DNA from: Gammaproteobacteria bacterium
GTDB lineage: Bacteria > Pseudomonadota > Gammaproteobacteria > HK1
DNA: 64,000 bases
Direction of reading: 5' to 3'
Assembly: GCA_021773645.1 (NCBI GenBank)
Contig: JAJFJU010000015.1
Coordinates: forward strand, 1 to 64,000
Shown here: positions 1 through 64,000 of the stretch, one piece after another
How the letters are laid out: every line of letters starts with the position of its first letter
Numbering within the stretch: the first letter of the stretch is position 1
Notes under the pieces: generated by a model
The model's input: only the letters and a program-made list of their open reading frames with translations
Database searches by the model: none
Told to the model about the DNA's origin: nothing
Made by a program: the position numbers and the translations under genes

Positions 1-171
1 CGCTCGGCAACGGTACTGGGGCTCGTGGGCGCCGGTGGTATCGGTTTTATCCTCACCTCCGCTATCGCCGAATTTGAATACCAGCAGGCTATTACTGTTC
101 TGGGCGTGATTGTCATCATTCTGACCGTCATTGACCGGACCAGCGCGGCCGCTCGCAGCAGGATTATCTAA
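1..171 (+). CDS. phnE: PhnE-type ABC transporter permease, C-terminal fragment
   Basis: This is the last 56 codons of a gene that starts before the window. The visible part has the RSATVLGLVGAGGIG stretch that closes binding-protein-dependent permeases of the phosphonate (PhnE) type, followed by one hydrophobic helix and a basic tail. The next gene, 2 nt downstream, carries an equivalent segment (RQATVLGFVGAGGLG), so the transporter has two related permease subunits. The ATPase (PhnC) and binding protein (PhnD) are presumably to the left and cannot be seen. The family imports phosphonates, phosphite or hypophosphite; the substrate cannot be read from the permease. Confidence 0.85.
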   Translation, partial: RSATVLGLVGAGGIGFILTSAIAEFEYQQAITVLGVIVIILTVIDRTSAAARSRII

Positions 172-173
172 TC

Positions 174-977
174 ATGGCAAATGAAACGACAGCCAACGCG
201 GTGCCTATGCCGCACTTTCCCGCACGCTATACACCGTTCCGCTTGGTTATCGCAGTGGTTCTGGCGGCAATCTACTGGTGGTCTGTTGTCGGAGCGGAGT
301 TTAGCCCCGTCGAATTGGCCAAGGGGCTCCCGAAGGTATGGGAAACCCTGGTGCTGATGTTTCCACCAAGCATTGAAGGCTATAAAAGCCTTTGGGTACC
401 TTTCTGGGAAACCCTCTATATTGGCGTTTTGGCAACCTTCTTTGGTTCCATTATCTCGATTCCAGTGGGTTTCGCAGCGTCCACTAATATGGTCCCTTGG
501 TACATCTACCATCCCGTTCGTATGGTGCTGAATATCTTCCGTGGTGTTTCGGAGATTATTTGGGCGCTGTTCTTCGTGGTGGCGGTAGGCTTGGGTCCGA
601 TGCCGGGCGTTATCGCACTTACCATCTTCTCGGTAGGCATGCTTTCAAAGCTGCTTTCCGAGGCAGTGGAAGCCTCCGATATCGGTATGCTTGAAGCCAT
701 GACGGCTACTGGCGCGAGCCGTTGGAAGGTGTTCTTCTACGGTGCGCTACCAGAAGTGTTCCCGCTGTATATCAGCTACACGCTGTATTACTGGGATCAC
801 AACACACGTCAAGCAACCGTGCTCGGGTTCGTGGGTGCCGGCGGTTTGGGTGTGACCTTGCTCTGGAACATGAGTATGTATGAGTTTGAGCAGGCGACTA
901 CCGTGGTGATTATCATTGTTTGTATGATCACCGTGATTGACCGTCTCTGCCTCAAGATGCGTGAGGCCATTCAGTAA
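174..977 (+). CDS. phnE: PhnE-type phosphonate ABC transporter permease
   Basis: A 267-residue inner-membrane permease. A first helix lies near residues 23-40, further helices follow from about 80, and an EAA-type cytoplasmic loop that docks the ATPase lies near 174-196 (GMLEAMTATGASRWKVF). The length and the closing VLGFVGAGGLG segment fit PhnE. The ATG lies 2 nt after the stop of the preceding permease, so the two are almost certainly co-translated. A strong terminator at 1018-1050 ends the operon. The family moves organophosphonates or reduced phosphorus oxyanions inward using ATP. The nearby phosphonatase-family hydrolase favours an organophosphonate, but this is inference. Confidence 0.88.
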   Translation: MANETTANAVPMPHFPARYTPFRLVIAVVLAAIYWWSVVGAEFSPVELAKGLPKVWETLVLMFPPSIEGYKSLWVPFWETLYIGVLATFFGSIISIPVGFAASTNMVPWYIYHPVRMVLNIFRGVSEIIWALFFVVAVGLGPMPGVIALTIFSVGMLSKLLSEAVEASDIGMLEAMTATGASRWKVFFYGALPEVFPLYISYTLYYWDHNTRQATVLGFVGAGGLGVTLLWNMSMYEFEQATTVVIIIVCMITVIDRLCLKMREAIQ

Positions 978-1017
978 GTATCAGGCTACTGCCGGCTTAG
1001 ATTTGCGGCATAGTGTC

Positions 1018-1050
1018 AAAACCGCCCTCCATTGGAGGGCGGTTTTTTTT
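1018..1050 (+). terminator. Rho-independent terminator after phnE
   Basis: A 13-bp perfect stem (AAACCGCCCTCCA and its complement) with a minimal loop is followed by eight T residues. It separates the transporter operon from the MFS gene and argues against any start for that gene upstream of 1050. Confidence 0.93.
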
Positions 1051-1117
1051 GTTTGGGACATGTTCACGTTCCTATACCACAGACAATTGGATTGTCGTCG
1101 GGAGTATTTCTAACTCT

Positions 1118-2311
1118 ATGGCCGTAGATTCCTCCAATGCCCGTTCGAACAAGGTGCTGTTTTCCGCATCCAGTTGCCATATGGTGCACGACGGCTACAG
1201 CAACTTGTTATACACCTTGGCGCCTCTTTGGGCCCTGGCCTACGGCTTTAATGCCACCCAGGTTGGCATTCTGGTGGGTGGCTATGTGGGGGCGATGGCG
1301 TTATTTCAGATTCCCGCCGGATTTCTAGCCGAGCGAATCGGCGAAAGGCTGCCTTTAGTGGCCGGTATGCTACTGGTGGCGACGGCCTTTACTGCAGTGG
1401 GCTTAGTCGAGAGTTATGAAGCCTTTCTCCTCTTGCTAATACTCGCTGGCATCGGCTCAGGCGTACAGCATCCACTTTCCTCTAGCATTATCAGTTCTGC
1501 ATTTACACCGGAGCGACGGCGCGTGGCCCTGGGTGTTTATAATTTCGCCGGCGATGTGGGCAAGGCCTCTTATCCAGTACTGGCGGCGGCTTTGATGTTG
1601 GTTTTGAGTTGGCGCAGCACCACCTTGGTATTTGGCTGTGTGACAGTTTTTCTGGGCATGGCCATTTTCCTAATGTTGCGCAGCCTGAAAGTCGGGGAGC
1701 ATCCCCGTCAGGTGAAACGCCCGGAAGGTATTGCCAAGGTTTCTGGTTGGGGTATTCTTCGACCCCGATCGTTTACCCTGCTTAGCCTGATCGGCATGTT
1801 GGATTCTGCAGCGCGTATGGGTTTTCTAACCTTCATTCCTTTTTTGCTAGTGGCCAAAGGGATGGGTATTGAACGTACTGGTTTCGCCTTTGGCCTGGTC
1901 TTCGTCGGTGGTGCCTTCGGGAAATATGTATGCGGGCTACTGGCGGCGCGCTTGGGCGTTATCCGCACCGTATTAATTACTGAGGTGGCCACTGGGGTAG
2001 GGATATTGTTGGCTCTGGTATTACCGCTCGAGCCGTTGTTCTGGACCTTGCCAATTATTGGCGTGGCCATGAACGGAACCTCTACGGTGCTTTATGGCAG
2101 TGTTGCAGATTTCGTTTCTGAGGAACGGCAGGCTCGGGGGTATGGACTTTTTTACACCCTGCTTTTTGGTGCCTCGGCTATGGCCCCCGTTACATTGGGT
2201 CTGATTAATGACGGGGTTGGTCTTGAATTTAGTATTGCTGCCATTGGCGTTCTTGCATTATTAACCTTGCCGTTGCTAATACCCATGAGCCGGGAATTAC
2301 GAGCAGCCTAA
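1118..2311 (+). CDS. Major facilitator superfamily transporter
   Basis: A 397-residue protein of about 12 hydrophobic segments with MFS features: a basic loop after helix 2 (GFLAERIGERLP) and a motif in helices 4-5 (GVQHPLSSSII, then ERRRVALGVYNFAGDVGKA). The N-terminal HMVHDGYSNLL stretch recalls the fosmidomycin-resistance (Fsr) group, which exports phosphonate antibiotics; the resemblance is by eye only. The frame is open from 1013, but that start lies in the preceding terminator, so I chose ATG 1118, with GGAG at 1101-1104. Its place between a phosphonate-type importer and a phosphonatase-like hydrolase suggests movement of a phosphonate, a product or phosphate. The substrate is not determined. 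Confidence 0.85.
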   Translation: MAVDSSNARSNKVLFSASSCHMVHDGYSNLLYTLAPLWALAYGFNATQVGILVGGYVGAMALFQIPAGFLAERIGERLPLVAGMLLVATAFTAVGLVESYEAFLLLLILAGIGSGVQHPLSSSIISSAFTPERRRVALGVYNFAGDVGKASYPVLAAALMLVLSWRSTTLVFGCVTVFLGMAIFLMLRSLKVGEHPRQVKRPEGIAKVSGWGILRPRSFTLLSLIGMLDSAARMGFLTFIPFLLVAKGMGIERTGFAFGLVFVGGAFGKYVCGLLAARLGVIRTVLITEVATGVGILLALVLPLEPLFWTLPIIGVAMNGTSTVLYGSVADFVSEERQARGYGLFYTLLFGASAMAPVTLGLINDGVGLEFSIAAIGVLALLTLPLLIPMSRELRAA

Positions 2312-2686
2312 TTACCCGCAGATTTCGCTCATACTTCCCGGTTTATCATGAGTAAATACTCATGGGTAGAATGAAAAGACTTCGTTTGTAATATGTTTGG
2401 AATCGGCATAGGCTCGTCGTTCTCTAAGGAGCCCCTATTCGGTTCCTTGGGGCGGGTGGATTCAGCCCTGGCCTTCAGTCAGCTGGCTAACCAATAATAC
2501 CCAACAGATTCAAAAGTTTATCGGTTTTCTGGGCGCCTTTTTTAAAGCCCCGGTGCGGCACGGCTATGCTAGCTGTGTTGCTGGTGTTTCTGGAGTTCGG
2601 CCTAGCTGTCTCCGTGATGCCCTTATATGGCGTGGTGATTAAGCCACGATATCAGTGATTTTTTGTAACCTCTGAGGATAGATGAA
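2312..2686 (+). other. 375-bp gap before the dehydrogenase, with possible gene remnant
   Basis: Apart from the palindrome at 2347-2364, no full gene is visible. A 30-codon frame at 2566-2658 (ATG to TGA) reads as one hydrophobic helix ending GVVIKPRYQ and may be a small membrane peptide or the remnant of a permease. No clear sigma-70 promoter was found, so the transcription start for the downstream gene is unknown. Confidence 0.4.
2347..2364. promoter_or_regulatory. Operator-like 18-bp palindrome
   Basis: CATGAGTAAATACTCATG is a perfect 8-bp inverted repeat around AA. It starts 36 bp after the MFS stop and lies about 320 bp before the dehydrogenase start. The same pattern, CATGAGTNNNNAYTCATR, recurs at 9389-9406 just before the lysR-type gene, so it is probably that regulator's binding site. 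Binding is inferred. Confidence 0.55.
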
Positions 2687-3634
2687 ATGACAATGAAGGT
2701 ATGCTTGGTCACCAATGCAGCGGAAGATACCGCTGCTTATACTGACGGGATTTTCCCGGCTGATTCGGAAGTTCTGTTGCTGACTGCGGAAGAGATGGAA
2801 GCGCGGATTGAAGAGATTAACTTCCTCGTCCCCGGCCACATCGACGTCAATGCCGATTTCCTGAATCGCGCCAAGAACCTGCGTCTTGTGCATTGTGGCA
2901 CTGGCTACAACAACGTAGATCTGGAAGCCGCCAACAAGAATAACTGCTATGTTTGCGTGACCCCGAACGTCGCAGCTACTTCCGTTGCCGAGCTGGTTTG
3001 GAGTTCCTTGAGCTCCCTCAAAAACCACATCGCCGAATTCGATGCCATCCTTAAGGACGGCGGCTGGAAGTCCACCGACTTCATCGGTATTCCTGAATTC
3101 AAGGGTAAGACCTTTGGTGTCGTTGGTTACGGTAACATCGGTCGCGAAGCCGCTCGTATTGCCCGTGGCTATGGCATGACCGTTATCGCCCACGACCCCT
3201 ACTGCAAAGAGACCAATGACGGCACCGAGCTGGTTGAGCTGGACGTACTGGTCAAAACTGCCGATTTCATCACCCTGCATGTGCTGCTGACCCCGGAAAC
3301 CACCGGTCTGTTTGGTGCCGAGCAGTTTGAAGCCATGAAAGACACCGCCATGCTGGTTAATGCATGTCGTGGTCCGGTGGTTGATGAGGCCGCTCTGGTC
3401 GAGGCCCTCCAGGCCAAGAAGATTGCTGGTGCCTGTCTCGACGTGTTCGAGAAAGAGCCGCTGGATCCGAAGAGCCCGCTGCGCGATCTGAACAACATCG
3501 TTCTGACCCCGCACATTGCTTTCTGCTCCAACGAAGCCCTTAAGGGTCGTTACCAGTTCTTCGCTGACAACGCCCACAAGCTGGCCTCGGGCGAAGTACC
3601 TAACATGGCCGTGAATGCGGACCAGGTTAGCTAG
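2687..3634 (+). CDS. D-isomer-specific 2-hydroxyacid dehydrogenase
   Basis: A 315-residue NAD-dependent oxidoreductase of the D-2-hydroxyacid dehydrogenase family, which also contains SerA, glycerate dehydrogenase and phosphite dehydrogenase PtxD. The nucleotide-binding motif GYGNIG is at 147-152, followed by Asp170, which favours NAD over NADP. The catalytic triad appears as Arg228 (NACRG), Glu257 (DVFEKEP) and His276 (TPHIA). It has no ACT domain, and a true serA exists at 43934. The start has a good RBS (GAGGA) and is followed by a strong terminator. Codon use is strongly biased (CGT, GGT, CTG, AAC), like that of the next two genes. The neighbourhood suggests a phosphonate-related hydroxyacid or aldehyde; the substrate is not known. 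Confidence 0.85.
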   Translation: MTMKVCLVTNAAEDTAAYTDGIFPADSEVLLLTAEEMEARIEEINFLVPGHIDVNADFLNRAKNLRLVHCGTGYNNVDLEAANKNNCYVCVTPNVAATSVAELVWSSLSSLKNHIAEFDAILKDGGWKSTDFIGIPEFKGKTFGVVGYGNIGREAARIARGYGMTVIAHDPYCKETNDGTELVELDVLVKTADFITLHVLLTPETTGLFGAEQFEAMKDTAMLVNACRGPVVDEAALVEALQAKKIAGACLDVFEKEPLDPKSPLRDLNNIVLTPHIAFCSNEALKGRYQFFADNAHKLASGEVPNMAVNADQVS

Positions 3635-3656
3635 TACCGGTTAACACCGTGCTATG

Positions 3657-3691
3657 ACTTGTCCCGGCCTTCGTGCCGGGGCAAGTTTTTT
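3657..3691 (+). terminator. Terminator after the dehydrogenase, with a second hairpin behind it
   Basis: A 12-bp stem (ACTTGTCCCGGC with GCCGGGGCAAGT, one G-T pair) is followed by T6. A second, weaker hairpin, GGGAGT-CTTCGT-ACTCCC, lies at 3713-3730 and is followed by TTTGTTT. Together they should uncouple the dehydrogenase from the transketolase gene. Confidence 0.85.
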
Positions 3692-3828
3692 CGGCTTTTA
3701 GGCCGGAAGTTAGGGAGTCTTCGTACTCCCTTTGTTTGACCCCCTAAGAATCAACACATCCGTTTTGGATGGCTGCTTGTCATTTTGGGGTTCACTAATT
3801 CATAAGCTACGTAATAGCAGGAGTTAAC

Positions 3829-5775
3829 ATGGGAAAATCTGTTGCAGAACTTGAAGAAATCGTCAAGAGCTTTAAAGCCCTTGGCATGACCATGAGTTCC
3901 GCCGTGGGCGGTGGTCATGTAGGTGGTGCCATGTCCGGTGCCGAGTGGATGATTGCTGGCTGGTTTGACAAGATGAACATCGATCCGGAATCTGATTCCC
4001 GTGATCGTTATTTCGTTGGCCAGGGCCACATCACCCCCGGAATCTATTCGCTGCTGGTCCACAAGGGCTACTACAAGTGGCAGGACACTGTAGGCTACCG
4101 TCGTTATGGCAGCCCCTTCCAGGGTCACCCGGATCGCACCAAGCTGTATGGCTGGGAAATGTCCTCTGGTTCCTTGGGCCAGGCCCTTGGCGTAGCTGTT
4201 GGCTCCGCGTTGGCCGCCAAACTGCAGGGCAAGGATCATTGGATCGTTACCCAGAACAGTGACGGCGAGCTGCAGGAAGGCAGCATGTGGGAAGCCATCA
4301 TGTTTGCCGGTGCCCATGGCCTCGACAATCTGGTTACCTTCATCGATTTCAACCGCATCCAGAACTACAGCCGCATTGAGGACTGTAATGAGCTGGAGCC
4401 CCTGGCTGACAAGTTCCGCGCCTTTAACTGGGAAGTTATTGAACTTGCCGATGGCAACGACATGCAGTCCGTTTGCGATGCCTATGACAAGGCCATGGTG
4501 CCGGGTAAAGGCAAGCCGACAGTAGTCATTGGTACTACCAAAATCGGTAAGGGCGTTTCCTTCATGCATGACGTGGTTGCCTATCACTCCAAGGCTCCGG
4601 GTCGCGATCAGTTGGCTGGCGCTTTCGAAGAGCTGGGTGTTGAGTTCCCGCACGAAGAGTTCTGCAAGCTGGCTGACGAGTATCAGGAAAAGGTTACCGC
4701 CGAGCTTAACGATGCGGATCCGAAGTTCAGCAAGGCCTATGGCTGGAATGCTGGCGATGACATGAAGGTCGAGCAGGTTTGGACCGGTATTGGCATCACC
4801 GAGGGTTTCCGTGAGTGCTTGGACGCTGACAAGAACGTCATCGTTTGTACTGACGACTCCCATAAGCTCATCGGCATGAATGACGATGACAAAACCAAGT
4901 ACAAGGCCAGCAACCAGTTTGTAGACGTCGGTTGTGCCGAGCAGAACATGGCTATGATCTCTGCCGGTCTGGCAAAAGAGGGCTTCATTCCTCTGACCCA
5001 GGGTTACACTGGTTTTGCGGTTGGCCGTGGTTATGACCACATCCGTACCAGCATCGCCTTCTCCGACTTCAATGCCAAGTACTTCCCGACGGAAGCGCTG
5101 CTAGGCGGCGACGGCGGCATGCATGAGTGCATGGAAGGCATCACTTTGGGCTACTACATGCCCAACATGCGCATCCAGTGGCCGTGTGATAACAACGAAG
5201 CCAAGCGTGCCACCAAGGCCGCTATTTCTGAGGTGAAGGGTCCGATCATCACCCTGCAGGAACGTGCTCCGAAGCCTGTCGTCACTAAGGCTGATACCCC
5301 TTATCAGTATGGGGTAGCCAACATCATCAACTTCACCGGTCGTCAGGCTAACTTCGTAGATGCTTTCGATACTGCCCTTTCCACCGAGTGGAAGTCCCGC
5401 AGTGCCGATCTGGCTATCGTTGCCTGTGGTTCCATGGTGTCTGAAGCGATGCGTGCAGCCGTTATCCTCAAAGAGGAGAAGGGACTGGACGTGACCGTGG
5501 TCAATATGCACACCGTCAAGCCTCTGGATGCTGCTGGCCTGGTTAAGGCTGTTGAGGGCGTTAAGGGCGTGATTGCTATCTCCCAGGATCACAACGAAGC
5601 GCTGGGTAACATCGTTGCCGGTACCATTCTTGAAGCGGGCCCAGGTCCGAAGATGAAGCGCATGGGCGTGCAGGACCAGTTCGGTCAGACTGCCAAGCCT
5701 TATGAGCTGGTACAGCACTACGGCATCACTGCCGAGCACATTGCTGAAAGCGCCATCGAACTTCTCGGTGCCTAA
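3829..5775 (+). CDS. Transketolase-family thiamine-diphosphate enzyme
   Basis: A 648-residue single-chain transketolase-like enzyme. The N-terminal ThDP-binding domain shows GHVGGAMS, RDRYFVGQGH, the GSLGQALGVAVG stretch and a variant Mg/ThDP motif NSDGELQEGS in place of the usual GDG. The central pyrimidine domain has the catalytic glutamate in VGCAEQNMAMISAGLAKEG. The C-terminal domain ends YELVQHYGITAEHI, typical of the family. It is not much like the standard TktA N-terminus and resembles fused versions of split transketolases. It has a strong RBS (CAGGAG), optimised codons and terminators on both sides. The family moves two-carbon ketol units; a role on a phosphonate or its breakdown product is inferred only from its neighbours. 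Confidence 0.85.
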   Translation: MGKSVAELEEIVKSFKALGMTMSSAVGGGHVGGAMSGAEWMIAGWFDKMNIDPESDSRDRYFVGQGHITPGIYSLLVHKGYYKWQDTVGYRRYGSPFQGHPDRTKLYGWEMSSGSLGQALGVAVGSALAAKLQGKDHWIVTQNSDGELQEGSMWEAIMFAGAHGLDNLVTFIDFNRIQNYSRIEDCNELEPLADKFRAFNWEVIELADGNDMQSVCDAYDKAMVPGKGKPTVVIGTTKIGKGVSFMHDVVAYHSKAPGRDQLAGAFEELGVEFPHEEFCKLADEYQEKVTAELNDADPKFSKAYGWNAGDDMKVEQVWTGIGITEGFRECLDADKNVIVCTDDSHKLIGMNDDDKTKYKASNQFVDVGCAEQNMAMISAGLAKEGFIPLTQGYTGFAVGRGYDHIRTSIAFSDFNAKYFPTEALLGGDGGMHECMEGITLGYYMPNMRIQWPCDNNEAKRATKAAISEVKGPIITLQERAPKPVVTKADTPYQYGVANIINFTGRQANFVDAFDTALSTEWKSRSADLAIVACGSMVSEAMRAAVILKEEKGLDVTVVNMHTVKPLDAAGLVKAVEGVKGVIAISQDHNEALGNIVAGTILEAGPGPKMKRMGVQDQFGQTAKPYELVQHYGITAEHIAESAIELLGA

Positions 5776-5795
5776 GTAGTAGCTATGCAGTAATC

Positions 5796-5830
5796 GAAGG
5801 GGGGTGGTTCGCCACCCTCCTTCTTTTTTT
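5796..5830 (+). terminator. Terminator-like hairpin between transketolase and phosphonatase-like gene
   Basis: A roughly 12-bp stem with a TTCG loop (GAAGGGGGGTGG pairing with CCACCCTCCTTC) runs directly into a T-rich tract. The next gene's Shine-Dalgarno (AGGAG, 5832-5836) follows at once. It would end most transcripts and may set a lower level for the hydrolase. Confidence 0.8.
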
Positions 5831-5842
5831 CAGGAGTCAATT

Positions 5843-6745
5843 ATGGCTAATAAAAGTATTGTTGATTTGGTGGTCTTTGACCTCGGCGGTACCGTCTGTG
5901 ACGGTATTGATGAGGAAACTGGTCTTGCCAATCTGGGTCCGATTAATGCGCTGCGCTTCAGCTTGAAGCGGGTGTGGGATATCGATCCTCCCTTCGACGT
6001 GATCCTGCCGCATATGGCGACGCGTAAGCTCGACCATCTGTTCAAGATCCTATCGACGCCTTCCATAGCGGCGGAGTTCAAGGAAAAGCACGGCCGTGAG
6101 CCGGTCTTTGCCGATGCCGAGTTCTGCTTCAATAGCGCTTTCAAGGAAATCCTTGAGGTCGACGAAATGCCGAAGCGTTCGGAGCCTTTTGAAGGCGTCA
6201 TCGACATGTTCAAGGACCTTAAGTCCAAGGGCATCAAGATTGGTATCGATACCGGTTTCTATGCCAAGGCAGTGCGTATCATCCTTGGCAAGTTTGGCCA
6301 CAACCACCTGATCGACGCCGACATCGGTGCTGATGAGGTTTCCCAGGCACGTCCCTGGCCGTTCATGATGTTCAAGCTCATGGATGAACTGGAAGTCATC
6401 GATGTGCGTCGGGTGATGAAGGTGGGTGATGTGTATCCCACCGATTTCCTGGAAGGTTACAACGTCGGTGGTATTTCCGTGGGCCTGACCGAGTGCGGTA
6501 ACTCCCGTCCGGCGAGCACCTGGAAATCTTTCGAGACTTCCGATGGTCGTGAGGTTCGTGCGGTGGATTGGTTCAGCACTAGCCTGGAAGAGAAAGATCA
6601 GATGTTCCGTGGTTGGTTGCGTGATGCTGCGGACAACGGTACCCGAGTGCCTTATCCCATGGTACTCATCCCTCATTCTAACCAGCTTACTCAGCTGATT
6701 AATGAGATGGAGCAGATCGCTCCGGTGTTCACCTCCTTGCTATAA
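5843..6745 (+). CDS. HAD hydrolase of the phosphonoacetaldehyde hydrolase (PhnX) family
   Basis: A 300-residue protein. HAD motif I is FDLGGT with nucleophile Asp13. The phosphonatase cap signature is present: Met58, Lys62 and His65 in MATRKLDH align with the Met-x3-Lys-x2-His of PhnX, where the lysine forms the Schiff base with the substrate carbonyl. Further matches are IKIGIDTGF (131-139), QARPWPFMMFK (168-178) and KVGDVYPTD (193-201). The usual alanine two residues after the nucleophile is glycine here, and there is an extra C-terminal part of about 40 residues. The family splits the C-P bond of phosphonoacetaldehyde into acetaldehyde and phosphate. No phnW aminotransferase is in view, so the aldehyde may come from another route. 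Start ATG 5843 is chosen because AGGAG precedes it; the frame is open upstream only through the hairpin. Confidence 0.82.
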   Translation: MANKSIVDLVVFDLGGTVCDGIDEETGLANLGPINALRFSLKRVWDIDPPFDVILPHMATRKLDHLFKILSTPSIAAEFKEKHGREPVFADAEFCFNSAFKEILEVDEMPKRSEPFEGVIDMFKDLKSKGIKIGIDTGFYAKAVRIILGKFGHNHLIDADIGADEVSQARPWPFMMFKLMDELEVIDVRRVMKVGDVYPTDFLEGYNVGGISVGLTECGNSRPASTWKSFETSDGREVRAVDWFSTSLEEKDQMFRGWLRDAADNGTRVPYPMVLIPHSNQLTQLINEMEQIAPVFTSLL

Positions 6746-6785
6746 GCGAAGAGGCCAGGGGCCTAATGTCATAAACTCGGGCCCC

Positions 6786-6822
6786 AAGCCCCGGTCGTGC
6801 AACTACGACCGGGGCTTTTTTT
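6786..6822 (+). terminator. Terminator after the phosphonatase-like gene
   Basis: A 13-bp perfect stem (AAGCCCCGGTCGT and its complement) with a 6-nt loop and a T tract closes the catabolic block. Confidence 0.93.
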
Positions 6823-6864
6823 ATGTTGGGCGCAGAAAAACAGGACTCTAACCCGCTGATAGGC

Positions 6865-6893
6865 TTGATAAAACGTCATGGGCCGCTTATACT
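6865..6893 (+). promoter_or_regulatory. Sigma-70 promoter for DUF47-pit
   Basis: TTGATA (6865-6870) and TATACT (6888-6893) are separated by 17 bp, close to consensus. Transcription would start near 6900 and give a leader of about 200 nt before the DUF47 gene. Between 6746 and 7098 I see only the terminator, this promoter and the leader. No clear Pho box was found. Confidence 0.7.
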
Positions 6894-7097
6894 ATTCGGC
6901 TACACATAGATACCCTTATCTCCAAAGCCTCAGATGCTTTGCGAGGGCGGTTTCACCCGATGCCCTCCGATCCCGCCGCGCGCCACCGGGCGCCGACACC
7001 CGCTGTAAACCTTATTTTTAGCTATTGCACGTTGAGTGTGCCCATCCATCCGTGTTCTGGGCAGGCCTTGGCGTACAGATATACAGGAGCAGGATTC

Positions 7098-7760
7098 ATG
7101 GAACTTCCAAAGATGAAGGGCCTATTTGGCCGTTCGCGCGCCCTCGAAGTGGAAATTGATCACTTTCACGACAAACTTTCCCAGTCCGCCGTTATTTTTA
7201 AAACCGCTCTGGCTGCCTATCTCAAGGCCGGCGCCACTGATAGCTTCATTGAGCGTCAAGAGCACTTAAATGCCCTTGAGACCGAGGGTGACAAATTGCG
7301 TCGCTCCATTGAGACCAAGCTGTATGCCGAGACCCTGATCCCGGAGTCCCGCGGTGATGTGCTGGGTTTGCTTGAGGCCTCCGACGAGGTCCACGGTGCG
7401 TTGCAGGGTGCGTTGTGGGGTTTTGCCATTGAACTGCCCGATATTCCTGAGGAATTTCGCGAGGAGTTCATGGAGCTGGGTGATATGGCGGTGATGACCG
7501 TGGAGTCCCTGGTACTCGCATCACGCGCTTTCTTCCGCAATATCGAGGCGGTACTTGATCACAATCACAAGGTCGAATTCTATGAAACCGAGGCGGATAA
7601 GATCAGCAGCAAGCTGAAAATATCTATCTTTCGCTCCGATCTGGATTTGGCTCGTAAGCTGCACCTGCGTACCTTTGTTGAACGTATCGATGAGATAGCA
7701 GACAAGGCCGAGGATGTTGCCGATCATCTAAATATCTACGCCATCAAGCGTTCGATTTAA
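7098..7760 (+). CDS. DUF47 / PhoU-like protein partnered with Pit
   Basis: A 220-residue, largely alpha-helical protein of the DUF47 (TIGR00153, PhoU-like) family. It shows the acidic helix-bundle pattern of the family, for example the ends YETEADKISSKLKISIF and ERIDEIADKAEDVADHLN, which hold the E(D)xxxD-type metal-binding residues of PhoU-like proteins. These proteins sit beside Pit transporters and are thought to modulate phosphate flux. The reading frame is open from 6939, but the first ATG with an RBS (AGGAGCAGG) is at 7098. The gene is 12 nt upstream of pit and shares its promoter. Confidence 0.88.
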   Translation: MELPKMKGLFGRSRALEVEIDHFHDKLSQSAVIFKTALAAYLKAGATDSFIERQEHLNALETEGDKLRRSIETKLYAETLIPESRGDVLGLLEASDEVHGALQGALWGFAIELPDIPEEFREEFMELGDMAVMTVESLVLASRAFFRNIEAVLDHNHKVEFYETEADKISSKLKISIFRSDLDLARKLHLRTFVERIDEIADKAEDVADHLNIYAIKRSI

Positions 7761-7772
7761 AGGGAGCGGTCG

Positions 7773-9251
7773 ATGGAAATCGCAGTTCTATTCTTTTTGT
7801 CCAGCGGGCTTTTTCTCGGTTGGGCACTGGGAGCGAACGATGCCGCTAACGTCTTCGGGACGGCAGTGGGTACGCGGATGGTCAAGTTTGGCACCGCGGC
7901 ACTTATCTGCAGCATCTTCGTTATTCTCGGGGCTACCATCAGTGGTGCTGGTGCCGCCCATACTCTCGGAAAACTCGGTGCGGTCAACGCCCTGGGTGGT
8001 TCTTTCATGGCGGCTTTTTCGGCTGCGGCTGCCGTTTATGCCATGACCAAGGTGGGGATACCGGTTTCTACCTCGCAGGCCATTGTCGGATCCATTATTG
8101 GCTGGAATCTATATAGCGAAAATGTCACTGATACTAACGCGCTGATCAAGATCGTAACCACCTGGTTTGTTTGCCCGGTGCTGGCGGCAGTGCTTGGTGC
8201 GTCCCTGTACAAGTTGACTCACGTGGTGCTGGGATTTGCCAAGCTACATCTGCTGCGTCTTGATGCCTATACGCGTGTTGGACTGGTCCTGGCTGGTGCC
8301 TTTGGTTCTTATAGCCTGGGTGCTAATAACATCGCCAACGTCATGGGTGTGTTTGTGCCGTCTTCACCGTTTACCGAGTTTCGCTTTATGGATCTCGTGA
8401 CGCTGAGTTCGGTGCAGCAGTTATTTCTGCTTGGGGCGATTGCTATTGCCGTGGGTGTGTTTACCTATTCCAAACGCGTGATGCTAACGGTTGGGGGTGG
8501 TTTGATGCCTCTGAGTGCCGTCGGTGCTTGGGTGGTGGTGGTCTCTCACTCCATCGTGCTCTTTCTGTTTGCATCGGTGGGGCTGGAGTCGATTCTTGCC
8601 TCCAACGGTCTACCCACTATACCGCTGGTGCCGGTATCCAGTTCACAGGCGGTTATCGGTGCGGTGATCGGTATAGGTCTGCTCAAGGGTGGGCGAGGTA
8701 TACGCTGGAAGGTGCTCGGGGGTATTTTTACCGGTTGGATGATTACTCCGGTGATTTCCGCACTTATCTGTTTCGTTGGCCTGTATTTCCTGCAGAATGT
8801 CTTTGATCAGAAGGTCTACCAATCGGTTAGTTTTGAGATGAGCGAAAGGGTGCTCGAACGTTTGGGTCAAGAAAAGATTCCCCGCACACATTTTGTTGAT
8901 CTCACAGGGCAGCGTTACGAAAATGGCCGAGCGTTGATGCAGGCGGTTGGTAAGCAGACCTCCCTGAGCAGCAAGGAAGAGAGCAAGGTGCTCGACTTTG
9001 CCAAAGTGGTTCCGTTGACCGTCTCTATCGACAAGATAGAACACCTGGATATGGAGTGGTTTAGTGGGCCGCAGATTCAGGCTCTGAAAGAGCTGAGTGG
9101 TCGCTCGTATCACCATAGCTGGATGTTGGCGGATGCGCTTGCCAAGCAGTCTGAGGCCTGGAAACTCAAGCCAAAGACGACGGCTAATAAGCTCTATAAC
9201 AAGGGTGTTAGGCAACGCTTGGAGGGGCTCTACCGGAAGTTCAAGGACTAG
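7773..9251 (+). CDS. pit: Pit-family inorganic phosphate transporter with C-terminal extension
   Basis: A 492-residue inner-membrane protein with the two PiT signatures, GANDAANVFGTAVGTR (about 20-35) and GANNIANVMGV (about 184-194), in an inverted-repeat membrane fold. The membrane part ends near residue 345, and a soluble tail of about 145 residues follows, rich in charged residues and without an obvious known domain. Pit carriers move metal-phosphate with protons and can run in either direction. Next to a phosphonatase-like enzyme that frees phosphate, export is an attractive guess but not shown. Cotranscribed with DUF47 and closed by a terminator at 9295. Confidence 0.9.
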   Translation: MEIAVLFFLSSGLFLGWALGANDAANVFGTAVGTRMVKFGTAALICSIFVILGATISGAGAAHTLGKLGAVNALGGSFMAAFSAAAAVYAMTKVGIPVSTSQAIVGSIIGWNLYSENVTDTNALIKIVTTWFVCPVLAAVLGASLYKLTHVVLGFAKLHLLRLDAYTRVGLVLAGAFGSYSLGANNIANVMGVFVPSSPFTEFRFMDLVTLSSVQQLFLLGAIAIAVGVFTYSKRVMLTVGGGLMPLSAVGAWVVVVSHSIVLFLFASVGLESILASNGLPTIPLVPVSSSQAVIGAVIGIGLLKGGRGIRWKVLGGIFTGWMITPVISALICFVGLYFLQNVFDQKVYQSVSFEMSERVLERLGQEKIPRTHFVDLTGQRYENGRALMQAVGKQTSLSSKEESKVLDFAKVVPLTVSIDKIEHLDMEWFSGPQIQALKELSGRSYHHSWMLADALAKQSEAWKLKPKTTANKLYNKGVRQRLEGLYRKFKD

Positions 9252-9294
9252 CTGAGTCCAGGGATTAGTCAGTGCCTGCGTGAGGGCACAGGAG

Positions 9295-9330
9295 AAACCG
9301 GCTGAGGGTAAAATCCAGCCGGTTTTTTTT
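9295..9330 (+). terminator. Terminator after pit
   Basis: A stem AAACCGGCTG / CAGCCGGTTT with a loop of about 11 nt is followed by a run of T. Confidence 0.9.
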
Positions 9331-9388
9331 CGCCTGCTAGTTTCGAGTAATCGATGTTTGACTTCACTCCGTAGCTTGAGAACAATGG

Positions 9389-9406
9389 CATGAGTTTTTA
9401 TTCATA
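9389..9406. promoter_or_regulatory. Second copy of the operator-like motif, before lysR
   Basis: CATGAGTTTTTATTCATA matches CATGAGTNNNNAYTCATR, the pattern found at 2347-2364. It ends 12 bp before the start codon of the LysR-type gene, a position suited to autoregulation. Confidence 0.5.
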
Positions 9407-9418
9407 CGAGTATCTTTA

Positions 9419-10357
9419 ATGTCGGAGCGTTTACCCCCTATTTCCGCCTTGCGAGCCCTGGAGGCCGCAGCGCGCTTGCTGAATTTTACTCAGGCTGCTC
9501 AAGAGCTTAGCGTGAGTCAGAGCGCGATCAGCCATCAGATACGGCATCTGGAGGAAATCTGGGGCCTGAAACTTTTTGATCGGCGCGCACGCCAATTAGC
9601 ACTTACTCGCAATGGTCAGGCATTGGCTCCGTTGGTGGGGCGTTTTCTGGATCGCATGGCGGTCACCCTGGAGGCGCTACGCAATGAGTCTCAGCGCGAG
9701 CCCTTGCGGGTGAATATGCTGCAATCCTTTGCGGTCAAGTGGCTGACTCCCAGGCTAAATGGTTTTCACGAGGCCTATCCGGACTTGGATGTCTGGATCT
9801 CCACCAGCGAGGATTTCATGTCCTTTCGCAAGCAGCAGGTGGATGTAGCGATACGCCTTGGCGATGGTGATTATCCGGGGCTGCATACCAGCTTTTTGCT
9901 GCGGGAGTATGTATTCCCAGTTTGTACGCCAGAATTTGTTGAACGTTATGGACGGCCGTCTACGCCTCAGGAACTACTGAAATACCCATTGTTATTACGT
10001 TTGGGGGAGCCGGCACATCCCAATTGGGAGCACTGGTTTGCCAAGATAGGGATGGCGGGTGTGGTGCTCACTGAGGGGCCCCGTTTTCCCGATACCAACA
10101 TGGCGCTACAGGCGGCAATGGCTGGGCAGGGTGTTGCCCTTGCGCGCTCGGCGCATGTGGGAGATGACCTTGCTGCGGGACGTTTGATTAAGCTTTTTGA
10201 TACTCATCTGCGTTCCAGTGTTTCCTATTATCTTGTCTGCCCTGAGGGGACCGAGGATTTCCCCAAGATTGCGGCGTTTCGGGAATGGGTTCTGGTCGAG
10301 GCCGAGCGGGCTCAGTCGCAATATGATCGACTGACCTCGGCCTCGGCAAAGTCGTGA
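9419..10357 (+). CDS. LysR-type transcriptional regulator (GcvA-like)
   Basis: A 312-residue regulator. The N-terminal winged helix (residues 6-65) contains the typical FTQAAQELSVSQSAISHQIRHLE helix-turn-helix, and the PPISALRALEAAARLLNFT opening is that of the GcvA subgroup. The rest is a periplasmic-binding-type effector domain. It lies on the same strand as, and downstream of, the transporter, dehydrogenase and pit block. An operator-like palindrome in front of it also occurs before the dehydrogenase, so it is the best candidate for controlling that block. The inducer is unknown. Confidence 0.88.
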   Translation: MSERLPPISALRALEAAARLLNFTQAAQELSVSQSAISHQIRHLEEIWGLKLFDRRARQLALTRNGQALAPLVGRFLDRMAVTLEALRNESQREPLRVNMLQSFAVKWLTPRLNGFHEAYPDLDVWISTSEDFMSFRKQQVDVAIRLGDGDYPGLHTSFLLREYVFPVCTPEFVERYGRPSTPQELLKYPLLLRLGEPAHPNWEHWFAKIGMAGVVLTEGPRFPDTNMALQAAMAGQGVALARSAHVGDDLAAGRLIKLFDTHLRSSVSYYLVCPEGTEDFPKIAAFREWVLVEAERAQSQYDRLTSASAKS

Positions 10358-10437
10358 AGGCTTCCATCTCAGGGAGTTGTAGCCGCCAATATTTGGGCTG
10401 CTTTTCCCTTCGTTCGTCTGCTCCTTAGCCGCCTCAA

Positions 10438-11280
10438 GTGGAAGCCACACTGGTATTGATGGTGTTGTGCGCTGCGGTAATGCACGCGTGCTGGAACACG
10501 CTGCTGAAATTAGGTGATGATCGCCTGCTGGTGATGGCGGTACTTACGGTCATTAGCGGAGCCCTAGGGCTGATATTACTTGCCTTTGGAGCGTGGCCCG
10601 CCGCGCCTAGCTGGCCTTATATCATTGCCTCGGCACTGCTCAACAACGCCTACTTCCTATTTCTGATTAAGGCTTACGAGATAACCGATTTGTCAGTTGC
10701 CTATCCATTGGCTCGTGGTTCTGCGCCTTTGCTGGTGGCCGGTGGGGCCGCGATATTTGCGGGAGAGACGCTCAACGCCGGGGAGTTTGCGGGTGTAGCC
10801 TTGGTGTCTATGGGCATTATCAGCCTGATGTGGGGTGCCTTTAGTCGCCTTCAGGATTGGAAAAGCATCGCCTTTCCGCTGGCAACTGGGGCGATGATCG
10901 CCACTTACACCGTGGTGGATGGTATCGGTGTACGGCTTTCGGGCAGCCCCGCTGGTTTTATCGGCTGGTTATTGGTCTTTTCCGCCTTGCCCATAGGTTT
11001 ACTGGCATGGCGGCGTCGACAGGGCCGTATTGAAGCTTTTTTACGTGCTCAGTGGCGTCCGGCACTGGTTGCCGGTGCACTGGATTTTGGAGCCTATGGC
11101 TTGGCCATCTGGGCCTTAAGTCTGGGGGCGATGGTGCAGGTTTCGGCGTTGCGTGAGACCAGTGTGTTAATCGCTGCCTACATCGGGACTCGTTTGCTAG
11201 GCGAACCGCTGGGTGCTCAGCGGATGTTTTCCGCCTTGCTGGTGGCTGCCGGCATCATTTTTCTTCATACCATGGCCTGA
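10438..11280 (+). CDS. EamA/DMT-family transporter
   Basis: A 280-residue membrane protein with about ten hydrophobic helices in two EamA repeats; each repeat ends in the usual GE-plus-helix pattern (AIFAGETLNAGEFAGVALVSMGI and RLLGEPLGAQRMFSALLVAAGI). Members export or import small metabolites such as amino acids or nucleotides. GTG 10438 is taken as the start because the hydrophobic N-terminus begins right there. The substrate is not known. Confidence 0.85.
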   Translation: MEATLVLMVLCAAVMHACWNTLLKLGDDRLLVMAVLTVISGALGLILLAFGAWPAAPSWPYIIASALLNNAYFLFLIKAYEITDLSVAYPLARGSAPLLVAGGAAIFAGETLNAGEFAGVALVSMGIISLMWGAFSRLQDWKSIAFPLATGAMIATYTVVDGIGVRLSGSPAGFIGWLLVFSALPIGLLAWRRRQGRIEAFLRAQWRPALVAGALDFGAYGLAIWALSLGAMVQVSALRETSVLIAAYIGTRLLGEPLGAQRMFSALLVAAGIIFLHTMA

Positions 11281-11304
11281 GGAAGCTCTAAGGGACTCCA
11301 CACC

Positions 11305-11853
11305 ATGTGTGAACGTATCATTGACACCGAAACGCTATTTAAGGGCGCAGTTTTTCGGGTGCTTCGCCACTGGGTGCAGCTGAGGCCTGGGTTGGTGGTT
11401 GAGCGTGAAGTGGTGGACAAGGGCGGGGATAGCGTTGCCATAGTGGCGGTGGATGAGGCTCGTCATATCTATTTAATCAACGAGTATTGCTGTGCTATTC
11501 AGGCCAGAGCCTTAAGCCTCCCCAAGGGCATGATCGATGCGGGCGAAAGCCCAGAGGAAGCGGTGCTCAGGGAACTGCGGGAGGAAACGGGCTTGTCCGG
11601 AAATTTACGCTTATTGGCGCGCATGAGCCTGAGCCCGGGGTATCTCAATCAGCAAAGTTATGTATTTCTCGCCACTGATTTGAAAGTTGCGCCGTTGGCC
11701 GGTGATGAGGAACATGCCATCACCGTCGTGCGTATGCCCATCGCTGAGGCCTTTCAGAAGGCGCGTGAAGGTGAGATTAACGATGCACGAACTATTGCAG
11801 GGATTTCCTTGGCCCAGGCTGCTCTCGAGGAAGAATCTGCTAACTCTCTTTGA
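11305..11853 (+). CDS. nudE: Nudix hydrolase, NudE-like
   Basis: A 182-residue hydrolase with a complete Nudix box, from GMIDAGE to RELREETGL (about residues 74-97). The overall length and N-terminus (variant start, then FRVLRHWVQLRPG and EREVV) fit the ADP-compound hydrolases NudE/NudF, which cleave ADP-ribose, NADH or Ap3A into AMP and a phosphorylated partner. It converges on nadC, and the two coding ends overlap by 14 bp, so both genes concern NAD metabolism. Confidence 0.85.
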   Translation: MCERIIDTETLFKGAVFRVLRHWVQLRPGLVVEREVVDKGGDSVAIVAVDEARHIYLINEYCCAIQARALSLPKGMIDAGESPEEAVLRELREETGLSGNLRLLARMSLSPGYLNQQSYVFLATDLKVAPLAGDEEHAITVVRMPIAEAFQKAREGEINDARTIAGISLAQAALEEESANSL

Positions 11854-12682
11854 AACGCATGGAGAAGTCGATGCTCTGCAAATGTTTGGTCAGGGCGCCG
11901 ACCGAGATGTAGTCGATGCCGGTATCGGCGAGTACCCGTAGTTCATCCAGATGGACGTTGCCGGAGACTTCAATCTTAAGCTGTCCGTCATTAAGGGATA
12001 CGGCGCTGTGTACGTCCGATAGGCTGAAATTATCTAGCATGACGATATCCGCACCGGCGCCTAGGGCCTCGCGAAATTCTTCCAGATTTTCCACTTCTAC
12101 CTCCACCGGTAAATCCGCGCGCATCTCCTGTGCCCGCTCTACGGCGGTGGTAATGGAGCCCGCCGCTTCGATGTGATTTTCCTTGATGAGGAAGGCATCG
12201 AACAAGCCAATACGGTGGTTATGGGCACCGCCGCAGCGCACTGCATATTTTTGTGCTGTGCGCAGGCCTGGGATGGTTTTGCGGGTGTCGAGGATGCATA
12301 CCTGGGTGCCGGCCACCGCTCGTGCATAGCGCTGAGCCGTAGTCGCCGTACCGGAAAGTGTTTGGAGAAAGTTAAGTGCGGCACGTTCGCCGCTGAGCAG
12401 AGCTCGGGCAGGGCCTTGCAGCGAGAATACCGATTCATCGGGTGACAAGCGCTCACCGTCTTGTTTGTGCCAGCGTACCTTGGTGGTGGCATCGACCTGG
12501 CGATAGACTTCATCCACCCAGGCGCTACCACAGAGCACTGCCGTTTCACGACTGATGATGGTGGCCTCGGCCATTTTATCGGCAGCAATGAGGGCGGCGG
12601 TGACGTCTCCATTACCCAGATCTTCAGTGAGTGCCGAGCGCACCACTTGGGCGATGTCATCGGGTAATGGAATGTTGCTCAT
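11840..12682 (-). CDS. nadC: Nicotinate-nucleotide diphosphorylase (carboxylating)
   Basis: A 280-residue quinolinate phosphoribosyltransferase, which makes nicotinate mononucleotide from quinolinate and PRPP in NAD synthesis. The diagnostic run DTRKTIPGLRTAQKYAV is present, as are RCGGAHNHR, the EVEVEN strand and the IMLDN motif. The length is standard for NadC. It stands alone on this strand between nudE and the DUF1538 operon. Confidence 0.96.
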   Translation of the reverse strand: MSNIPLPDDIAQVVRSALTEDLGNGDVTAALIAADKMAEATIISRETAVLCGSAWVDEVYRQVDATTKVRWHKQDGERLSPDESVFSLQGPARALLSGERAALNFLQTLSGTATTAQRYARAVAGTQVCILDTRKTIPGLRTAQKYAVRCGGAHNHRIGLFDAFLIKENHIEAAGSITTAVERAQEMRADLPVEVEVENLEEFREALGAGADIVMLDNFSLSDVHSAVSLNDGQLKIEVSGNVHLDELRVLADTGIDYISVGALTKHLQSIDFSMRFKES

Positions 12683-12855
12683 ATTTTGCTGCCGGTAGGG
12701 AGAGGATGGGTGATTGTAAGGCTTCCCGGCGACCTAAAAAAGAACGCGTTAGGGCTGCTGTGGATGCCTTCAGGGCTTTATAATGACGCGCTATCGTTAC
12801 CCCTCATTCGGTTTCGTTAATTCTGGTTGGTCGCTTGTTTGGCAAAGGGCATTAA

Positions 12856-13590
12856 GTGCGAAAGTTTTTTTCCATTTTGGGTGGGAGTCTACGGGATCTG
12901 GCACCCATCTTCCTGACCATTGCGGTCTTTCAACTACTCATATTGCGGCAACCCATTCCGGACTTGGGCGCTTTGGTGTCTGGCTTAGTACTGGTGGTGC
13001 TGGGCCTTACGCTGTTTATCCAGGGACTAGAGCTGGGACTTTTTCCGTTAGGGGAGTCCTTGGCTTATGCCTTTGCTCGCAAGGGGAGTCTACCGTGGTT
13101 GCTGCTGTTTTCCTTTGCGCTCGGTTTTGGCACCACGGTGGCGGAGCCAGCGCTGATTGCCGTGGCGGCGGAGGCCGCCGAGGTGGCTGCAGCCGGATCC
13201 TATATCCTCGATGAGGTGGCAAGTAAGGAAAGCTATGCCTTTCAGTTGCGCATGGTGGTCGGCTTGGCGGTGGGGATCGCTATCGTCCTGGGGGTGTTCC
13301 GAATTCTGCGTGGTTGGCCGATCCAGTATTTTATCCTCGGAGGCTACATCGGGGTGATCGCGCTTACCCCATTTGCCCCCCGGGAATTCATCGGCATCGC
13401 CTACGACTCCGGCGGGGTCACGACCTCTACCATTACCGTTCCCCTGGTGACTGCGCTGGGGGTGGGTTTGGCCTCCAGTATCCAAGGTCGTAACCCCATG
13501 ACCGATGGCTTTGGTCTCATTGCCTTTGCCTCCCTGAGCCCCATGCTGTTTGTTATGGGTTATGGCATTTTGCTGCAGGCGGGCCAGTGA
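12856..13590 (+). CDS. DUF1538 membrane protein, first copy
   Basis: A 244-residue integral membrane protein with about six or seven hydrophobic segments. It has the DUF1538 signature [15 protein letters not shown] at about 181-195 and [14 protein letters not shown] near the C-terminus. The start is GTG 12856 ([10 protein letters not shown]); a longer frame here is on a different register. Its stop overlaps the start of the second copy. The family has no proven function, but its polar DSGGVTTST segment between helices, together with the PII-like and CBS partners, suggests a regulated transporter. Confidence 0.85.
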
Positions 13591-14363
13591 ATTTTCTGCT
13601 GGAACTGGGGCAGGTACTGGTGGAGACCATCCGCGATGTATTGCCTATTCTTGCGATCATCGGTGGTTTTCAATTTTTTGTTATCCGTCGGCCGATTCCG
13701 AATCTGAAGCGCGTGGCCCTGGGTGTGGTGTATGTGATTCTCGGGTTGGCGCTGTTTCTCAAGGGATTGGAGCAGGCGTTGTTTCCCTTGGGCAAGTTAA
13801 TGGCTCAACAATTAACCGACCCGGATTTTCTCCAGGGCATCACTGGTAGGGCTGCCGAACAGCTCGGCTGGGGGGATTATTACTGGGTCTATGTTTTTGC
13901 CTTTGCCATCGGCTTTTCCACCACCATTGCCGAGCCTTCGTTATTGGCGGTGGCGATTAAGGCTCAGGAAGTTTCGGGTGGCGCCATCAGCGTCAGGGGA
14001 CTGCGTGTGTCCGTTGCCCTAGGTGTTGCCGTTGGCATTACTCTGGGGTGCTTTCGGATCGTCAGCGGGACCCCGCTTTATCTCTATATTATCGCCGGCT
14101 ATGTGTTGGTCATGGTGCAGACGTTGTTTGTCCCCCGTGGAATTATTGCGCTGGCTTATGATTCTGGCGGGGTGACCACTTCAACCGTCACCGTGCCTAT
14201 CGTTGCCGCCCTGGGGCTTGGGCTGGCAACTCACGTGCCGGGGCGTAGCCCGATACTGGATGGCTTTGGCCTCATTGCTTTTGCGAGTCTGTTTCCCATC
14301 ATGGGGGTGCTGGCCTATGCCCAGCTTAGCCAGTGGCGCCATGAGCGGAAGCTATCGAAATAA
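13587..14363 (+). CDS. DUF1538 membrane protein, second copy
   Basis: A 258-residue paralogue of the gene before it with the same signature ([15 protein letters not shown], then [14 protein letters not shown]) and the same helix pattern, including [12 protein letters not shown] / [12 protein letters not shown] in the two copies. GTG 13587 overlaps the previous stop by 4 bp, so translation is coupled. The two chains probably form one complex. Function unknown. Confidence 0.85.
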
Positions 14364-14378
14364 CCTGGGAGGTGCGGC

Positions 14379-14729
14379 ATGCATTTTAAATTAATTATTG
14401 CGCTGGTCGACGAGGATAAAACCAATGCCGTGATGGAGGCGGCTCGCGAAGCGGGAGCCACCGGTTCCACGGTTATCAATCATGCCCGAGGCGAGGGTGT
14501 GGAGGTGTCGAAAACCTTCCTGGGTCTCAGCCTGGAGACCCAGCGAGACATGCTGCTGTTTTTGGTGGAGGAACATCTTAGCCGTCACATCCTTGAGACC
14601 ATTGAGGTGATGGCTGAGTTTGGCCAAACCAAGGGGGCAGGGATTGCCTTTCAAATTGATGTGGAGGATGCCGTGGGCGTTGCCCATCAGGTGGAAAAAC
14701 TCACTGCCGTCGTGGAGGAGGAACTATGA
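14379..14729 (+). CDS. PII-like regulatory protein
   Basis: A 116-residue protein with the GlnB/PII fold pattern: an opening strand MHFKLIIALVDEDK, a helix EAAREAGATGSTVI, and the closing AEFGQTKGAGIAFQIDVEDAVGV in place of the usual TGKIGDGKIFV..VEDV. The T-loop region is short and lacks the uridylylated tyrosine context, so this is a PII-like sensor rather than GlnB. PII proteins bind nucleotides and gate membrane transporters. It lies 15 nt after the DUF1538 pair and overlaps the CBS gene by 4 bp. Confidence 0.8.
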   Translation: MHFKLIIALVDEDKTNAVMEAAREAGATGSTVINHARGEGVEVSKTFLGLSLETQRDMLLFLVEEHLSRHILETIEVMAEFGQTKGAGIAFQIDVEDAVGVAHQVEKLTAVVEEEL

Positions 14730-15133
14730 GTGCACAAGAGGAAGTTATTCGCGTCAGGGATATTATGAAACAGCGCTTTGATCGGGTGGACGGTATGTCG
14801 ACCATCCAAGAGGCTTTGCAGGCCATGGAGAATTTGGAAGCCAAGTGCCTGATTGTTAATAAATCACATGCAGATGATGTATACGGAATTCTGCTGCTTT
14901 CCGATATTGCGCGCGAGGTATTGGCCGCAAACCGTCCGGCAGATCGGGTCAATGTTTATGAGGTGATGACCAAGCCGGTTATTAGCGTGGAGGCTGACAT
15001 GAACATTCGTTACAGTGCACGCCTTTTTACCCGCTTCGGATTGTCACGAGCGCCGGTGGTGGAAAATGGTGAGATTATCGGCATCATCAGTCTCAATGAC
15101 ATGGTGATGCACGGCCTGCGTGAGCGGGCCTAG
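14726..15133 (+). CDS. CBS-pair protein
   Basis: A 135-residue protein made of two CBS domains (about 8-60 and 75-131), with typical IQEALQAM..., VYGILLLSDIAREV and RAPVVENGEIIGIISLNDM segments. CBS pairs bind adenine nucleotides. It is translationally coupled to the PII-like gene, so the operon holds two nucleotide-type sensors next to two membrane subunits. Confidence 0.88.
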   Translation: MSAQEEVIRVRDIMKQRFDRVDGMSTIQEALQAMENLEAKCLIVNKSHADDVYGILLLSDIAREVLAANRPADRVNVYEVMTKPVISVEADMNIRYSARLFTRFGLSRAPVVENGEIIGIISLNDMVMHGLRERA

Positions 15134-15140
15134 ATAGCAG

Positions 15141-15701
15141 GTGCAGTTGGATTCCACAGATTGGCTCTGCGGGGTACGCAGGGTGATGTCACCCAATTGG
15201 GATGAACGTCCACCGAACTGCGATATTGATACTCTGGTAATCCATAACATCAGCCTGCCAGCGGGGCATTTTGGCGGACCGCATGTGGATGATCTGTTTT
15301 GTAACCGCATTGATGTCTCTGCTCACCCGGCCTTCGCGAAACTGGATGAGCTGCGGGTTTCTGCCCATGCATTGATTAACCGGAGCGGAAGGGTCACTCA
15401 ATACGTGAGCTTCTCCAAACGAGCCTGGCATGCGGGAAAGTCTTGCTTACAGGGGCGAGAAAACTGCAATGATTTCTCTATCGGTATTGAATTGGAAGGC
15501 ACGGATCGGGCTTCCTATACCGATGCGCAATACGCAGCTCTAGTACAACTCAGCCAGTTGCTCATGATCCGTTGGCCAAAGATCTCCTCACCACGCATCG
15601 TGGGGCACGAAGAGATAGCCCCGGAACGTAAGACAGACCCGGGAAAGGCCTTCCAGTGGGATCGTTTTCGTCGAGAGCTGGGGAAAAGCCAGGATTTATA
15701 G
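15141..15701 (+). CDS. ampD: 1,6-anhydro-N-acetylmuramyl-L-alanine amidase AmpD
   Basis: A 186-residue cytosolic zinc amidase of peptidoglycan recycling that removes the peptide from anhydro-muropeptides. The zinc and catalytic residues are visible: His35 (VIHN), His155, Lys164 and Asp166 (VGHEEIAPERKTDPGKAF). The GTG start is 7 nt after the CBS gene, so it may be read through from that operon. A MupP-like phosphatase of the same recycling route is at 34404. Confidence 0.94.
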   Translation: MQLDSTDWLCGVRRVMSPNWDERPPNCDIDTLVIHNISLPAGHFGGPHVDDLFCNRIDVSAHPAFAKLDELRVSAHALINRSGRVTQYVSFSKRAWHAGKSCLQGRENCNDFSIGIELEGTDRASYTDAQYAALVQLSQLLMIRWPKISSPRIVGHEEIAPERKTDPGKAFQWDRFRRELGKSQDL

Positions 15702-15724
15702 AACAGATAACTGTGAGGCATTGA

Positions 15725-16708
15725 ATGAAGGCATTGACGGCAAAAAGAGTGTTGGTGACGGGCGGAGCGGGTTTTCTGGGCTCTCATCTTTGTCGGCGCT
15801 TATTGGATGAGGGAAACGACGTGCTCTGTGTGGATAATTTCTATACCGGCACCAAGGAGAATGTGCGCGAATTACTGGACCACCCGTTTTTCGAGGTGAT
15901 TCGTCACGATGTGACCTTCCCTCTCTATGTGGAAGTGGATGAAATCTATAACCTCGCCTGTCCCGCCTCGCCGATTCACTACCAGTTCGACCCGGTGCAG
16001 ACCACCAAGACCAGCGTGCATGGCGCGATCAATATGTTGGGTCTGGCGAAACGGGTGAAGGCTCGCATTCTCCAGGCCTCAACCAGCGAAGTCTATGGGG
16101 ATCCGGAGGTGCACCCCCAGCGTGAGGAATATTGGGGACGGGTCAACCCGGTGGGAATACGTTCCTGCTATGACGAGGGCAAGCGTTGTGCGGAAACGCT
16201 GTTTTTTGACTATCGTCGGCAACACAATATGCCCATCAAGGTGGCACGCATTTTCAACACCTACGGTCCGCACATGCATCCCAATGACGGCCGCGTGGTC
16301 TCCAACTTCATCCTCCAGGCATTGCGGGGTGAGAACATCACCATTTACGGTGATGGCGAACAGAGTCGGTCCTTTTGCTACGTAGATGATTTGATTGAGG
16401 GTTTTTTGAGGCTGATGGCGACGCCGGAGGATTTTACCGGGCCAGTCAATCTGGGAAACCCGGTGGAATTTACTATCCGTGAATTGGCGGAAAAGATCAT
16501 CGAACTGACAGGCTCAGCCTCCCAACTGAAAACCAAGCCGCTGCCCAGTGACGATCCAAGGCAGCGTTGCCCGGACATCAGCCTCGCCCGCAAGCAACTG
16601 GACTGGGAGCCAAAGATTGCGCTAGAGCAGGGCTTGCAACGCACCATCGCGTATTTTGAACAATTAATGGCGCAGGGCGGGGAGCTGCAGGGGGGCCAGG
16701 AGCAATGA
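15725..16708 (+). CDS. UDP-glucuronate decarboxylase
   Basis: A 327-residue extended short-chain dehydrogenase. It has GGAGFLGSH (13-21) for NAD, Tyr149 and Lys153 of the YxxxK pair (SCYDEGKR), and the [17 protein letters not shown] context that marks UDP-xylose synthase (Uxs) rather than an epimerase. It converts UDP-glucuronate to UDP-xylose for surface polysaccharides. The start is ATG 15725. No other sugar-nucleotide genes are nearby. Confidence 0.9.
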
Positions 16709-16771
16709 GATGCTTCGAATCTAGACCTGGCCCTGCTAAATGAGCTCGGAAATCGACATAACGCTTATGGT

Positions 16772-17131
16772 CTAAAAATCAAAACCATCTTCTAGAGGAG
16801 TTGAGAGCCCCATCACAAACCAGCAGATTAGAAACCCGATGACGATGGGGATAGCGAGCCACGGGGACACATGCCAAAACAGAGCGCTTAATGCGCCTGC
16901 TGCGAGCGCCGCAAGCAATCCTGTCATCCATGCATCGCGGTTATCCTTCTGGGTATAAAGTCTTGCCCTCAAATCGTGGTTTTCTCCGAGGCCACTCTGC
17001 TCCAGCTTTCTGATCCCTCGCGCATAGAGCCATCTATTGGCACGTACCAGCCCGCTCCACAGCGACCCGTATGCAGCCAACACGAAAACAACTGCAAGAA
17101 CAGCATTCAATGTGTCTATTGCAAACGACAT
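16772..17131 (-). CDS. Small membrane protein of unknown function
   Basis: A 119-residue protein with three or four hydrophobic helices (about 10-30, 66-85, 88-108) and a charged stretch between them (RANRWLYARGIRKLEQ... to KDNRDAWM). No family was recognised. It stands alone, opposite in strand to its neighbours. Base composition is somewhat lower in GC than the core genes around it. Confidence 0.6.
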   Translation of the reverse strand: MSFAIDTLNAVLAVVFVLAAYGSLWSGLVRANRWLYARGIRKLEQSGLGENHDLRARLYTQKDNRDAWMTGLLAALAAGALSALFWHVSPWLAIPIVIGFLICWFVMGLSTPLEDGFDF

Positions 17132-17432
17132 AGTGCTCTAACGCTTAAACGTTCCCCGATAAAGCCACCGCCCTAAGTCAACAATAGCAGAGAAGCTTTT
17201 ACCCCGTTTTCACTAATGGGAAGCGTACACTCTCAAGCCCGAGGAAATGTTAAAGGTTCCCCACCATTCAGCGGGTGGTGCACTTGTGATACTAGGGAGA
17301 AGTTCAGACTCGATTGATGCCAAGATCCTCCACGGTGAGATCATGCTGGCGTTAAGCGCGTGCTTGCCATGTCGTCCACTTCTTCGTTTGACAGTATTCA
17401 TGCCTGCACCCTACACTGCGCCGCAGTCATAT
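17132..17432. other. 300-bp gap before the cobalamin riboswitch; possible gene remnant
   Basis: No intact gene is evident. A short plus-strand frame from 17247 begins MLKVPHHSAGG, which recalls the (L)KVPHHGS stretch of metallo-beta-lactamase-fold hydrolases. The rest does not continue the family, so at most it is a decayed fragment. Confidence 0.3.
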
Positions 17433-17625
17433 GAGGTGCTCTGAAGGCATTCGCTGGAGGAGTGAAATGGGAAGCCGGTGCGTCGCGCGATTCGCGTGCA
17501 CAATTCCGGCGCTGCCCCCGCAACGGTAGGTGAGTTACCGCGGACCAGAAGCCACTGCGCATATGCGTGGGAAGGCGGTTCGTTTGGCCGCAAGGCCGCT
17601 CACAAGCCCGGAGACCGGCCTGAAA
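17433..17625 (+). ncRNA. Cobalamin (B12) riboswitch
   Basis: The region has the ordered conserved blocks of the class: GGTGC...AAGGCAT at the 5' end, GGGAAGCCGGTG, the core GCTGCCCCCGCAACGGTAG, GCGGACCAGAAGCCACTG, GTGGGAAGGCGG and the 3' B12 box AGCCCGGAGACCGGCCT (about 17605-17621). It lies about 175 nt before the start of the TonB-dependent receptor and should lower expression of the B12 uptake operon when adenosylcobalamin is plentiful. Confidence 0.94.
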
Positions 17626-17798
17626 TGACGCTAATCCCGTTGCGGAGGGCAACCCGGGTGAGCGTGATTTCGTGGAAGTTGTTTCCCGACCGGGTGATGT
17701 CTCGCCCCACGCCATCCCACAGTTTCTCGTAGCGGATCCTGAAATCTGTTAGGTCGTTGCGTGGCGCGGGTGTGCCTGCTGACGTCCGGGAGTCTGTG

Positions 17799-19805
17799 AT
17801 GTTTAGTGTCAAATCTTATCCGCGCGCGGGCAATTTCTACCGCGTCTGTGTTTCTTTTTCCCTTGTTTTAATGAGTTTGTCGGCGCTGCCCGTGAGGGCA
17901 GAGAAGCCCCTGGAAGTTAAACCAGTGGTGGTTAGTGCCACGCGCTCAGAGCAAAGTCTGGTGACTGTGCCCGCTAGCATCACGGTCATTAGCCGGGAGG
18001 AAATCGAGGCCAGTGGGGCGAGTCATGTGGTCGAGGTGTTGCGTGGCCGCGGTGGGGTGCAGGTCAACGACACCTTTGGCGATGGCAGCCGTGCCAGTAT
18101 TGGTATCCGTGGTTTTAATGAAAGCGCCAATGCCAATGTGCTGGTGCTGGTGGATGGACGGCGGTTGAATAATACCGATATCGCTGGTCCTGATTTGAAT
18201 AGTATTTCACTCAAGGATGTGGAGCGGGTGGAAATTATCCAGGGTAGTGCGGGTACGCTCTACGGGGATCAGGCGGTGGGTGGGGTGATCAATATCATCA
18301 CCCGGAAGAATCGAAAATTTTTCGCCGAGGGAGAGGCGGGTATTGGCAGTTATGGGCGCAAGACCGTGCGCCTACGTACGGGTAATCGCTTTGCCAATGG
18401 TCTGGGGTACCAGCTCTCGGGCGAGCGCCTGCGCAGCAATAATTACCGCGATAACAACCGCCAGGATTACTGGAATTACTTTGGCAAGTTGGACTGGGAA
18501 CACGAGCGCGGCAGGGTGTTTTTGGAACTTCAGGACGTGAAGGAAAACCTGCGCCTGGCGGGCCGGCTGACGCTTGCTGATCTCACCGCCAATCGCGATC
18601 GGCGGCAATCGGTCCGTCCAATCGATTTTGCCGCCTCCGATACCGAGGTTGCCCGGGTTGGAGCGGAGCTGCTGCTGTCGGACAACTGGAGCCTTGAAGG
18701 TGACTGGAATTACCGCAAGGTCACGGGTTTTTCCCGCCTAGTATTTTTCGGTGCAAACAGTGACACCCCGCAGGAGCGTATCCAGCGTGGTTTCACCCCC
18801 CGGCTGGTGGGCAGTTATGGCCTCGCAGCAGGGGAGTTGGTAATCACCATCGGTACTGATATCGACCGTGCCGACTATGACACTACCAATACTTTCTTCG
18901 GATTTACCACTACGACCGGTAATCGTCAGGAGATGCACGGAATTTATGCTCAGGCATTGATTCCTCTGATCCCAGGATGGACAGCTACCATTGGCGGGCG
19001 TCAGGCCAGAGTGACGAATCAACTGCGGCACTCTACTGCCTTCCCTGCGGGGGTGTCTCTGAAAGACGAGCAATTTGTGAGTGAATTCGGCCTCAGTTAT
19101 CGCCCCCGGCAGGAATGGCGGTTCTTTGCCCGCCGGGATGGCAACTTTCGCTTTGCCAAGGTGGATGAGCAGACCTTTACTTCGCCCGGGGTTGTGGGGC
19201 TGCAGACCCAGACCGGAACATCCTGGGAAGGGGGTGCCGAATGGCAGCGAAACGGCGATTTCCTCAAGCTGGTTCTCTATCGCCTCGACCTCGAGAATGA
19301 GATTGGCTTTGACCCCACTGTGGCCGATCCCTTTGGAGGCTTTACCGGTGCCAATGTGAATTTTTCCTCCACCGTGCATGACGGGCTGATTCTAGAAGGT
19401 GGCTACGGCCTGGGCCCGAAGTGGTTTGTAGCGGGTAGCTATAGCTATACCGATGCTTATTTCGATGCGGGCACCTTCAGCGGGAAGCAGATCTCGGGGG
19501 TGTCGCGGCATTTATTGCGGGCGACAGCGAGTTACCGGATACGATCATCCTTGCGCGCCTTTTTGGAATTACAGCTTAATGGTGATCAGTTCCTGTCCGG
19601 GGACAATGCCAATGCCAAGGCCCGGCAGTCAGGCTTTGGTGTGCTCAACCTGCATGTGAGTTATGAATATAGAGGATTAAGCGTCTCCGCCCGCGTTAAT
19701 AACCTGTTAGACCGCAAGTACAACGAGGTGGAAAATGCATTTGGCGCATTGTTCCCCGCGCCCGAGCGGAATTTTATGCTGACCACGCGCTACCGCTTTG
19801 ACTAG
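17799..19805 (+). CDS. btuB: TonB-dependent outer-membrane receptor, BtuB-like (B12 uptake)
   Basis: A 668-residue outer-membrane receptor. A signal peptide ends near SALPVRA, a TonB-box-like VVVSA follows, then the plug domain (residues about 40-160) with TVPASITVISREEI, the conserved IRGF, VLVLVDGRRLN and ERVEIIQGSAGTLYGDQAVGGVINI. A beta-barrel ends in TRYRFD. It lies directly behind the cobalamin riboswitch, so cobalamin or a related corrinoid is the likely cargo. ATG 17799 with GGGAG is preferred over an upstream TTG at 17757, because the signal peptide starts there. Confidence 0.9.
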   Translation: MFSVKSYPRAGNFYRVCVSFSLVLMSLSALPVRAEKPLEVKPVVVSATRSEQSLVTVPASITVISREEIEASGASHVVEVLRGRGGVQVNDTFGDGSRASIGIRGFNESANANVLVLVDGRRLNNTDIAGPDLNSISLKDVERVEIIQGSAGTLYGDQAVGGVINIITRKNRKFFAEGEAGIGSYGRKTVRLRTGNRFANGLGYQLSGERLRSNNYRDNNRQDYWNYFGKLDWEHERGRVFLELQDVKENLRLAGRLTLADLTANRDRRQSVRPIDFAASDTEVARVGAELLLSDNWSLEGDWNYRKVTGFSRLVFFGANSDTPQERIQRGFTPRLVGSYGLAAGELVITIGTDIDRADYDTTNTFFGFTTTTGNRQEMHGIYAQALIPLIPGWTATIGGRQARVTNQLRHSTAFPAGVSLKDEQFVSEFGLSYRPRQEWRFFARRDGNFRFAKVDEQTFTSPGVVGLQTQTGTSWEGGAEWQRNGDFLKLVLYRLDLENEIGFDPTVADPFGGFTGANVNFSSTVHDGLILEGGYGLGPKWFVAGSYSYTDAYFDAGTFSGKQISGVSRHLLRATASYRIRSSLRAFLELQLNGDQFLSGDNANAKARQSGFGVLNLHVSYEYRGLSVSARVNNLLDRKYNEVENAFGALFPAPERNFMLTTRYRFD

Positions 19806-19815
19806 ACTGTAAGGC

Positions 19816-20592
19816 GTGCACGCTACTTCCTCAATTCAACTCGGCAGTTGGTTGCTGATTTCAGCATTGGCCCATGCTGCTGTATTCGGCGCCTGGAGCG
19901 AGATGACATCTGGGACGGTCGTGGTGAATCAGGCGGCTCCTTTGTTGCATACGAGTCTCGCGCCCTCTGCCGCCGTGCTTGAGGCAGAGGTGAGTAAGTC
20001 GATGGAGGTGCAACAGCCAGGGCGCGTGACCAGCAGGCCGACAGTGCAAAAAATCCCGCCTAAAGTCTTTCCGGGACCGGCACCACGTCAAGCGGTTTTT
20101 AGGAAACCCTTGCGAACAGACGCTTTGCGGGCATTGCCCATACCATCAGTAATGTCAGAGCAAGTTATAGATGCAAAAGTGGCGCGACAGGAAAGTGAGA
20201 TTGCCGTCGCGGCCAGGCAAGTTGAGCATGTAGCATCAGCGAAGGCTGCCGCGCCAGTGGTTAAGGCAAGGGCTATGACGGCTCCGGGTGAGGTGGAAGA
20301 TGCGGGACGGGCAGCGCAGTTAATGGCGGTGTTGCACCAGGAAATTAATCGTCAAAAACGCTATCCATACATTGCCAAGCGGCGGGGTATGGATGGAGTT
20401 ACGACCATCGCCTTTCGTCTGGGGCCAGATGGTGAAATTGCTCATATCAAGGTGTTGGAATCCAGCGGTTATGGCGTACTCGACAAGGCCGCCGGTGCGG
20501 CGGTTGCGCGGGTGTCACCCTTGGTGAAGGCAAGCTCCTACCTCGAATTCTCTCGAGAGTTCCAGGTAAAAGTCGTCTTCGCGCGGAACTAA
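19816..20592 (+). CDS. TonB-family energy-transducing protein
   Basis: A 258-residue protein with an N-terminal hydrophobic anchor (residues 8-27), a long variable Ala/Pro/Val-rich periplasmic linker and a C-terminal TonB domain (about 168-257) with QKRYPYIAKRRGMDG and VLESSGYGVLDKAA. It starts at GTG 19816, 10 nt after the receptor stop, and is likely dedicated to that receptor. No exbB or exbD is adjacent. Confidence 0.85.
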   Translation: MHATSSIQLGSWLLISALAHAAVFGAWSEMTSGTVVVNQAAPLLHTSLAPSAAVLEAEVSKSMEVQQPGRVTSRPTVQKIPPKVFPGPAPRQAVFRKPLRTDALRALPIPSVMSEQVIDAKVARQESEIAVAARQVEHVASAKAAAPVVKARAMTAPGEVEDAGRAAQLMAVLHQEINRQKRYPYIAKRRGMDGVTTIAFRLGPDGEIAHIKVLESSGYGVLDKAAGAAVARVSPLVKASSYLEFSREFQVKVVFARN

Positions 20593-20603
20593 CAGGACGT
20601 TTC

Positions 20604-21164
20604 ATGGGCAATCGGCTTTCCAAAATAAGTACGCGCACGGGTGATGATGGGACCACGGGTCTCGCTGATGCTACCCGCCTGAGCAAAGATAGTCTGCGAA
20701 TTGAGGTCTTGGGGGAGGTGGATGAATTCAATAGCACCATTGGCATGCTAAGGATTCACGATTTACCCCTAGAAATCGATGCCTGTTTACTGAAGATGCA
20801 GCATGGTCTGATGGTGTTGGGTGGTGAATTGGCCTTGCCGGGAAAAGAACGAATTCTTCAGCGCGATGTGGCTGATGTGGAACAGGCCTTAAGCATTTTT
20901 AATCATGACTTACCGCCCCTGCGCGAGTTTATCCTTCCCGGTGGCAGCCCGGCTGCTGCTGCCTGCCATCAGGCGCGGGCGATTTGCCGTCGGGTCGAGC
21001 GCCGTCTGGTATCGCTGGCGCGGGAGGACACGGTTAATGCTGGGAGCCTGCGCTATCTCAATCGTATCTCTGATCTGCTTTTCGTCATCGCTCGGTGTTT
21101 AGCGCGGGTAGCAGATGGGGAAGTGCTTTGGCAGCCAGAGCTCTGGCGAGATGGTCCCCCGTGA
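20604..21164 (+). CDS. Cob(I)alamin adenosyltransferase, PduO type
   Basis: A 186-residue corrinoid adenosyltransferase that transfers the 5'-deoxyadenosyl group of ATP to cob(I)alamin. It shows the PduO signature TRTGDDGTTGLADATRLSKDS at the N-terminus, GEVDEFNSTIG, and the closing FILPGGSPAAAACHQARAICRRVERR and RYLNRISDLLFVIAR. It is 11 nt after the TonB gene and completes a riboswitch-controlled unit for uptake and activation. No de novo cobalamin biosynthesis genes are in view, which suits a salvaging organism. Confidence 0.94.
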   Translation: MGNRLSKISTRTGDDGTTGLADATRLSKDSLRIEVLGEVDEFNSTIGMLRIHDLPLEIDACLLKMQHGLMVLGGELALPGKERILQRDVADVEQALSIFNHDLPPLREFILPGGSPAAAACHQARAICRRVERRLVSLAREDTVNAGSLRYLNRISDLLFVIARCLARVADGEVLWQPELWRDGPP

Positions 21165-21231
21165 GGGGCGTAAAAGCTGTTAATTGTTAACCCTGTCGCC
21201 TAACATTGAGCCACCTTCTGGAGAGTATTTA

Positions 21232-21765
21232 ATGAACCATCATTTCAACGTCGATAAGCGTGTTATCTATCTCTTGGCCCTGGTGGGATTGGCCGCTATC
21301 AGCCGTCTCATTCCGCATCCCCCCAACGTCACACCGATTGCGGCCATGGCTTTGTTTGGCGGCGCGGCTTTTGCAGATCGGCGTTTGGCCTTTCTGGCGC
21401 CCGCTGCAGCCTTGTTATTGAGTGATCTGTTGCTGGGTTTCCATAGCCAGATGTGGGTAGTTTACGGCTGCTTTGCGGTGACCGTGGGCCTTGGTCTTTA
21501 TCTACGTGGCCGGCCGGGGTTCCTCGCCCTAGGGGCAGTGACGCTGGGAAGCTCGCTACTGTTTTTCCTGGCGACTAATTTCGGTGTTTGGTTGCTTGAT
21601 GGGCTCTATGCCGAGACTCTGGAAGGGTTGATTAGTTGCTATGTAGCGGCCTTGCCCTTCTTTCGTAACAGTCTGTTGGGAAATGCCTTTTACGTACTGC
21701 TGCTGTTTGGGCTGGCGGGAATGTTGCCCATCCACCGTCGTGGTCATCTAGCCCACGCGAGTTGA
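21232..21765 (+). CDS. DUF6580-like membrane protein, putative transport component
   Basis: A 177-residue membrane protein with about five hydrophobic helices. The N-terminal RLIPHPPNVTPIAAMALFGGAAF stretch is like small membrane proteins often found in B12 operons (my recollection of the DUF6580 family). ATG 21232 has a good GGAG RBS, whereas the longer frame from 21184 does not. Probably the last gene of the B12 operon. Its stop is close to the end of the convergent protease gene. Confidence 0.7.
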   Translation: MNHHFNVDKRVIYLLALVGLAAISRLIPHPPNVTPIAAMALFGGAAFADRRLAFLAPAAALLLSDLLLGFHSQMWVVYGCFAVTVGLGLYLRGRPGFLALGAVTLGSSLLFFLATNFGVWLLDGLYAETLEGLISCYVAALPFFRNSLLGNAFYVLLLFGLAGMLPIHRRGHLAHAS

Positions 21766-22416
21766 TCAATAACGTTTTTTGAGCTCTAGTGCGCCGCCCT
21801 TGCGCTGCATGTCGAGGCGACCGAGAAAGGACATGCCGAGCAGGGTAATGCGCGGGAAGTTGCCATCTATGACTGCAGCCTCCACCCCGCGTAGCTCAAT
21901 ATCACCCACCCGTACTTTTTTCAGCCGCAGGCTATAGCTGCGGGTGACTCCGGAGGCAGTGCTAGCCCAACCGAGCTCGCCTTTCACTAAGTAATCAATG
22001 CCTAAGCGTTTGGCTTCGTTGCGATTCATGGCGATGCTGGTGGCACCGGTATCCACCAGGAAATCAACGGTTTGACCATTGATACTGCCGGTGGTGCGGT
22101 ACATTCCCCGGGTTGAGGGCCAGATACGGACCTTGGGTGGGGTCTGTGGAGCGGCGTAGGTGCCACTGATGCGGGAGCCCATTTTATAGCTGGCACGCTT
22201 ACCGCGGTATTCCAGTACAGCTCCCTTGCTGTCTGCAGAAATCAGCAGCAGGCCTTCGGGTGTACGCTCCCCTTTACGCAGCAGGCGTTGGCGGCCGTCA
22301 ATTTCCAGCAGTGCCTTATCCCGAAACAGTCCCTTGATGTGAATGTCGCCATCAGCGTGGGCGGGACCAGCCAGGGTAAGAGTGAGTAGGGCGAGATAGG
22401 CTAGGTAGTGGCGCAT
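21766..22416 (-). CDS. Retropepsin-like aspartic protease, periplasmic (TIGR02281 type)
   Basis: A 216-residue protein with a signal peptide ending near GPAHA, a basic domain (about 25-85), then an aspartic-protease domain with the active-site VDTGATS (121-127, Asp122) and a closing flap-like strand RITLLGMSFLGRL. Proteins of this clan work as dimers. The start is taken at ATG 22416, because a longer upstream frame would add residues before the signal peptide and overlap gluQ. Substrate not known. Confidence 0.8.
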   Translation of the reverse strand: MRHYLAYLALLTLTLAGPAHADGDIHIKGLFRDKALLEIDGRQRLLRKGERTPEGLLLISADSKGAVLEYRGKRASYKMGSRISGTYAAPQTPPKVRIWPSTRGMYRTTGSINGQTVDFLVDTGATSIAMNRNEAKRLGIDYLVKGELGWASTASGVTRSYSLRLKKVRVGDIELRGVEAAVIDGNFPRITLLGMSFLGRLDMQRKGGALELKKRY

Positions 22417-22453
22417 GGGCCGAATATAACAGCTTGGCCCAGTGGTCCGATAT

Positions 22454-23320
22454 TTAGCGTGCGGACAGGATGCGGGGGACCCGCTCCAGCTTCCAGTGGG
22501 CAATAGCCCAGTCTCGGATTGTCTCGGTGCTGTGGCGAATGGGCGGGAGTTCTTGCCCCAGAAAACTTAGTGCGCGCAGCCAGGTATCTTCTGGAGAATC
22601 ATTGGCCACTCCCTTGGCACCCGTTTGCTTGCTTAGCTTGATGCCCGCAGCGTTTGTTACCACGGGCAGGTGAGCATAGGCCGGTTGCGGATAATCGAGA
22701 GCGCGTTGCAGATGGATGTGGCAGGCGGTGGAATCCAGTAGATCACTGCCACGGACGATCTCGGTGATGCCCTGAAAGGCATCATCTACCACCACGGCTA
22801 GGTGGTAGGCGGGCACGCCATCACCACGGCGAATAATGAAATCCCCGACGTCTTTTTCCAATGCCTGAGTTTGAACCCCGTGGATGTGATCGGGAAATTG
22901 ATAGCTGGCAGCATCCGTGCGCAAACGTAGGGAACGGCCTTTTCGACCGGCTGGGAGGCCGTGACGGCAGGTGCCGGAATAGGGTCTGCCTGCTACTTCT
23001 TTGCGCGTACAGCCGCAGGGATAGGCCCAGTCGTTATGTATGAGTTGTCCTAAGGCCTCTTCGTAGGCTGTCACGCGGGTGCTTTGATAAAGCACTGGGC
23101 CATCCCAATAAAGCCCCAGGGATTTGAGCCCTTCAATGATGGCGTTACTGGCCCCGGCGACGGTGCGTGCCTGATCCAGATCTTCCATGCGTAATAGCCA
23201 CTCACCGCCCATACTGTGGGCCTGGAGATAGCTGGCGATGGCGGCAACAGCAGAGCCGAAGTGGAGAGGGCCTGAGGGGGAGGGGGCAAAGCGGCCCCGG
23301 TAACGAAGCCCGGGGTTCAT
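22454..23320 (-). CDS. gluQ: Glutamyl-Q tRNA(Asp) synthetase
   Basis: A 288-residue paralogue of the glutamyl-tRNA synthetase catalytic domain that glutamylates queuosine in tRNA(Asp). RFAPSPSGPLHFGS holds the HIGH-like motif and KLSKQTGAK the KMSKS-like motif. A zinc-binding group (CGC ... CRHG) is also visible. It lies downstream of dksA, the usual order in this class. ATG 23320 matches the E. coli N-terminus; an in-frame GTG at 23353 would give 11 more residues. Confidence 0.93.
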   Translation of the reverse strand: MNPGLRYRGRFAPSPSGPLHFGSAVAAIASYLQAHSMGGEWLLRMEDLDQARTVAGASNAIIEGLKSLGLYWDGPVLYQSTRVTAYEEALGQLIHNDWAYPCGCTRKEVAGRPYSGTCRHGLPAGRKGRSLRLRTDAASYQFPDHIHGVQTQALEKDVGDFIIRRGDGVPAYHLAVVVDDAFQGITEIVRGSDLLDSTACHIHLQRALDYPQPAYAHLPVVTNAAGIKLSKQTGAKGVANDSPEDTWLRALSFLGQELPPIRHSTETIRDWAIAHWKLERVPRILSAR

Positions 23321-23369
23321 CACGGGAATACTGGCAGCACGAGCACCAAACACTCGTGCTGAAAACTCA

Positions 23370-23795
23370 TTAGCCCCGTTGTTTTTCGCGAATCTCGTCC
23401 AGCACCTTGCAGTCTATGCACAGGGTGGCGGTAGGACGTGCCTCCAAGCGGCGAACGCCAATTTCCACGCCACAGCTCTCACAGTAGCCGTAGTCTTCGG
23501 AGTCCAGTGCGATCAGTGTTTTATCGATCTTCTTGATGAGTTTGCGTTCCCGGTCACGGGTACGCAGCTCCAGGGTGAATTCGGATTCCTGGCTGGCGCG
23601 ATCGTTAGGGTCGGGGAAGTTTCCGGCATCGTCCTGCATATGGTCAAGAGTGCGATCGACCTCCTCCATCAACTGTGTCTTCCAGTCGTTAAGGATTCCC
23701 TGGAAGTGCACGACCTGGGCCTCATTCATGTATTCCTCGTCTTTCGTCTCCTCATAGGGAGTGAAGTTGAGGACTGGCTCCAATGGGTCTTTCAT
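23370..23795 (-). CDS. dksA: RNA polymerase-binding transcription factor DksA
   Basis: A 141-residue stringent-response factor that inserts a coiled coil into the secondary channel of RNA polymerase and acts with ppGpp. The coiled-coil tip DPNDRAS (62-68) gives the acidic DxxDxA residues. The C4 zinc finger uses Cys105, Cys108, Cys126 and Cys129. The gene leads into gluQ. Confidence 0.95.
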
Positions 23796-23952
23796 GGTTT
23801 TCCTACCTTTTCCTGCACGGGTTTTAATTAAGCGCGGAATCGTAGCATTCTCGGGTGAATGGTGCGAGTTTCTCGATGGCCCTGAGCCCTTGCGGATTTG
23901 GCACCCGGTTTAGCGGGGAGCAGAGACTAAAAATGGGCTAAACAAAGCGCCC

Positions 23953-24729
23953 TCAGTTGGAGATGCTCATGGGCGAATTGCTTCGTTCTGGATCCATGCG
24001 CTCCACCCACATCAGGGTGGCCCCAGCCACGGCCGCGGGCATGACAAGGAAATTTACGATGGGGACTAGCAGTGCGAGGGCAACGCTGGCTCCAAAGCCC
24101 AGACTTAGCAGGCGTTGATCCGCCAGTTTACGGCGCTGCTCGGGAAACAGGATGCCGTGATTACCCATGGGGTAATCGGCGTATTCCAGGGAAAACATCC
24201 ACGCTCCAAACAGGAACCATAATATTGGTGCCGCGAGATTGAGCCCGGGCACCAGAAATAACAGGAGCAAAGGCAGAGCCCGGATCAGGATATAACTCAG
24301 TTTGCGTAACTCGGACCACAGGGTGCGTCCGACCTCCTGCAAGATACCTCTCCAGTCGCCGCCAGCTTGCTCCTCATGGCCTCGAAGTTCGCGCTCCACC
24401 GCTAGCGCCAGCAGACTATTGAAAGGGGCGGCAATGAGCGCCGCCAGCAGGGCAAAGCCAAACCACAGCAGGCAAATGGCGGCCAGTGCAAACAGTGGCC
24501 AAACAATCCACAGCAGCCAATCGAGTAGCCATCCTGGTAACAGCCAGGTCAGCAGGCCGTTGAAGGCATCACCCAGATAATAGAGTAGCCCTGCGAACAG
24601 CAGGGTATTGATGGTCAACGGAATGATAACGAAACGACGTAACCCGGGACGAGTAATGAGGCGAAAGCCACGGAGCAAACAGGCCGCGCCGGTTAACGGA
24701 TTACCCAGCCCTGAGGCTGCTGGACTCAC
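23953..24729 (-). CDS. cysZ: Sulfate transporter CysZ-like
   Basis: A 258-residue inner-membrane protein of the CysZ/EI24 family. It has the N-terminal [28 protein letters not shown], several long hydrophobic segments and the family's FPEQRR element near the C-terminus (about 200-205). CysZ brings in sulfate for cysteine synthesis. It overlaps the end of queF by 4 bp, so the two genes are likely cotranscribed. Confidence 0.88.
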
Positions 24730-25115
24730 GGCAGTGACACCGGGGTGGTGGATACCCAGCTCGGAGCCTGGTGTTCGGCGACGACCGTGGTGTAGATGCC
24801 GCCACGGACCATGAATTCGGCGCTAAGACGCATAAAACGCGGCTCACAAAGCTTGACCAAATCATTAAGAATTCGATTGGTAACCGCTTCGTGAAAGGCC
24901 CCTTCATCCCGAAATCCTACGATGTAGAGCTTGAGAGATTTGAGCTCTACGCAACGTTGATCGGCCACGTATTCCAGGTGCAGCGTGGCAAAGTCCGGTT
25001 GCCCCGTTTTGGGGCACAGGCAGGTGAACTCCGGGATACGAATACGGATGGTGTAATCGCGCTCTGGGCTGGGATTTTCAAAGTAATCGAGTCGCGTAGC
25101 GAGTGTTTCTGACAT
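24726..25115 (-). CDS. queF: NADPH-dependent 7-cyano-7-deazaguanine reductase
   Basis: A 129-residue reductase of queuosine synthesis that reduces preQ0 to preQ1. Cys34 ([13 protein letters not shown]) matches the thioimide-forming residue and Asp41 its partner. The E-L-K-S-L-K motif (57-62) is the QueF signature for NADPH binding. The length is that of the short (YkvM-type) homomer form, not the long E. coli type. It opens a two-gene unit with cysZ. Confidence 0.94.
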
Positions 25116-25210
25116 GGGGGTGTATCCCTGTTTCCAAGCATAAATAAAGACGACACTTTAGTGTAAAGTAGCGGCCGATGTCAGCCTGCCGTTGTTATCG
25201 GGAAGAGCCC

Positions 25211-25376
25211 TATGGAAGCTCTGATTTATTCTGAACAAAGTAGATTGCGATTTAAAATGTTCAGCTTTAAGGCGCTGTTCGCACGTAATAGTCGTTCTAT
25301 TGCGAAGAGCAGCAACGATAAAGATGGGCATTTTGGGCGCAAGATGCGAGTTCATGAATAGATCAGAGGTTCCCTA
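25211..25376. mobile_element. Palindromic MITE-like element, family 1, copy A
   Basis: A 166-bp element with imperfect terminal inverted repeats of 21 bp (18 match), which read inward as TAKGGAASCTCTGATYTATT plus C. The whole element is an imperfect palindrome around the central TAATAGTCGTTCTATT (25286-25301). It shares ends, length and most of its sequence with 61676-61840, which is in the opposite orientation. It has no open frame and ends 4 bp before the smc start. The right end, read outward, carries AGAGG, a possible Shine-Dalgarno for smc. Confidence 0.75.
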
Positions 25377-25380
25377 AAGC

Positions 25381-28300
25381 ATGCGTCTACGTAAAGTCCA
25401 ACTTTCGGGCTTCAAATCCTTCGTCGATCCCACCACTGTGGACCTGCCGGGCCAACTGGTCGGCATCGTCGGGCCTAATGGTTGCGGTAAGTCCAATATC
25501 ATTGACGCGGTGCGTTGGGTGATGGGCGAGGCTTCGGCTAAACACCTACGTGCTGGCACCATGTCAGACGTTATTTTCAACGGTTCCAGTACCCGTAAGC
25601 CGGTGGGACAGGCCTCGGTAGAGCTGGTCTTTGATAACCACCAAGGTGCGTTGGGCGGGCGCTATGCCAGCTACAACGAAATTTCCATCCGCCGTCAGGT
25701 AGGACGAGATGGACATTCCGCTTATTTCCTCAATGGTAAGCGCTGCCGGCGTCGGGATATCACCGATATCTTCCTCGGCACCGGCCTCGGACCGCGCAGT
25801 TATGCGGTGATCGAGCAGGGCATGATCTCGCGCATGGTGGAGGCACGGCCCGACGAATTGCGTGAGTTTATTGAGGAAGCAGCAGGGATTTCTCAGTACA
25901 AGGAACGGCGCCGGGAAACCGAAAACCGCATTCGCCACACCAAGGAAAATCTCTCTCGCCTCAGTGATTTACGTGAGGAATTGGGGGCCCAGTTACGCCG
26001 ATTAGACCGGCAGGCCAAGAGTGCCGAGCGTTATCGTCGTCTGAAGGATAAAGAACGACACCTGGAAGCGGAACGCCTGGCGTTGCGTTGGCGTGTGCTC
26101 AATGCTGGTTTTCTGGAGCAGCAGCGCGGCATTGCGGCCCAGGAGGCGGCGCTGGAGAAGGCGGTGGCCGAGTTGCGTGCCATTGAGACGGAGCTAGAGC
26201 GTCGTCGCCAGTTGCATGGAGAGCAAACTGAGCAGTTCAATGAAGCCTATCGCATCAAGCTTGATGCCAGCGCCGAGATTGCGCGTCAGGAAGAGGCCAT
26301 CGAACACCGCCGCCGAGAGCTCGCGACGCTGGAAGAAAATCTTGCCCGCGAAGAACGTATTCTCCATGAGGCGCGTGCCGAGTTGGGCCGGGATAAAGGC
26401 GGTTTAGCGGAAATTGTAAGTCAGCTCGCTATCCTCGAACCCGAGCACACGGAGCAGCTGCTAGCAGTTGCTCAGGCACGCGAGCAGGCGGATGCCTGTG
26501 AGGAAGATCGACAGGCTCATCAGGCCGAATGGGAGGCCTTTAATGAACGCAGTGCGGCACCGGCACGGGCGGCGTATGGAGAGCGTACCCGTATCGAGCA
26601 GCTCAAGGGCCAGCTTGGCCGGGTTGAGAACCGGCTGCAACGCATCGTGGCCGAACTCGATTCGCAACAGCCGGCCGCAGACCAGCAAGTCTTCCAGAAA
26701 CTGGAGCAGGAATTGGCCACCACCGAGCAGGAACGGGGGCGGTTGCAGCAGGGGCTGCAAGTTGAGCAGGAGGCGGTTGAACGCCTGCGCAAGGAGGTGG
26801 GAGAGCTGGGCGAAGCCTTGCACCACGAGCGTGAGGTGTTGCATACCCTGCAGGGGAAGATAGCCTCTTTGGAGGCCCTGCAGCAGGAGGCCATCAGCGG
26901 GACCAATGAGGCAGTTCAAGCCTGGTTGGTACAGCATCAATTGGCCGATCAACCTCGGTTGGCGGAGGATCTTGAGGCCCCGGGATGGGAGTTGGCACTG
27001 GAGACCGTGCTCGGTGGCGATTTGGAGGCGGTTTGTGTGGATGGTGGTCTGCGTGAATTGGCCGCTGCTCTGGAGGCGGGTTTTCCTGGGGGGACAGTGG
27101 CCTTCCTAGACAACTCGGTGAAGATTGCACCGTCCAGTGCGGGGGCCGTGTCACTAAGCGGGCGAGTGGAATCCTGCTGGCCAGTGGCCAATTTGCTGGA
27201 TGGCATTTACGGCGCAGAAAGTGTGCAGGCGGCCTTTGATTTATTGCCTGAGTTGGCAGTTGGCGAGTCGGTGGTGACTCCGAAAGGGGTCTGGCTGGGA
27301 CATAACTGGGTGCGCATGGCGCGTGAGCCCGATGGGCGGCCAGGGGTTCTGTCTCGCGAGCGGGCGCTGAAGGAGTCGAAGGCCCATCGCAACCGGATAC
27401 GCGAGCAGGTGGCAACGCTGGAGCAGTCGCTGCAACAGCAACGTGAGGCACGGCAACAGCACGAGCAGGAAGCGGCACGTGGGCAGCGTGAGCTGCATCA
27501 GCTGCATGACCGTTATGGCAGCCTGAAATCTGATTATGCTACGGCACGTGAACGAGTTGCAGCGGAGCAGGCTCGAGCGCTGGAATTGGCCAAAGAAAAA
27601 CAGCAGTTAGCCGAGATGCTAAGCAAGGATCAGCAGGCCTTGGCGAGTGCCGAGGCCGGGCTGCGTGAACACAGCGCCAACCAACAACGATTGGAGTCCG
27701 AACAGACGGTGTTACAGGCCGCCCGCGAGAACTTGCGCGAGCGCTTCAATGAGGCACGCGAACTGTGGCAGGTGGCGAGCGACGAATCGCATGATGTGGG
27801 GCTGAAGTTGGAAGCCTTACGCACCCGTCATCAGGCCCTGGAACGGGCCAGTGCCCGCAATCAGACGCTGGTGTCTGAGCACGATAAGCGTCGTGCCGAA
27901 CTAGAAGCCACTGCAGCGGAGGTTCGCCAGCCGCTGGAAGCGGTGCGCGCGGAACTCGATAAAAAATTGCATGCCCATGAACTAGCCGAGCAGGCACTTA
28001 AATCGTCTCGCGAGGTGGTGGAAGCAGCGGATCAAAAACTGCGCGAGCTCTCCCAAGGTCGGATGGCTAAGGAGAGTGCGGTGACACGCGAGCGCGATGG
28101 TCTGGATGCGCTGCGTTTGGAAAATCGCGAATTACAGGTGCGCCTGCAAACCCTGGTGGAAGAGTTGGAGCAGCGCGAGCAGGTGGTGGAGTCCTTATTA
28201 GAGGGGCTGGCGGAGGATGCCCTGGAGGCCGACTGGGATGAAGCGCTGGCCAAACTGGCCCGCAGCATTGAGCGTCTTGGGGCGATTAATTTGGCGGCCA

Positions 28301-28889
28301 TTGATGAACGCAGCCAGCTGGCGGAGCGCAAGGAATATCTGGATGCTCAGAACCAGGATCTGGTAGACGCACTGGCTACCCTGGAAGAGGCCATCGGCAA
28401 GATCGATCGGGAAACCCGGACACGTTTTCGCGAGACCTTTGAGACCGTGAATAGCGGTTTCAGTGAGCGTTTTCCGCGTCTGTTTGGAGGCGGTGCCGCT
28501 TATCTGGAACTCACCGGCGAGGATCTGCTAAATACCGGTATCACGGTGATGGCACGTCCTCCAGGCAAGAAAAATAGTACCATTCATCTGCTTTCCGGTG
28601 GTGAAAAGGCACTGACAGCAGTGGCCCTGCTGTTCTCAATTTTTGACCTCAAGCCGGCGCCCTTTTGTCTGCTGGATGAGGTGGATGCACCGTTGGATGA
28701 TGCCAATGTTGGACGCTTCTGCGAGTTGGTGAAGGATATGGCCACCCAGGTTCAAATGATCGTGGTTACCCATAACAAGGTCACCATGGAGATCAACAAA
28801 CAGTTGATTGGTGTCACCATGAATGAGCCAGGGGTTTCCCGTCTCGTGGCGGTGGATATGGACGCGGCAGTGGAGCTGGCGGGAGTGTA

Positions 28890-28890
<1 letters not shown>
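25381..28890 (+). CDS. smc: Chromosome segregation protein SMC
   Basis: A 1169-residue SMC ATPase. Walker A is GPNGCGKSNI (31-40). Long coiled coils run at about 170-500 and 670-1000, interrupted by a hinge near 510-660. The ABC signature LSGGEKAL lies near 1071-1078 and Walker B with D-loop CLLDEVDAPLDDANV near 1094. It organises and segregates the chromosome with ScpAB partners, which are not here. ATG 25381 sits 4 bp behind the palindromic element. It runs into zipA with a 1-bp overlap, giving an smc-zipA-ligA unit. Confidence 0.97.
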
Positions 28891-31600
<2,710 letters not shown>

Positions 31601-31611
31601 GGAGAGTAGAG

Positions 31612-32115
31612 ATGGGATTGCGTATCGGATTGATGACTTTATCGCTATGGCTGGTCTGCGCTACGGCATTTGCCCATGGCGATGGCGATGGCGATGGTCA
31701 TGACATGGGGTTTATACGGGCACAGCAGGCATGGGCGCGACCCAGTCCGCCTACGGTAAAAAATGGGGTGGTCTATCTGCAGCTAAAGAATCGTAGTAAT
31801 AAACCGGACCGCTTGGTTTCTGTTTCTACACCGGTGGCGGAGCGTGCTGAGCTTCATAAGCATCAGATGATGGGCAATATGGCGAAAATGAGGCCAGTCG
31901 AGGGAATTGATATATCACCGGGTGCCTTGGTGAGTCTGCATCCGGGGGGGTTGCACATTATGTTATTCGGACTGCACGCACCCCTTAAAGCAGGTCAACA
32001 TTTTCCACTAAGTCTTGAGTTTACCCATAGTGGGAAAGTTGAGACCGAGGTGGATGTTCGGGGGATGAAGGCGCATACCGAAAAGCCCGCGGGCGGGCAT
32101 CACGGCAAGCACTAA
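31612..32115 (+). CDS. PCuAC-type periplasmic copper chaperone
   Basis: A 167-residue protein of the DUF461/PCuAC family. A signal peptide ends at ATAFAHG, followed by a HGDGDGDGHDM stretch encoded by a small tandem repeat of GGCGAT at about 31679-31697. The copper-binding pattern is present: ELHKHQMMGNMAKM, then LHPGGLHIMLFGL about 38 residues later. A second His-rich tail is GGHHGKH. Such proteins deliver Cu(I) to cytochrome oxidase or other cuproenzymes. It follows ligA by 11 nt. Confidence 0.9.
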   Translation: MGLRIGLMTLSLWLVCATAFAHGDGDGDGHDMGFIRAQQAWARPSPPTVKNGVVYLQLKNRSNKPDRLVSVSTPVAERAELHKHQMMGNMAKMRPVEGIDISPGALVSLHPGGLHIMLFGLHAPLKAGQHFPLSLEFTHSGKVETEVDVRGMKAHTEKPAGGHHGKH

Positions 32116-32125
32116 ACGATAGGAA

Positions 32126-33118
32126 CTAGCCTTGTGCGGTCCCGTGCTTGGGCGATTCCAACGGCTCGTGATGGGTGTCTCTGATAACAGTCACCCGGTT
32201 GCGTCCGCAATTCTTGGATTGATACAGGGCGTCATCGGCCTTTTCAATCAACTGGTGCGCATTTTCGTCGCCGTTCAAGCTGGCCACGCCGACACTGATG
32301 GTGGCATTGATTTCGTATTTCCCAACGGATATATCAGCGTTTTCTACCGCCTGGCGGACTCGCTCTGCCAGCTGACTGGCTCCGACTAAACCAGTATTAC
32401 TCAGCACTACCATAAATTCTTCACCGCCGTAGCGGAATACGATGTCACTGTCGCGAACACTCTCTCGGAGCTCTGCAGCAACTGCCTGCAATACCTGATC
32501 TCCCACCGGATGCCCAAAGGTGTCGTTGACCGCCTTAAAACGGTCCAGATCCAGCATGATGATGGATAACGGAGTGGAATAGCGCCCGGCAAGCTGGATT
32601 TCACGTGCTAGGTTATGGTCCAGGCTAGCCCGGTTGCGCAAGCCGGTCAGCGCGTCCTGCATGGATGCGCGTAGCGCTCTTCCGTAGCGTAGTGAGTTGT
32701 GCAAGGGGTGTACAAAATTGCACAGGAGATCTTCCAGGATGTTGGTTTCTTCTTCGCTAAAGGGATGATTGCGGGTGAAGTGCACTGCGCCGAGGGCGTC
32801 TCCGTGCAGCACCACATCGTAATGACAGGAATGTTTGCCTGGTTCTCCCTGAAGGAATTCAATATAGCTATCCGGCGTGGTGAAGCGAATGCTGTCATAG
32901 GAGAGGATAGCCGCGGTATGGTCTGAGAAGATACGTACCAGCTCTTGTGTATCCAGTGTGGTCTGCAGGGCCCGCGCGAGCTTCAGCAACCATCCCCGGT
33001 TGGGGCGGTTCGGCTTCTTTACCGGTTGCAAGGGCCGCTTCGGCATGATGGCTATCTTCCGTTGATTGTTTGATTTGTTAATAAAGCTGTTTTCTGCAGA
33101 AGGCAATGGAATGGGCAT
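32126..33118 (-). CDS. Diguanylate cyclase with GAF-like N-terminal region
   Basis: A 330-residue protein. The C-terminal GGDEF domain has RYGGEEF with the upstream RDSD, which fits the RxxD inhibitory site. It makes c-di-GMP from two GTP. The N-terminal part (about 45-165) resembles a GAF-type sensor. The frame is open to 33193; I chose ATG 33118 because GGGGGA precedes it by 7-8 nt. An alternative is ATG 33046. A second cyclase of similar design is at 57991. Confidence 0.88.
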   Translation of the reverse strand: MPIPLPSAENSFINKSNNQRKIAIMPKRPLQPVKKPNRPNRGWLLKLARALQTTLDTQELVRIFSDHTAAILSYDSIRFTTPDSYIEFLQGEPGKHSCHYDVVLHGDALGAVHFTRNHPFSEEETNILEDLLCNFVHPLHNSLRYGRALRASMQDALTGLRNRASLDHNLAREIQLAGRYSTPLSIIMLDLDRFKAVNDTFGHPVGDQVLQAVAAELRESVRDSDIVFRYGGEEFMVVLSNTGLVGASQLAERVRQAVENADISVGKYEINATISVGVASLNGDENAHQLIEKADDALYQSKNCGRNRVTVIRDTHHEPLESPKHGTAQG

Positions 33119-33460
33119 TAAATTTCCCCCAGGGCTTTTTGTTAGTGGTCTGGGATTTATATTGCGAAATGTGTGCCAATTAGAGAGGTGCATGGATAAA
33201 AACTAGCATAATCACCAGCTTATACAAGTTTTATTATGTTTATTCTTGATGGCGGTCAATTAATTGGCGTTTGCAGGGCTCTGCAGGGTGGTTTTTCGAT
33301 GACGCGTCAGGTTCTTGACGCAAGAAGGCGCTTTAAACCCAAAAAACTCCGTATTTCTAAGAATTCTGGAATGAAGCGTGTATGGAAGGGCTATTAATAG
33401 CGGCAGCTTATTGCCGTTGGAGGCAAGTCTTATCCCTAGACTGCTGCAGCGTCCCGGGCG
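33119..33460. other. Gap before the diguanylate cyclase; inverted TGACGC sites
   Basis: No gene is evident. The decamer TGACGCGTCA (33300-33309, a perfect palindrome) is followed 6 bp later by TGACGC (33316-33321), so three half-sites of one motif lie in 22 bp. It could be a regulator site for the divergent cyclase promoter; no known regulator is implied. Confidence 0.35.
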
Positions 33461-34219
33461 TTATCCGAAACTGAAAGCCTGGCCGTTAATGCCGTGGCTA
33501 TCCGGGCCGAGCAGATAAAGATATGGGGTGGTGATTTCCTCAGGAGACGGCAGGGTTTGTGGATCTTCCGCTGGGTAGGCCGCTGCCCGCATATGGGTAC
33601 GCACGCGGCCGGGATTAAAGCTGTTGACTCGCAGGGTGCCCGCTTCCTCGACCTCATCGGCCAACACTTGCATCAGGCCCTCCGATGCAAATTTTGAGAC
33701 CGCATAGGCCCCCCAGTAAGCCCGGCCATAGAAGCCGACGTTGGATGAGGTAAACAGGATGGATGCGTCCGTTGCCCGTTCTAATAAGGGCAGGCAGGCG
33801 CGGGTGAGGAAGAAGGCGCTGTTGAGATTAACCTGCATGACCTCCATCCATTCGGCCTCATCATAGTGCCGCAGTGGTGAGAGGGAACCGAGTATGCCGG
33901 CGTTATGCACCACCCCCTCCAGGCCACCGAGTTCGGCCTCCACCCGGCTGGCTAATTGCTGATAGTCATCGGGGGCGGCACCCGCCAGGTTGAGTGGATA
34001 GAGGGCGGGTTGGGGACAGCTGGCATCGACGATCTGGTCATAGACCGATTCCAATTTGTGCACCGTGCGCCCCAGCAGGATCACCGTTGCCCCGTGCTTG
34101 GCCAGTGCCAGGCTGACGGCCTTGCCGATGCCATCACCGGCACCTGTCACCAGGATACGCCGACCTGTTAATAGCTCGGGGGTGGCTTGATAGTCAGAAG
34201 GAATCTGTTGTTGAGGCAT
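33461..34219 (-). CDS. yciK: YciK-family short-chain oxidoreductase
   Basis: A 252-residue SDR with the TGAGDGIG nucleotide-binding motif (25-32), NAGILGS and the catalytic SSN ... YAVSK set. This member matches YciK in length and in the PSPEEITTPYLYLLG ending. The reaction is not established for the family. It follows ubiG and mupP on the same strand with a palindromic element in between, in the order seen around P. aeruginosa ubiG. Confidence 0.85.
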   Translation of the reverse strand: MPQQQIPSDYQATPELLTGRRILVTGAGDGIGKAVSLALAKHGATVILLGRTVHKLESVYDQIVDASCPQPALYPLNLAGAAPDDYQQLASRVEAELGGLEGVVHNAGILGSLSPLRHYDEAEWMEVMQVNLNSAFFLTRACLPLLERATDASILFTSSNVGFYGRAYWGAYAVSKFASEGLMQVLADEVEEAGTLRVNSFNPGRVRTHMRAAAYPAEDPQTLPSPEEITTPYLYLLGPDSHGINGQAFSFG

Positions 34220-34240
34220 GGGCTCGCTTTATCTCAGGGG

Positions 34241-34407
34241 CTAGGAGTCTGTCGGATTTAGGCGTCCGTAGCGAGGGGAAGCCATTTTGAGACAGATTTT
34301 TTGGTCATTTGAGGATAATAGTCGTTCTATTAGACGAAAAGGACCGGGAAATAGGGCCAAAATAGCTTTTCCGCAGTAGGGCAGCCCTAAACCCGACAGA
34401 CTCCTAG
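34241..34407. mobile_element. Palindromic MITE-like element, family 2, copy C
   Basis: A 167-bp element with 22-bp terminal inverted repeats (21 match) starting CTAGGAGTCTGTCGG. Its centre has the same 16-bp core, TAATAGTCGTTCTATT (34316-34331), as family 1 copy A, exactly at the symmetry point in both. No frame is encoded. The right tip supplies the TAG stop codon of mupP (34404-34406). Confidence 0.75.
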
Positions 34408-35078
34408 ACCTGCGGCAAGCAGGCGAGCAATTCGCTTGGGTGCTCGATAGTGATATCGGCGCCCCAACTCAGGGGGTCGTCGGTAGGCAGTATATAGCCA
34501 AAAAGGGCGGCTACGGTGCCGGTGCCAGCGCGACGGCCCGCCTCAATGTCCCGTAGTGCATCGCCGACGTAGAGGCAGTGTTGCGGCGCGCTACCCACTT
34601 GCTCACAGGCATAGAGCATGGGTGCCGGATGTGGTTTACGTTGGGGGGTGGTGTCACCGCTCACCACACACGCGGCTCGGGAGGCAAGATTCAAATCTGC
34701 CACCAGAGGATCGGTGAGGTAAGCGGGCTTATTGGTGACGATGCCCCAGTTAAGCCCCAGTTCCTCTATACGAACGAGCACCCTTTCCATCCCCGGAAAC
34801 AATCGGGTCGCTGAGCTGATGTCTTCGGCATAGTGTTCCAGAAAGCGCTTGCACAGGCGTTCGAAGTCCGGGTGCTCCGGGCTCAAGTCAAAGCCGTGGC
34901 AAATCATTGCGCGAGAGCCATGGGATACGCTGGGACGGATGTGTTCTAGCGACAGGGCCGGCAATTTTTCCTCGGCACGGACCCGGTTGATAGCCGCTGC
35001 CAGATCGGGTGCGGTATCTACCAGGGTGCCGTCTAGGTCGAAGAGTACCGTGCGTAGGGATTCAGCCGTGGGCATCAT
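34404..35078 (-). CDS. mupP: HAD phosphatase, MupP / phosphoglycolate phosphatase group
   Basis: A 224-residue HAD phosphatase with the LFDLDGTLVDTAPDL motif I, the TNKP motif II and KPHPAPMLYAC, GDALRDIEAG motifs III-IV. Its location beside ubiG and yciK is that of P. aeruginosa MupP, which dephosphorylates N-acetylmuramate 6-phosphate in peptidoglycan recycling; a phosphoglycolate phosphatase (Gph) role is the alternative. The start overlaps ubiG by 17 bp. The stop codon TAG lies inside the end of the adjacent mobile element, so the C-terminus may have been altered by that insertion. Confidence 0.85.
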   Translation of the reverse strand: MMPTAESLRTVLFDLDGTLVDTAPDLAAAINRVRAEEKLPALSLEHIRPSVSHGSRAMICHGFDLSPEHPDFERLCKRFLEHYAEDISSATRLFPGMERVLVRIEELGLNWGIVTNKPAYLTDPLVADLNLASRAACVVSGDTTPQRKPHPAPMLYACEQVGSAPQHCLYVGDALRDIEAGRRAGTGTVAALFGYILPTDDPLSWGADITIEHPSELLACLPQV

Positions 35079-35796
35079 CGCTTTCTCGTTGAAAATGCAT
35101 TAAATAATTGACCCTTACATCGGTACTCAGGCTGCAGTGGCGGCTCACGGGGTTGTAGCGCAGGCCGCTCAAATCCTGCAGGGTCAGACCGCTGGCTCGG
35201 GCGCTGGCGGTCAGCTCCGAGGGCCGAATGAAGCGTTCGTAATCATGGGTGCCGCGGGGCAGTAAGCGCATCAGGTATTCGGCACCAATGATGGCCGTGA
35301 GATAGGCCTGAGGGGTGCGGTGAATGGTGGAAAAGAACACCATGCCGCCGGGCCGCACCAAGCGGGCAGCAGCCTGGATAACGGAATCCGGCTCGGGCAG
35401 GTGTTCGAGTAGCTCCATACAAGTGACTACATCAAAACTGTTGGCGTGTTCCGCGGCGAATGCCTCTGCGGTGGTGTGTTGGTATTCTACCTCGATGCCA
35501 GACTCATAACCGTGCAGACGGGCAACACCCAGCACCTCGGTCGCGGCATCAATCCCCGTGACCTGTGCCCCCGCAGCGGCCATAGCCTCGGACAGCAGAC
35601 CGCCACCGCAACCAATATCCACGACCTGTTTGCCGGCCAGCGCCGCGCGCGCGTTGATATAGGCAAGGCGCGTGGGATTGAGATCATGCAGTGGGCGAAA
35701 CTCACCCTCCGGATCCCACCAACGTGCCGCCAGTCGATCAAACTTCGCTACCTCAGCGGGATCAATGTTTGCTTGTTCCGAGCGCATATTGCTCAT
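35062..35796 (-). CDS. ubiG: Ubiquinone biosynthesis O-methyltransferase
   Basis: A 244-residue SAM-dependent methyltransferase that performs the two O-methylations of ubiquinone synthesis. It has the motif I VVDIGCGGGLLSE, the acidic post I position in VTGIDAA and the typical FDRLAARWWDPEGEFRPLHDLNPTRLAYI N-terminus. ATG 35796 overlaps the mtaD stop (ATGA), so the earlier in-frame ATG at 35820 is not needed. Next gene mupP is coupled too. Confidence 0.95.
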   Translation of the reverse strand: MSNMRSEQANIDPAEVAKFDRLAARWWDPEGEFRPLHDLNPTRLAYINARAALAGKQVVDIGCGGGLLSEAMAAAGAQVTGIDAATEVLGVARLHGYESGIEVEYQHTTAEAFAAEHANSFDVVTCMELLEHLPEPDSVIQAAARLVRPGGMVFFSTIHRTPQAYLTAIIGAEYLMRLLPRGTHDYERFIRPSELTASARASGLTLQDLSGLRYNPVSRHCSLSTDVRVNYLMHFQRESDDAHG

Positions 35797-37109
35797 GCCT
35801 CGCTGATGCGTGTCTGCCAATGATTGACGCGTTGTCGTAGTTCCGCTTCATCCAGGGTGGTGAGGGTGCGTCCCTTGAGCACGTGGCGACCGGCAATCCA
35901 TACGTCGCTTACCTGCTCACGGTTAGCGGCATAAATCAGTTGTGACACGGGATCATAGATCGGCAGTGTCTCCAGGCGATTGAGATCAACGGCCACCATG
36001 TCGGCGGCTTTATTCGGCAGTAAGGAACCGATGCTTTCACCGAGCCCAAGTGCTTGTGCGCCGCCGAGGGTGGCCATTTCCAGCACCCGGGCGGCGGGTA
36101 GTGCGCTGGCTTCACCCGATACGCCCTTGGCCAATAGCGCACTGGTGCGCATCTCGCCGAGCATATCAAGATCGTTATTACTGGCCGCACCATCGGTGCC
36201 GATGGCGAGATTAACGCCGGCCGTCAGCAGTCCGTTAGCGGGACAAAATCCGGTGGCGAGCTTGAGGTTTGATTCCGGGCAATGCACCACATGGGCACCA
36301 CAAGCGGCCAGTTCCGCCATCTCTGTTTCTATTAGTTGGGTCATATGCACCGCCAATAGGCGGGGCGAAAGCAGGCCCAATTCTTTCAATTGAGCCAAAG
36401 GTCGAACACCGTGGGTATCTACGCTGCGACCGATCTCATCCGCCGTCTCATGGACATGCATATGGATGGGAATATCCAGTTCCTCAGCGAGGATGCCAAT
36501 TTTCTCCAGCACATGGGGCGAGACGGTATAGGGAGCGTGGGGGGCAAAACTCGTGTGTATCAGGGGGTCGTTACGATATTGATCGTGTACTGCAATGCCC
36601 TTGGCGAGATATTCCTCTGCATTACTGGCCCAGACGCTGGGAAAGTCAATGACGATAAGCCCAACAGTGGCGCGGATACCCGCCTCGCTAGCCACCCGCG
36701 CGGTTTCATCGGGAAAGAAATACATGTCGTTGAAACAAGTGGTACCACCCCGGATCATCTCGGCGATGGCTAGCTGGCTGCCGTCGCGCACAAATTCTTC
36801 TCCAACCCAGCGCCGCTCCGCTGGCCAGATATGGCCCTCCAGCCATTCCATTAGCGGCAGATCGTCAGCGAGCCCGCGAAACAGGCTCATGGCCGCATGA
36901 GTGTGGGCGTTAATCAGGCCCGGGATAAGGAGATGGGTGTCGAGCTGATGGCTGAGCTCAGCGTCATAGCGCTGTGCCGCCTGCGCTGAGGGCAGTATCT
37001 CAATGATACGTCCCTCGTGGATGGCCACGGCGTGATTCTCGTAGAGCGTGTTGGCAGGCTCTACCGGTGCAATCCAGCGGGCGTGTATAAGGGTATCTAT
37101 ATTTTGCAT
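35793..37109 (-). CDS. mtaD: 5'-methylthioadenosine / S-adenosylhomocysteine deaminase
   Basis: A 438-residue metal-dependent amidohydrolase. Metal ligands are visible: NAHTHAAMS (two His), a third His in IHMHVHETADE, a fourth in LLAVHMTQ and the conserved aspartate in GTDGAASNNDLD. In P. aeruginosa the syntenic gene is a methylthioadenosine deaminase that turns MTA into methylthioinosine. It is divergent from mtnA, which handles the later sugar-phosphate step. Together they suggest MTA is salvaged by a deamination route. Confidence 0.9.
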   Translation of the reverse strand: MQNIDTLIHARWIAPVEPANTLYENHAVAIHEGRIIEILPSAQAAQRYDAELSHQLDTHLLIPGLINAHTHAAMSLFRGLADDLPLMEWLEGHIWPAERRWVGEEFVRDGSQLAIAEMIRGGTTCFNDMYFFPDETARVASEAGIRATVGLIVIDFPSVWASNAEEYLAKGIAVHDQYRNDPLIHTSFAPHAPYTVSPHVLEKIGILAEELDIPIHMHVHETADEIGRSVDTHGVRPLAQLKELGLLSPRLLAVHMTQLIETEMAELAACGAHVVHCPESNLKLATGFCPANGLLTAGVNLAIGTDGAASNNDLDMLGEMRTSALLAKGVSGEASALPAARVLEMATLGGAQALGLGESIGSLLPNKAADMVAVDLNRLETLPIYDPVSQLIYAANREQVSDVWIAGRHVLKGRTLTTLDEAELRQRVNHWQTRISEA

Positions 37110-37217
37110 GGCAATGGCTTCAGGCTTTGAGCCCGCGCATCATAAAGGGGAAGGTGGGATGGTTGCCATTCGGAATTCTCCGTGGCGGGTACCTAATTAC
37201 TATAACAAGGGTGATTG

Positions 37218-38264
37218 ATGAATAATTTTGATTCCGTGCGGCCGATACGCTGGTCTCGGGAAGGGCTTTTTCTGCTGGATCAGCGTTTGTTGCCGGGACG
37301 TTATATTGAGCTTCAATGCACCAGTGCAGTAGATGTGGCGACGGCAATAAGAGACATGGTCGTGCGTGGGGCGCCGGCCATTGGTATCGCTGCGGCCTAT
37401 GGGGTGGTACTCGCGGTACAAAATAGCTACCAGGAGAATCCGGACAACTGGCGCGATGCCATTGCTAAGGATATCAACATCTTGGCCGCCTCCCGACCCA
37501 CAGCGGTTAATTTGTTCTGGGCGCTTAAGCGGATGGCCGCCCTGATGGTGGTTGACGGCGAGGACCCGGTGCCGCGTTTTGAGGCGGAGGCAATCACTAT
37601 TCATGATGAGGATGTCACCGCCAATCATCGTATGGGAGAATTGGGGGCAGCGCTTATCAGTGAGCCCTGCAATATGCTGACTCACTGTAATGCAGGAGCC
37701 CTTGCCACCGGAGGATATGGCACTGCTCTAGGGGTTATACGCAGCGCCTTTGCCGCGGGCAAATTGCAGCAGATCTATGCAGACGAGACCCGGCCTTGGC
37801 TACAAGGTGCACGACTTACCGCCTGGGAACTGGAGCAAGATGGCATCCCCGCTCGGCTTATTGCCGATGGTGCGGCAGCTTATCTGATGCAACGCGGCAT
37901 GATCCGCTGGGTGGTGGTGGGGTCCGATCGGATTGCTGCAAACGGGGATGTTGCCAACAAGATCGGTACCTACGGACTGGCCGTGAATGCGCGTCATCAC
38001 GGGGTGGGATTTATGGTGGTCGCACCCACCTCTACCATCGATATGAGCGTTGCTACCGGGGCGGAGATCCCTATTGAGGAACGCACTACCGATGAACTGC
38101 TTAACTTCCAAGGCGTTGCCATTGCGCCACAAGGGGGGGTGGCTTGGAATCCAGTCTTTGATGTCACTCCAGCGCCGTTAGTGGGCGTGCTGGTGACGGA
38201 GCGGGGCGTGGTCCACGCACCCAATCACGAGAAACTCAGCCATCTGATGGCCGGCGCCGGTTGA
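37218..38264 (+). CDS. mtnA: Methylthioribose-1-phosphate isomerase
   Basis: A 348-residue isomerase that converts 5-methylthioribose 1-phosphate to methylthioribulose 1-phosphate in methionine salvage. It has [12 protein letters not shown] near the N-terminus, the active cysteine context [19 protein letters not shown] and the [19 protein letters not shown] segment with the catalytic aspartate. The ATG 37218 start is preferred over the TTG at 37215. It is transcribed away from mtaD. The intergenic region of about 108 bp holds both promoters. Confidence 0.95.
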
Positions 38265-38391
38265 GCGTGGCGCGCACTAGGGCATTTGTGGCAGGCGAGT
38301 GAGCAGCGGATTATCCCCCCTTGGTTGTTGAGCTTCAGTTTTCTCGCCAGCGGCCGCTATAAACCCAGCAAACCGTAATTGGGCAGATAGC

Positions 38392-39246
38392 ATGACGGAA
38401 GAAATGGGGGGAAATGAAGAGGCGGTGGCCACCGCGCAAGGCGAGAGCGCGACTCCCGCTGCGCAGCAGTCCCATGGGGGGTTTGCACCCCACATGGGCG
38501 AGCATAGCTATCTGCGCCTGGAATCTGATGAGCGTGATCCGGATATGACTGCTGCTTGGTCGGTGCCCTGGTCGGATTTCATGATGGTGATGTTCATTCT
38601 CTTCGCCGTGCTGCTGGCCGTGGAGATGCAAGATGGTGACGTGGCGGAGATGTTTGCCACCGCCGACACGGAGTTGCGGCCTCAGCTGGAAGCTACTGCA
38701 CCGGAGGCCGGTTATCCGTTGGCACCGTCTGCAGAGCCAGACCTTAGAGCAGACACCGAGGGAGTACCCACACCGGAGCGGATTCTGCGGGAAAGTCGGG
38801 AGGCGGTGATCAACGCTAACCTCGATACCGTGGATGTGGCCCTGACGGAGAATAAAGCGATTCGCGTCAGCGTTCGCGGCCCCATGTTTTTTGACCTGGG
38901 CAAGGCGGATCTAAAACCCAGTGCTGCCAGATTTCTGCAGGGGCTAGCGACGGTTATTCAGCGTAATCCCTTTGTCATCCAGGTGGTGGGGCATACCGAT
39001 GATTTTCCTATTAGCACTGAGCGTTTTCCCAGCAACTGGGAACTGTCGGTTACGCGTGCCACTGTGGTTGCTCGCTATCTGATCGCCCGGGGTGGCATCA
39101 ATCCTGCCCGATTTACAGTGATGGGGCATGCAAAATACCGTCCCGTCGTTTCCAATGACACGCTGGCAAATAAGGCATTGAATCGCCGCGTGGAAATTAT
39201 CATTACCCGTGAGGAGGTCCCCGTTCAGGGGGAGGGAGAGCAATGA
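38392..39246 (+). CDS. MotB/OmpA-domain protein
   Basis: A 284-residue inner-membrane protein. An unusual N-terminal part of about 60 residues is acidic and Ala/Gln-rich. One helix near 63-81 (VPWSDFMMVMFILFAVLLAV) has an Asp in the place of the MotB proton-carrying residue. The C-terminal OmpA-type peptidoglycan-binding domain (about 160-270) contains VVGHTDDFPIS and LSVTRATVVARYLI. It precedes its partner and overlaps it by 4 bp. No flagellar or chemotaxis genes are near, so the proton-motive motor or anchor role is not necessarily flagellar. Confidence 0.85.
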   Translation: MTEEMGGNEEAVATAQGESATPAAQQSHGGFAPHMGEHSYLRLESDERDPDMTAAWSVPWSDFMMVMFILFAVLLAVEMQDGDVAEMFATADTELRPQLEATAPEAGYPLAPSAEPDLRADTEGVPTPERILRESREAVINANLDTVDVALTENKAIRVSVRGPMFFDLGKADLKPSAARFLQGLATVIQRNPFVIQVVGHTDDFPISTERFPSNWELSVTRATVVARYLIARGGINPARFTVMGHAKYRPVVSNDTLANKALNRRVEIIITREEVPVQGEGEQ

Positions 39247-40079
39247 GGGGATATAACTGGATTGCTATTTTACTGTGCGTGGTCATTTTTTTTGCCACCT
39301 TTCTCACTGGTGATGGCTCTGCACTGATGCTCAATGTTATCGGCATCTCGGTGGTGATCTCCGGTACTTTTGGGGCCACTTTTCTGAGCTATCCCCATGG
39401 CGACATCAGTGCCTCCTTCAAGGTGGCACGTAACAGCTACCTAGTGGAGCCTCCTACCGCTAAGGACATCGTCAACGGGCTGATGGATCTCTCTATCCGT
39501 TCCCGTCACGAGGGCATTTTGTCGTTGGAGAATGCTGAGGAAGAAACCACAATCATGTTCCTGAAAAGCGCTCTGGGCATGCTTGTAGATGGCTATCGGC
39601 CAGCTGAATTTCGGGATGTGCTCTATACGGAGATGTATTTCTTCCAGCAACGGCGTCGCCAACAGGAGCGCGTGTTTCGTCATATGGCACGTTTGGCACC
39701 TTCCTTTGGTGTCGCCGGCAGTGTAATTGGATTGATAGGTATGCTGGCGGGCATTGGTGAGGTTGGGGTGGTGATCAAGACCATTCCTGTAGCTCTGACC
39801 TCGACTCTCTACGGTATCGTGCTGGCCAATTTTGTATTTATTCCGGCGGCTGAAAGCATTGCCGTTAAGACCCGTAAAGAGTTGTTGATGCAGAAGTTGG
39901 TCATTGAAGGCGTGGGCACCATTGCCAGCGAGCACAATACCGTCCGCCTGCAGACCAAACTGGAGTCCTTTCTGACCCCGGCGGCTCGCGCCGAGAATCA
40001 CCAGAGTTTTGAAGATTTGCGCAATAAATATCAGGAACTCAAGCTTGCCCGCCTAGAAGAGGTTAGCGAAACCACCTGA
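39243..40079 (+). CDS. MotA/ExbB-type membrane protein
   Basis: A 278-residue membrane protein of the MotA/TolQ/ExbB type with two helices near the N-terminus and two in the middle. The conserved MARLAPSFGVAGSVIGLIGMLAGIG and ALTSTLYGIVLANFVFIPAAE stretches form the proton channel region. The N-terminal RGYNWIAILLCVVIFFATF and the SYPHGDISASFKVAR loop are as in MotA. It is coupled by a 4-bp overlap to the MotB-like gene, in the reverse of the usual motA-motB order. Located just before gyrA. Confidence 0.86.
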   Translation: MRGYNWIAILLCVVIFFATFLTGDGSALMLNVIGISVVISGTFGATFLSYPHGDISASFKVARNSYLVEPPTAKDIVNGLMDLSIRSRHEGILSLENAEEETTIMFLKSALGMLVDGYRPAEFRDVLYTEMYFFQQRRRQQERVFRHMARLAPSFGVAGSVIGLIGMLAGIGEVGVVIKTIPVALTSTLYGIVLANFVFIPAAESIAVKTRKELLMQKLVIEGVGTIASEHNTVRLQTKLESFLTPAARAENHQSFEDLRNKYQELKLARLEEVSETT

Positions 40080-40179
40080 TCTGTACACCCTGCGGGCGAT
40101 GCAAATCGGCACTAACTGCAGGGCCTTTCTCCTTCACTATTTTTCGCACTATCAAGTGGGCCAGATCCCCCCTCGCTTG

Positions 40180-40188
40180 TGCTAAAAT
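40180..40188 (+). promoter_or_regulatory. Extended -10 promoter of gyrA
   Basis: TGCTAAAAT has the TGn extension directly before the -10 hexamer TAAAAT. Transcription would start near 40195, about 55 nt before the gyrA start. No good -35 is visible, which fits an extended -10 promoter. Confidence 0.45.
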
Positions 40189-40249
40189 CGTCGCCTTTTA
40201 GATAGCTCCTTTTCCCCCCGCGTAAACGGGACTTATCGGGTAGTTCTGA

Positions 40250-42847
40250 ATGGCTGAATTTGCGAAGGAAATCCTCCAGGTCGACATTGAGGAGGAGATG
40301 AAGCAGTCCTATCTCGATTACGCTATGAGCGTAATTGTGGGGCGCGCCCTGCCGGATGTCCGTGACGGATTGAAGCCGGTGCATCGGCGAGTGCTCTACG
40401 CTATGAGCGAGCTGGGCAATGCCTGGAATCGCCCCTACAAAAAGTCTGCCCGTGTGGTGGGTGACGTCATCGGTAAGTACCATCCCCATGGCGATACCGC
40501 GGTCTACGACGCCATCGTGCGTATGGCCCAGCCCTTTTCCCTGCGCATGCCGCTGGTGGATGGTCAGGGTAACTTTGGCTCCGTGGATGGTGATGCACCT
40601 GCGGCGATGCGTTATACCGAAGTGCGTATGTCTCGGTTGGCGCACGAAATCATGGCGGATCTCGATAAAGAGACCGTGGATTTCATCCCCAATTATGACG
40701 AGCAGGACCACGAGCCCACGGTATTACCCACCCGGCTGCCTAATCTGCTAATCAATGGATCTTCGGGTATCGCGGTGGGGATGGCCACCAATATCCCTCC
40801 GCACAACCTTACAGAAGTGACCGATGCTTGCATCGCCTATGTGGATGATTCAGACATCGGCGTTGAAGGTCTGATGGCCCACATTCCCGGGCCGGATTTT
40901 CCGACCGCGGCAATCATTAACGGTACCAAGGGCATACACGAGGCCTATCGCACGGGTCGGGGTCGTATCCATGTGCGTGCCCGCAGCCATATTGAGCTGG
41001 GGGAGGGGGGCAGTCGCGATCGCATCATTGTCACTGAGCTGCCGTTTCAGGTGAACAAGGCACGGCTGGTGGAAAAGATTGCGGTGCTGGTGCGGGAAAA
41101 GAAGATTTCAGGTATTGCTGAACTGCGTGACGAGTCCGATAAGGACGGTATGCGTATGGTGATTGAGGTGCGTCGCGGGGAGGTTCCCGAGGTGCTGCTC
41201 AACGTGCTTTACCAGCAGACTCAGCTACAGACCGTATTTGGTATCAATATGGTGGCGCTGATCGACGGTCGCCCCCAGCTGCTTAACCTCAAGCAGATTA
41301 TTGAGGCCTTTGTTCGCCATCGCCGTGAGGTGGTTACCCGACGCACCCTGTTTGAATTGCGCAAGGCGCGTGAGCGTGCCCACATCTTGGAAGGTTTGGC
41401 GGTAGCGCTGTCTTCCATTGATGAGGTGATAGCGCTGATCAAGGCCTCTGCCAATCCGGCTGCAGCGAAGGCTGGTTTGCTGGCACGGGTCTGGCCCGCT
41501 GAATTGGTAGCGGAAATGGTGCAGCGGGCGGGTGCCGATAGCCGCACCGATGCCATGGCGGAATACGGTCTGCGCGAAGATGGCTATCATTTATCGCCGA
41601 TTCAGGCCCAGGCCATTTTGGACTTGCGTTTGCACCGCCTCACCGGACTGGAACAGGACAAGCTGCTAGAGGAATTTAAGGGCTTGTTAGCGGTCATCGG
41701 TGAGCTACTGCTGATCCTGAATAATCCGGAGCGTTTGATGGCCGTGATCCGGGAAGAGCTGGTGGCACTGCGTGATCAATATGGTGACGATCGGCGCAGC
41801 GAGATCGTGGTGCAGCATATTGGCCTGAATCGCCAAGACCTGGTAGTTCCCGAGGACGTGGTGGTAACCCTGTCTCGTGCCGGTTATGTCAAGGCTCAGC
41901 CGGTGGACGAATACCGCGCACAGCGGCGCGGTGGACGCGGCAAGACCGCTGCCCGGGTGAAGGAAGCTGATCTGGTGGACTATCTGCTGGTGGCCAATAC
42001 CCACGATACTATTCTATGCTTTTCCAGCCGCGGCAAGGTGTTTTGGCTCAAGGTTTATGAACTGCCCCAGTCCGGGCGAAGCACCCTGGGTACCCCCATC
42101 GTCAATCTGCTGAAGCTGGAGGATGGCGAACGTATCAGTGCCATTTTGCCGCTCCAGGATTTCTCCAGACCTGGCTATGTGTTTATGGCCACCGCTGGTG
42201 GTGTGGTGAAAAAATGTGCACTGGAGAATTTCTCGCGCCCACGTAGCAACGGCATCATTGCTATTGAACTGCGCGGTGAGGATCAGTTGGTGGGCGTTGC
42301 CATTACCGATGGAACCCAGGAGGTCATGCTGTGCAGCGATGGTGGCAAGATCATCCGTTTCAACGAGAGCGCAGTGCGGCCCATGGGGCGCACCTCTCGT
42401 GGTGTGCGTGGCATGACGCTATCCGGGGAACAGCGCCTGATAGCCTTATTGCTGGTAGAGGCCGATCGCTTGGAAAAGAGTCGCGTATTGACGGCCACCG
42501 AGAATGGTTATGGCAAATGCACCCAAGTGACGGAATTCCGTACCCAGGGGCGTGGCGGCAAGGGCTTGATTGCGATCCAGAGCAGCGAACGTAATGGTGC
42601 GCTGGTGGGTGCCTTGCTGGTGGAGGAGAGCGATGATGTGGTGCTGATCTCCAATGGTGGCGTGTTGGTGCGCACCGCGGTGGATGGCATCAGTGTGCTG
42701 GGGCGAAATACCCAAGGCGTCAAGCTGATCAATTTGTCCAAGAAGGAATCACTCATTGGGCTGGAGCGCATTAGCGAGGATGAGCAATCTGACGAAGCCG
42801 ATGAGGCGAATGAGGATTCAGAGAAAGCCGATGACACGCCTGTATAA
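40250..42847 (+). CDS. gyrA: DNA gyrase subunit A
   Basis: A 865-residue type II topoisomerase subunit. The quinolone-region stretch [27 protein letters not shown] is intact, with the active-site tyrosine in [10 protein letters not shown], then a coiled domain and a C-terminal beta-pinwheel whose GyrA box is QRRGGRGK (about 560). A Ser is replaced by the family-typical Thr in the GDTAV run. The C-terminus is acidic ([19 protein letters not shown]). It overlaps serC by 17 bp. Confidence 0.97.
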
Positions 42848-43910
42848 CTTCAGCGCCGGGCCGGCAACACTGCCGGAGCCCGTACTCGCGCGTATCCGCG
42901 AAGATCTCCCGGAATGGCAAAGGCTAGGTTCCTCGGTGATGGAGGTAAGTCACCGTGGTGCGGAGTTCATGGCGCTGGCAGCCGCGGCCCAAGAGCGGCT
43001 GCGCAGCTTGCTTGCTATTCCAGCAGGCTATCGCGTGCTCTTTCTCCAAGGTGGGGCTAGCCTGCAGTTCTCAGCGGTGCCACTGAATTTATTACGTGGT
43101 CGGAAAACGGCTGACTATGTGGACACTGGAACCTGGTCACATAAGGCGCTGAATGAGGCTAAGCGCTATTGCGCGCCTGAAGTCGCCGCCAGCAATGAGG
43201 GCGTAGCCAACTTTGCCATTCCAGCGCAGGCAGACTGGCAGCTCAATCCCGAGGCCGCCTATCTCCATTACACCCCCAATGAGACTATTGCCGGGGTAGA
43301 GTTTCACTGGATTCCAGACAGTGGCTCGGTGCCGCTGGTGGCGGATATGTCTTCCTCCATCCTCTCGCGCCCGCTAGATGTGGAGCGCTTTGGGCTGATC
43401 TATGCCGGTGCGCAGAAGAATATCGGTGTTGCCGGGTTGACCGTGGTGATCGTGCGTGACGAGCTGATTGGTGAGGCGATGGCCTCTACGCCAGGCCTGA
43501 TGGATTATGCGGTGCAGGCTAAGAGCGATTCCATGCAAAACACCCCCTGTACCTTTGCCTGGTATGTGGCCAGCCTGGTGTTTGAGTGGATCGAGGGGTT
43601 GGGCGGCTTGCAGGCCATGGCTGAACATAACCTGCGTAAAGCCACGAAACTTTATGCGGCCATTGATGGATCGGACTTCTATCGCAATCCGGTGGCGCGG
43701 GAATGCCGTTCGTGGATGAACGTGCCCTTTTTACTTGCCGATGATGGCCTCAATGCAGCATTTCTGGAGCAATCTAAGGCCGCCGGATTATTAGCCCTCA
43801 AGGGGCATCGCATCGTGGGCGGCATGCGCGCGAGTATTTACAATGCGATGCCGGAAGCCGGTGTGGATAGCCTGATTGAATTCATGGTGGAATTTGAGCG
43901 CCGCGCATAA
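42831..43910 (+). CDS. serC: Phosphoserine aminotransferase
   Basis: A 359-residue PLP aminotransferase that makes 3-phosphoserine in serine synthesis and 4-phosphohydroxythreonine for pyridoxine synthesis. The N-terminus [11 protein letters not shown], the [14 protein letters not shown] region and the PLP-lysine context [12 protein letters not shown] are present. The start is ATG 42831, inside the end of gyrA. SerA follows 23 nt later. Confidence 0.96.
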
Positions 43911-43933
43911 CGCTGAACAGACGAGAACTGACG

Positions 43934-45097
43934 ATGTATAAAATTCTTAGCCTGAACAATATCTCCGTAGCCGGGCTTGATCGGCTGCCACGGGAAAGCT
44001 ACGAAATTGCCTCGGAGATTCAGCACCCCGATGCTATCTTGCTGCGCTCTGCCTCGATGCACGATTACGATCTTCCAGAGAGCCTGCTGGCGGTGGGGCG
44101 GGCGGGTGCCGGGGTTAATAACATCCCGCTGGACAAGCTCAGTGCACGTGGTATCCCGGTCTTTAATACCCCGGGTGCCAACGCCAATGCAGTGCTGGAA
44201 CTGGTGGTTTCAGGGCTCTTTCTGGCGGCGCGGAACATCTGCCAGGCGTGGGATTTTAATCGTCGTTTGAGCGGCAGTAATGAGGAAATAAACCGTCAGG
44301 TCGAGGTGCATAAAAAACAGTTTGCAGGCTTTGAATTGCCGGGGCGTACCTTGGGTATCATTGGTCTGGGTGCTATCGGTTCGCGCTTGGCTAATATCGC
44401 CATTGGTCTCGGTATGAATGTGGTTGGCTACGACACCAAAATTACCGTGGAGCGGGCCTGGAAATTATCCTCGGAGATCCAGCAGGCGGCCAGCATTGGT
44501 GATTTGCTGGCGCGTTCCGATTTTGTCAGTGTGCACGTCCCGCTGGTGGCGGAAAACCGTAATCTAATCAATGCCGACCGCATTCGCATGATGCGCGAGG
44601 GTGCCACGGTATTGAATTTTGCCCGCCAAGGTATTGTTGATGACGAGGCGGTGCTTGATGCTTTGGATGAAGGCCACCTTCGCACCTATGTCAGCGACTT
44701 TCCCAGCCAGCGCTTGATAGCGCATGAGCAGGTGATCTGCTTGCCACATCTCGGTGCCTCCACCCGTGAGGCGGAAGACAACTGTGCGATTATGGTGGCG
44801 GATCAGATCCGTGCCTTTCTAGAAGATGGCAACATCCGTAACTCGGTAAATTTCCCCGAGGCAGTGATGCCGCGAAACTCGGGTAATCGTATTGTTATCG
44901 TCAATGCCAATGTACCCAATATGTTGGGACAGATCTCCACCACCCTAGCGGATGTCGGACTGAATATTATCGATATGCTGAATAAATCTCGAGACGGCCT
45001 GGCCTATACCGTGATCGATGTAGAACAGGGGATTCCGCAGGCGGTGGTGGATACCCTGTCGGCTATTAAAGGCGTACTTACGGTGCGCACGCTTTAG
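43934..45097 (+). CDS. serA: D-3-phosphoglycerate dehydrogenase
   Basis: A 387-residue enzyme for the first step of serine synthesis. The nucleotide-binding GLGAIGSRLANIA is near 138-150. Catalytic Arg, Glu and His appear in NFARQG, the SDFPS region and CLPHLGAST. A C-terminal ACT-type domain (about 318-387) begins RIVIVNANVPNMLGQIS and could sense serine. The length suits the short SerA with a C-terminal ACT. A different family member without ACT is at 2687. Located between serC and pheA. Confidence 0.95.
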   Translation: MYKILSLNNISVAGLDRLPRESYEIASEIQHPDAILLRSASMHDYDLPESLLAVGRAGAGVNNIPLDKLSARGIPVFNTPGANANAVLELVVSGLFLAARNICQAWDFNRRLSGSNEEINRQVEVHKKQFAGFELPGRTLGIIGLGAIGSRLANIAIGLGMNVVGYDTKITVERAWKLSSEIQQAASIGDLLARSDFVSVHVPLVAENRNLINADRIRMMREGATVLNFARQGIVDDEAVLDALDEGHLRTYVSDFPSQRLIAHEQVICLPHLGASTREAEDNCAIMVADQIRAFLEDGNIRNSVNFPEAVMPRNSGNRIVIVNANVPNMLGQISTTLADVGLNIIDMLNKSRDGLAYTVIDVEQGIPQAVVDTLSAIKGVLTVRTL

Positions 45098-45104
45098 TTT
45101 GGCT

Positions 45105-46196
45105 ATGACCAGCAAACAGGAACAACGCCTGGCGGCGGTGCGCGAGCAAATTGATGCCCTCGATCGAGACGTGTTGGAGCGCTTTAGCCAGCGTGCACGG
45201 CTGGCTCAGGAAGTAGCGATGATCAAGGAAGAAGGAGAGGGGAACGAGGATTATTATCGCCCCGAGCGAGAGGCGCAGGTGTTACGTGCCCTGCTTAGTG
45301 AAAATCCCGGACCTTTGGGCGATACCGAGATAGCCCACCTGTTTCAGGAGCTGATGTCCGCCTGTCGAGCGCTGGAAAATGCCATGGCGGTGGCCTTTCT
45401 TGGTCCCCGTGGTACTTATACCGAGGTGGCCGCACTCAAGCATTTCGGCCGTGCCGTGCAGGTCAGCCCACTGGAAAGCATCGACGCGGTGTTTCGTGAG
45501 GTGGAGGCCGGTGGTTGTGAATATGGAGTGGTGCCGGTGGAGAATTCCACCGAAGGCATGGTGAGCCATACCCTGGATATGTTTCTCCTATCCCAATTGG
45601 AGATCTGTGGTGAGATCATCCTTCCCATACATCACCATCTGATGGGAAAGGGCAGTGAACTGGATAATCTGCGCCGTATTTATTCTCATCAACAATCTTT
45701 TGCCCAGTGTCGACGCTGGCTCGACGAGCACCTGCCCCATGTGGAGAAGGTCGCGTTGAGTAGCAACGGTGAGGCTGCTCGTCGTGCCGCCATGGAGCCA
45801 GAAACGGCGGCCATCGCTGGCGAGACGGCTGCCTCTGCCTACGGCTTGGAGCTCATTGCTGAGAACGTGGAGGATGAGCCCGATAACACCACTCGTTTCC
45901 TGGTGATCGGCAAGCGCTCTGTGCCCGCGAGTGGTGTTGATAAGACCTCTTTGCTGATCTCCGCCAAGAATCAGCCGGGGACCTTGTTTCGCCTGCTTGA
46001 GCCCTTCGCGCAACGAAATATAAGCATGACCCGAATTGAATCGCGTCCGGCGCGCCGTGGGCGGTGGGAGTATGTGTTTTTTGTGGATGTGGACGGTCAC
46101 GTCGAGGACCCCGATGTGCGAGCTGCCCTGGATGAACTTGAGGACACCGCTGGCATGGTGCGAGTGCTGGGTGCCTATCCCAAGGCAGTTTGGTAG
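45105..46196 (+). CDS. pheA: Chorismate mutase / prephenate dehydratase (P-protein)
   Basis: A 363-residue bifunctional enzyme of phenylalanine synthesis. The N-terminal chorismate mutase (about 7-95) has RLAAVREQIDALDRDVLERFSQRARLAQEV. The dehydratase starts at VAFLGPRGTYTEVAA and shows the PVENSTEGMV motif and TTRFLVIG. The C-terminal ACT domain (about 280-362), with ESRP, suits feedback control by phenylalanine. ATG 45105 is chosen over a TTG at 45099. It overlaps nothing but is only 7 nt after serA. Confidence 0.95.
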   Translation: MTSKQEQRLAAVREQIDALDRDVLERFSQRARLAQEVAMIKEEGEGNEDYYRPEREAQVLRALLSENPGPLGDTEIAHLFQELMSACRALENAMAVAFLGPRGTYTEVAALKHFGRAVQVSPLESIDAVFREVEAGGCEYGVVPVENSTEGMVSHTLDMFLLSQLEICGEIILPIHHHLMGKGSELDNLRRIYSHQQSFAQCRRWLDEHLPHVEKVALSSNGEAARRAAMEPETAAIAGETAASAYGLELIAENVEDEPDNTTRFLVIGKRSVPASGVDKTSLLISAKNQPGTLFRLLEPFAQRNISMTRIESRPARRGRWEYVFFVDVDGHVEDPDVRAALDELEDTAGMVRVLGAYPKAVW

Positions 46197-47312
46197 GTGA
46201 GTTCTGAAAGCTTTCTTTCCCTGGCTCTGCCCGGGGTGCAGGCACTATCTCCCTACGAACCAGGCAAGCCCATAGAGGAATTGCAGCGCGAACTAGGTTT
46301 GAGTGAAATCATCAAACTGGCCTCCAATGAGTCTCCATTGGGTTGTAGCCGGGCGGCGCGCAAGGCGGCTGTCGAGGTGTTGGATGAATTGGCCCGATAT
46401 CCCGATGGTAGTGGCTTTGGGCTAAAACAAGCCTTGTCGCAGAAACTGGGTGTGGATAGCGACTGCTTGACCCTCGGTAATGGCTCCAACGACGTACTAG
46501 AACTCATAGCCCGTGCCTTCCTAAGCCCGCAGCACGAGGCGCTTTTCTCCGAGCATGCCTTTGCAGTCTACCCCCTAGTAACCCAGGCCATAGGGGCTCG
46601 TGCGGTAGTGAGTCCGGCACGTGATTGGGGGCATGATCTGGAGGCTATGGCGGCCCGCATTAGCCCGGCCACCCGGGTGATTTTTATTGCCAACCCGAAT
46701 AATCCCACCGGTACTTGGATAGCCCGCAACACGCTTGAAGCCTTTCTTGAGGCGGTGCCGACTAACACCCTGGTGGTGTTGGATGAGGCCTATTTTGAGT
46801 ATGTCGATGAGCGAGCTTACCCGGACGGGGTGAGCTATCTGGCTCGCTACCCCAATGTGATCGTCACTCGTACCTTTTCCAAGGCCTACGGTCTTGCTGG
46901 GTTGCGCGTTGGCTATGGGGTTTCCAGCCCAGAGGTGGCGGATCTGCTAAACCGGGTACGCCAACCCTTTAATGTAAACAGCGTGGCCCTAGCTGCTGCA
47001 ACAGCGGCACTTTCTGATAGCGAGCACCTGGTGGCTAGCGTGGCGGCTAATCGTGAGGGCATGGCCCAGCTAGTAGCCGGCATAGAGACCTTGGGGCTTT
47101 CCTACGTTCCTTCGGTCGGTAATTTTCTCACCGTAGAGGTGGGGCATCCCGGGCGTGTTATCTACCAGGCCTTGCTTGAAAAAGGGGTGATCGTTCGTCC
47201 CATTGAGGCCTATGGTATGCCCCAGCATTTGCGCGTGAGTATTGGTTTGGAGGTGGAGAATGCCCGTTTTCTGCAGGCGCTGGAGGATGTTTTGAAGGTA
47301 TATCCGTGTTGA
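46197..47312 (+). CDS. hisC: Histidinol-phosphate / aromatic aminotransferase
   Basis: A 371-residue PLP aminotransferase with the family stretches SNESPLG, NPNNPTGTW and the lysine context TRTFSKAYGLAGLRVGYG. It lies in the aromatic operon between pheA and tyrA, where such genes often act on phenylpyruvate or hydroxyphenylpyruvate, but the sequence class is HisC. GTG 46197 starts directly after the pheA stop. Confidence 0.92.
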   Translation: MSSESFLSLALPGVQALSPYEPGKPIEELQRELGLSEIIKLASNESPLGCSRAARKAAVEVLDELARYPDGSGFGLKQALSQKLGVDSDCLTLGNGSNDVLELIARAFLSPQHEALFSEHAFAVYPLVTQAIGARAVVSPARDWGHDLEAMAARISPATRVIFIANPNNPTGTWIARNTLEAFLEAVPTNTLVVLDEAYFEYVDERAYPDGVSYLARYPNVIVTRTFSKAYGLAGLRVGYGVSSPEVADLLNRVRQPFNVNSVALAAATAALSDSEHLVASVAANREGMAQLVAGIETLGLSYVPSVGNFLTVEVGHPGRVIYQALLEKGVIVRPIEAYGMPQHLRVSIGLEVENARFLQALEDVLKVYPC

Positions 47313-48184
47313 TCCGGCGCTTGTGTATCGTGGGTGTCGGGCTCATGGGTGGCTCACTTGCGCGGGCTCTGCGCCAAGGCGATGCCTGTGCGGAGATCAT
47401 GGGTGTAGGGCGGCGGGTAGAAAAACTGGAAAAGGCGGTCAGCCTTGGGGTGATAGACCGATATGACACGGATATCGCCCAGGCTGTGGCGAATGCCGAT
47501 ATGGTGGTGTTGGCGGTGCCTGTAGGCGCTTTAGAACACTGCTTTGCTGCCATGGACGGTCATCTTGCGGCGGATGCGGTGGTGACCGATGTGGGCAGCG
47601 TCAAGCGCCACGTACTCAAGGCCGCCAAGGCTGCACTCGGTGCGATCCCTGACTATCTTGTTCCCGGACACCCGATTGCAGGTGCTGAAAAAAGCGGCAT
47701 CGAAGCGGCCATTGCTGATCTATATCAGGGCCGTCGGGTGATTTTGACTCCGACGGAGCAGACCGATCCTAACGCCCTCGATCGGGTGCGGGCCATGTGG
47801 CAAGCCACCGGTGCCGAGGTGGTGGAGATGGAGGCGGGCTATCACGATGCGGTGTTGGCCGCTACCAGCCATCTGCCCCATGTGCTCGCCTATACCTTGG
47901 TAGAGGTGCTGGGGAATATGCGCGAACACCCGGATATCTTCCGCAATGCTGCGGGGGGCTTTCGTGATTTTACCCGTATCGCGTCCAGCGACCCGGACGT
48001 CTGGCGGGATATCTGCCTGAGTAATGGCGATGAGATTGCCCGTGTGCTGGCGCTCTACCGCGAGCAACTGGAGCGGATGGAGACGGATATTCGTGCTGGC
48101 AATGGAGAGCCTCTGCACCAAATGTTTCGACACGCCAAGGCATTACGAGATCAATATGCCAAGGGTGATGCCAGCAATGACTAA
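47306..48184 (+). CDS. tyrA: Prephenate / arogenate dehydrogenase
   Basis: A 292-residue dehydrogenase of tyrosine synthesis. It starts at GTG 47306 inside the end of hisC. The nucleotide-binding GVGLMGGSLARAL is at the N-terminus, followed by the VTDVGSVK and HPIAGAEKSG motifs. P. aeruginosa has TyrA fused to AroA in one chain; here the two genes are separate but overlap by 8 bp. Confidence 0.93.
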   Translation: MLIRRLCIVGVGLMGGSLARALRQGDACAEIMGVGRRVEKLEKAVSLGVIDRYDTDIAQAVANADMVVLAVPVGALEHCFAAMDGHLAADAVVTDVGSVKRHVLKAAKAALGAIPDYLVPGHPIAGAEKSGIEAAIADLYQGRRVILTPTEQTDPNALDRVRAMWQATGAEVVEMEAGYHDAVLAATSHLPHVLAYTLVEVLGNMREHPDIFRNAAGGFRDFTRIASSDPDVWRDICLSNGDEIARVLALYREQLERMETDIRAGNGEPLHQMFRHAKALRDQYAKGDASND

Positions 48185-49520
48185 AGTGAGCTCGGATAGC
48201 TCGAGTCTAGTTTTCCAGCTAAGCCCTGGCGGAAGTCTGCGCGGTCGAATACAGCCGCCTGGCGATAAATCCATATCCCATCGAGCCTTGATGTTTGGTG
48301 CCCTGGCAGAGGGTGAAACCCGGGTTGAGGGGTTTTTGGAGGGTGAGGATACCTTGGCGACCCTGGCGGCTTTTCAGGCCATGGGCGTGGAGATTGAACG
48401 GCCCGCTGCCCATGAGCTGGTCATCCAGGGGGTAGGTCTGCACGGTCTGCGTGCCCCGGGTGAAGCCCTTTATCTGGGCAATTCCGGGACCTCCATGCGC
48501 CTATTGGCAGGGCTATTAAGTGGCCAGGGTTTTGACACCGTGCTCACGGGGGATGGCTCTCTTTCTCGCCGGCCCATGGGGCGGGTAATCGAGCCCTTGG
48601 CGAAAATGGGGACACTTATTCACTGCAATGATGCCGGGACACCACCGCTCAATATTCAGGGCGGTAGGGCACTCACAGGTTTTCGGCACCATCTGTCCGT
48701 AGCCAGCGCACAGGTAAAATCCTGCCTGCTGCTCGCCGGGCTGTATGCCAAAGGTGAGACCAGCGTGCACGAGCCTGCAGTCACCCGTGATCATACTGAG
48801 CGCATGTTGCAGGCCTTTGGTTACGCTGTAGAGGTGGCCGATGGACGCATCTCATTGCAGGGCGGGGGCCGGCTTCAGGGCGGTGCCTTACAGGTGCCGG
48901 CAGACATTTCATCCGCGGCTTTCTTTCTGGTGGGAGCCGCCATTTCCCCAGGTTCTGAGTTACTTATTGAAAATGTTGGCGTTAATCCCACTCGCCTTGG
49001 GGTGCTCCATATACTCCGAATGATGGGGGCGGAAATAGAACTTCGTAATCCCCGGGAGTTTGGCCGTGAGCCGGTAGCCGATCTCTACGTCAAAGCGAGT
49101 GTCTTGCACGGAATCCGTATCCCACTGGAGCAGGTGTCGCTGGCTATTGATGAATTCCCGATCATCTTTATTGCCGCTGCCTGTGCTGAGGGTGAAACCG
49201 TGCTGGAGGGCGCAGAAGAATTACGTGTAAAAGAAAGTGACCGTATTGCGGTGATGGCCGAAGGCCTTACTCAACTGGGTATTGCGGCGCGGCCGACGGC
49301 GGACGGTATGGTGATTCAGGGCGGGGCGTTTTCGGGTGGTCGGGTGCATAGCCATGGTGACCACCGTATTGCCATGGCCTTTGCCATGGCCGCATTGGTA
49401 GCCAAGGGTCCGATTACCATTGATGACTGCGACAATGTGGCCACTTCATTTCCAGGTTTTGTGGCCTTGGCGAGCATGGCGGGCCTGCGCCTCGAAGCTG
49501 AGCAGAGCACCCATCCATGA
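48177..49520 (+). CDS. aroA: 3-phosphoshikimate 1-carboxyvinyltransferase (EPSP synthase)
   Basis: A 447-residue shikimate-pathway enzyme. It has PPGDKSISHRALMFG near the N-terminus, NSGTSMRLLAGLL, SLSRRPMGRVI, RDHTERML and the closing EELRVKESDRIAVMAEGL and GDHRIAMAFA. The sequence is nearer to the class II (CP4-like) enzymes than to E. coli AroA. ATG 48177 lies inside the end of tyrA; the longer frame from 48024 is not needed. It overlaps cmk by 4 bp. Confidence 0.95.
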   Translation: MTKVSSDSSSLVFQLSPGGSLRGRIQPPGDKSISHRALMFGALAEGETRVEGFLEGEDTLATLAAFQAMGVEIERPAAHELVIQGVGLHGLRAPGEALYLGNSGTSMRLLAGLLSGQGFDTVLTGDGSLSRRPMGRVIEPLAKMGTLIHCNDAGTPPLNIQGGRALTGFRHHLSVASAQVKSCLLLAGLYAKGETSVHEPAVTRDHTERMLQAFGYAVEVADGRISLQGGGRLQGGALQVPADISSAAFFLVGAAISPGSELLIENVGVNPTRLGVLHILRMMGAEIELRNPREFGREPVADLYVKASVLHGIRIPLEQVSLAIDEFPIIFIAAACAEGETVLEGAEELRVKESDRIAVMAEGLTQLGIAARPTADGMVIQGGAFSGGRVHSHGDHRIAMAFAMAALVAKGPITIDDCDNVATSFPGFVALASMAGLRLEAEQSTHP

Positions 49521-50200
49521 GCAATAGCGTGCCGGTTATTACCCTGGATGGCCCCAGTGGCGTGGGCAAGGGCACCATTGCCTGGCATTTGGCAACGAAG
49601 CTTGGCTGGCATTTGCTCGATAGTGGCGCGCTATATCGCTTGTTGGCGTTGGCCTCCAAGCAGCAGCAAGTGGCCCTGGACGATGAGCAGGGCCTGGCCC
49701 AACTAGCAAGCCAGATGGATGTGAGCTTTCGCAGCGGTGACGAGAGCTGTCCGGTTTATCCCTTATTGAATGGCGTGGCGGTGGGGGATGAGATACGCAA
49801 TGAAAATTGTGGCAATCGAGCATCACAGATTGCCCGTTATCCTGGCGTACGCAGTGCCTTGTTAGGACTCCAGCATGGTTTTGTGTCACTGCCAGGATTA
49901 GTCGCCGATGGCCGTGACATGGGCACCGTAGTTTTCCCGCAGGCCGAGCTAAAGATATTCCTCAGTGCAAGCCCGGAGGCGAGGGCACAAAGACGCTATA
50001 AACAGTTGAGGGATAAAGGAATTGATGCTAGCCTTCCCCGCTTGTCTAGGGAGATAGTCGAGCGCGATGAGCGCGACCGAAACCGTGCTATAGCCCCCCT
50101 CATTCCGGCCTCAGATGCCATCGATATCGATACCACAACACTCGATATTGAAGGTGTGTTAGCGCGGGTGATGGCGGCGGTACAGCAACGCGGTCTGTGA
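49517..50200 (+). CDS. cmk: Cytidylate kinase
   Basis: A 227-residue kinase of CMP and dCMP with the P-loop DGPSGVGKGTIAWHLA near the N-terminus, DGRDMGTVVFP and the basic lid RAQRRYKQLRDKG. It overlaps aroA and precedes rpsA in the usual order of this class. Confidence 0.96.
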   Translation: MSNSVPVITLDGPSGVGKGTIAWHLATKLGWHLLDSGALYRLLALASKQQQVALDDEQGLAQLASQMDVSFRSGDESCPVYPLLNGVAVGDEIRNENCGNRASQIARYPGVRSALLGLQHGFVSLPGLVADGRDMGTVVFPQAELKIFLSASPEARAQRRYKQLRDKGIDASLPRLSREIVERDERDRNRAIAPLIPASDAIDIDTTTLDIEGVLARVMAAVQQRGL

Positions 50201-50373
50201 TCCAAACGGCCTTCCGCCGTCGACAGTGGAAGGCGAATATGACTGCACCTCCTGGTGCGGCCTAACAGTTATCCCCGATTGCCAGATTTCGGCAGGTGGT
50301 GAGTACCCGGACCTTAGAGTTCAGGTGACACATCGTGCAAGGGTTAACTTTATTGAAAACGAGTGTAGAACTA

Positions 50374-52047
50374 ATGAGCGAAAGCTTCGCAGAATTATTT
50401 GAGCAGAGCCAAATTGAAGACAAGATGCGCCCTGGTGCCATCCTTTCCGGTTTGGTCGTCGATATCCGATCTGATTTCGTGGTGGTTAACGCGGGACTGA
50501 AGTCGGAGTCCAATATTCCCATCGAGCAGTTCCGTAATGAACGCGGTGAGATGAGCCTAAACGTGGGCGACCAGGTTGAAGTTGCCCTAGAGGCAGTGGA
50601 GGACGGCTTTGGCGAGACCCGCCTGTCCCGCGAAAAAGCCAAACGTGCGCAGGCCTGGAAGCGGCTCGACGATGCTTTCGAGAATTCTGAAGTGGTCACC
50701 GGCATATTGACCGGCAAGGTGAAGGGTGGCTTTACCGTGGATATCGATGACATCCGAGCCTTCCTGCCAGGTTCTCTGGTGGATGTCCGGCCGGTGCGCG
50801 ATACCGCTTACCTGGAAGGCAAGCCGCTTGAGTTCAAGGTTATCAAGCTGGACCAGCAGCGTAACAACGTGGTGGTTTCCCGCCGCGCGGTGGTAGAACT
50901 GCAGTTCTCCGCAGAGCGCGAGGAATTACTCAAGAATCTGAAGGACGGTGCCGAGCTCAAGGGTGTGGTGAAAAACCTCACCGATTACGGTGCCTTCGTA
51001 GACCTTGGTGGTATCGACGGTCTGCTGCATATCACCGACATGGCCTGGAAACGGGTCAAGCATCCTACTGATGTGGTTCAGGTGGGTGATGAGATCGACG
51101 TTAAGATTCTCAAATTCGACCGCGAGCGTAATCGCGTATCGCTGGGTTTAAAGCAGCTGGGTGCGGACCCGTGGGTAGGCATTGCCGATCGTTATCCGGT
51201 GGGCAGCAAGCTGCTGGGTAAAGTGGCAAACATCGCTGATTATGGTTGCTTTGTAGAGCTCGAGGATGGTGTCGAGGGCTTGGTGCACGTCTCTGAAATG
51301 GACTGGACCAACCGTAACATCCATCCCACCAAGGTAGTGCAGGTGGGCGAAGACGTACACGTGATGGTCCTTGACCTTAACGAAGAACGTCGTCGTATCT
51401 CTCTTGGCATCAAACAGTGTGCCTCCAATCCCTGGGAAGAATTCTCAGCCTTGCATCAGCGTAACGACAAGGTTAAAGGCAACATCAAGTCAATCACTGA
51501 TTTTGGTATTTTCATTGGCTTGGATGGCGGTATTGATGGTCTCGTTCACCTCTCGGATATCTCTTGGGATGACAATGGTGAAGAGGCGATTCGTGACTTC
51601 AAGAAGGGTGACGAGATCGAAGCCGTAGTGCTTTCTGTGGATGCCGATCGGGAGCGTATTTCCCTTGGTATCCGGCAGCTGGACGGCGATCCATTCTCCG
51701 ATTATGCAGCCGAAAACCCACGTGGTAGCGTCGTTACCGGTACCATTGGCGAAGTGGATCCTCGCGGTGCGGTGATCGTGTTGGCAGAGGGTATTACTGG
51801 CTATCTGCGAGTGGGCGATATCTCTCAGGAGCGGACAGAAGATGCCCGTAGCGAACTCTCTGAAGGCGATTCCGTTGAAGTGAAGATCGTTGCCATGGAC
51901 CGTAAGAAACGCAGCATTGGTTTGTCTATCCGTGCCCGTGAGAGTGATGAAGAAAGCGCGGCAGTTCAGGAATACAGTGGCGCGGCAGAGGTGGGTGCGG
52001 CAACGCTTGGAGACTTGCTGAAGGCTCAGATGAACGACAAAGGCTAA
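50374..52047 (+). CDS. rpsA: 30S ribosomal protein S1
   Basis: A 557-residue protein of six S1 repeats, the length of the E. coli protein. The N-terminal [13 protein letters not shown] matches the S2-binding segment. Repeats show the [16 protein letters not shown] and [17 protein letters not shown] pattern. ATG 50374 fits the family, while an upstream in-frame ATG at 50335 does not. A leader of about 170 nt (50201-50373) follows cmk, where rpsA is normally controlled by S1 itself; I see a small hairpin near 50241-50258 but no defined site. Confidence 0.97.
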
Positions 52048-52092
52048 CGGCATAAACGATAGCTACGATCCAGATCACAGGTTGAGCATGCT

Positions 52093-52392
52093 ATGACCAA
52101 ATCAGAGTTAATTGAGCGGGTGGCGCATAAGCAGATGCAGCTGGCTTATCGGGATATTGAGTTGGCGGTAAAGACCATCCTGGAGTTAATGGCTGGACGT
52201 CTGGCCAGTGGTGATCGTATCGAGATCCGTGGTTTCGGAAGTTTTTCGCTCCACTTTCGCCCTGGCCGGGTGGGACGAAATCCAAAAACGGGTGAACCGG
52301 TGTCTTTGCCGGCGAAATATGTACCGCACTTCAAACCGGGCAAAGAACTGCGCAAGCGGGTCGACTCCGGACAGAAAAGCGATACAGTCTGA
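52093..52392 (+). CDS. ihfB: Integration host factor subunit beta
   Basis: A 99-residue nucleoid protein of the HU/IHF family with [31 protein letters not shown], which gives the beta-ribbon arm, and the GRNPKTGE signature. It bends DNA with IhfA. Follows rpsA by 45 nt, and the pair ends at a strong terminator. Confidence 0.95.
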
Positions 52393-52433
52393 ATCGTTGA
52401 AGTTGTAGATCACCCTATTTTAATGGGTGAAAG

Positions 52434-52470
52434 AACGGCATGTCTGGTTACGGACATGCCGTTTTTTTTT
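52434..52470 (+). terminator. Terminator between ihfB and lapA
   Basis: An 11-bp stem, AACGGCATGTC with GACATGCCGTT, is followed by a run of T. It separates the rpsA-ihfB transcript from the lapA-lapB-pyrF unit, which therefore has its own promoter, or read-through. Confidence 0.9.
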
Positions 52471-52570
52471 GCCTGCTTTTTGGCATACTTTCCAACTGGG
52501 GCAGTGGACGAGAGCTTTTATACAGTTGCTTTCTGCTGGACTGCCAAATCGTTTCAAAGAGGGCAAGGCG

Positions 52571-52861
52571 ATGCGCTACCTGAACATTTTAATACTCATT
52601 GTTATCTTTGCTTTGGGCCTTAGTTTTGCGGTAGAGAACGCTCACTCGGTGCATTTTCGCTACTATTTGGGCGGCACAGAGATAGCGCTCTCTCTACTGC
52701 TGGTACTCGCCACCTCCATCGGGGTGTGCCTGGGTTTACTAGTCAGTTTGGCCAATTCGTGGCGTATTAAGGTGGAATTGCGCAGCCTGAAACGGCGTTT
52801 GGCATCGAGTGAACGCGAACTGGAATCCCTGCGTCCCGCTGCTTTGGCCGAACCGGTCTAA
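52571..52861 (+). CDS. lapA: LapA-family membrane protein
   Basis: A 96-residue protein with two hydrophobic helices (about 5-22 and 42-65) and a cytoplasmic coiled tail, the length and pattern of LapA (DUF1049). LapA works with LapB, 5 nt downstream, in control of lipopolysaccharide synthesis. ATG 52571 is the first residue of a plausible membrane-anchored start; the longer frame from 52427 runs through the terminator. Confidence 0.88.
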   Translation: MRYLNILILIVIFALGLSFAVENAHSVHFRYYLGGTEIALSLLLVLATSIGVCLGLLVSLANSWRIKVELRSLKRRLASSERELESLRPAALAEPV

Positions 52862-52866
52862 AGTAG

Positions 52867-54033
52867 GTGGAATTTTTTTGGCTACTATTGCCGGTAGCAG
52901 CATTCTCTGGATGGTGGGTAGCCGGTCGTGGGGATAGTCGTCGCCGTCAGTCAGCCAGGCAAGGTGGCCTGTCGGCCGACTATTTCAAGGGCATCAATTA
53001 CCTGCTAAACGAACAGCCAGATAAGGCCATTGATGTATTTATCAAGGTGTTGGAAGTCGACCAGAACACCGTGGAGACTCATTTGGCACTCGGCAACTTA
53101 TACCGGCGTCGTGGCGAGATGGATCGAGCCATTCGCATTCACCAAAATCTGTTAGCACGAGTGGACGCCGGGGATGCCCAACGCTTTGAGGCCTTGTTAG
53201 AACTCGCTCAGGATCATCTGAGTGCAGGACTATTCGATAGAGCCGAAGCCTTGTTTCGTGAGCTGGTGGAGGGCGGCCACTATAAGGTCCAGGCCTTGCG
53301 TCAACTCATAGATATCTACGAACAGGAAAAAGATTGGGATAAGGCCATTTCAGCAAGTCGCCAGCTAGCGGCAGAAACAGGTTTGCAACTTGCACCCGTT
53401 ATCGCCCATTACCGTTGCGAAAAGGCCGAGCAGGCTAAGGGTGCCGATGCATTAGAGCAGGCCATGAGCGAAATAGGGAAAGCGCTGCGTGCTGATCCCT
53501 CGTCTATTCGCGCTCGTCTGCTGAAAGGCGATTTATACGTTATGGAGGGTGATTTTTCTCGGGCCACCACGGCCTTTCAGCAAGTGGTGGAACAGGATCC
53601 CGATTATTTGCCGGAAGTAGTGGAGCGCCTCCGGGCTTGTCACCAGGCAAAGGGTAGCTCTGCTGAGCTTATTCCATATTTTTCTGCTTTGTTGGAGCGC
53701 CACGGTGGCATCAGCGTGACTCTGAATCTGGTGGAGTTGATCCAGCATGAAAATGGGGTGCAAGAGGCCATTCGCTTTATTACGGAGCATCTGCAGCAGC
53801 GACCTACGGTGCGTGGTTTCGATCGGCTTCTTGATTTGGAAAAGCAACTCGACGATAGCCCGCCACTGCCTTATCTGAAAATTTTCAAGGAATTGACCAC
53901 TCAGCTTATGCAGGAACGTGCAATTTACCGTTGCGATCACTGTGGTTATTCCGCCAAATCACTGCACTGGAAATGTCCCGGCTGCAAAAATTGGAACACC
54001 ATCAAGCCTATACAAGGGGTGCAGGATGAATAA
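52867..54033 (+). CDS. lapB: Lipopolysaccharide assembly protein LapB
   Basis: A 388-residue protein with an N-terminal membrane helix, about nine TPR repeats and a C-terminal rubredoxin-type metal site with two CxxC pairs ([10 protein letters not shown] and KCPGCKNW). In E. coli LapB steers turnover of LpxC, the enzyme committing to lipid A synthesis. The start is GTG 52867. The stop overlaps pyrF. Confidence 0.93.
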
Positions 54034-54730
54034 AGGAAGTTTAATCGTGGCGCTGGATTTTCCTTCAGTAGAGCAGGCGCTTGCCATGGCCGATCGCCTG
54101 GATTCAGCCCGTTGTCGGGTGAAGGTGGGCAAGGAGTTGTTTACGCGAGGTGGCCCTAAGGTTGTGCAGGCGCTTGTAGAGCGCGGTTTCGAGGTGTTCC
54201 TGGATCTTAAATTTCATGATATTCCCAACACGGTCGCGGCGGCCTGTCGTGCAGCCGCTGATCTCGGTGTATGGATGATCAATGTTCATGCCTTCGGTGG
54301 TCGCAAGATGATGGCTGCAGCACGGGGGGCCTTAGAAGGGCTTCAAAATCCACCTTTATTGATTGCCGTAACGGTACTTACTAGCTTGGATACGGATGAT
54401 CTCGCTGAGGTCGGTATTTCATCAACACCAGAACAAATGGTGCTGCGCCTGGCTCGTTTGGCTCAAGAATCGGGTATGGATGGGGTGGTTTGTTCAGCAC
54501 GGGAACTCGCTCCTCTGCGGGCCGCATTACCGGCAGAATTTCTTACCGTGACTCCGGGAATTCGCCCAAGAGGGGCAGCGGTGGCGGATCAAAAACGCGT
54601 GATGTCACCGGCCGATGCAATTCAGGCCGGAGCCAGTTATCTGGTGGTGGGGCGGCCCGTAACTGCGGCTAAGCAGCCGCGACAGGCACTGACCGCTATC
54701 GAGGCTGAAATAGCGGGTATTAGTGCCTAA
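54026..54730 (+). CDS. pyrF: Orotidine 5'-phosphate decarboxylase
   Basis: A 234-residue barrel enzyme of pyrimidine synthesis. The catalytic [13 protein letters not shown] motif and the [12 protein letters not shown] start are present, and the phosphate loop VTPGIRP is visible. ATG 54026 overlaps the lapB stop. It converges with argA with an overlap of 4 bp at the stops. Confidence 0.96.
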
Positions 54731-56046
54731 AGATCTTTGGCAAGAATGCGGGAGTTGCGTTTGTAGTTATAGAGCGCTTGCCGTTCTACCGGGAGATCGG
54801 CCAGTTGTACCCGGCTAAAGCCGCGTTCCTCAAACCATTGCAGTGCACGGGTGGTGAGCACGTAAATCCGTTTGGCGCCCATAGCACGGGCTCCATCTTC
54901 CGCTGTTTCTAGCAACTGTCCGCCACGTGTTTCGTTGCGATATTCTGGGTGTACCGATAGGCAGGCGAGTTCCACGGCCGTAGTGTCTGGAAAGCGGTGC
55001 AGTGCGGCGCAGCCAATGATTGAGCCATCTCTTTCCATGATGAGAAATTGCTCGATATCCGTTTCCACTTTGTCGCGGGGTCGGCGTACCAGTACGCCTT
55101 CCTCTTCAAGGGGGCGGATAAGCTCCAATATGCCTGCTACGTCTTCGATAGTGGCAGGTCGACTCTTATCGTAGGGAGTGGCACTGAGCATGGTGCCGGC
55201 GCCATCGCGGGTGAAGAGTTCCCGTGGCAGGGCACCGTTTTCTTGCCAATCCAGTAAGTGGGTGCGTGCCACACCATGTTGGCAGGCGTAAGCCGCCCGC
55301 GATAGGATTTTCAGTAGGCGCTGGTGTTTTTCTGCTAGCTCAGCATGGCAGCCAATCCAATCATTTGCTTGGGCGGTGGTCATCTCTCGCACCAATTCAC
55401 CATCATCACCAACCGGCCCGGAATCACCTATAAAAATTAGCTTTGCAGCACCAAGCTCCACCGCGATAGCGGCAGCCACTTCTGCTGACGACAAGCGAAA
55501 GATCTCCCCGGTGGGGGAGTAGCCCAAAGGGGAAATCAGCACTATCGTGTGTGCATCCAGCTGCTTTTGTAGGGCTTCTGCATCAATGCGTCGAACTTCT
55601 CCGGTGTATTGAAAGTCGGTGCCCTCATGCACGCCCAATGGACGTGCGGTGACAAAATTTCCACCACTCACACGGATGCGCGCTCCAGCCATGGGAGAGT
55701 TGGTCACCCCGGTGGAGAGCAATGCCTCGATATCGAGGCGAGCACGCCCGGTCGCTTCCTTTACCAATTCCAGGGTGTCGCGATCAGTCACAGGTGGTTT
55801 ATGGGGGGAGGGAGCATCGCTACCAGTTGTCGGTAGGCGTGCTGCTATCTGGGGCTCGGCACCGTGCACCAAAACTAATTTCACACCTAGGGCGTCTAGC
55901 AGCGCGATGTCGTGAATCAGGTGTTTGAAGCTCTCATCTGCCACCACTTGGCCGCCAAACTGGATCACAAAAATCCGCCCCTGATGCGCTTTGATATAGG
56001 GGACAGAGTTGCGGAACCATTCTAGTGGTGTGGGTGTGTCAGTCAC
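54727..56046 (-). CDS. argA: Amino-acid N-acetyltransferase (N-acetylglutamate synthase)
   Basis: A 439-residue enzyme for the first step of arginine synthesis. An N-terminal amino-acid-kinase-like domain (about 30-270, with [12 protein letters not shown] and [12 protein letters not shown]) is followed by a GNAT domain (about 290-435, [19 protein letters not shown]). The start is probably GTG 56046, though the frame is open to ATG 56091; the longer start would be preceded by a TATAAT-like box and is less likely. The kinase-like part serves arginine sensing. Confidence 0.93.
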
Positions 56047-56288
56047 GATACAGATCACTTTTAGATAGAGGGTAGGGGCACAATTATACAAGGAGCGTCG
56101 TCAACAAGCTGATATACGAATGAGTGTTGTTATGGTCGGGAGCGATTCCGTAGTCTGTTATCATTTAAGTAGTATGGATAAGGCTTTTAGCGCAGTGGAA
56201 AATGCGGTTATTAGCCTCCCTAGAATGACGCTATCGAACTGATTATAAAAGACTATATAACCAACATTGCTTTATCAGGAATCCGAAC

Positions 56289-57965
56289 ATGACGAAAATC
56301 AACCGTATTAGTGCTCGCATCACCCAGCCCAAGGCCCAGGGCGCATCCCAGGCCATGCTTTATGCCACGGGCATGACCGCCGAGGATATGAACAAGGCCC
56401 AGGTGGGTATCTCCAGCGTTTGGTATGAGGGCAATAGCTGCAATATGCATCTGCTGGACCTTGCTGCGAAGGTGAAAGAGGGGGTTGTAGCCGCCGGTCT
56501 GGTGGGTCTACGTTTTAATACCATCGGCGTTAGTGATGGTATCTCCATGGGCACAGAGGGTATGAGCTATTCGCTGCAGTCGCGAGATCTGATTGCCGAT
56601 TCCATTGAGACCGTGACCTGTGCGCAGTGGTATGACGCCAATATTTCCTTGCCCGGCTGTGACAAAAATATGCCGGGTTGTCTGATTGCCATGGGGCGTT
56701 TCAATCGTCCCTCTATAATGGTCTATGGCGGCACCATAAAACCCGGTTATCTGGGTGATCGGCCACTGGACGTGGTGTCTGCATTCCAGAGTTATGGCGA
56801 GTATCTCGCTGGCACCATTGACGAGGCGGAGCGCCAGCAGATTGTTGAATGTTCCTGCCCGGGGCCCGGTGCTTGTGGTGGCATGTACACCGCCAACACC
56901 ATGGCCTCAACCATAGAGGCACTGGGTATGTCGCTGCCTTACAGTTCTTCGACTCCGGCAGTGGACCCGGCCAAGTTAGAAGAATGTTTCCAGGCGGGGG
57001 CGGCTATCCGCCATTTGCTGGAAATTGATCTCAAGCCGCGTGACATCATGACCCGTGCTGCCTTCGAGAACGCTCTGGTGGTACTTATGGCCTTGGGTGG
57101 CTCTACCAATGCGGTGCTGCATTTAATCGCCATGGCGCGGGCGGTGGATGTGGAACTGAGCTTGGAAGATTTTCAAGCCGTTAGTGATCGCATCCCCTTT
57201 ATTGCCGACCTCAAGCCCAGTGGCCGCTATGTCATGGAGGACCTGCATAAGATTGGCGGCATTCCTGCGGTAATGAAATATCTGCTGGAGAAGGGCTTGC
57301 TAAACGGCGAGTGCATGACGGTGACTGGCAAGAGTTTGGCAGAGAATCTTGCGGATATTGCACCACTGGCTGAGGGTCAGGAGGTTATCCGTACCATTGA
57401 AGATCCCATTCAGGAGATCGGTCACATTCGCATTTTGCGGGGCAACCTAGCTCCCGGTGGTTCAGTGGCCAAGATTACCGGTAAGGAAGGCACTCGTTTT
57501 GTCGGACCAGCGCGGGTCTTTGATGCGGAAGAGGCGATGCTCACAGCTCTGGAAGAGGGAAAGATTCAACAGGGTGACGTCATTATTATCCGCTACGAAG
57601 GCCCCAAAGGTGGTCCGGGGATGCCGGAGATGCTGACCCCTACCTCGGCCATCATGGGGGCGGGACTGGGCAAGGATGTGGCGCTGATTACCGATGGCCG
57701 CTTTTCCGGCGGATCCCACGGCTTCATCATTGGGCACGTGGTGCCTGAGGCCCAAGAAGGTGGGCCCATAGCGCTGCTTCAGGATGGTGATGAAATTACT
57801 ATTGACTCGCATGATTGTGAGCTCAGTGTGAAACTCAGTGATGATGAGTTGGCCAAGCGTAAATCAGCGTGGCAGATGCCTCCATACAAGGCCGATCGCG
57901 GCACGCTTTATAAATACATCAAGAACGTACGCACTGCCTCTGAGGGCTGCGTGACCGACGAGTAG
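56289..57965 (+). CDS. ilvD: Dihydroxy-acid dehydratase
   Basis: A 558-residue iron-sulfur dehydratase of branched-chain amino acid synthesis. Cluster cysteines are visible in GCDKNMPGC and [18 protein letters not shown]. The [16 protein letters not shown] segment closes the active site. The 197-bp gap before it (56092-56288) holds its promoter, with no obvious attenuator. Confidence 0.96.
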
Positions 57966-57990
57966 TGCTGTACGCGGAGTAAAGAGTCTT

Positions 57991-59208
57991 ATGTCCGACC
58001 CGAGAATAAAAAAATATAGAAACCTCACGGTGGCCATGCAACATGGGCTATTTAACGTGGGGGAGGACCACGAGTCCAACGATGAGGTTGGTCAACTTGG
58101 TCATGCCCTCATTGAGCTCGCCAAATCCATGGAGAGCTGGCATCGGGACCAAGGGCTACTGACGAAAATCACGGAGAAGATTAATCAGGGCGTGTTTATG
58201 GAAGACGTCCTGGACTTTGTTTATGAGGCCTTTCAGAGGGCTATCCCCTATAACCGCATTGGCTTTGCCGTGTTGGATGAGGAGGGGATATTGCGTGCCC
58301 GTTGGGCGCGTAGCGATGCCCTCGAAATAAAAATCAACGAGGGTTTTTCGCAATATCTGAAGGACTCTAGCTTGGCAAAGATCATGGAAACCGGCGAACC
58401 AAGAATCCTTAACGATCTTGAGGATTATTTGCTTAACCATCCCGATTCTATTTCTACTCAGTTAATCGTTGAAGAAGGTGTGCGATCTAGCCTGACCTGT
58501 CCCTTACTGGCCCTAGGGAAACCAGTAGGTTTTATTTTCTTTTCCAGTAATGAGAAAAACACTTATCAAAATATCCATCAGGATATTTTTCGACGTATTG
58601 CCAACCAACTTGCTGTGACCGTGGAAAAGAGTCGTCTGTATGAAGATCTCTATCGCTTGAACAAGGAGTTAAGCGAGGCCCGTGATGCGCTGGAACATCA
58701 AGCCAATCACGATGTATTGACGGGTTTGTGGAATCGTCGGGCGATTATGCAGTTGGGTGACAAAGAAATAGCGCGTGTTCGACGTACTGGGCATTCTGCC
58801 ACGGTATTCATGGCGGATATCGACTATTTCAAGAAGGTCAATGACACCTACGGCCATCAGGCGGGCGATGATGTGCTGGAGGAAGTGGCGCGCCGGCTTG
58901 AAGACGTTTGTCGGGAAGAGGATAGCGTTGGGCGTTATGGTGGTGAGGAATTTCTGGTCATCCTTTCTATCACCAATGAGTGTGACATTGAGGCAGTGGC
59001 CGAGCGTTATCGAGCCCGGATTGAGGCGAAGGCGGTAGTAACTGCTGATAATGAGATCTCGGTGACCCTGAGTGTTGGGGTGGGCATTGCCCGTGATGCG
59101 AGCCAAATCGATTTATCCCAACTCATTAACCTGGCAGATCAGGCGCTGTATGAGGCGAAGGATGCCGGCCGTAATCAAGTAAAGGTGAAGGAAGCCGAGG
59201 AGCAGTAG
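57991..59208 (+). CDS. Diguanylate cyclase with GAF domain
   Basis: A 405-residue soluble protein. The N-terminal half (about 55-215) is a GAF-type sensor, with a short coiled link at about 215-240. A C-terminal GGDEF domain has RYGGEEF near 314-320 and REED five residues before it, which gives the inhibitory RxxD site. It should make c-di-GMP and be product-inhibited. Follows ilvD by 25 nt. Confidence 0.92.
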   Translation: MSDPRIKKYRNLTVAMQHGLFNVGEDHESNDEVGQLGHALIELAKSMESWHRDQGLLTKITEKINQGVFMEDVLDFVYEAFQRAIPYNRIGFAVLDEEGILRARWARSDALEIKINEGFSQYLKDSSLAKIMETGEPRILNDLEDYLLNHPDSISTQLIVEEGVRSSLTCPLLALGKPVGFIFFSSNEKNTYQNIHQDIFRRIANQLAVTVEKSRLYEDLYRLNKELSEARDALEHQANHDVLTGLWNRRAIMQLGDKEIARVRRTGHSATVFMADIDYFKKVNDTYGHQAGDDVLEEVARRLEDVCREEDSVGRYGGEEFLVILSITNECDIEAVAERYRARIEAKAVVTADNEISVTLSVGVGIARDASQIDLSQLINLADQALYEAKDAGRNQVKVKEAEEQ

Positions 59209-59210
59209 CG

Positions 59211-59399
59211 ATGGAAATGGGCCTTTGGGAAAGCCTGTTGCTTGGGGTTTTGGTAATTGGAATTTTGATGTGGTTTGGCCCGGGTGCCAAGTCGGCATTG
59301 AAACATAGCCCCAAGGGGAGTGCTGAGGACTGGCGTGCTTTGATCTTTCCGTTGGGTTTGGTGGTTTTGTTTGTGGTGTTGCTAATCGCTCTGGCTTGA
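59211..59399 (+). CDS. Small two-helix membrane protein
   Basis: A 62-residue protein with two hydrophobic helices (about 7-25 and 46-62) and a short charged loop between them, rich in Lys, Ser and Pro. It starts 2 nt after the cyclase stop with no own RBS, so it is probably translated together with the cyclase. No family recognised. Convergent with mutH. Confidence 0.6.
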   Translation: MEMGLWESLLLGVLVIGILMWFGPGAKSALKHSPKGSAEDWRALIFPLGLVVLFVVLLIALA

Positions 59400-59400
59400 G

Positions 59401-60099
59401 TCAGGGCAGGATATAGGCGCGTTCCAGCATCTGCCGGGTAAAGGCAGTTCGTAGATAAAATCCCCGCGGTAGCAGCCAAGTGGGTTGTCCCTCGGCACCG
59501 GTGCCACGACGCAGGCTGCGAGCATTGGCACCCTTAGGGCGGATTTGCAGATAGACCCCGTGGTGGGCGGTGATCTCGTCGATCTTTCCGAGGGTCACCA
59601 GCTCCATTAATTCCTCCCAATCCTGTCGCAAGGCGGACTCTTCCGAGTTATCAGGTGACCACAGCAAGGGGGTGGCAATCCGTCGTTCGGCTACTGGCAT
59701 GCCCCGCGGGCCGGCGATGGGAAGCCATAGTACCCGGGCCATTTTCCGACGCAGATAGGAGCCTTCCCAGTGCACCCCGTCTTCTCCAGAGAGTGCGACC
59801 GGACAGACGTAGGTGCTCTCCAGTGGGCGTCCGTCCGGGCTGATGGGCAGGGTTTTGAGTTCAACACCGATGGCCTGGAAATCCGGTTCCGGCAGGGATG
59901 AGGCGGTGGCCCCAAGTACACCCTCCAAAAACTGCCCGGCCCAACCCTTGGCGCGCCTATTTTCCTTTGGAATAGGCTGGCCATAGCACTGAGCTAACTC
60001 GCCGAGGCTAAGCCCGGCGATGGCCTGGGTACGGGTCATGAGTTCAGTTTCATTTCCTGGGGGAGGGGCTGGAAAGGAGAGGCGTTTGGCGTTACTCAA
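59401..60099 (-). CDS. mutH: DNA mismatch repair endonuclease MutH
   Basis: A 232-residue methyl-directed endonuclease that nicks the unmethylated strand at hemimethylated GATC. The PDFQAIGVELKTLPI stretch carries the Asp, Glu and Lys of the D-x-n-ExK active site. Basic DNA-binding loops (ENRRAKGWAG, SYLRRKMAR) flank it. The start overlaps the stop of the short ThiL-like gene by 4 bp. Presence of MutH implies a Dam methylase elsewhere. Confidence 0.94.
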   Translation of the reverse strand: MSNAKRLSFPAPPPGNETELMTRTQAIAGLSLGELAQCYGQPIPKENRRAKGWAGQFLEGVLGATASSLPEPDFQAIGVELKTLPISPDGRPLESTYVCPVALSGEDGVHWEGSYLRRKMARVLWLPIAGPRGMPVAERRIATPLLWSPDNSEESALRQDWEELMELVTLGKIDEITAHHGVYLQIRPKGANARSLRRGTGAEGQPTWLLPRGFYLRTAFTRQMLERAYILP

Positions 60100-60545
60100 T
60101 GATTCCGGCCGGTTCCGTTATCATTTTCTGGGACCAGACCGTGCACCGCGAGTACCGCATTTAACGGGCCGCTGGTGGTATCCCCGCCAACTAGCTGTAG
60201 GCCGCATTCCTCGCAGTCCTTTAGCAAACGAGTACTGAAGCTATCCAGCCAGCTGGCATCTATTTCTGGCAGGCAAAGAGCGAGGGTGGCCCAGACGGGT
60301 TGAGCCTTTTGAGTCAGTAATTGGCGTTTCCCCTCGGCTACTAGTTGTACTGCAAAGTTCGTGGCATCGACTGCCTTTAATCGTGGTTCGGCACTGTTCT
60401 GGCACGATAGTGCGCTAACCATGGCAAGTCCCGGGGGTGCTTGTAATACCGCGGCATCATCACCGATATCCACCACAATGCCATTGCCGCGACGGCTAGA
60501 AGGCTTAAAAAAACGGTCGATAAGGGAGAATTCTTCTAGTGGCAT
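60096..60545 (-). CDS. Short ThiL-like protein (N-terminal half only)
   Basis: A 149-residue protein that aligns with residues 1 to about 140 of thiamine-monophosphate kinase. It keeps the N-terminal EFSLIDRFF, DIGDD (26-30, the Mg-binding GDD) and GGDTTSGPL (120-128). It lacks the STDTLV and NLSDxAAMGA motifs of ThiL: those positions read VSALSCQNSAEP and QLVAEGKRQLLTQ. There is no C-terminal ATP-binding half. The frame is intact, with a start at 60545 and coupling to mutH. The complete-length paralogue at 61838 has lost exactly the motifs kept here, so this may be a partner subunit. See findings. Confidence 0.75.
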   Translation of the reverse strand: MPLEEFSLIDRFFKPSSRRGNGIVVDIGDDAAVLQAPPGLAMVSALSCQNSAEPRLKAVDATNFAVQLVAEGKRQLLTQKAQPVWATLALCLPEIDASWLDSFSTRLLKDCEECGLQLVGGDTTSGPLNAVLAVHGLVPENDNGTGRNH

Positions 60546-60556
60546 GAGTTATCCGA

Positions 60557-61141
60557 TTAAGAACTACGTCTATAGCTGCGGTAGTAATCCAGCACCTTGC
60601 GCACGTAGTTTTGGGTTTCCGGATAGGGGGGGATTTTATTGCCGTATCGGGCCACTGCATTTTCACCGGCATTGTAGGCTGCTAGTGCGAGGCGGACGTT
60701 CTTAAAGCGGGTGATGAGATCTCTCAGGTAGTGCACTCCACCGTCAAGATTCGCAGCAGGATCTCGACGATTACTGACCCCGTAACGGCTTGCCGTTCCT
60801 GGCATAAGTTGCATTAGCCCGACTGCGCCAGCTCGCGATACTGCCTTGGCATCGTAGGCCGATTCCGCGGTCACCACTGCATGCACCAGAGCTTTATCCA
60901 TACGGTAGCGTCTGGCGGCGCGGTCGATGAGCGGGGTATAGCGCTTGCGGTTGGCGCGACTCCAGTGGATGCCTTTGGGCACCCAGCCCTTCCAGGTTCG
61001 CACGATGGCGCGGTAGCCGGGTCCGAGCGGACGATCGGACAAATGCACAATACCGTTGTCGTCGGTAAATTTATAGATATCACCCCAGGCCGCGGTGAGC
61101 GGTGACAGCAAGACTAATAGCAGCAGTAGGCGAGATGGCAT
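60557..61141 (-). CDS. Lytic transglycosylase (SLT domain) with DUF4124
   Basis: A 194-residue secreted protein. A signal peptide ends near TAAWG. A DUF4124-like IYKFTDDNGIVHLSDRP stretch comes next. A soluble-lytic-transglycosylase domain (about 66-185) carries the catalytic Glu in AVVTAESAYDAKAVSRAGAVGLMQLMPGTA. It cleaves peptidoglycan glycan strands. It lies between pgpA and the short thiL-like gene. Confidence 0.92.
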   Translation of the reverse strand: MPSRLLLLLVLLSPLTAAWGDIYKFTDDNGIVHLSDRPLGPGYRAIVRTWKGWVPKGIHWSRANRKRYTPLIDRAARRYRMDKALVHAVVTAESAYDAKAVSRAGAVGLMQLMPGTASRYGVSNRRDPAANLDGGVHYLRDLITRFKNVRLALAAYNAGENAVARYGNKIPPYPETQNYVRKVLDYYRSYRRSS

Positions 61142-61174
61142 GGCTTGTGTGGGCTTCGCGGTGGTATCGGCCGA

Positions 61175-61675
61175 TTATAGCGGCAAAGCGCTGCTATGCT
61201 GCAGCCACTGGGCCAGACCCTGCACCACCAGCCAGGCCAAGGCCCCCGCCAGCACATCGTCAATCATGATCCCGAGCCCCCCCGGTACCCTCCGGTCCAG
61301 CAGTGAAATTGGCCACGGTTTGAGAATATCGAAGAAGCGGAAGGCGATGAAGCCAACTATGGGCCAGATCCAACCGACCGGCGCGGAACACATGGTAATG
61401 AGATAGCCGGCGATCTCATCCCAGACGATGGCTGGATGATCGTGGGTCTGCAGACGCCGGGCGGTGATGCCACATAGCCAGATGCCGATGATGGTGCTCA
61501 GCACGACCAGGATGAGATAGGGATAGAGGGGAAGTGGTCGCAGCAATAAATAGATGAGTACGCCGACCAAGGTGCCCGCAGTGCCTGGCGCTCGGGGGGA
61601 AAGGCCACTGCCAAAACCGCAGGCGAGCAGATAGGCGGGGTGCTCTCGGAGTATTTTAAAGGTGGGTTGCTTCAT
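61175..61675 (-). CDS. pgpA: Phosphatidylglycerophosphatase A
   Basis: A 166-residue membrane phosphatase with several hydrophobic helices. The PgpA-type GSGLSPRAPGTAGTLVGV N-terminus and WDEIAGYLITM, ISLLDRRVPGGLGIMIDDVLAG motifs with metal-binding Asp and Glu are visible. It makes phosphatidylglycerol. Its ATG (61675) abuts the end of the palindromic element. Confidence 0.94.
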   Translation of the reverse strand: MKQPTFKILREHPAYLLACGFGSGLSPRAPGTAGTLVGVLIYLLLRPLPLYPYLILVVLSTIIGIWLCGITARRLQTHDHPAIVWDEIAGYLITMCSAPVGWIWPIVGFIAFRFFDILKPWPISLLDRRVPGGLGIMIDDVLAGALAWLVVQGLAQWLQHSSALPL

Positions 61676-61840
61676 TGAGGAGTCTCTGATCTATTCGTGG
61701 ACTCGTATCTTGCGTCCAAAATGTCCAGCTTTATCGTTATTGCTCTTCGCAATAGCCAGCTATTACGTGCGACCAGTGCCTCAAATCTGAACATTTTGAA
61801 TCGCAATTTACTTCGCCCAGAATAAATCAGAGGCTCCCTA
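61676..61840. mobile_element. Palindromic MITE-like element, family 1, copy B
   Basis: A 165-bp element, the reverse complement of copy A (25211-25376) at most positions and with the same ends. The right tip, TAGGGAGCC read on the minus strand, provides the TAG stop of thiL. The left tip meets the pgpA start codon, with AGAGA read outward 7 nt before the ATG. It sits inside the thiL-pgpA transcript, where it should fold into a long hairpin. No frame. Confidence 0.8.
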
Positions 61841-62725
61841 AGCAAAATGTTGGTATGCCTGACCGGGATCAAAGGGGACACCATTCGGGGCCTGACAGCG
61901 CAGCCCGGGTTCTATCTCGATGATGCCGATGCGATGAATCGGACAACTGATGGCTGCCATGGCCTGTTCGATGCGTATTCGTTGTTTGGGTGAGGCGCTA
62001 AAGCAGAGTTCGTAATCGTCCCCGGCGCTCAAAGCGAGCTTCCAAGCATGTTCTTTAGAGAGGCTATTACGATTTGCTTGCGACAAGGGCAGAGCCTCAG
62101 CCTGTAACGTGGCCCCCAGGTTGCTGGCTCGCAGTATATGGCCCAGATCACCCACCAGACCGTCGGAGAGGTCGATGGCGGAATTGGCCAACCCTCGCAG
62201 CGCTAGTCCAGCACCAATTCGCGGTGTTGGGTGGCTATAGCGGCGTTCTATCCAAGCCCTATCTCTGGTGTTGAGGGGTAGGTCGAGCTTCATGCCCTCG
62301 ATGGCGAGGCCGGCATCACCCAGGGTTCCGGTGACATAGATATCATCGCCGGGCTTTGCCCCTTGGCGACAGAGAGCTCCCCCCGACGCTACTACGCCCC
62401 AAATTTCGATACTGACGCTGAGTGCGCCGGGCTGTGTCAGGGTGCTTCCAGTTGCTATGGCATGTTCGTCTGCAAGTTCAGCAAGGCCACGATGAAAGTC
62501 TTGTATCCAGGCCGTATCATCCGGGTCGGGCAGGGTAAGGGCGAGATTCAGCCAGCGTGGCTTGGCACCCATCGCGGCCATATCGCTGAGATTAACCGCC
62601 AAGCTGCGATAGCCGAGGGATGCGGGCGCAAAGTTGGATGGAAAGTGGACGCCTGAGACCAGCGCATCCATGGAAACAGCCCATTGCTGGCCCGGTGATA
62701 GGCGGTGGGGGTTTGATACGGCCAC
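61838..62725 (-). CDS. thiL: Thiamine-monophosphate kinase-like protein, N-terminally truncated
   Basis: A 295-residue ThiL starting at GTG 62725. It lacks the first 36 or so residues of the family, including the IGDD metal site. It keeps VSMDALVSG (17-25, equivalent to STDTLV), NLSDMAAMGA (45-54), QGAKPGDDIYVTGTLGDAG (121-139), AIDLSDGL and SAGDDYEL. The GGDTT motif reads GSTLT (93-97), so a metal-binding aspartate is lost. The position after nusB and before pgpA is that of thiL. ThiL makes thiamine diphosphate. The missing pieces are present in the short paralogue at 60096. The stop codon lies in the mobile element. Confidence 0.8.
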   Translation of the reverse strand: MAVSNPHRLSPGQQWAVSMDALVSGVHFPSNFAPASLGYRSLAVNLSDMAAMGAKPRWLNLALTLPDPDDTAWIQDFHRGLAELADEHAIATGSTLTQPGALSVSIEIWGVVASGGALCRQGAKPGDDIYVTGTLGDAGLAIEGMKLDLPLNTRDRAWIERRYSHPTPRIGAGLALRGLANSAIDLSDGLVGDLGHILRASNLGATLQAEALPLSQANRNSLSKEHAWKLALSAGDDYELCFSASPKQRIRIEQAMAAISCPIHRIGIIEIEPGLRCQAPNGVPFDPGQAYQHFA

Positions 62726-62737
62726 GCTTGTCTATGG

Positions 62738-63184
62738 CTAGCCGTTGTTATCGGCGCTTGCGTCCAGATTGCGGTGCAGTTTGTCGAGCACACCATTGAC
62801 GTATTTATGCGCCCCAGCGGCACCAAAGCCCTTAGCGAGCTCTACCGCTTCGTTGATGACTACACGCCAGGGCACGTCCTGGCGAAAACGTAGCTCATAG
62901 GTGGCGATGCGCAAGATGGCTCGTTCTACCGGGTTGAGCGACCCTACCGAGCGGTCGAGGCAGGCCGCCAGCAAGGGGTCGATCTCCCCGAGTTTTTCCG
63001 GGAGATTGGTGAAAATTTCCTGGAAGTAGGAGACATCTGCCTTCTTCAGGCCGTCATCTTCCATGAACTGGCCTTCAATGGTCTGGGGGAGTTGGGCCGT
63101 ACTTTGCCACTGATAAAGGGCTTGCATGGCGGCACGGCGGGCGCGCCGACGGCCACCGGCGGTGATGCGTGGAGAATCACTCAT
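62738..63184 (-). CDS. nusB: Transcription antitermination factor NusB
   Basis: A 148-residue all-helical factor that works with S10 at boxA in rRNA transcription. RRRARRAAMQALYQWQ and the SFGA-like GFGAAGAHKYVNGVLDKL ending are typical. The start ATG 63184 overlaps ribH by 8 bp; the frame is open to 63199. Ends 12 nt before thiL. Confidence 0.95.
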   Translation of the reverse strand: MSDSPRITAGGRRRARRAAMQALYQWQSTAQLPQTIEGQFMEDDGLKKADVSYFQEIFTNLPEKLGEIDPLLAACLDRSVGSLNPVERAILRIATYELRFRQDVPWRVVINEAVELAKGFGAAGAHKYVNGVLDKLHRNLDASADNNG

Positions 63185-63668
63185 CTTGGTTATAACCACC
63201 CAGCTGGCGCATCAGGGTGATCATCTCCAGGGCCGCAACAGCAACCTCGTGTCCCTTATTGCCATCACTGCCTCCACAGCGGGCTACCGCCTGTGCCTGA
63301 TCGTCGGTGGTGAGCACCCCAAACAGCACAGGAATCTGCTCATCCAGTGCCACTTGTCCCAGGCCACGGGTACATTCACCGGCGACATATTCAAAGTGGG
63401 GGGTGCCCCCACGAATGATGGCACCGAAGGCGAGCACCGCCTCACAATCACGGTTACGGGCTAGGGTTTGGGTGACCAATGGCAATTCAAAGGCACCCGG
63501 TACGCGGACGATCTGAATGGCCTTTTCGTCAATGCCGTTGTCAGTGAGCGTTGCTACGGCGGCTGTCAGCAGTTTTTCTACCACCTCGTGGTTAAAGCGT
63601 GCGGCGACGATACTTACGCGGGCACCGCTGACTGCATATTCCTGCGTATCGAGGTCAAAAATGGCCAT
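63177..63668 (-). CDS. ribH: 6,7-dimethyl-8-ribityllumazine synthase
   Basis: A 163-residue enzyme of riboflavin synthesis that joins the butanone phosphate (from RibB) and the pyrimidine. The VPGAFELPL and GAIIRGGTPHFEYV motifs and HEVAVAALEMI ending are present. It overlaps nusB at the 3' end and follows ribBA directly. Confidence 0.96.
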   Translation of the reverse strand: MAIFDLDTQEYAVSGARVSIVAARFNHEVVEKLLTAAVATLTDNGIDEKAIQIVRVPGAFELPLVTQTLARNRDCEAVLAFGAIIRGGTPHFEYVAGECTRGLGQVALDEQIPVLFGVLTTDDQAQAVARCGGSDGNKGHEVAVAALEMITLMRQLGGYNQDE

Positions 63669-64000
63669 TTAGCTATCAGACTCCTGTGGTGAATCCTGGC
63701 TGACGTATTCAACGATCTCCAACCCGAAGCCCGAGATACCGGCGAGGTTTTTCGGGGCGCTCAAAATGCGCATTCTGCGCGCTCCAAGATCCAACAGGAT
63801 CTGCGAGCCCACCCCAAAGGTGCGTACGTTGTCGTAGCCGTGTGAGGGGGCGATGGGGGTATTTTGATCGTGGCTTTCAAATTGACCGATGCGATGGATT
63901 AACTCCTCGCTGGACTCATCACGCCGAATGATAACCACCACACCCTTGCCTTCATCCGCCACTCGTTTGATGGCGCTGTCCAGTGGCCAGCCACAATCCG
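63669..64000 (-). CDS. ribBA: RibBA-type protein, C-terminal fragment
   Basis: The last 109 codons of a gene that runs off the right edge. The visible DCGWPLDSAIKRVADEGKGVVVIIRRDES and the YDNVRTFGVGSQILLDLGARRMRIL ending match the GTP cyclohydrolase II-like domain of RibBA. In many gammaproteobacteria this domain follows a RibB (butanone-phosphate synthase) domain and may be degenerate. The start lies outside the window. Confidence 0.85.
   Translation of the reverse strand, partial: DCGWPLDSAIKRVADEGKGVVVIIRRDESSEELIHRIGQFESHDQNTPIAPSHGYDNVRTFGVGSQILLDLGARRMRILSAPKNLAGISGFGLEIVEYVSQDSPQESDS

What the first reader, a model, noticed from the sequence alone, without database searches (positions are those of the whole stretch)
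5843..6745. Phosphonatase-family enzyme with a glycine at the +2 position and a longer C-terminus
Classic PhnX has Asp-x-Ala-Gly-Thr at the nucleophile; here it is Asp-Leu-Gly-Gly-Thr. The cap motif is intact, and about 40 extra residues follow the usual end. This may mark a subgroup with a different substrate.
Basis: partly seen in the sequence, partly recalled or inferred. Interest (0 to 1): 0.5.

Follow-up and report, generated by a model that had tools for sequence, protein, structure and literature searches.

The report
Divergent phosphonate-cleaving enzyme beside transketolase
This gene encodes an unusual relative of a known enzyme that splits carbon-phosphorus bonds, and it sits with a phosphonate importer and a modified transketolase instead of the usual partner enzyme, which suggests an undescribed way for uncultured bacteria to obtain phosphate from an organic phosphonate.

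Summary
The 300-aa ORF at 5843-6745 is real. It has D13-L-G15-G-T and keeps the phosphonatase Schiff-base lysine (K62) with M58 and H65. The claimed 40-residue C-terminal tail is wrong: the extra residues are internal (7 after motif I, 1 in motif IV, about 20 before the last strand). Among 54 family members with the lysine motif, the +2 residue is Ala in 45, Ser in 5 and Gly in 4. The four glycine proteins are the window, its two same-genus orthologues, and a 29%-identical protein from another genus (G003). The first three fall outside the canonical PhnX clade (97/95), on long branches. In both genera the gene sits beside phnDCEE importers whose PhnDs are 55% identical. Companion enzymes differ: D-2-hydroxyacid dehydrogenase plus transketolase here, a PhyH oxygenase in G003. 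None of the three same-genus genomes has PhnW or PepM over cut-off, and one (G016) also carries a canonical PhnX. The transketolase keeps its ThDP machinery but has lost the sugar-phosphate clamp. Best reading: a divergent lysine-dependent phosphonatase in an import-and-cleave module whose beta-carbonyl phosphonate comes from an enzyme other than PhnW, plausibly the transketolase. The C-P hydrolase role is likely; the substrate is unproven. Structure prediction failed (pLDDT 36.5).

The parts
1..171 (+). tail of phnE1 (permease), cut by the contig start
   Evidence: G016 synteny: L010 phnE1 3492-4316, phnE2 ATG at 4318; window begins at base 1 of contig C7. Inferred from synteny.
174..977 (+). 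phnE2, phosphonate ABC transporter permease
   Evidence: TIGR01097 261.3 bits, over cut-off 216.7. phnD lies at G000 C12:30941-31849, near the other contig's end.
1018..1046 (+). terminator-like hairpin after phnE2
   Evidence: 13-pair stem plus T run
1118..2311 (+). MFS transporter (ATG 1118 preferred over GTG 1013)
   Evidence: MFS_1 142.9 bits; start by comparison with L010
2687..3634 (+). D-2-hydroxyacid dehydrogenase (HADH1)
   Evidence: 2-Hacid_dh_C 194.6 bits; all NCBIfam models listed are below cut-off
3829..5775 (+). transketolase-like ThDP enzyme (TK1), 648 aa
   Evidence: Transketolase_N 132.4 bits; NF004559 364.5 bits, below cut-off 488; phosphate-clamp residues absent
5796..5823 (+). 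terminator/attenuator-like hairpin directly before the PhnX-like ribosome site
   Evidence: 12-pair stem, T7; kept in three species with one compensatory G-C to A-U change
5843..6745 (+). PhnX-like HAD protein, glycine subgroup
6786..6817 (+). intrinsic terminator after the PhnX-like gene
   Evidence: 14-pair stem plus T run

Best explanation
The protein is a divergent lysine-dependent phosphonatase (HAD fold, C1 cap). As in B. cereus PhnX, K62 would form a Schiff base with the carbonyl of a beta-carbonyl phosphonate, D13 would attack phosphorus with Mg2+ held by D13, the Gly15 backbone and D196, R170 and T137 would bind the phosphonyl group, and phosphate would be released. It works in an import-and-cleave module: PhnDCEE imports a phosphonate, an upstream enzyme other than PhnW turns it into phosphonoacetaldehyde or a close beta-carbonyl analogue, and this enzyme cleaves it. 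In the window's genus the upstream enzymes are most likely the D-2-hydroxyacid dehydrogenase and the transketolase-like protein; in G003 the role falls to a PhyH oxygenase. Shown: residues, gene order, relatives, missing partners. Inferred: C-P hydrolysis, order of steps, substrate.
For: All main B. cereus catalytic positions map: D12/D13, M49/M58, K53/K62, H56/H65, T126/T137, R160/R170, D186/D196 (roles from the PMC7916636 and PMC11203657 passages). 7 of 9 PDB sequences matched are phosphonatases or a phosphonatase-like protein (3iru), for the window and for the G003 protein alike. Profile-profile match to PhnX: E 2.3e-37 over 256 columns. HAD proteins without the lysine motif among the same loci mostly have Asp at +2 (23 of 33 rows); this one has no acid there. 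The phnDCEE + PhnX-like pairing recurs in G003 with a 55%-identical PhnD. PhnW over cut-off: 0 of 3 same-genus genomes. TK1 keeps ThDP residues but loses the phosphate clamp, while G000 has a separate housekeeping transketolase. Precedent: sulfo-TK transketolase yields sulfoacetaldehyde (PMC11659671 passages).
Against: Below the TIGR01422 cut-off. Tyr128 is Phe, Gly50 is Ala, and motif IV has an extra residue. PhnD's best PDB match is phosphite-binding PtxB at 95 bits, not PhnD. Terminator-like hairpins separate phnE2, HADH1, TK1 and the PhnX-like gene, so co-transcription is not assured. Gene order around TK1 is shared only by congeners whose whole region is syntenic. A TK1 paralogue (60% identity) with its own 2-HADH lies about 14 kb away without any PhnX gene in that cluster, so this transketolase family is not phosphonate-specific. 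No reliable structure.
Confidence: 0.6

Rival explanations
1. Ordinary phosphonoacetaldehyde hydrolase that has merely drifted in a fast-evolving lineage; phosphonoacetaldehyde arises from AEP or HAEP by an unrecognised enzyme (for example a 2-HADH-fold racemase such as PbfF plus a lyase), and TK1 is a bystander.
For: Main catalytic residues kept; PbfF is a pfam02826 protein that feeds PhnX (PMC12366243 passages); long branches.
Against: A canonical PhnX of 311.6 bits coexists in G016; 0 of 3 genomes have PhnW over cut-off; coordinated changes at W13, A14, C22, G50, Y128 and two inserts.
Confidence: 0.25
2. Substrate is not phosphonoacetaldehyde but a larger or carboxylated beta-carbonyl phosphonate (for example phosphonopyruvate from phosphonolactate by HADH1, or a phosphono-ketose); TK1 uses the carbon product.
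For: HADH1 belongs to the D-2-hydroxyacid family; loop rebuilt next to the active site and bulky Trp lost.
Against: The only phosphonopyruvate hydrolase named in the review passages is PEP-mutase fold (PMC10574752); no direct evidence for such a substrate.
Confidence: 0.25
3. Phosphite-uptake locus: PtxB-like binding protein plus PtxD-like dehydrogenase; the HAD protein does something else.
For: PhnD best matches PtxB; PtxD belongs to the same dehydrogenase family; plasmid phnCDE with 'phosphonate dehydrogenase' at L117.
Against: HADH1 is 30% identical to that dehydrogenase, and the Arg301 position, fully conserved in phosphite dehydrogenases (PMC3909101), is not Arg in HADH1; the Lys of ALKGYDN is Thr (importance of that Lys is recalled). 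G003 pairs the same transporter type with an oxygenase instead.
Confidence: 0.07
4. Phosphate-ester phosphatase or an enzyme that has lost C-P cleavage.
For: Only below-cut-off scores to every HAD model listed; substitutions at Tyr128 and Gly50.
Against: No Asp acid/base at +2; Schiff-base Lys, Met and His all kept at 29% overall identity between genera.
Confidence: 0.1

Closest known systems
Phosphonoacetaldehyde hydrolase PhnX (TIGR01422; B. cereus structures 1fez, 1swv, 1rql, 1rdf)
   Same: HAD fold with C1 cap; nucleophile Asp, Lys53/Met49/His56, Thr126, Arg160, Asp186 all conserved
   Different: 118.8 bits against cut-off 220; D-L-G-G-T instead of D-W-[AS]-G-T; Phe for Tyr128, Ala for Gly50; inserts after motif I and before the last strand; no phnW; outside the PhnX clade
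G003 protein L067:1397-2209 (other genus, same family)
   Same: D-I-G-G-T-V-C-D-G, insert after motif I, Lys/Met/His, next to phnDCEE
   Different: 29% identity; 14-residue insert; no C-terminal insert; keeps Tyr and MG; neighbour is a PhyH oxygenase; tree places it near canonical PhnX, one origin with the window not rejected (p-AU 0.378)
Sulfo-TK pathway (SqwGH transketolase to sulfoacetaldehyde, PMC11659671)
   Same: a specialised transketolase would make a C2 aldehyde carrying an acid group beside an enzyme for that aldehyde; proposed analogy only
   Different: phosphorus not sulfur; single-chain TK1; no sugar isomerase seen in the locus; product would be hydrolysed by a phosphonatase
PbfF HAEP racemase (2-HADH fold) in phnX clusters (PMC12366243)
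   Same: 2-hydroxyacid-dehydrogenase-fold protein in a phosphonate locus
   Different: PbfF is reported only from two alphaproteobacterial orders and works with PbfA; HADH1 sequence not compared with PbfF

Membership tests
Phosphonoacetaldehyde hydrolase PhnX (TIGR01422) | Schiff-base Lys53 with Met49 and His56 in the cap | tested here: met
   K62, M58, H65
Phosphonoacetaldehyde hydrolase PhnX (TIGR01422) | score over the curated cut-off of 220 bits | tested here: not met
   118.8 bits; G003 relative 154
Phosphonoacetaldehyde hydrolase PhnX (TIGR01422) | D-W-[AS]-G-T motif I | tested here: not met
   D-L-G-G-T; 50 of 53 other lysine-motif rows have D-W-[AS]-G-T
Phosphonoacetaldehyde hydrolase PhnX (TIGR01422) | groups inside the PhnX clade | tested here: inconclusive
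   outside a 51-row clade at 97/95, but branch of 3.8 changes per column
Phosphonoacetaldehyde hydrolase PhnX (TIGR01422) | phosphonoacetaldehyde hydrolysis | not testable with these tools
   needs an assay
PhnX-like (TIGR03351) | score over cut-off 218.9 | tested here: not met
   71.3 bits
Transketolase (for TK1) | ThDP-site catalytic His residues and Glu | tested here: met
   four His and the Glu align with G000's own transketolase; residue roles recalled
Transketolase (for TK1) | sugar-phosphate clamp (Arg358, Ser385, His461 in E. coli numbering, recalled) | tested here: not met
   absent from TK1 and TK2, present in housekeeping TK
Phosphite dehydrogenase PtxD (for HADH1) | Arg301, fully conserved in the family | tested here: not met
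   not Arg in HADH1 (PMC3909101)
PhnWX pathway | phnW in the genome | tested here: not met
   0 of 3 same-genus genomes over the TIGR03301 cut-off; G003 has one, on another contig

The most novel reading that the evidence does not exclude
A phosphono-transketolase pathway: PhnDCEE imports a phosphonate with a ketose-like or 2-hydroxyacid carbon skeleton, HADH1 adjusts its oxidation state, TK1 (lacking the sugar-phosphate clamp) splits off or transfers a two-carbon unit to leave phosphonoacetaldehyde or an analogue, and the glycine-type phosphonatase frees phosphate. It would be the phosphorus counterpart of the sulfo-TK route and a C-P cleavage pathway that does not start with a transaminase.
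Probability: 0.25. Interest if true: 0.75.

Novelty: new variant of a known kind. Interest (0 to 1): 0.5.

Why it matters
PhnX is the model phosphonatase, and known ways to make its substrate run through PhnW, PbfA or FAD oxidases (PMC10574752 passages). A separate phosphonatase lineage tied to its own importer subfamily, but served by a transketolase in one genus and an oxygenase in another, points to phosphonates whose breakdown is not described and gives named genes with which to identify them. If the substrate differs, it also shows which active-site positions may set phosphonatase specificity.

Tried and rejected
The single genome-contig scan gave only the two congeners. Plasmid and phage searches gave only matches under 60% identity: 50 of 72,556 plasmid records and 3 of 50,697 phage records for the window protein, and 53 of 72,556 plasmid records for the G003 protein. 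Of the window-protein plasmid hits I fetched 13 and none was glycine-type; the other hits were not read. Phosphite-locus reading rejected on Arg301. Phosphonate biosynthesis rejected: PepM over cut-off in 0 of 3 genomes; the best hit in G000 is methylisocitrate lyase. Literature: in the held library no paper joined transketolase with phosphonatase terms (0 papers; 1, unrelated by its abstract; 85 papers held at least two of the terms, and the 15 listed were, by title and abstract, on inhibitors or unrelated topics). The source paper of the OFTM MAGs was not found.

Rows left out before counts. One search dropped loci duplicating a gene already counted (L001, L009, L029, L069-L071, L076, L077), the own-genome locus L002, and the neighbourhood loci L010-L023, L067, L068; rows without the lysine motif were counted apart (33). 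One search listed 40 places; 9 had no locus and were not read. The tree used 61 rows: window, 53 lysine-motif rows and 7 outgroup rows chosen from those without the motif.

Full report
Observation. The ORF at 5843-6745 (+) is 300 aa, starts at ATG and reads MANKSIVDLVVFDLGGTVCDG. Motif I is D13-L14-G15-G16-T17. The cap motif MATRKLDH aligns with MGLLKIDH of solved B. cereus phosphonatase. The claim of a longer C-terminus is not right. In a 27-row alignment and in a profile-profile alignment the final strand and helix coincide with those of PhnX. The extra residues are 7 after motif I, one in motif IV (GDVYPTD) and about 20 before the last strand.

How unusual the glycine is. Among 53 other rows that carry the phosphonatase lysine motif, +2 is Ala in 45, Ser in 5 and Gly in 3, and all 50 non-Gly rows read D-W-[AS]-G-T. 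Two of the three Gly rows are the congeners. The third, from G003 (another genus of the same family), reads D-I-G-G-T-V-C-D-G, is 29% identical, and has its own 14-residue insert after motif I. A review places B. cereus Ala14 as a Mg2+ ligand through its oxygen, Cys22 as holder of a water, and Tyr128, Met49 and His56 as activating water (PMC7916636, one passage seen). Read against that, glycine is a mild change; Leu for Trp13, Phe139 for Tyr128, Ala59 for Gly50 and the rebuilt Cys22 loop are the larger ones. The G003 protein keeps the Tyr and the Gly50 equivalent.

Relatedness. TIGR01422 is the best family for both proteins, but below its cut-off of 220: 118.8 bits for the window and 154 for G003. 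In a tree of 61 rows the window clade lies outside a 51-row clade holding all canonical PhnX (97/95), on a branch of 3.8 changes per column. The G003 row sits inside that clade on a branch of 3.3; a single origin for the four glycine rows is not rejected (p-AU 0.378). With such branches I do not claim one clade. Profile searches found no further glycine member among the hits read: 11 of 340 class genomes and 38 of 383 phylum genomes had hits; the loci read were the three congeners, canonical D-W-[AS]-G-T rows, and one DIAGT protein without the lysine motif, L075; 9 of the 40 places had no locus and were not read.

Neighbourhood. The window starts at a contig end. In G016 the full order is phnD, phnC, phnE1, phnE2, MFS, 2-HADH, transketolase (TK1), PhnX-like; G015 has the same ORF order by position and length. 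In G000 phnD lies 1.8 kb from the end of contig C12. Terminator-like hairpins follow phnE2 (1018-1046) and TK1 (5796-5823), and a weaker one follows HADH1 (3667-3682). The one before the PhnX-like gene is kept in all three species with one compensatory pair change. Transcription as one unit is therefore not shown; the hairpin may tune the dose of the PhnX-like enzyme.

In G003 the order is phnD, phnC, phnE1, phnE2, PhyH oxygenase, PhnX-like. PhnD of the two genera is 55% identical, against at most 33% to the 25 plasmid PhnDs listed of 980 records matched. Same importer type and same PhnX type with different middle enzymes is the strongest contextual evidence that the importer and the PhnX-like protein belong together.

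Missing partners. PhnW over cut-off: 0 of 3 congeners, 1 in G003 on another contig. PepM over cut-off: 0 of 3. A canonical PhnX over cut-off is present in G016 and absent from G000 (G015 was not in that search). In G016 it lies near a phosphonate-associated alcohol dehydrogenase (TIGR03366, 384 bits over cut-off 328) and an aldehyde dehydrogenase. So the glycine protein is not a replacement for PhnX in that genome.

Transketolase. TK1 matches transketolase models only below cut-off (364.5 against 488). Against G000's own housekeeping transketolase it keeps the histidines and the Glu of the ThDP site and the Asp/His of G-x-D-G-x-x-H, but lacks the Arg, Ser and His that grip the sugar phosphate (residue roles are recalled). 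A 60%-identical paralogue with its own 2-HADH lies about 14 kb upstream in G016, between pyruvate-dehydrogenase-type E1 genes and an E2 gene, and a 61%-identical one lies at the matching place in G015. So a transketolase plus 2-HADH pair occurs twice, which weakens the idea that the pair is specific to phosphonates. At E <= 1e-100 the TK1 family was found in 1 of 398 phylum genomes, the window's own, and at 1e-120 in 3 of 369 class genomes, the window's own and the two congeners.

Mechanism. The lysine, nucleophile, Thr, Arg and metal Asp are in place, so Schiff-base C-P hydrolysis is the best reading. The substrate must then be a beta-carbonyl phosphonate. With no PhnW found, it must come from other enzymes. 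The sulfo-TK pathway gives a chemical precedent: a transketolase cleaves 4-deoxy-4-sulfoerythrulose to sulfoacetaldehyde (PMC11659671, passages seen). The phosphorus analogue would give phosphonoacetaldehyde, the PhnX substrate. Alternatives are phosphonopyruvate or a phosphono-ketose as direct substrate. In G003 an oxygenase that oxidises or dealkylates C2 of a phosphonate could give the same intermediate. All of this paragraph after its first clause is inference.

Verdict. A real, rare and divergent phosphonatase-type protein in a new gene setting: a new variant of a known kind. C-P hydrolase role likely; altered substrate or substrate source plausible; the phosphono-transketolase pathway is a hypothesis at about one in four.

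Noticed in passing
window 5796-5823: Strong terminator-like hairpin with T run directly before the PhnX-like ribosome site, kept in three species with a compensatory pair change; possible attenuator.
   Followed up: partly
L017:10171-19321 (G016) and L019:12349-19480 (G015, positions only): Second cluster about 14 kb upstream: in G016 two E1 alpha/beta pairs, a 60%-identical transketolase paralogue, a second 2-HADH, a 3-hydroxyacyl-CoA dehydrogenase-like protein and a lipoyl E2; no such transketolase paralogue was found in G000.
   Followed up: partly
L068:6850-10461 (G016): Canonical PhnX (D-W-A-G-T) with aldehyde dehydrogenase and a TIGR03366 alcohol dehydrogenase, in the same genome as the glycine-type protein and without PhnW over cut-off.
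   Followed up: partly
L067:2229-3056: PhyH-family oxygenase between phnE2 and the glycine-type PhnX in G003; the only NCBIfam model listed is a chlorinating-enzyme subfamily, below cut-off.
   Followed up: partly
window 17417-17637: Cobalamin riboswitch (RF00174, 103 bits).
   Followed up: no
window 12856-14363: Two similar membrane proteins in tandem (shared [11 protein letters not shown] motif), probably a duplicated pair.
   Followed up: no
window 7113-9251: PhoU-like DUF47 protein and a putative phosphate permease directly after the PhnX-like terminator; may take part in phosphate handling.
   Followed up: no
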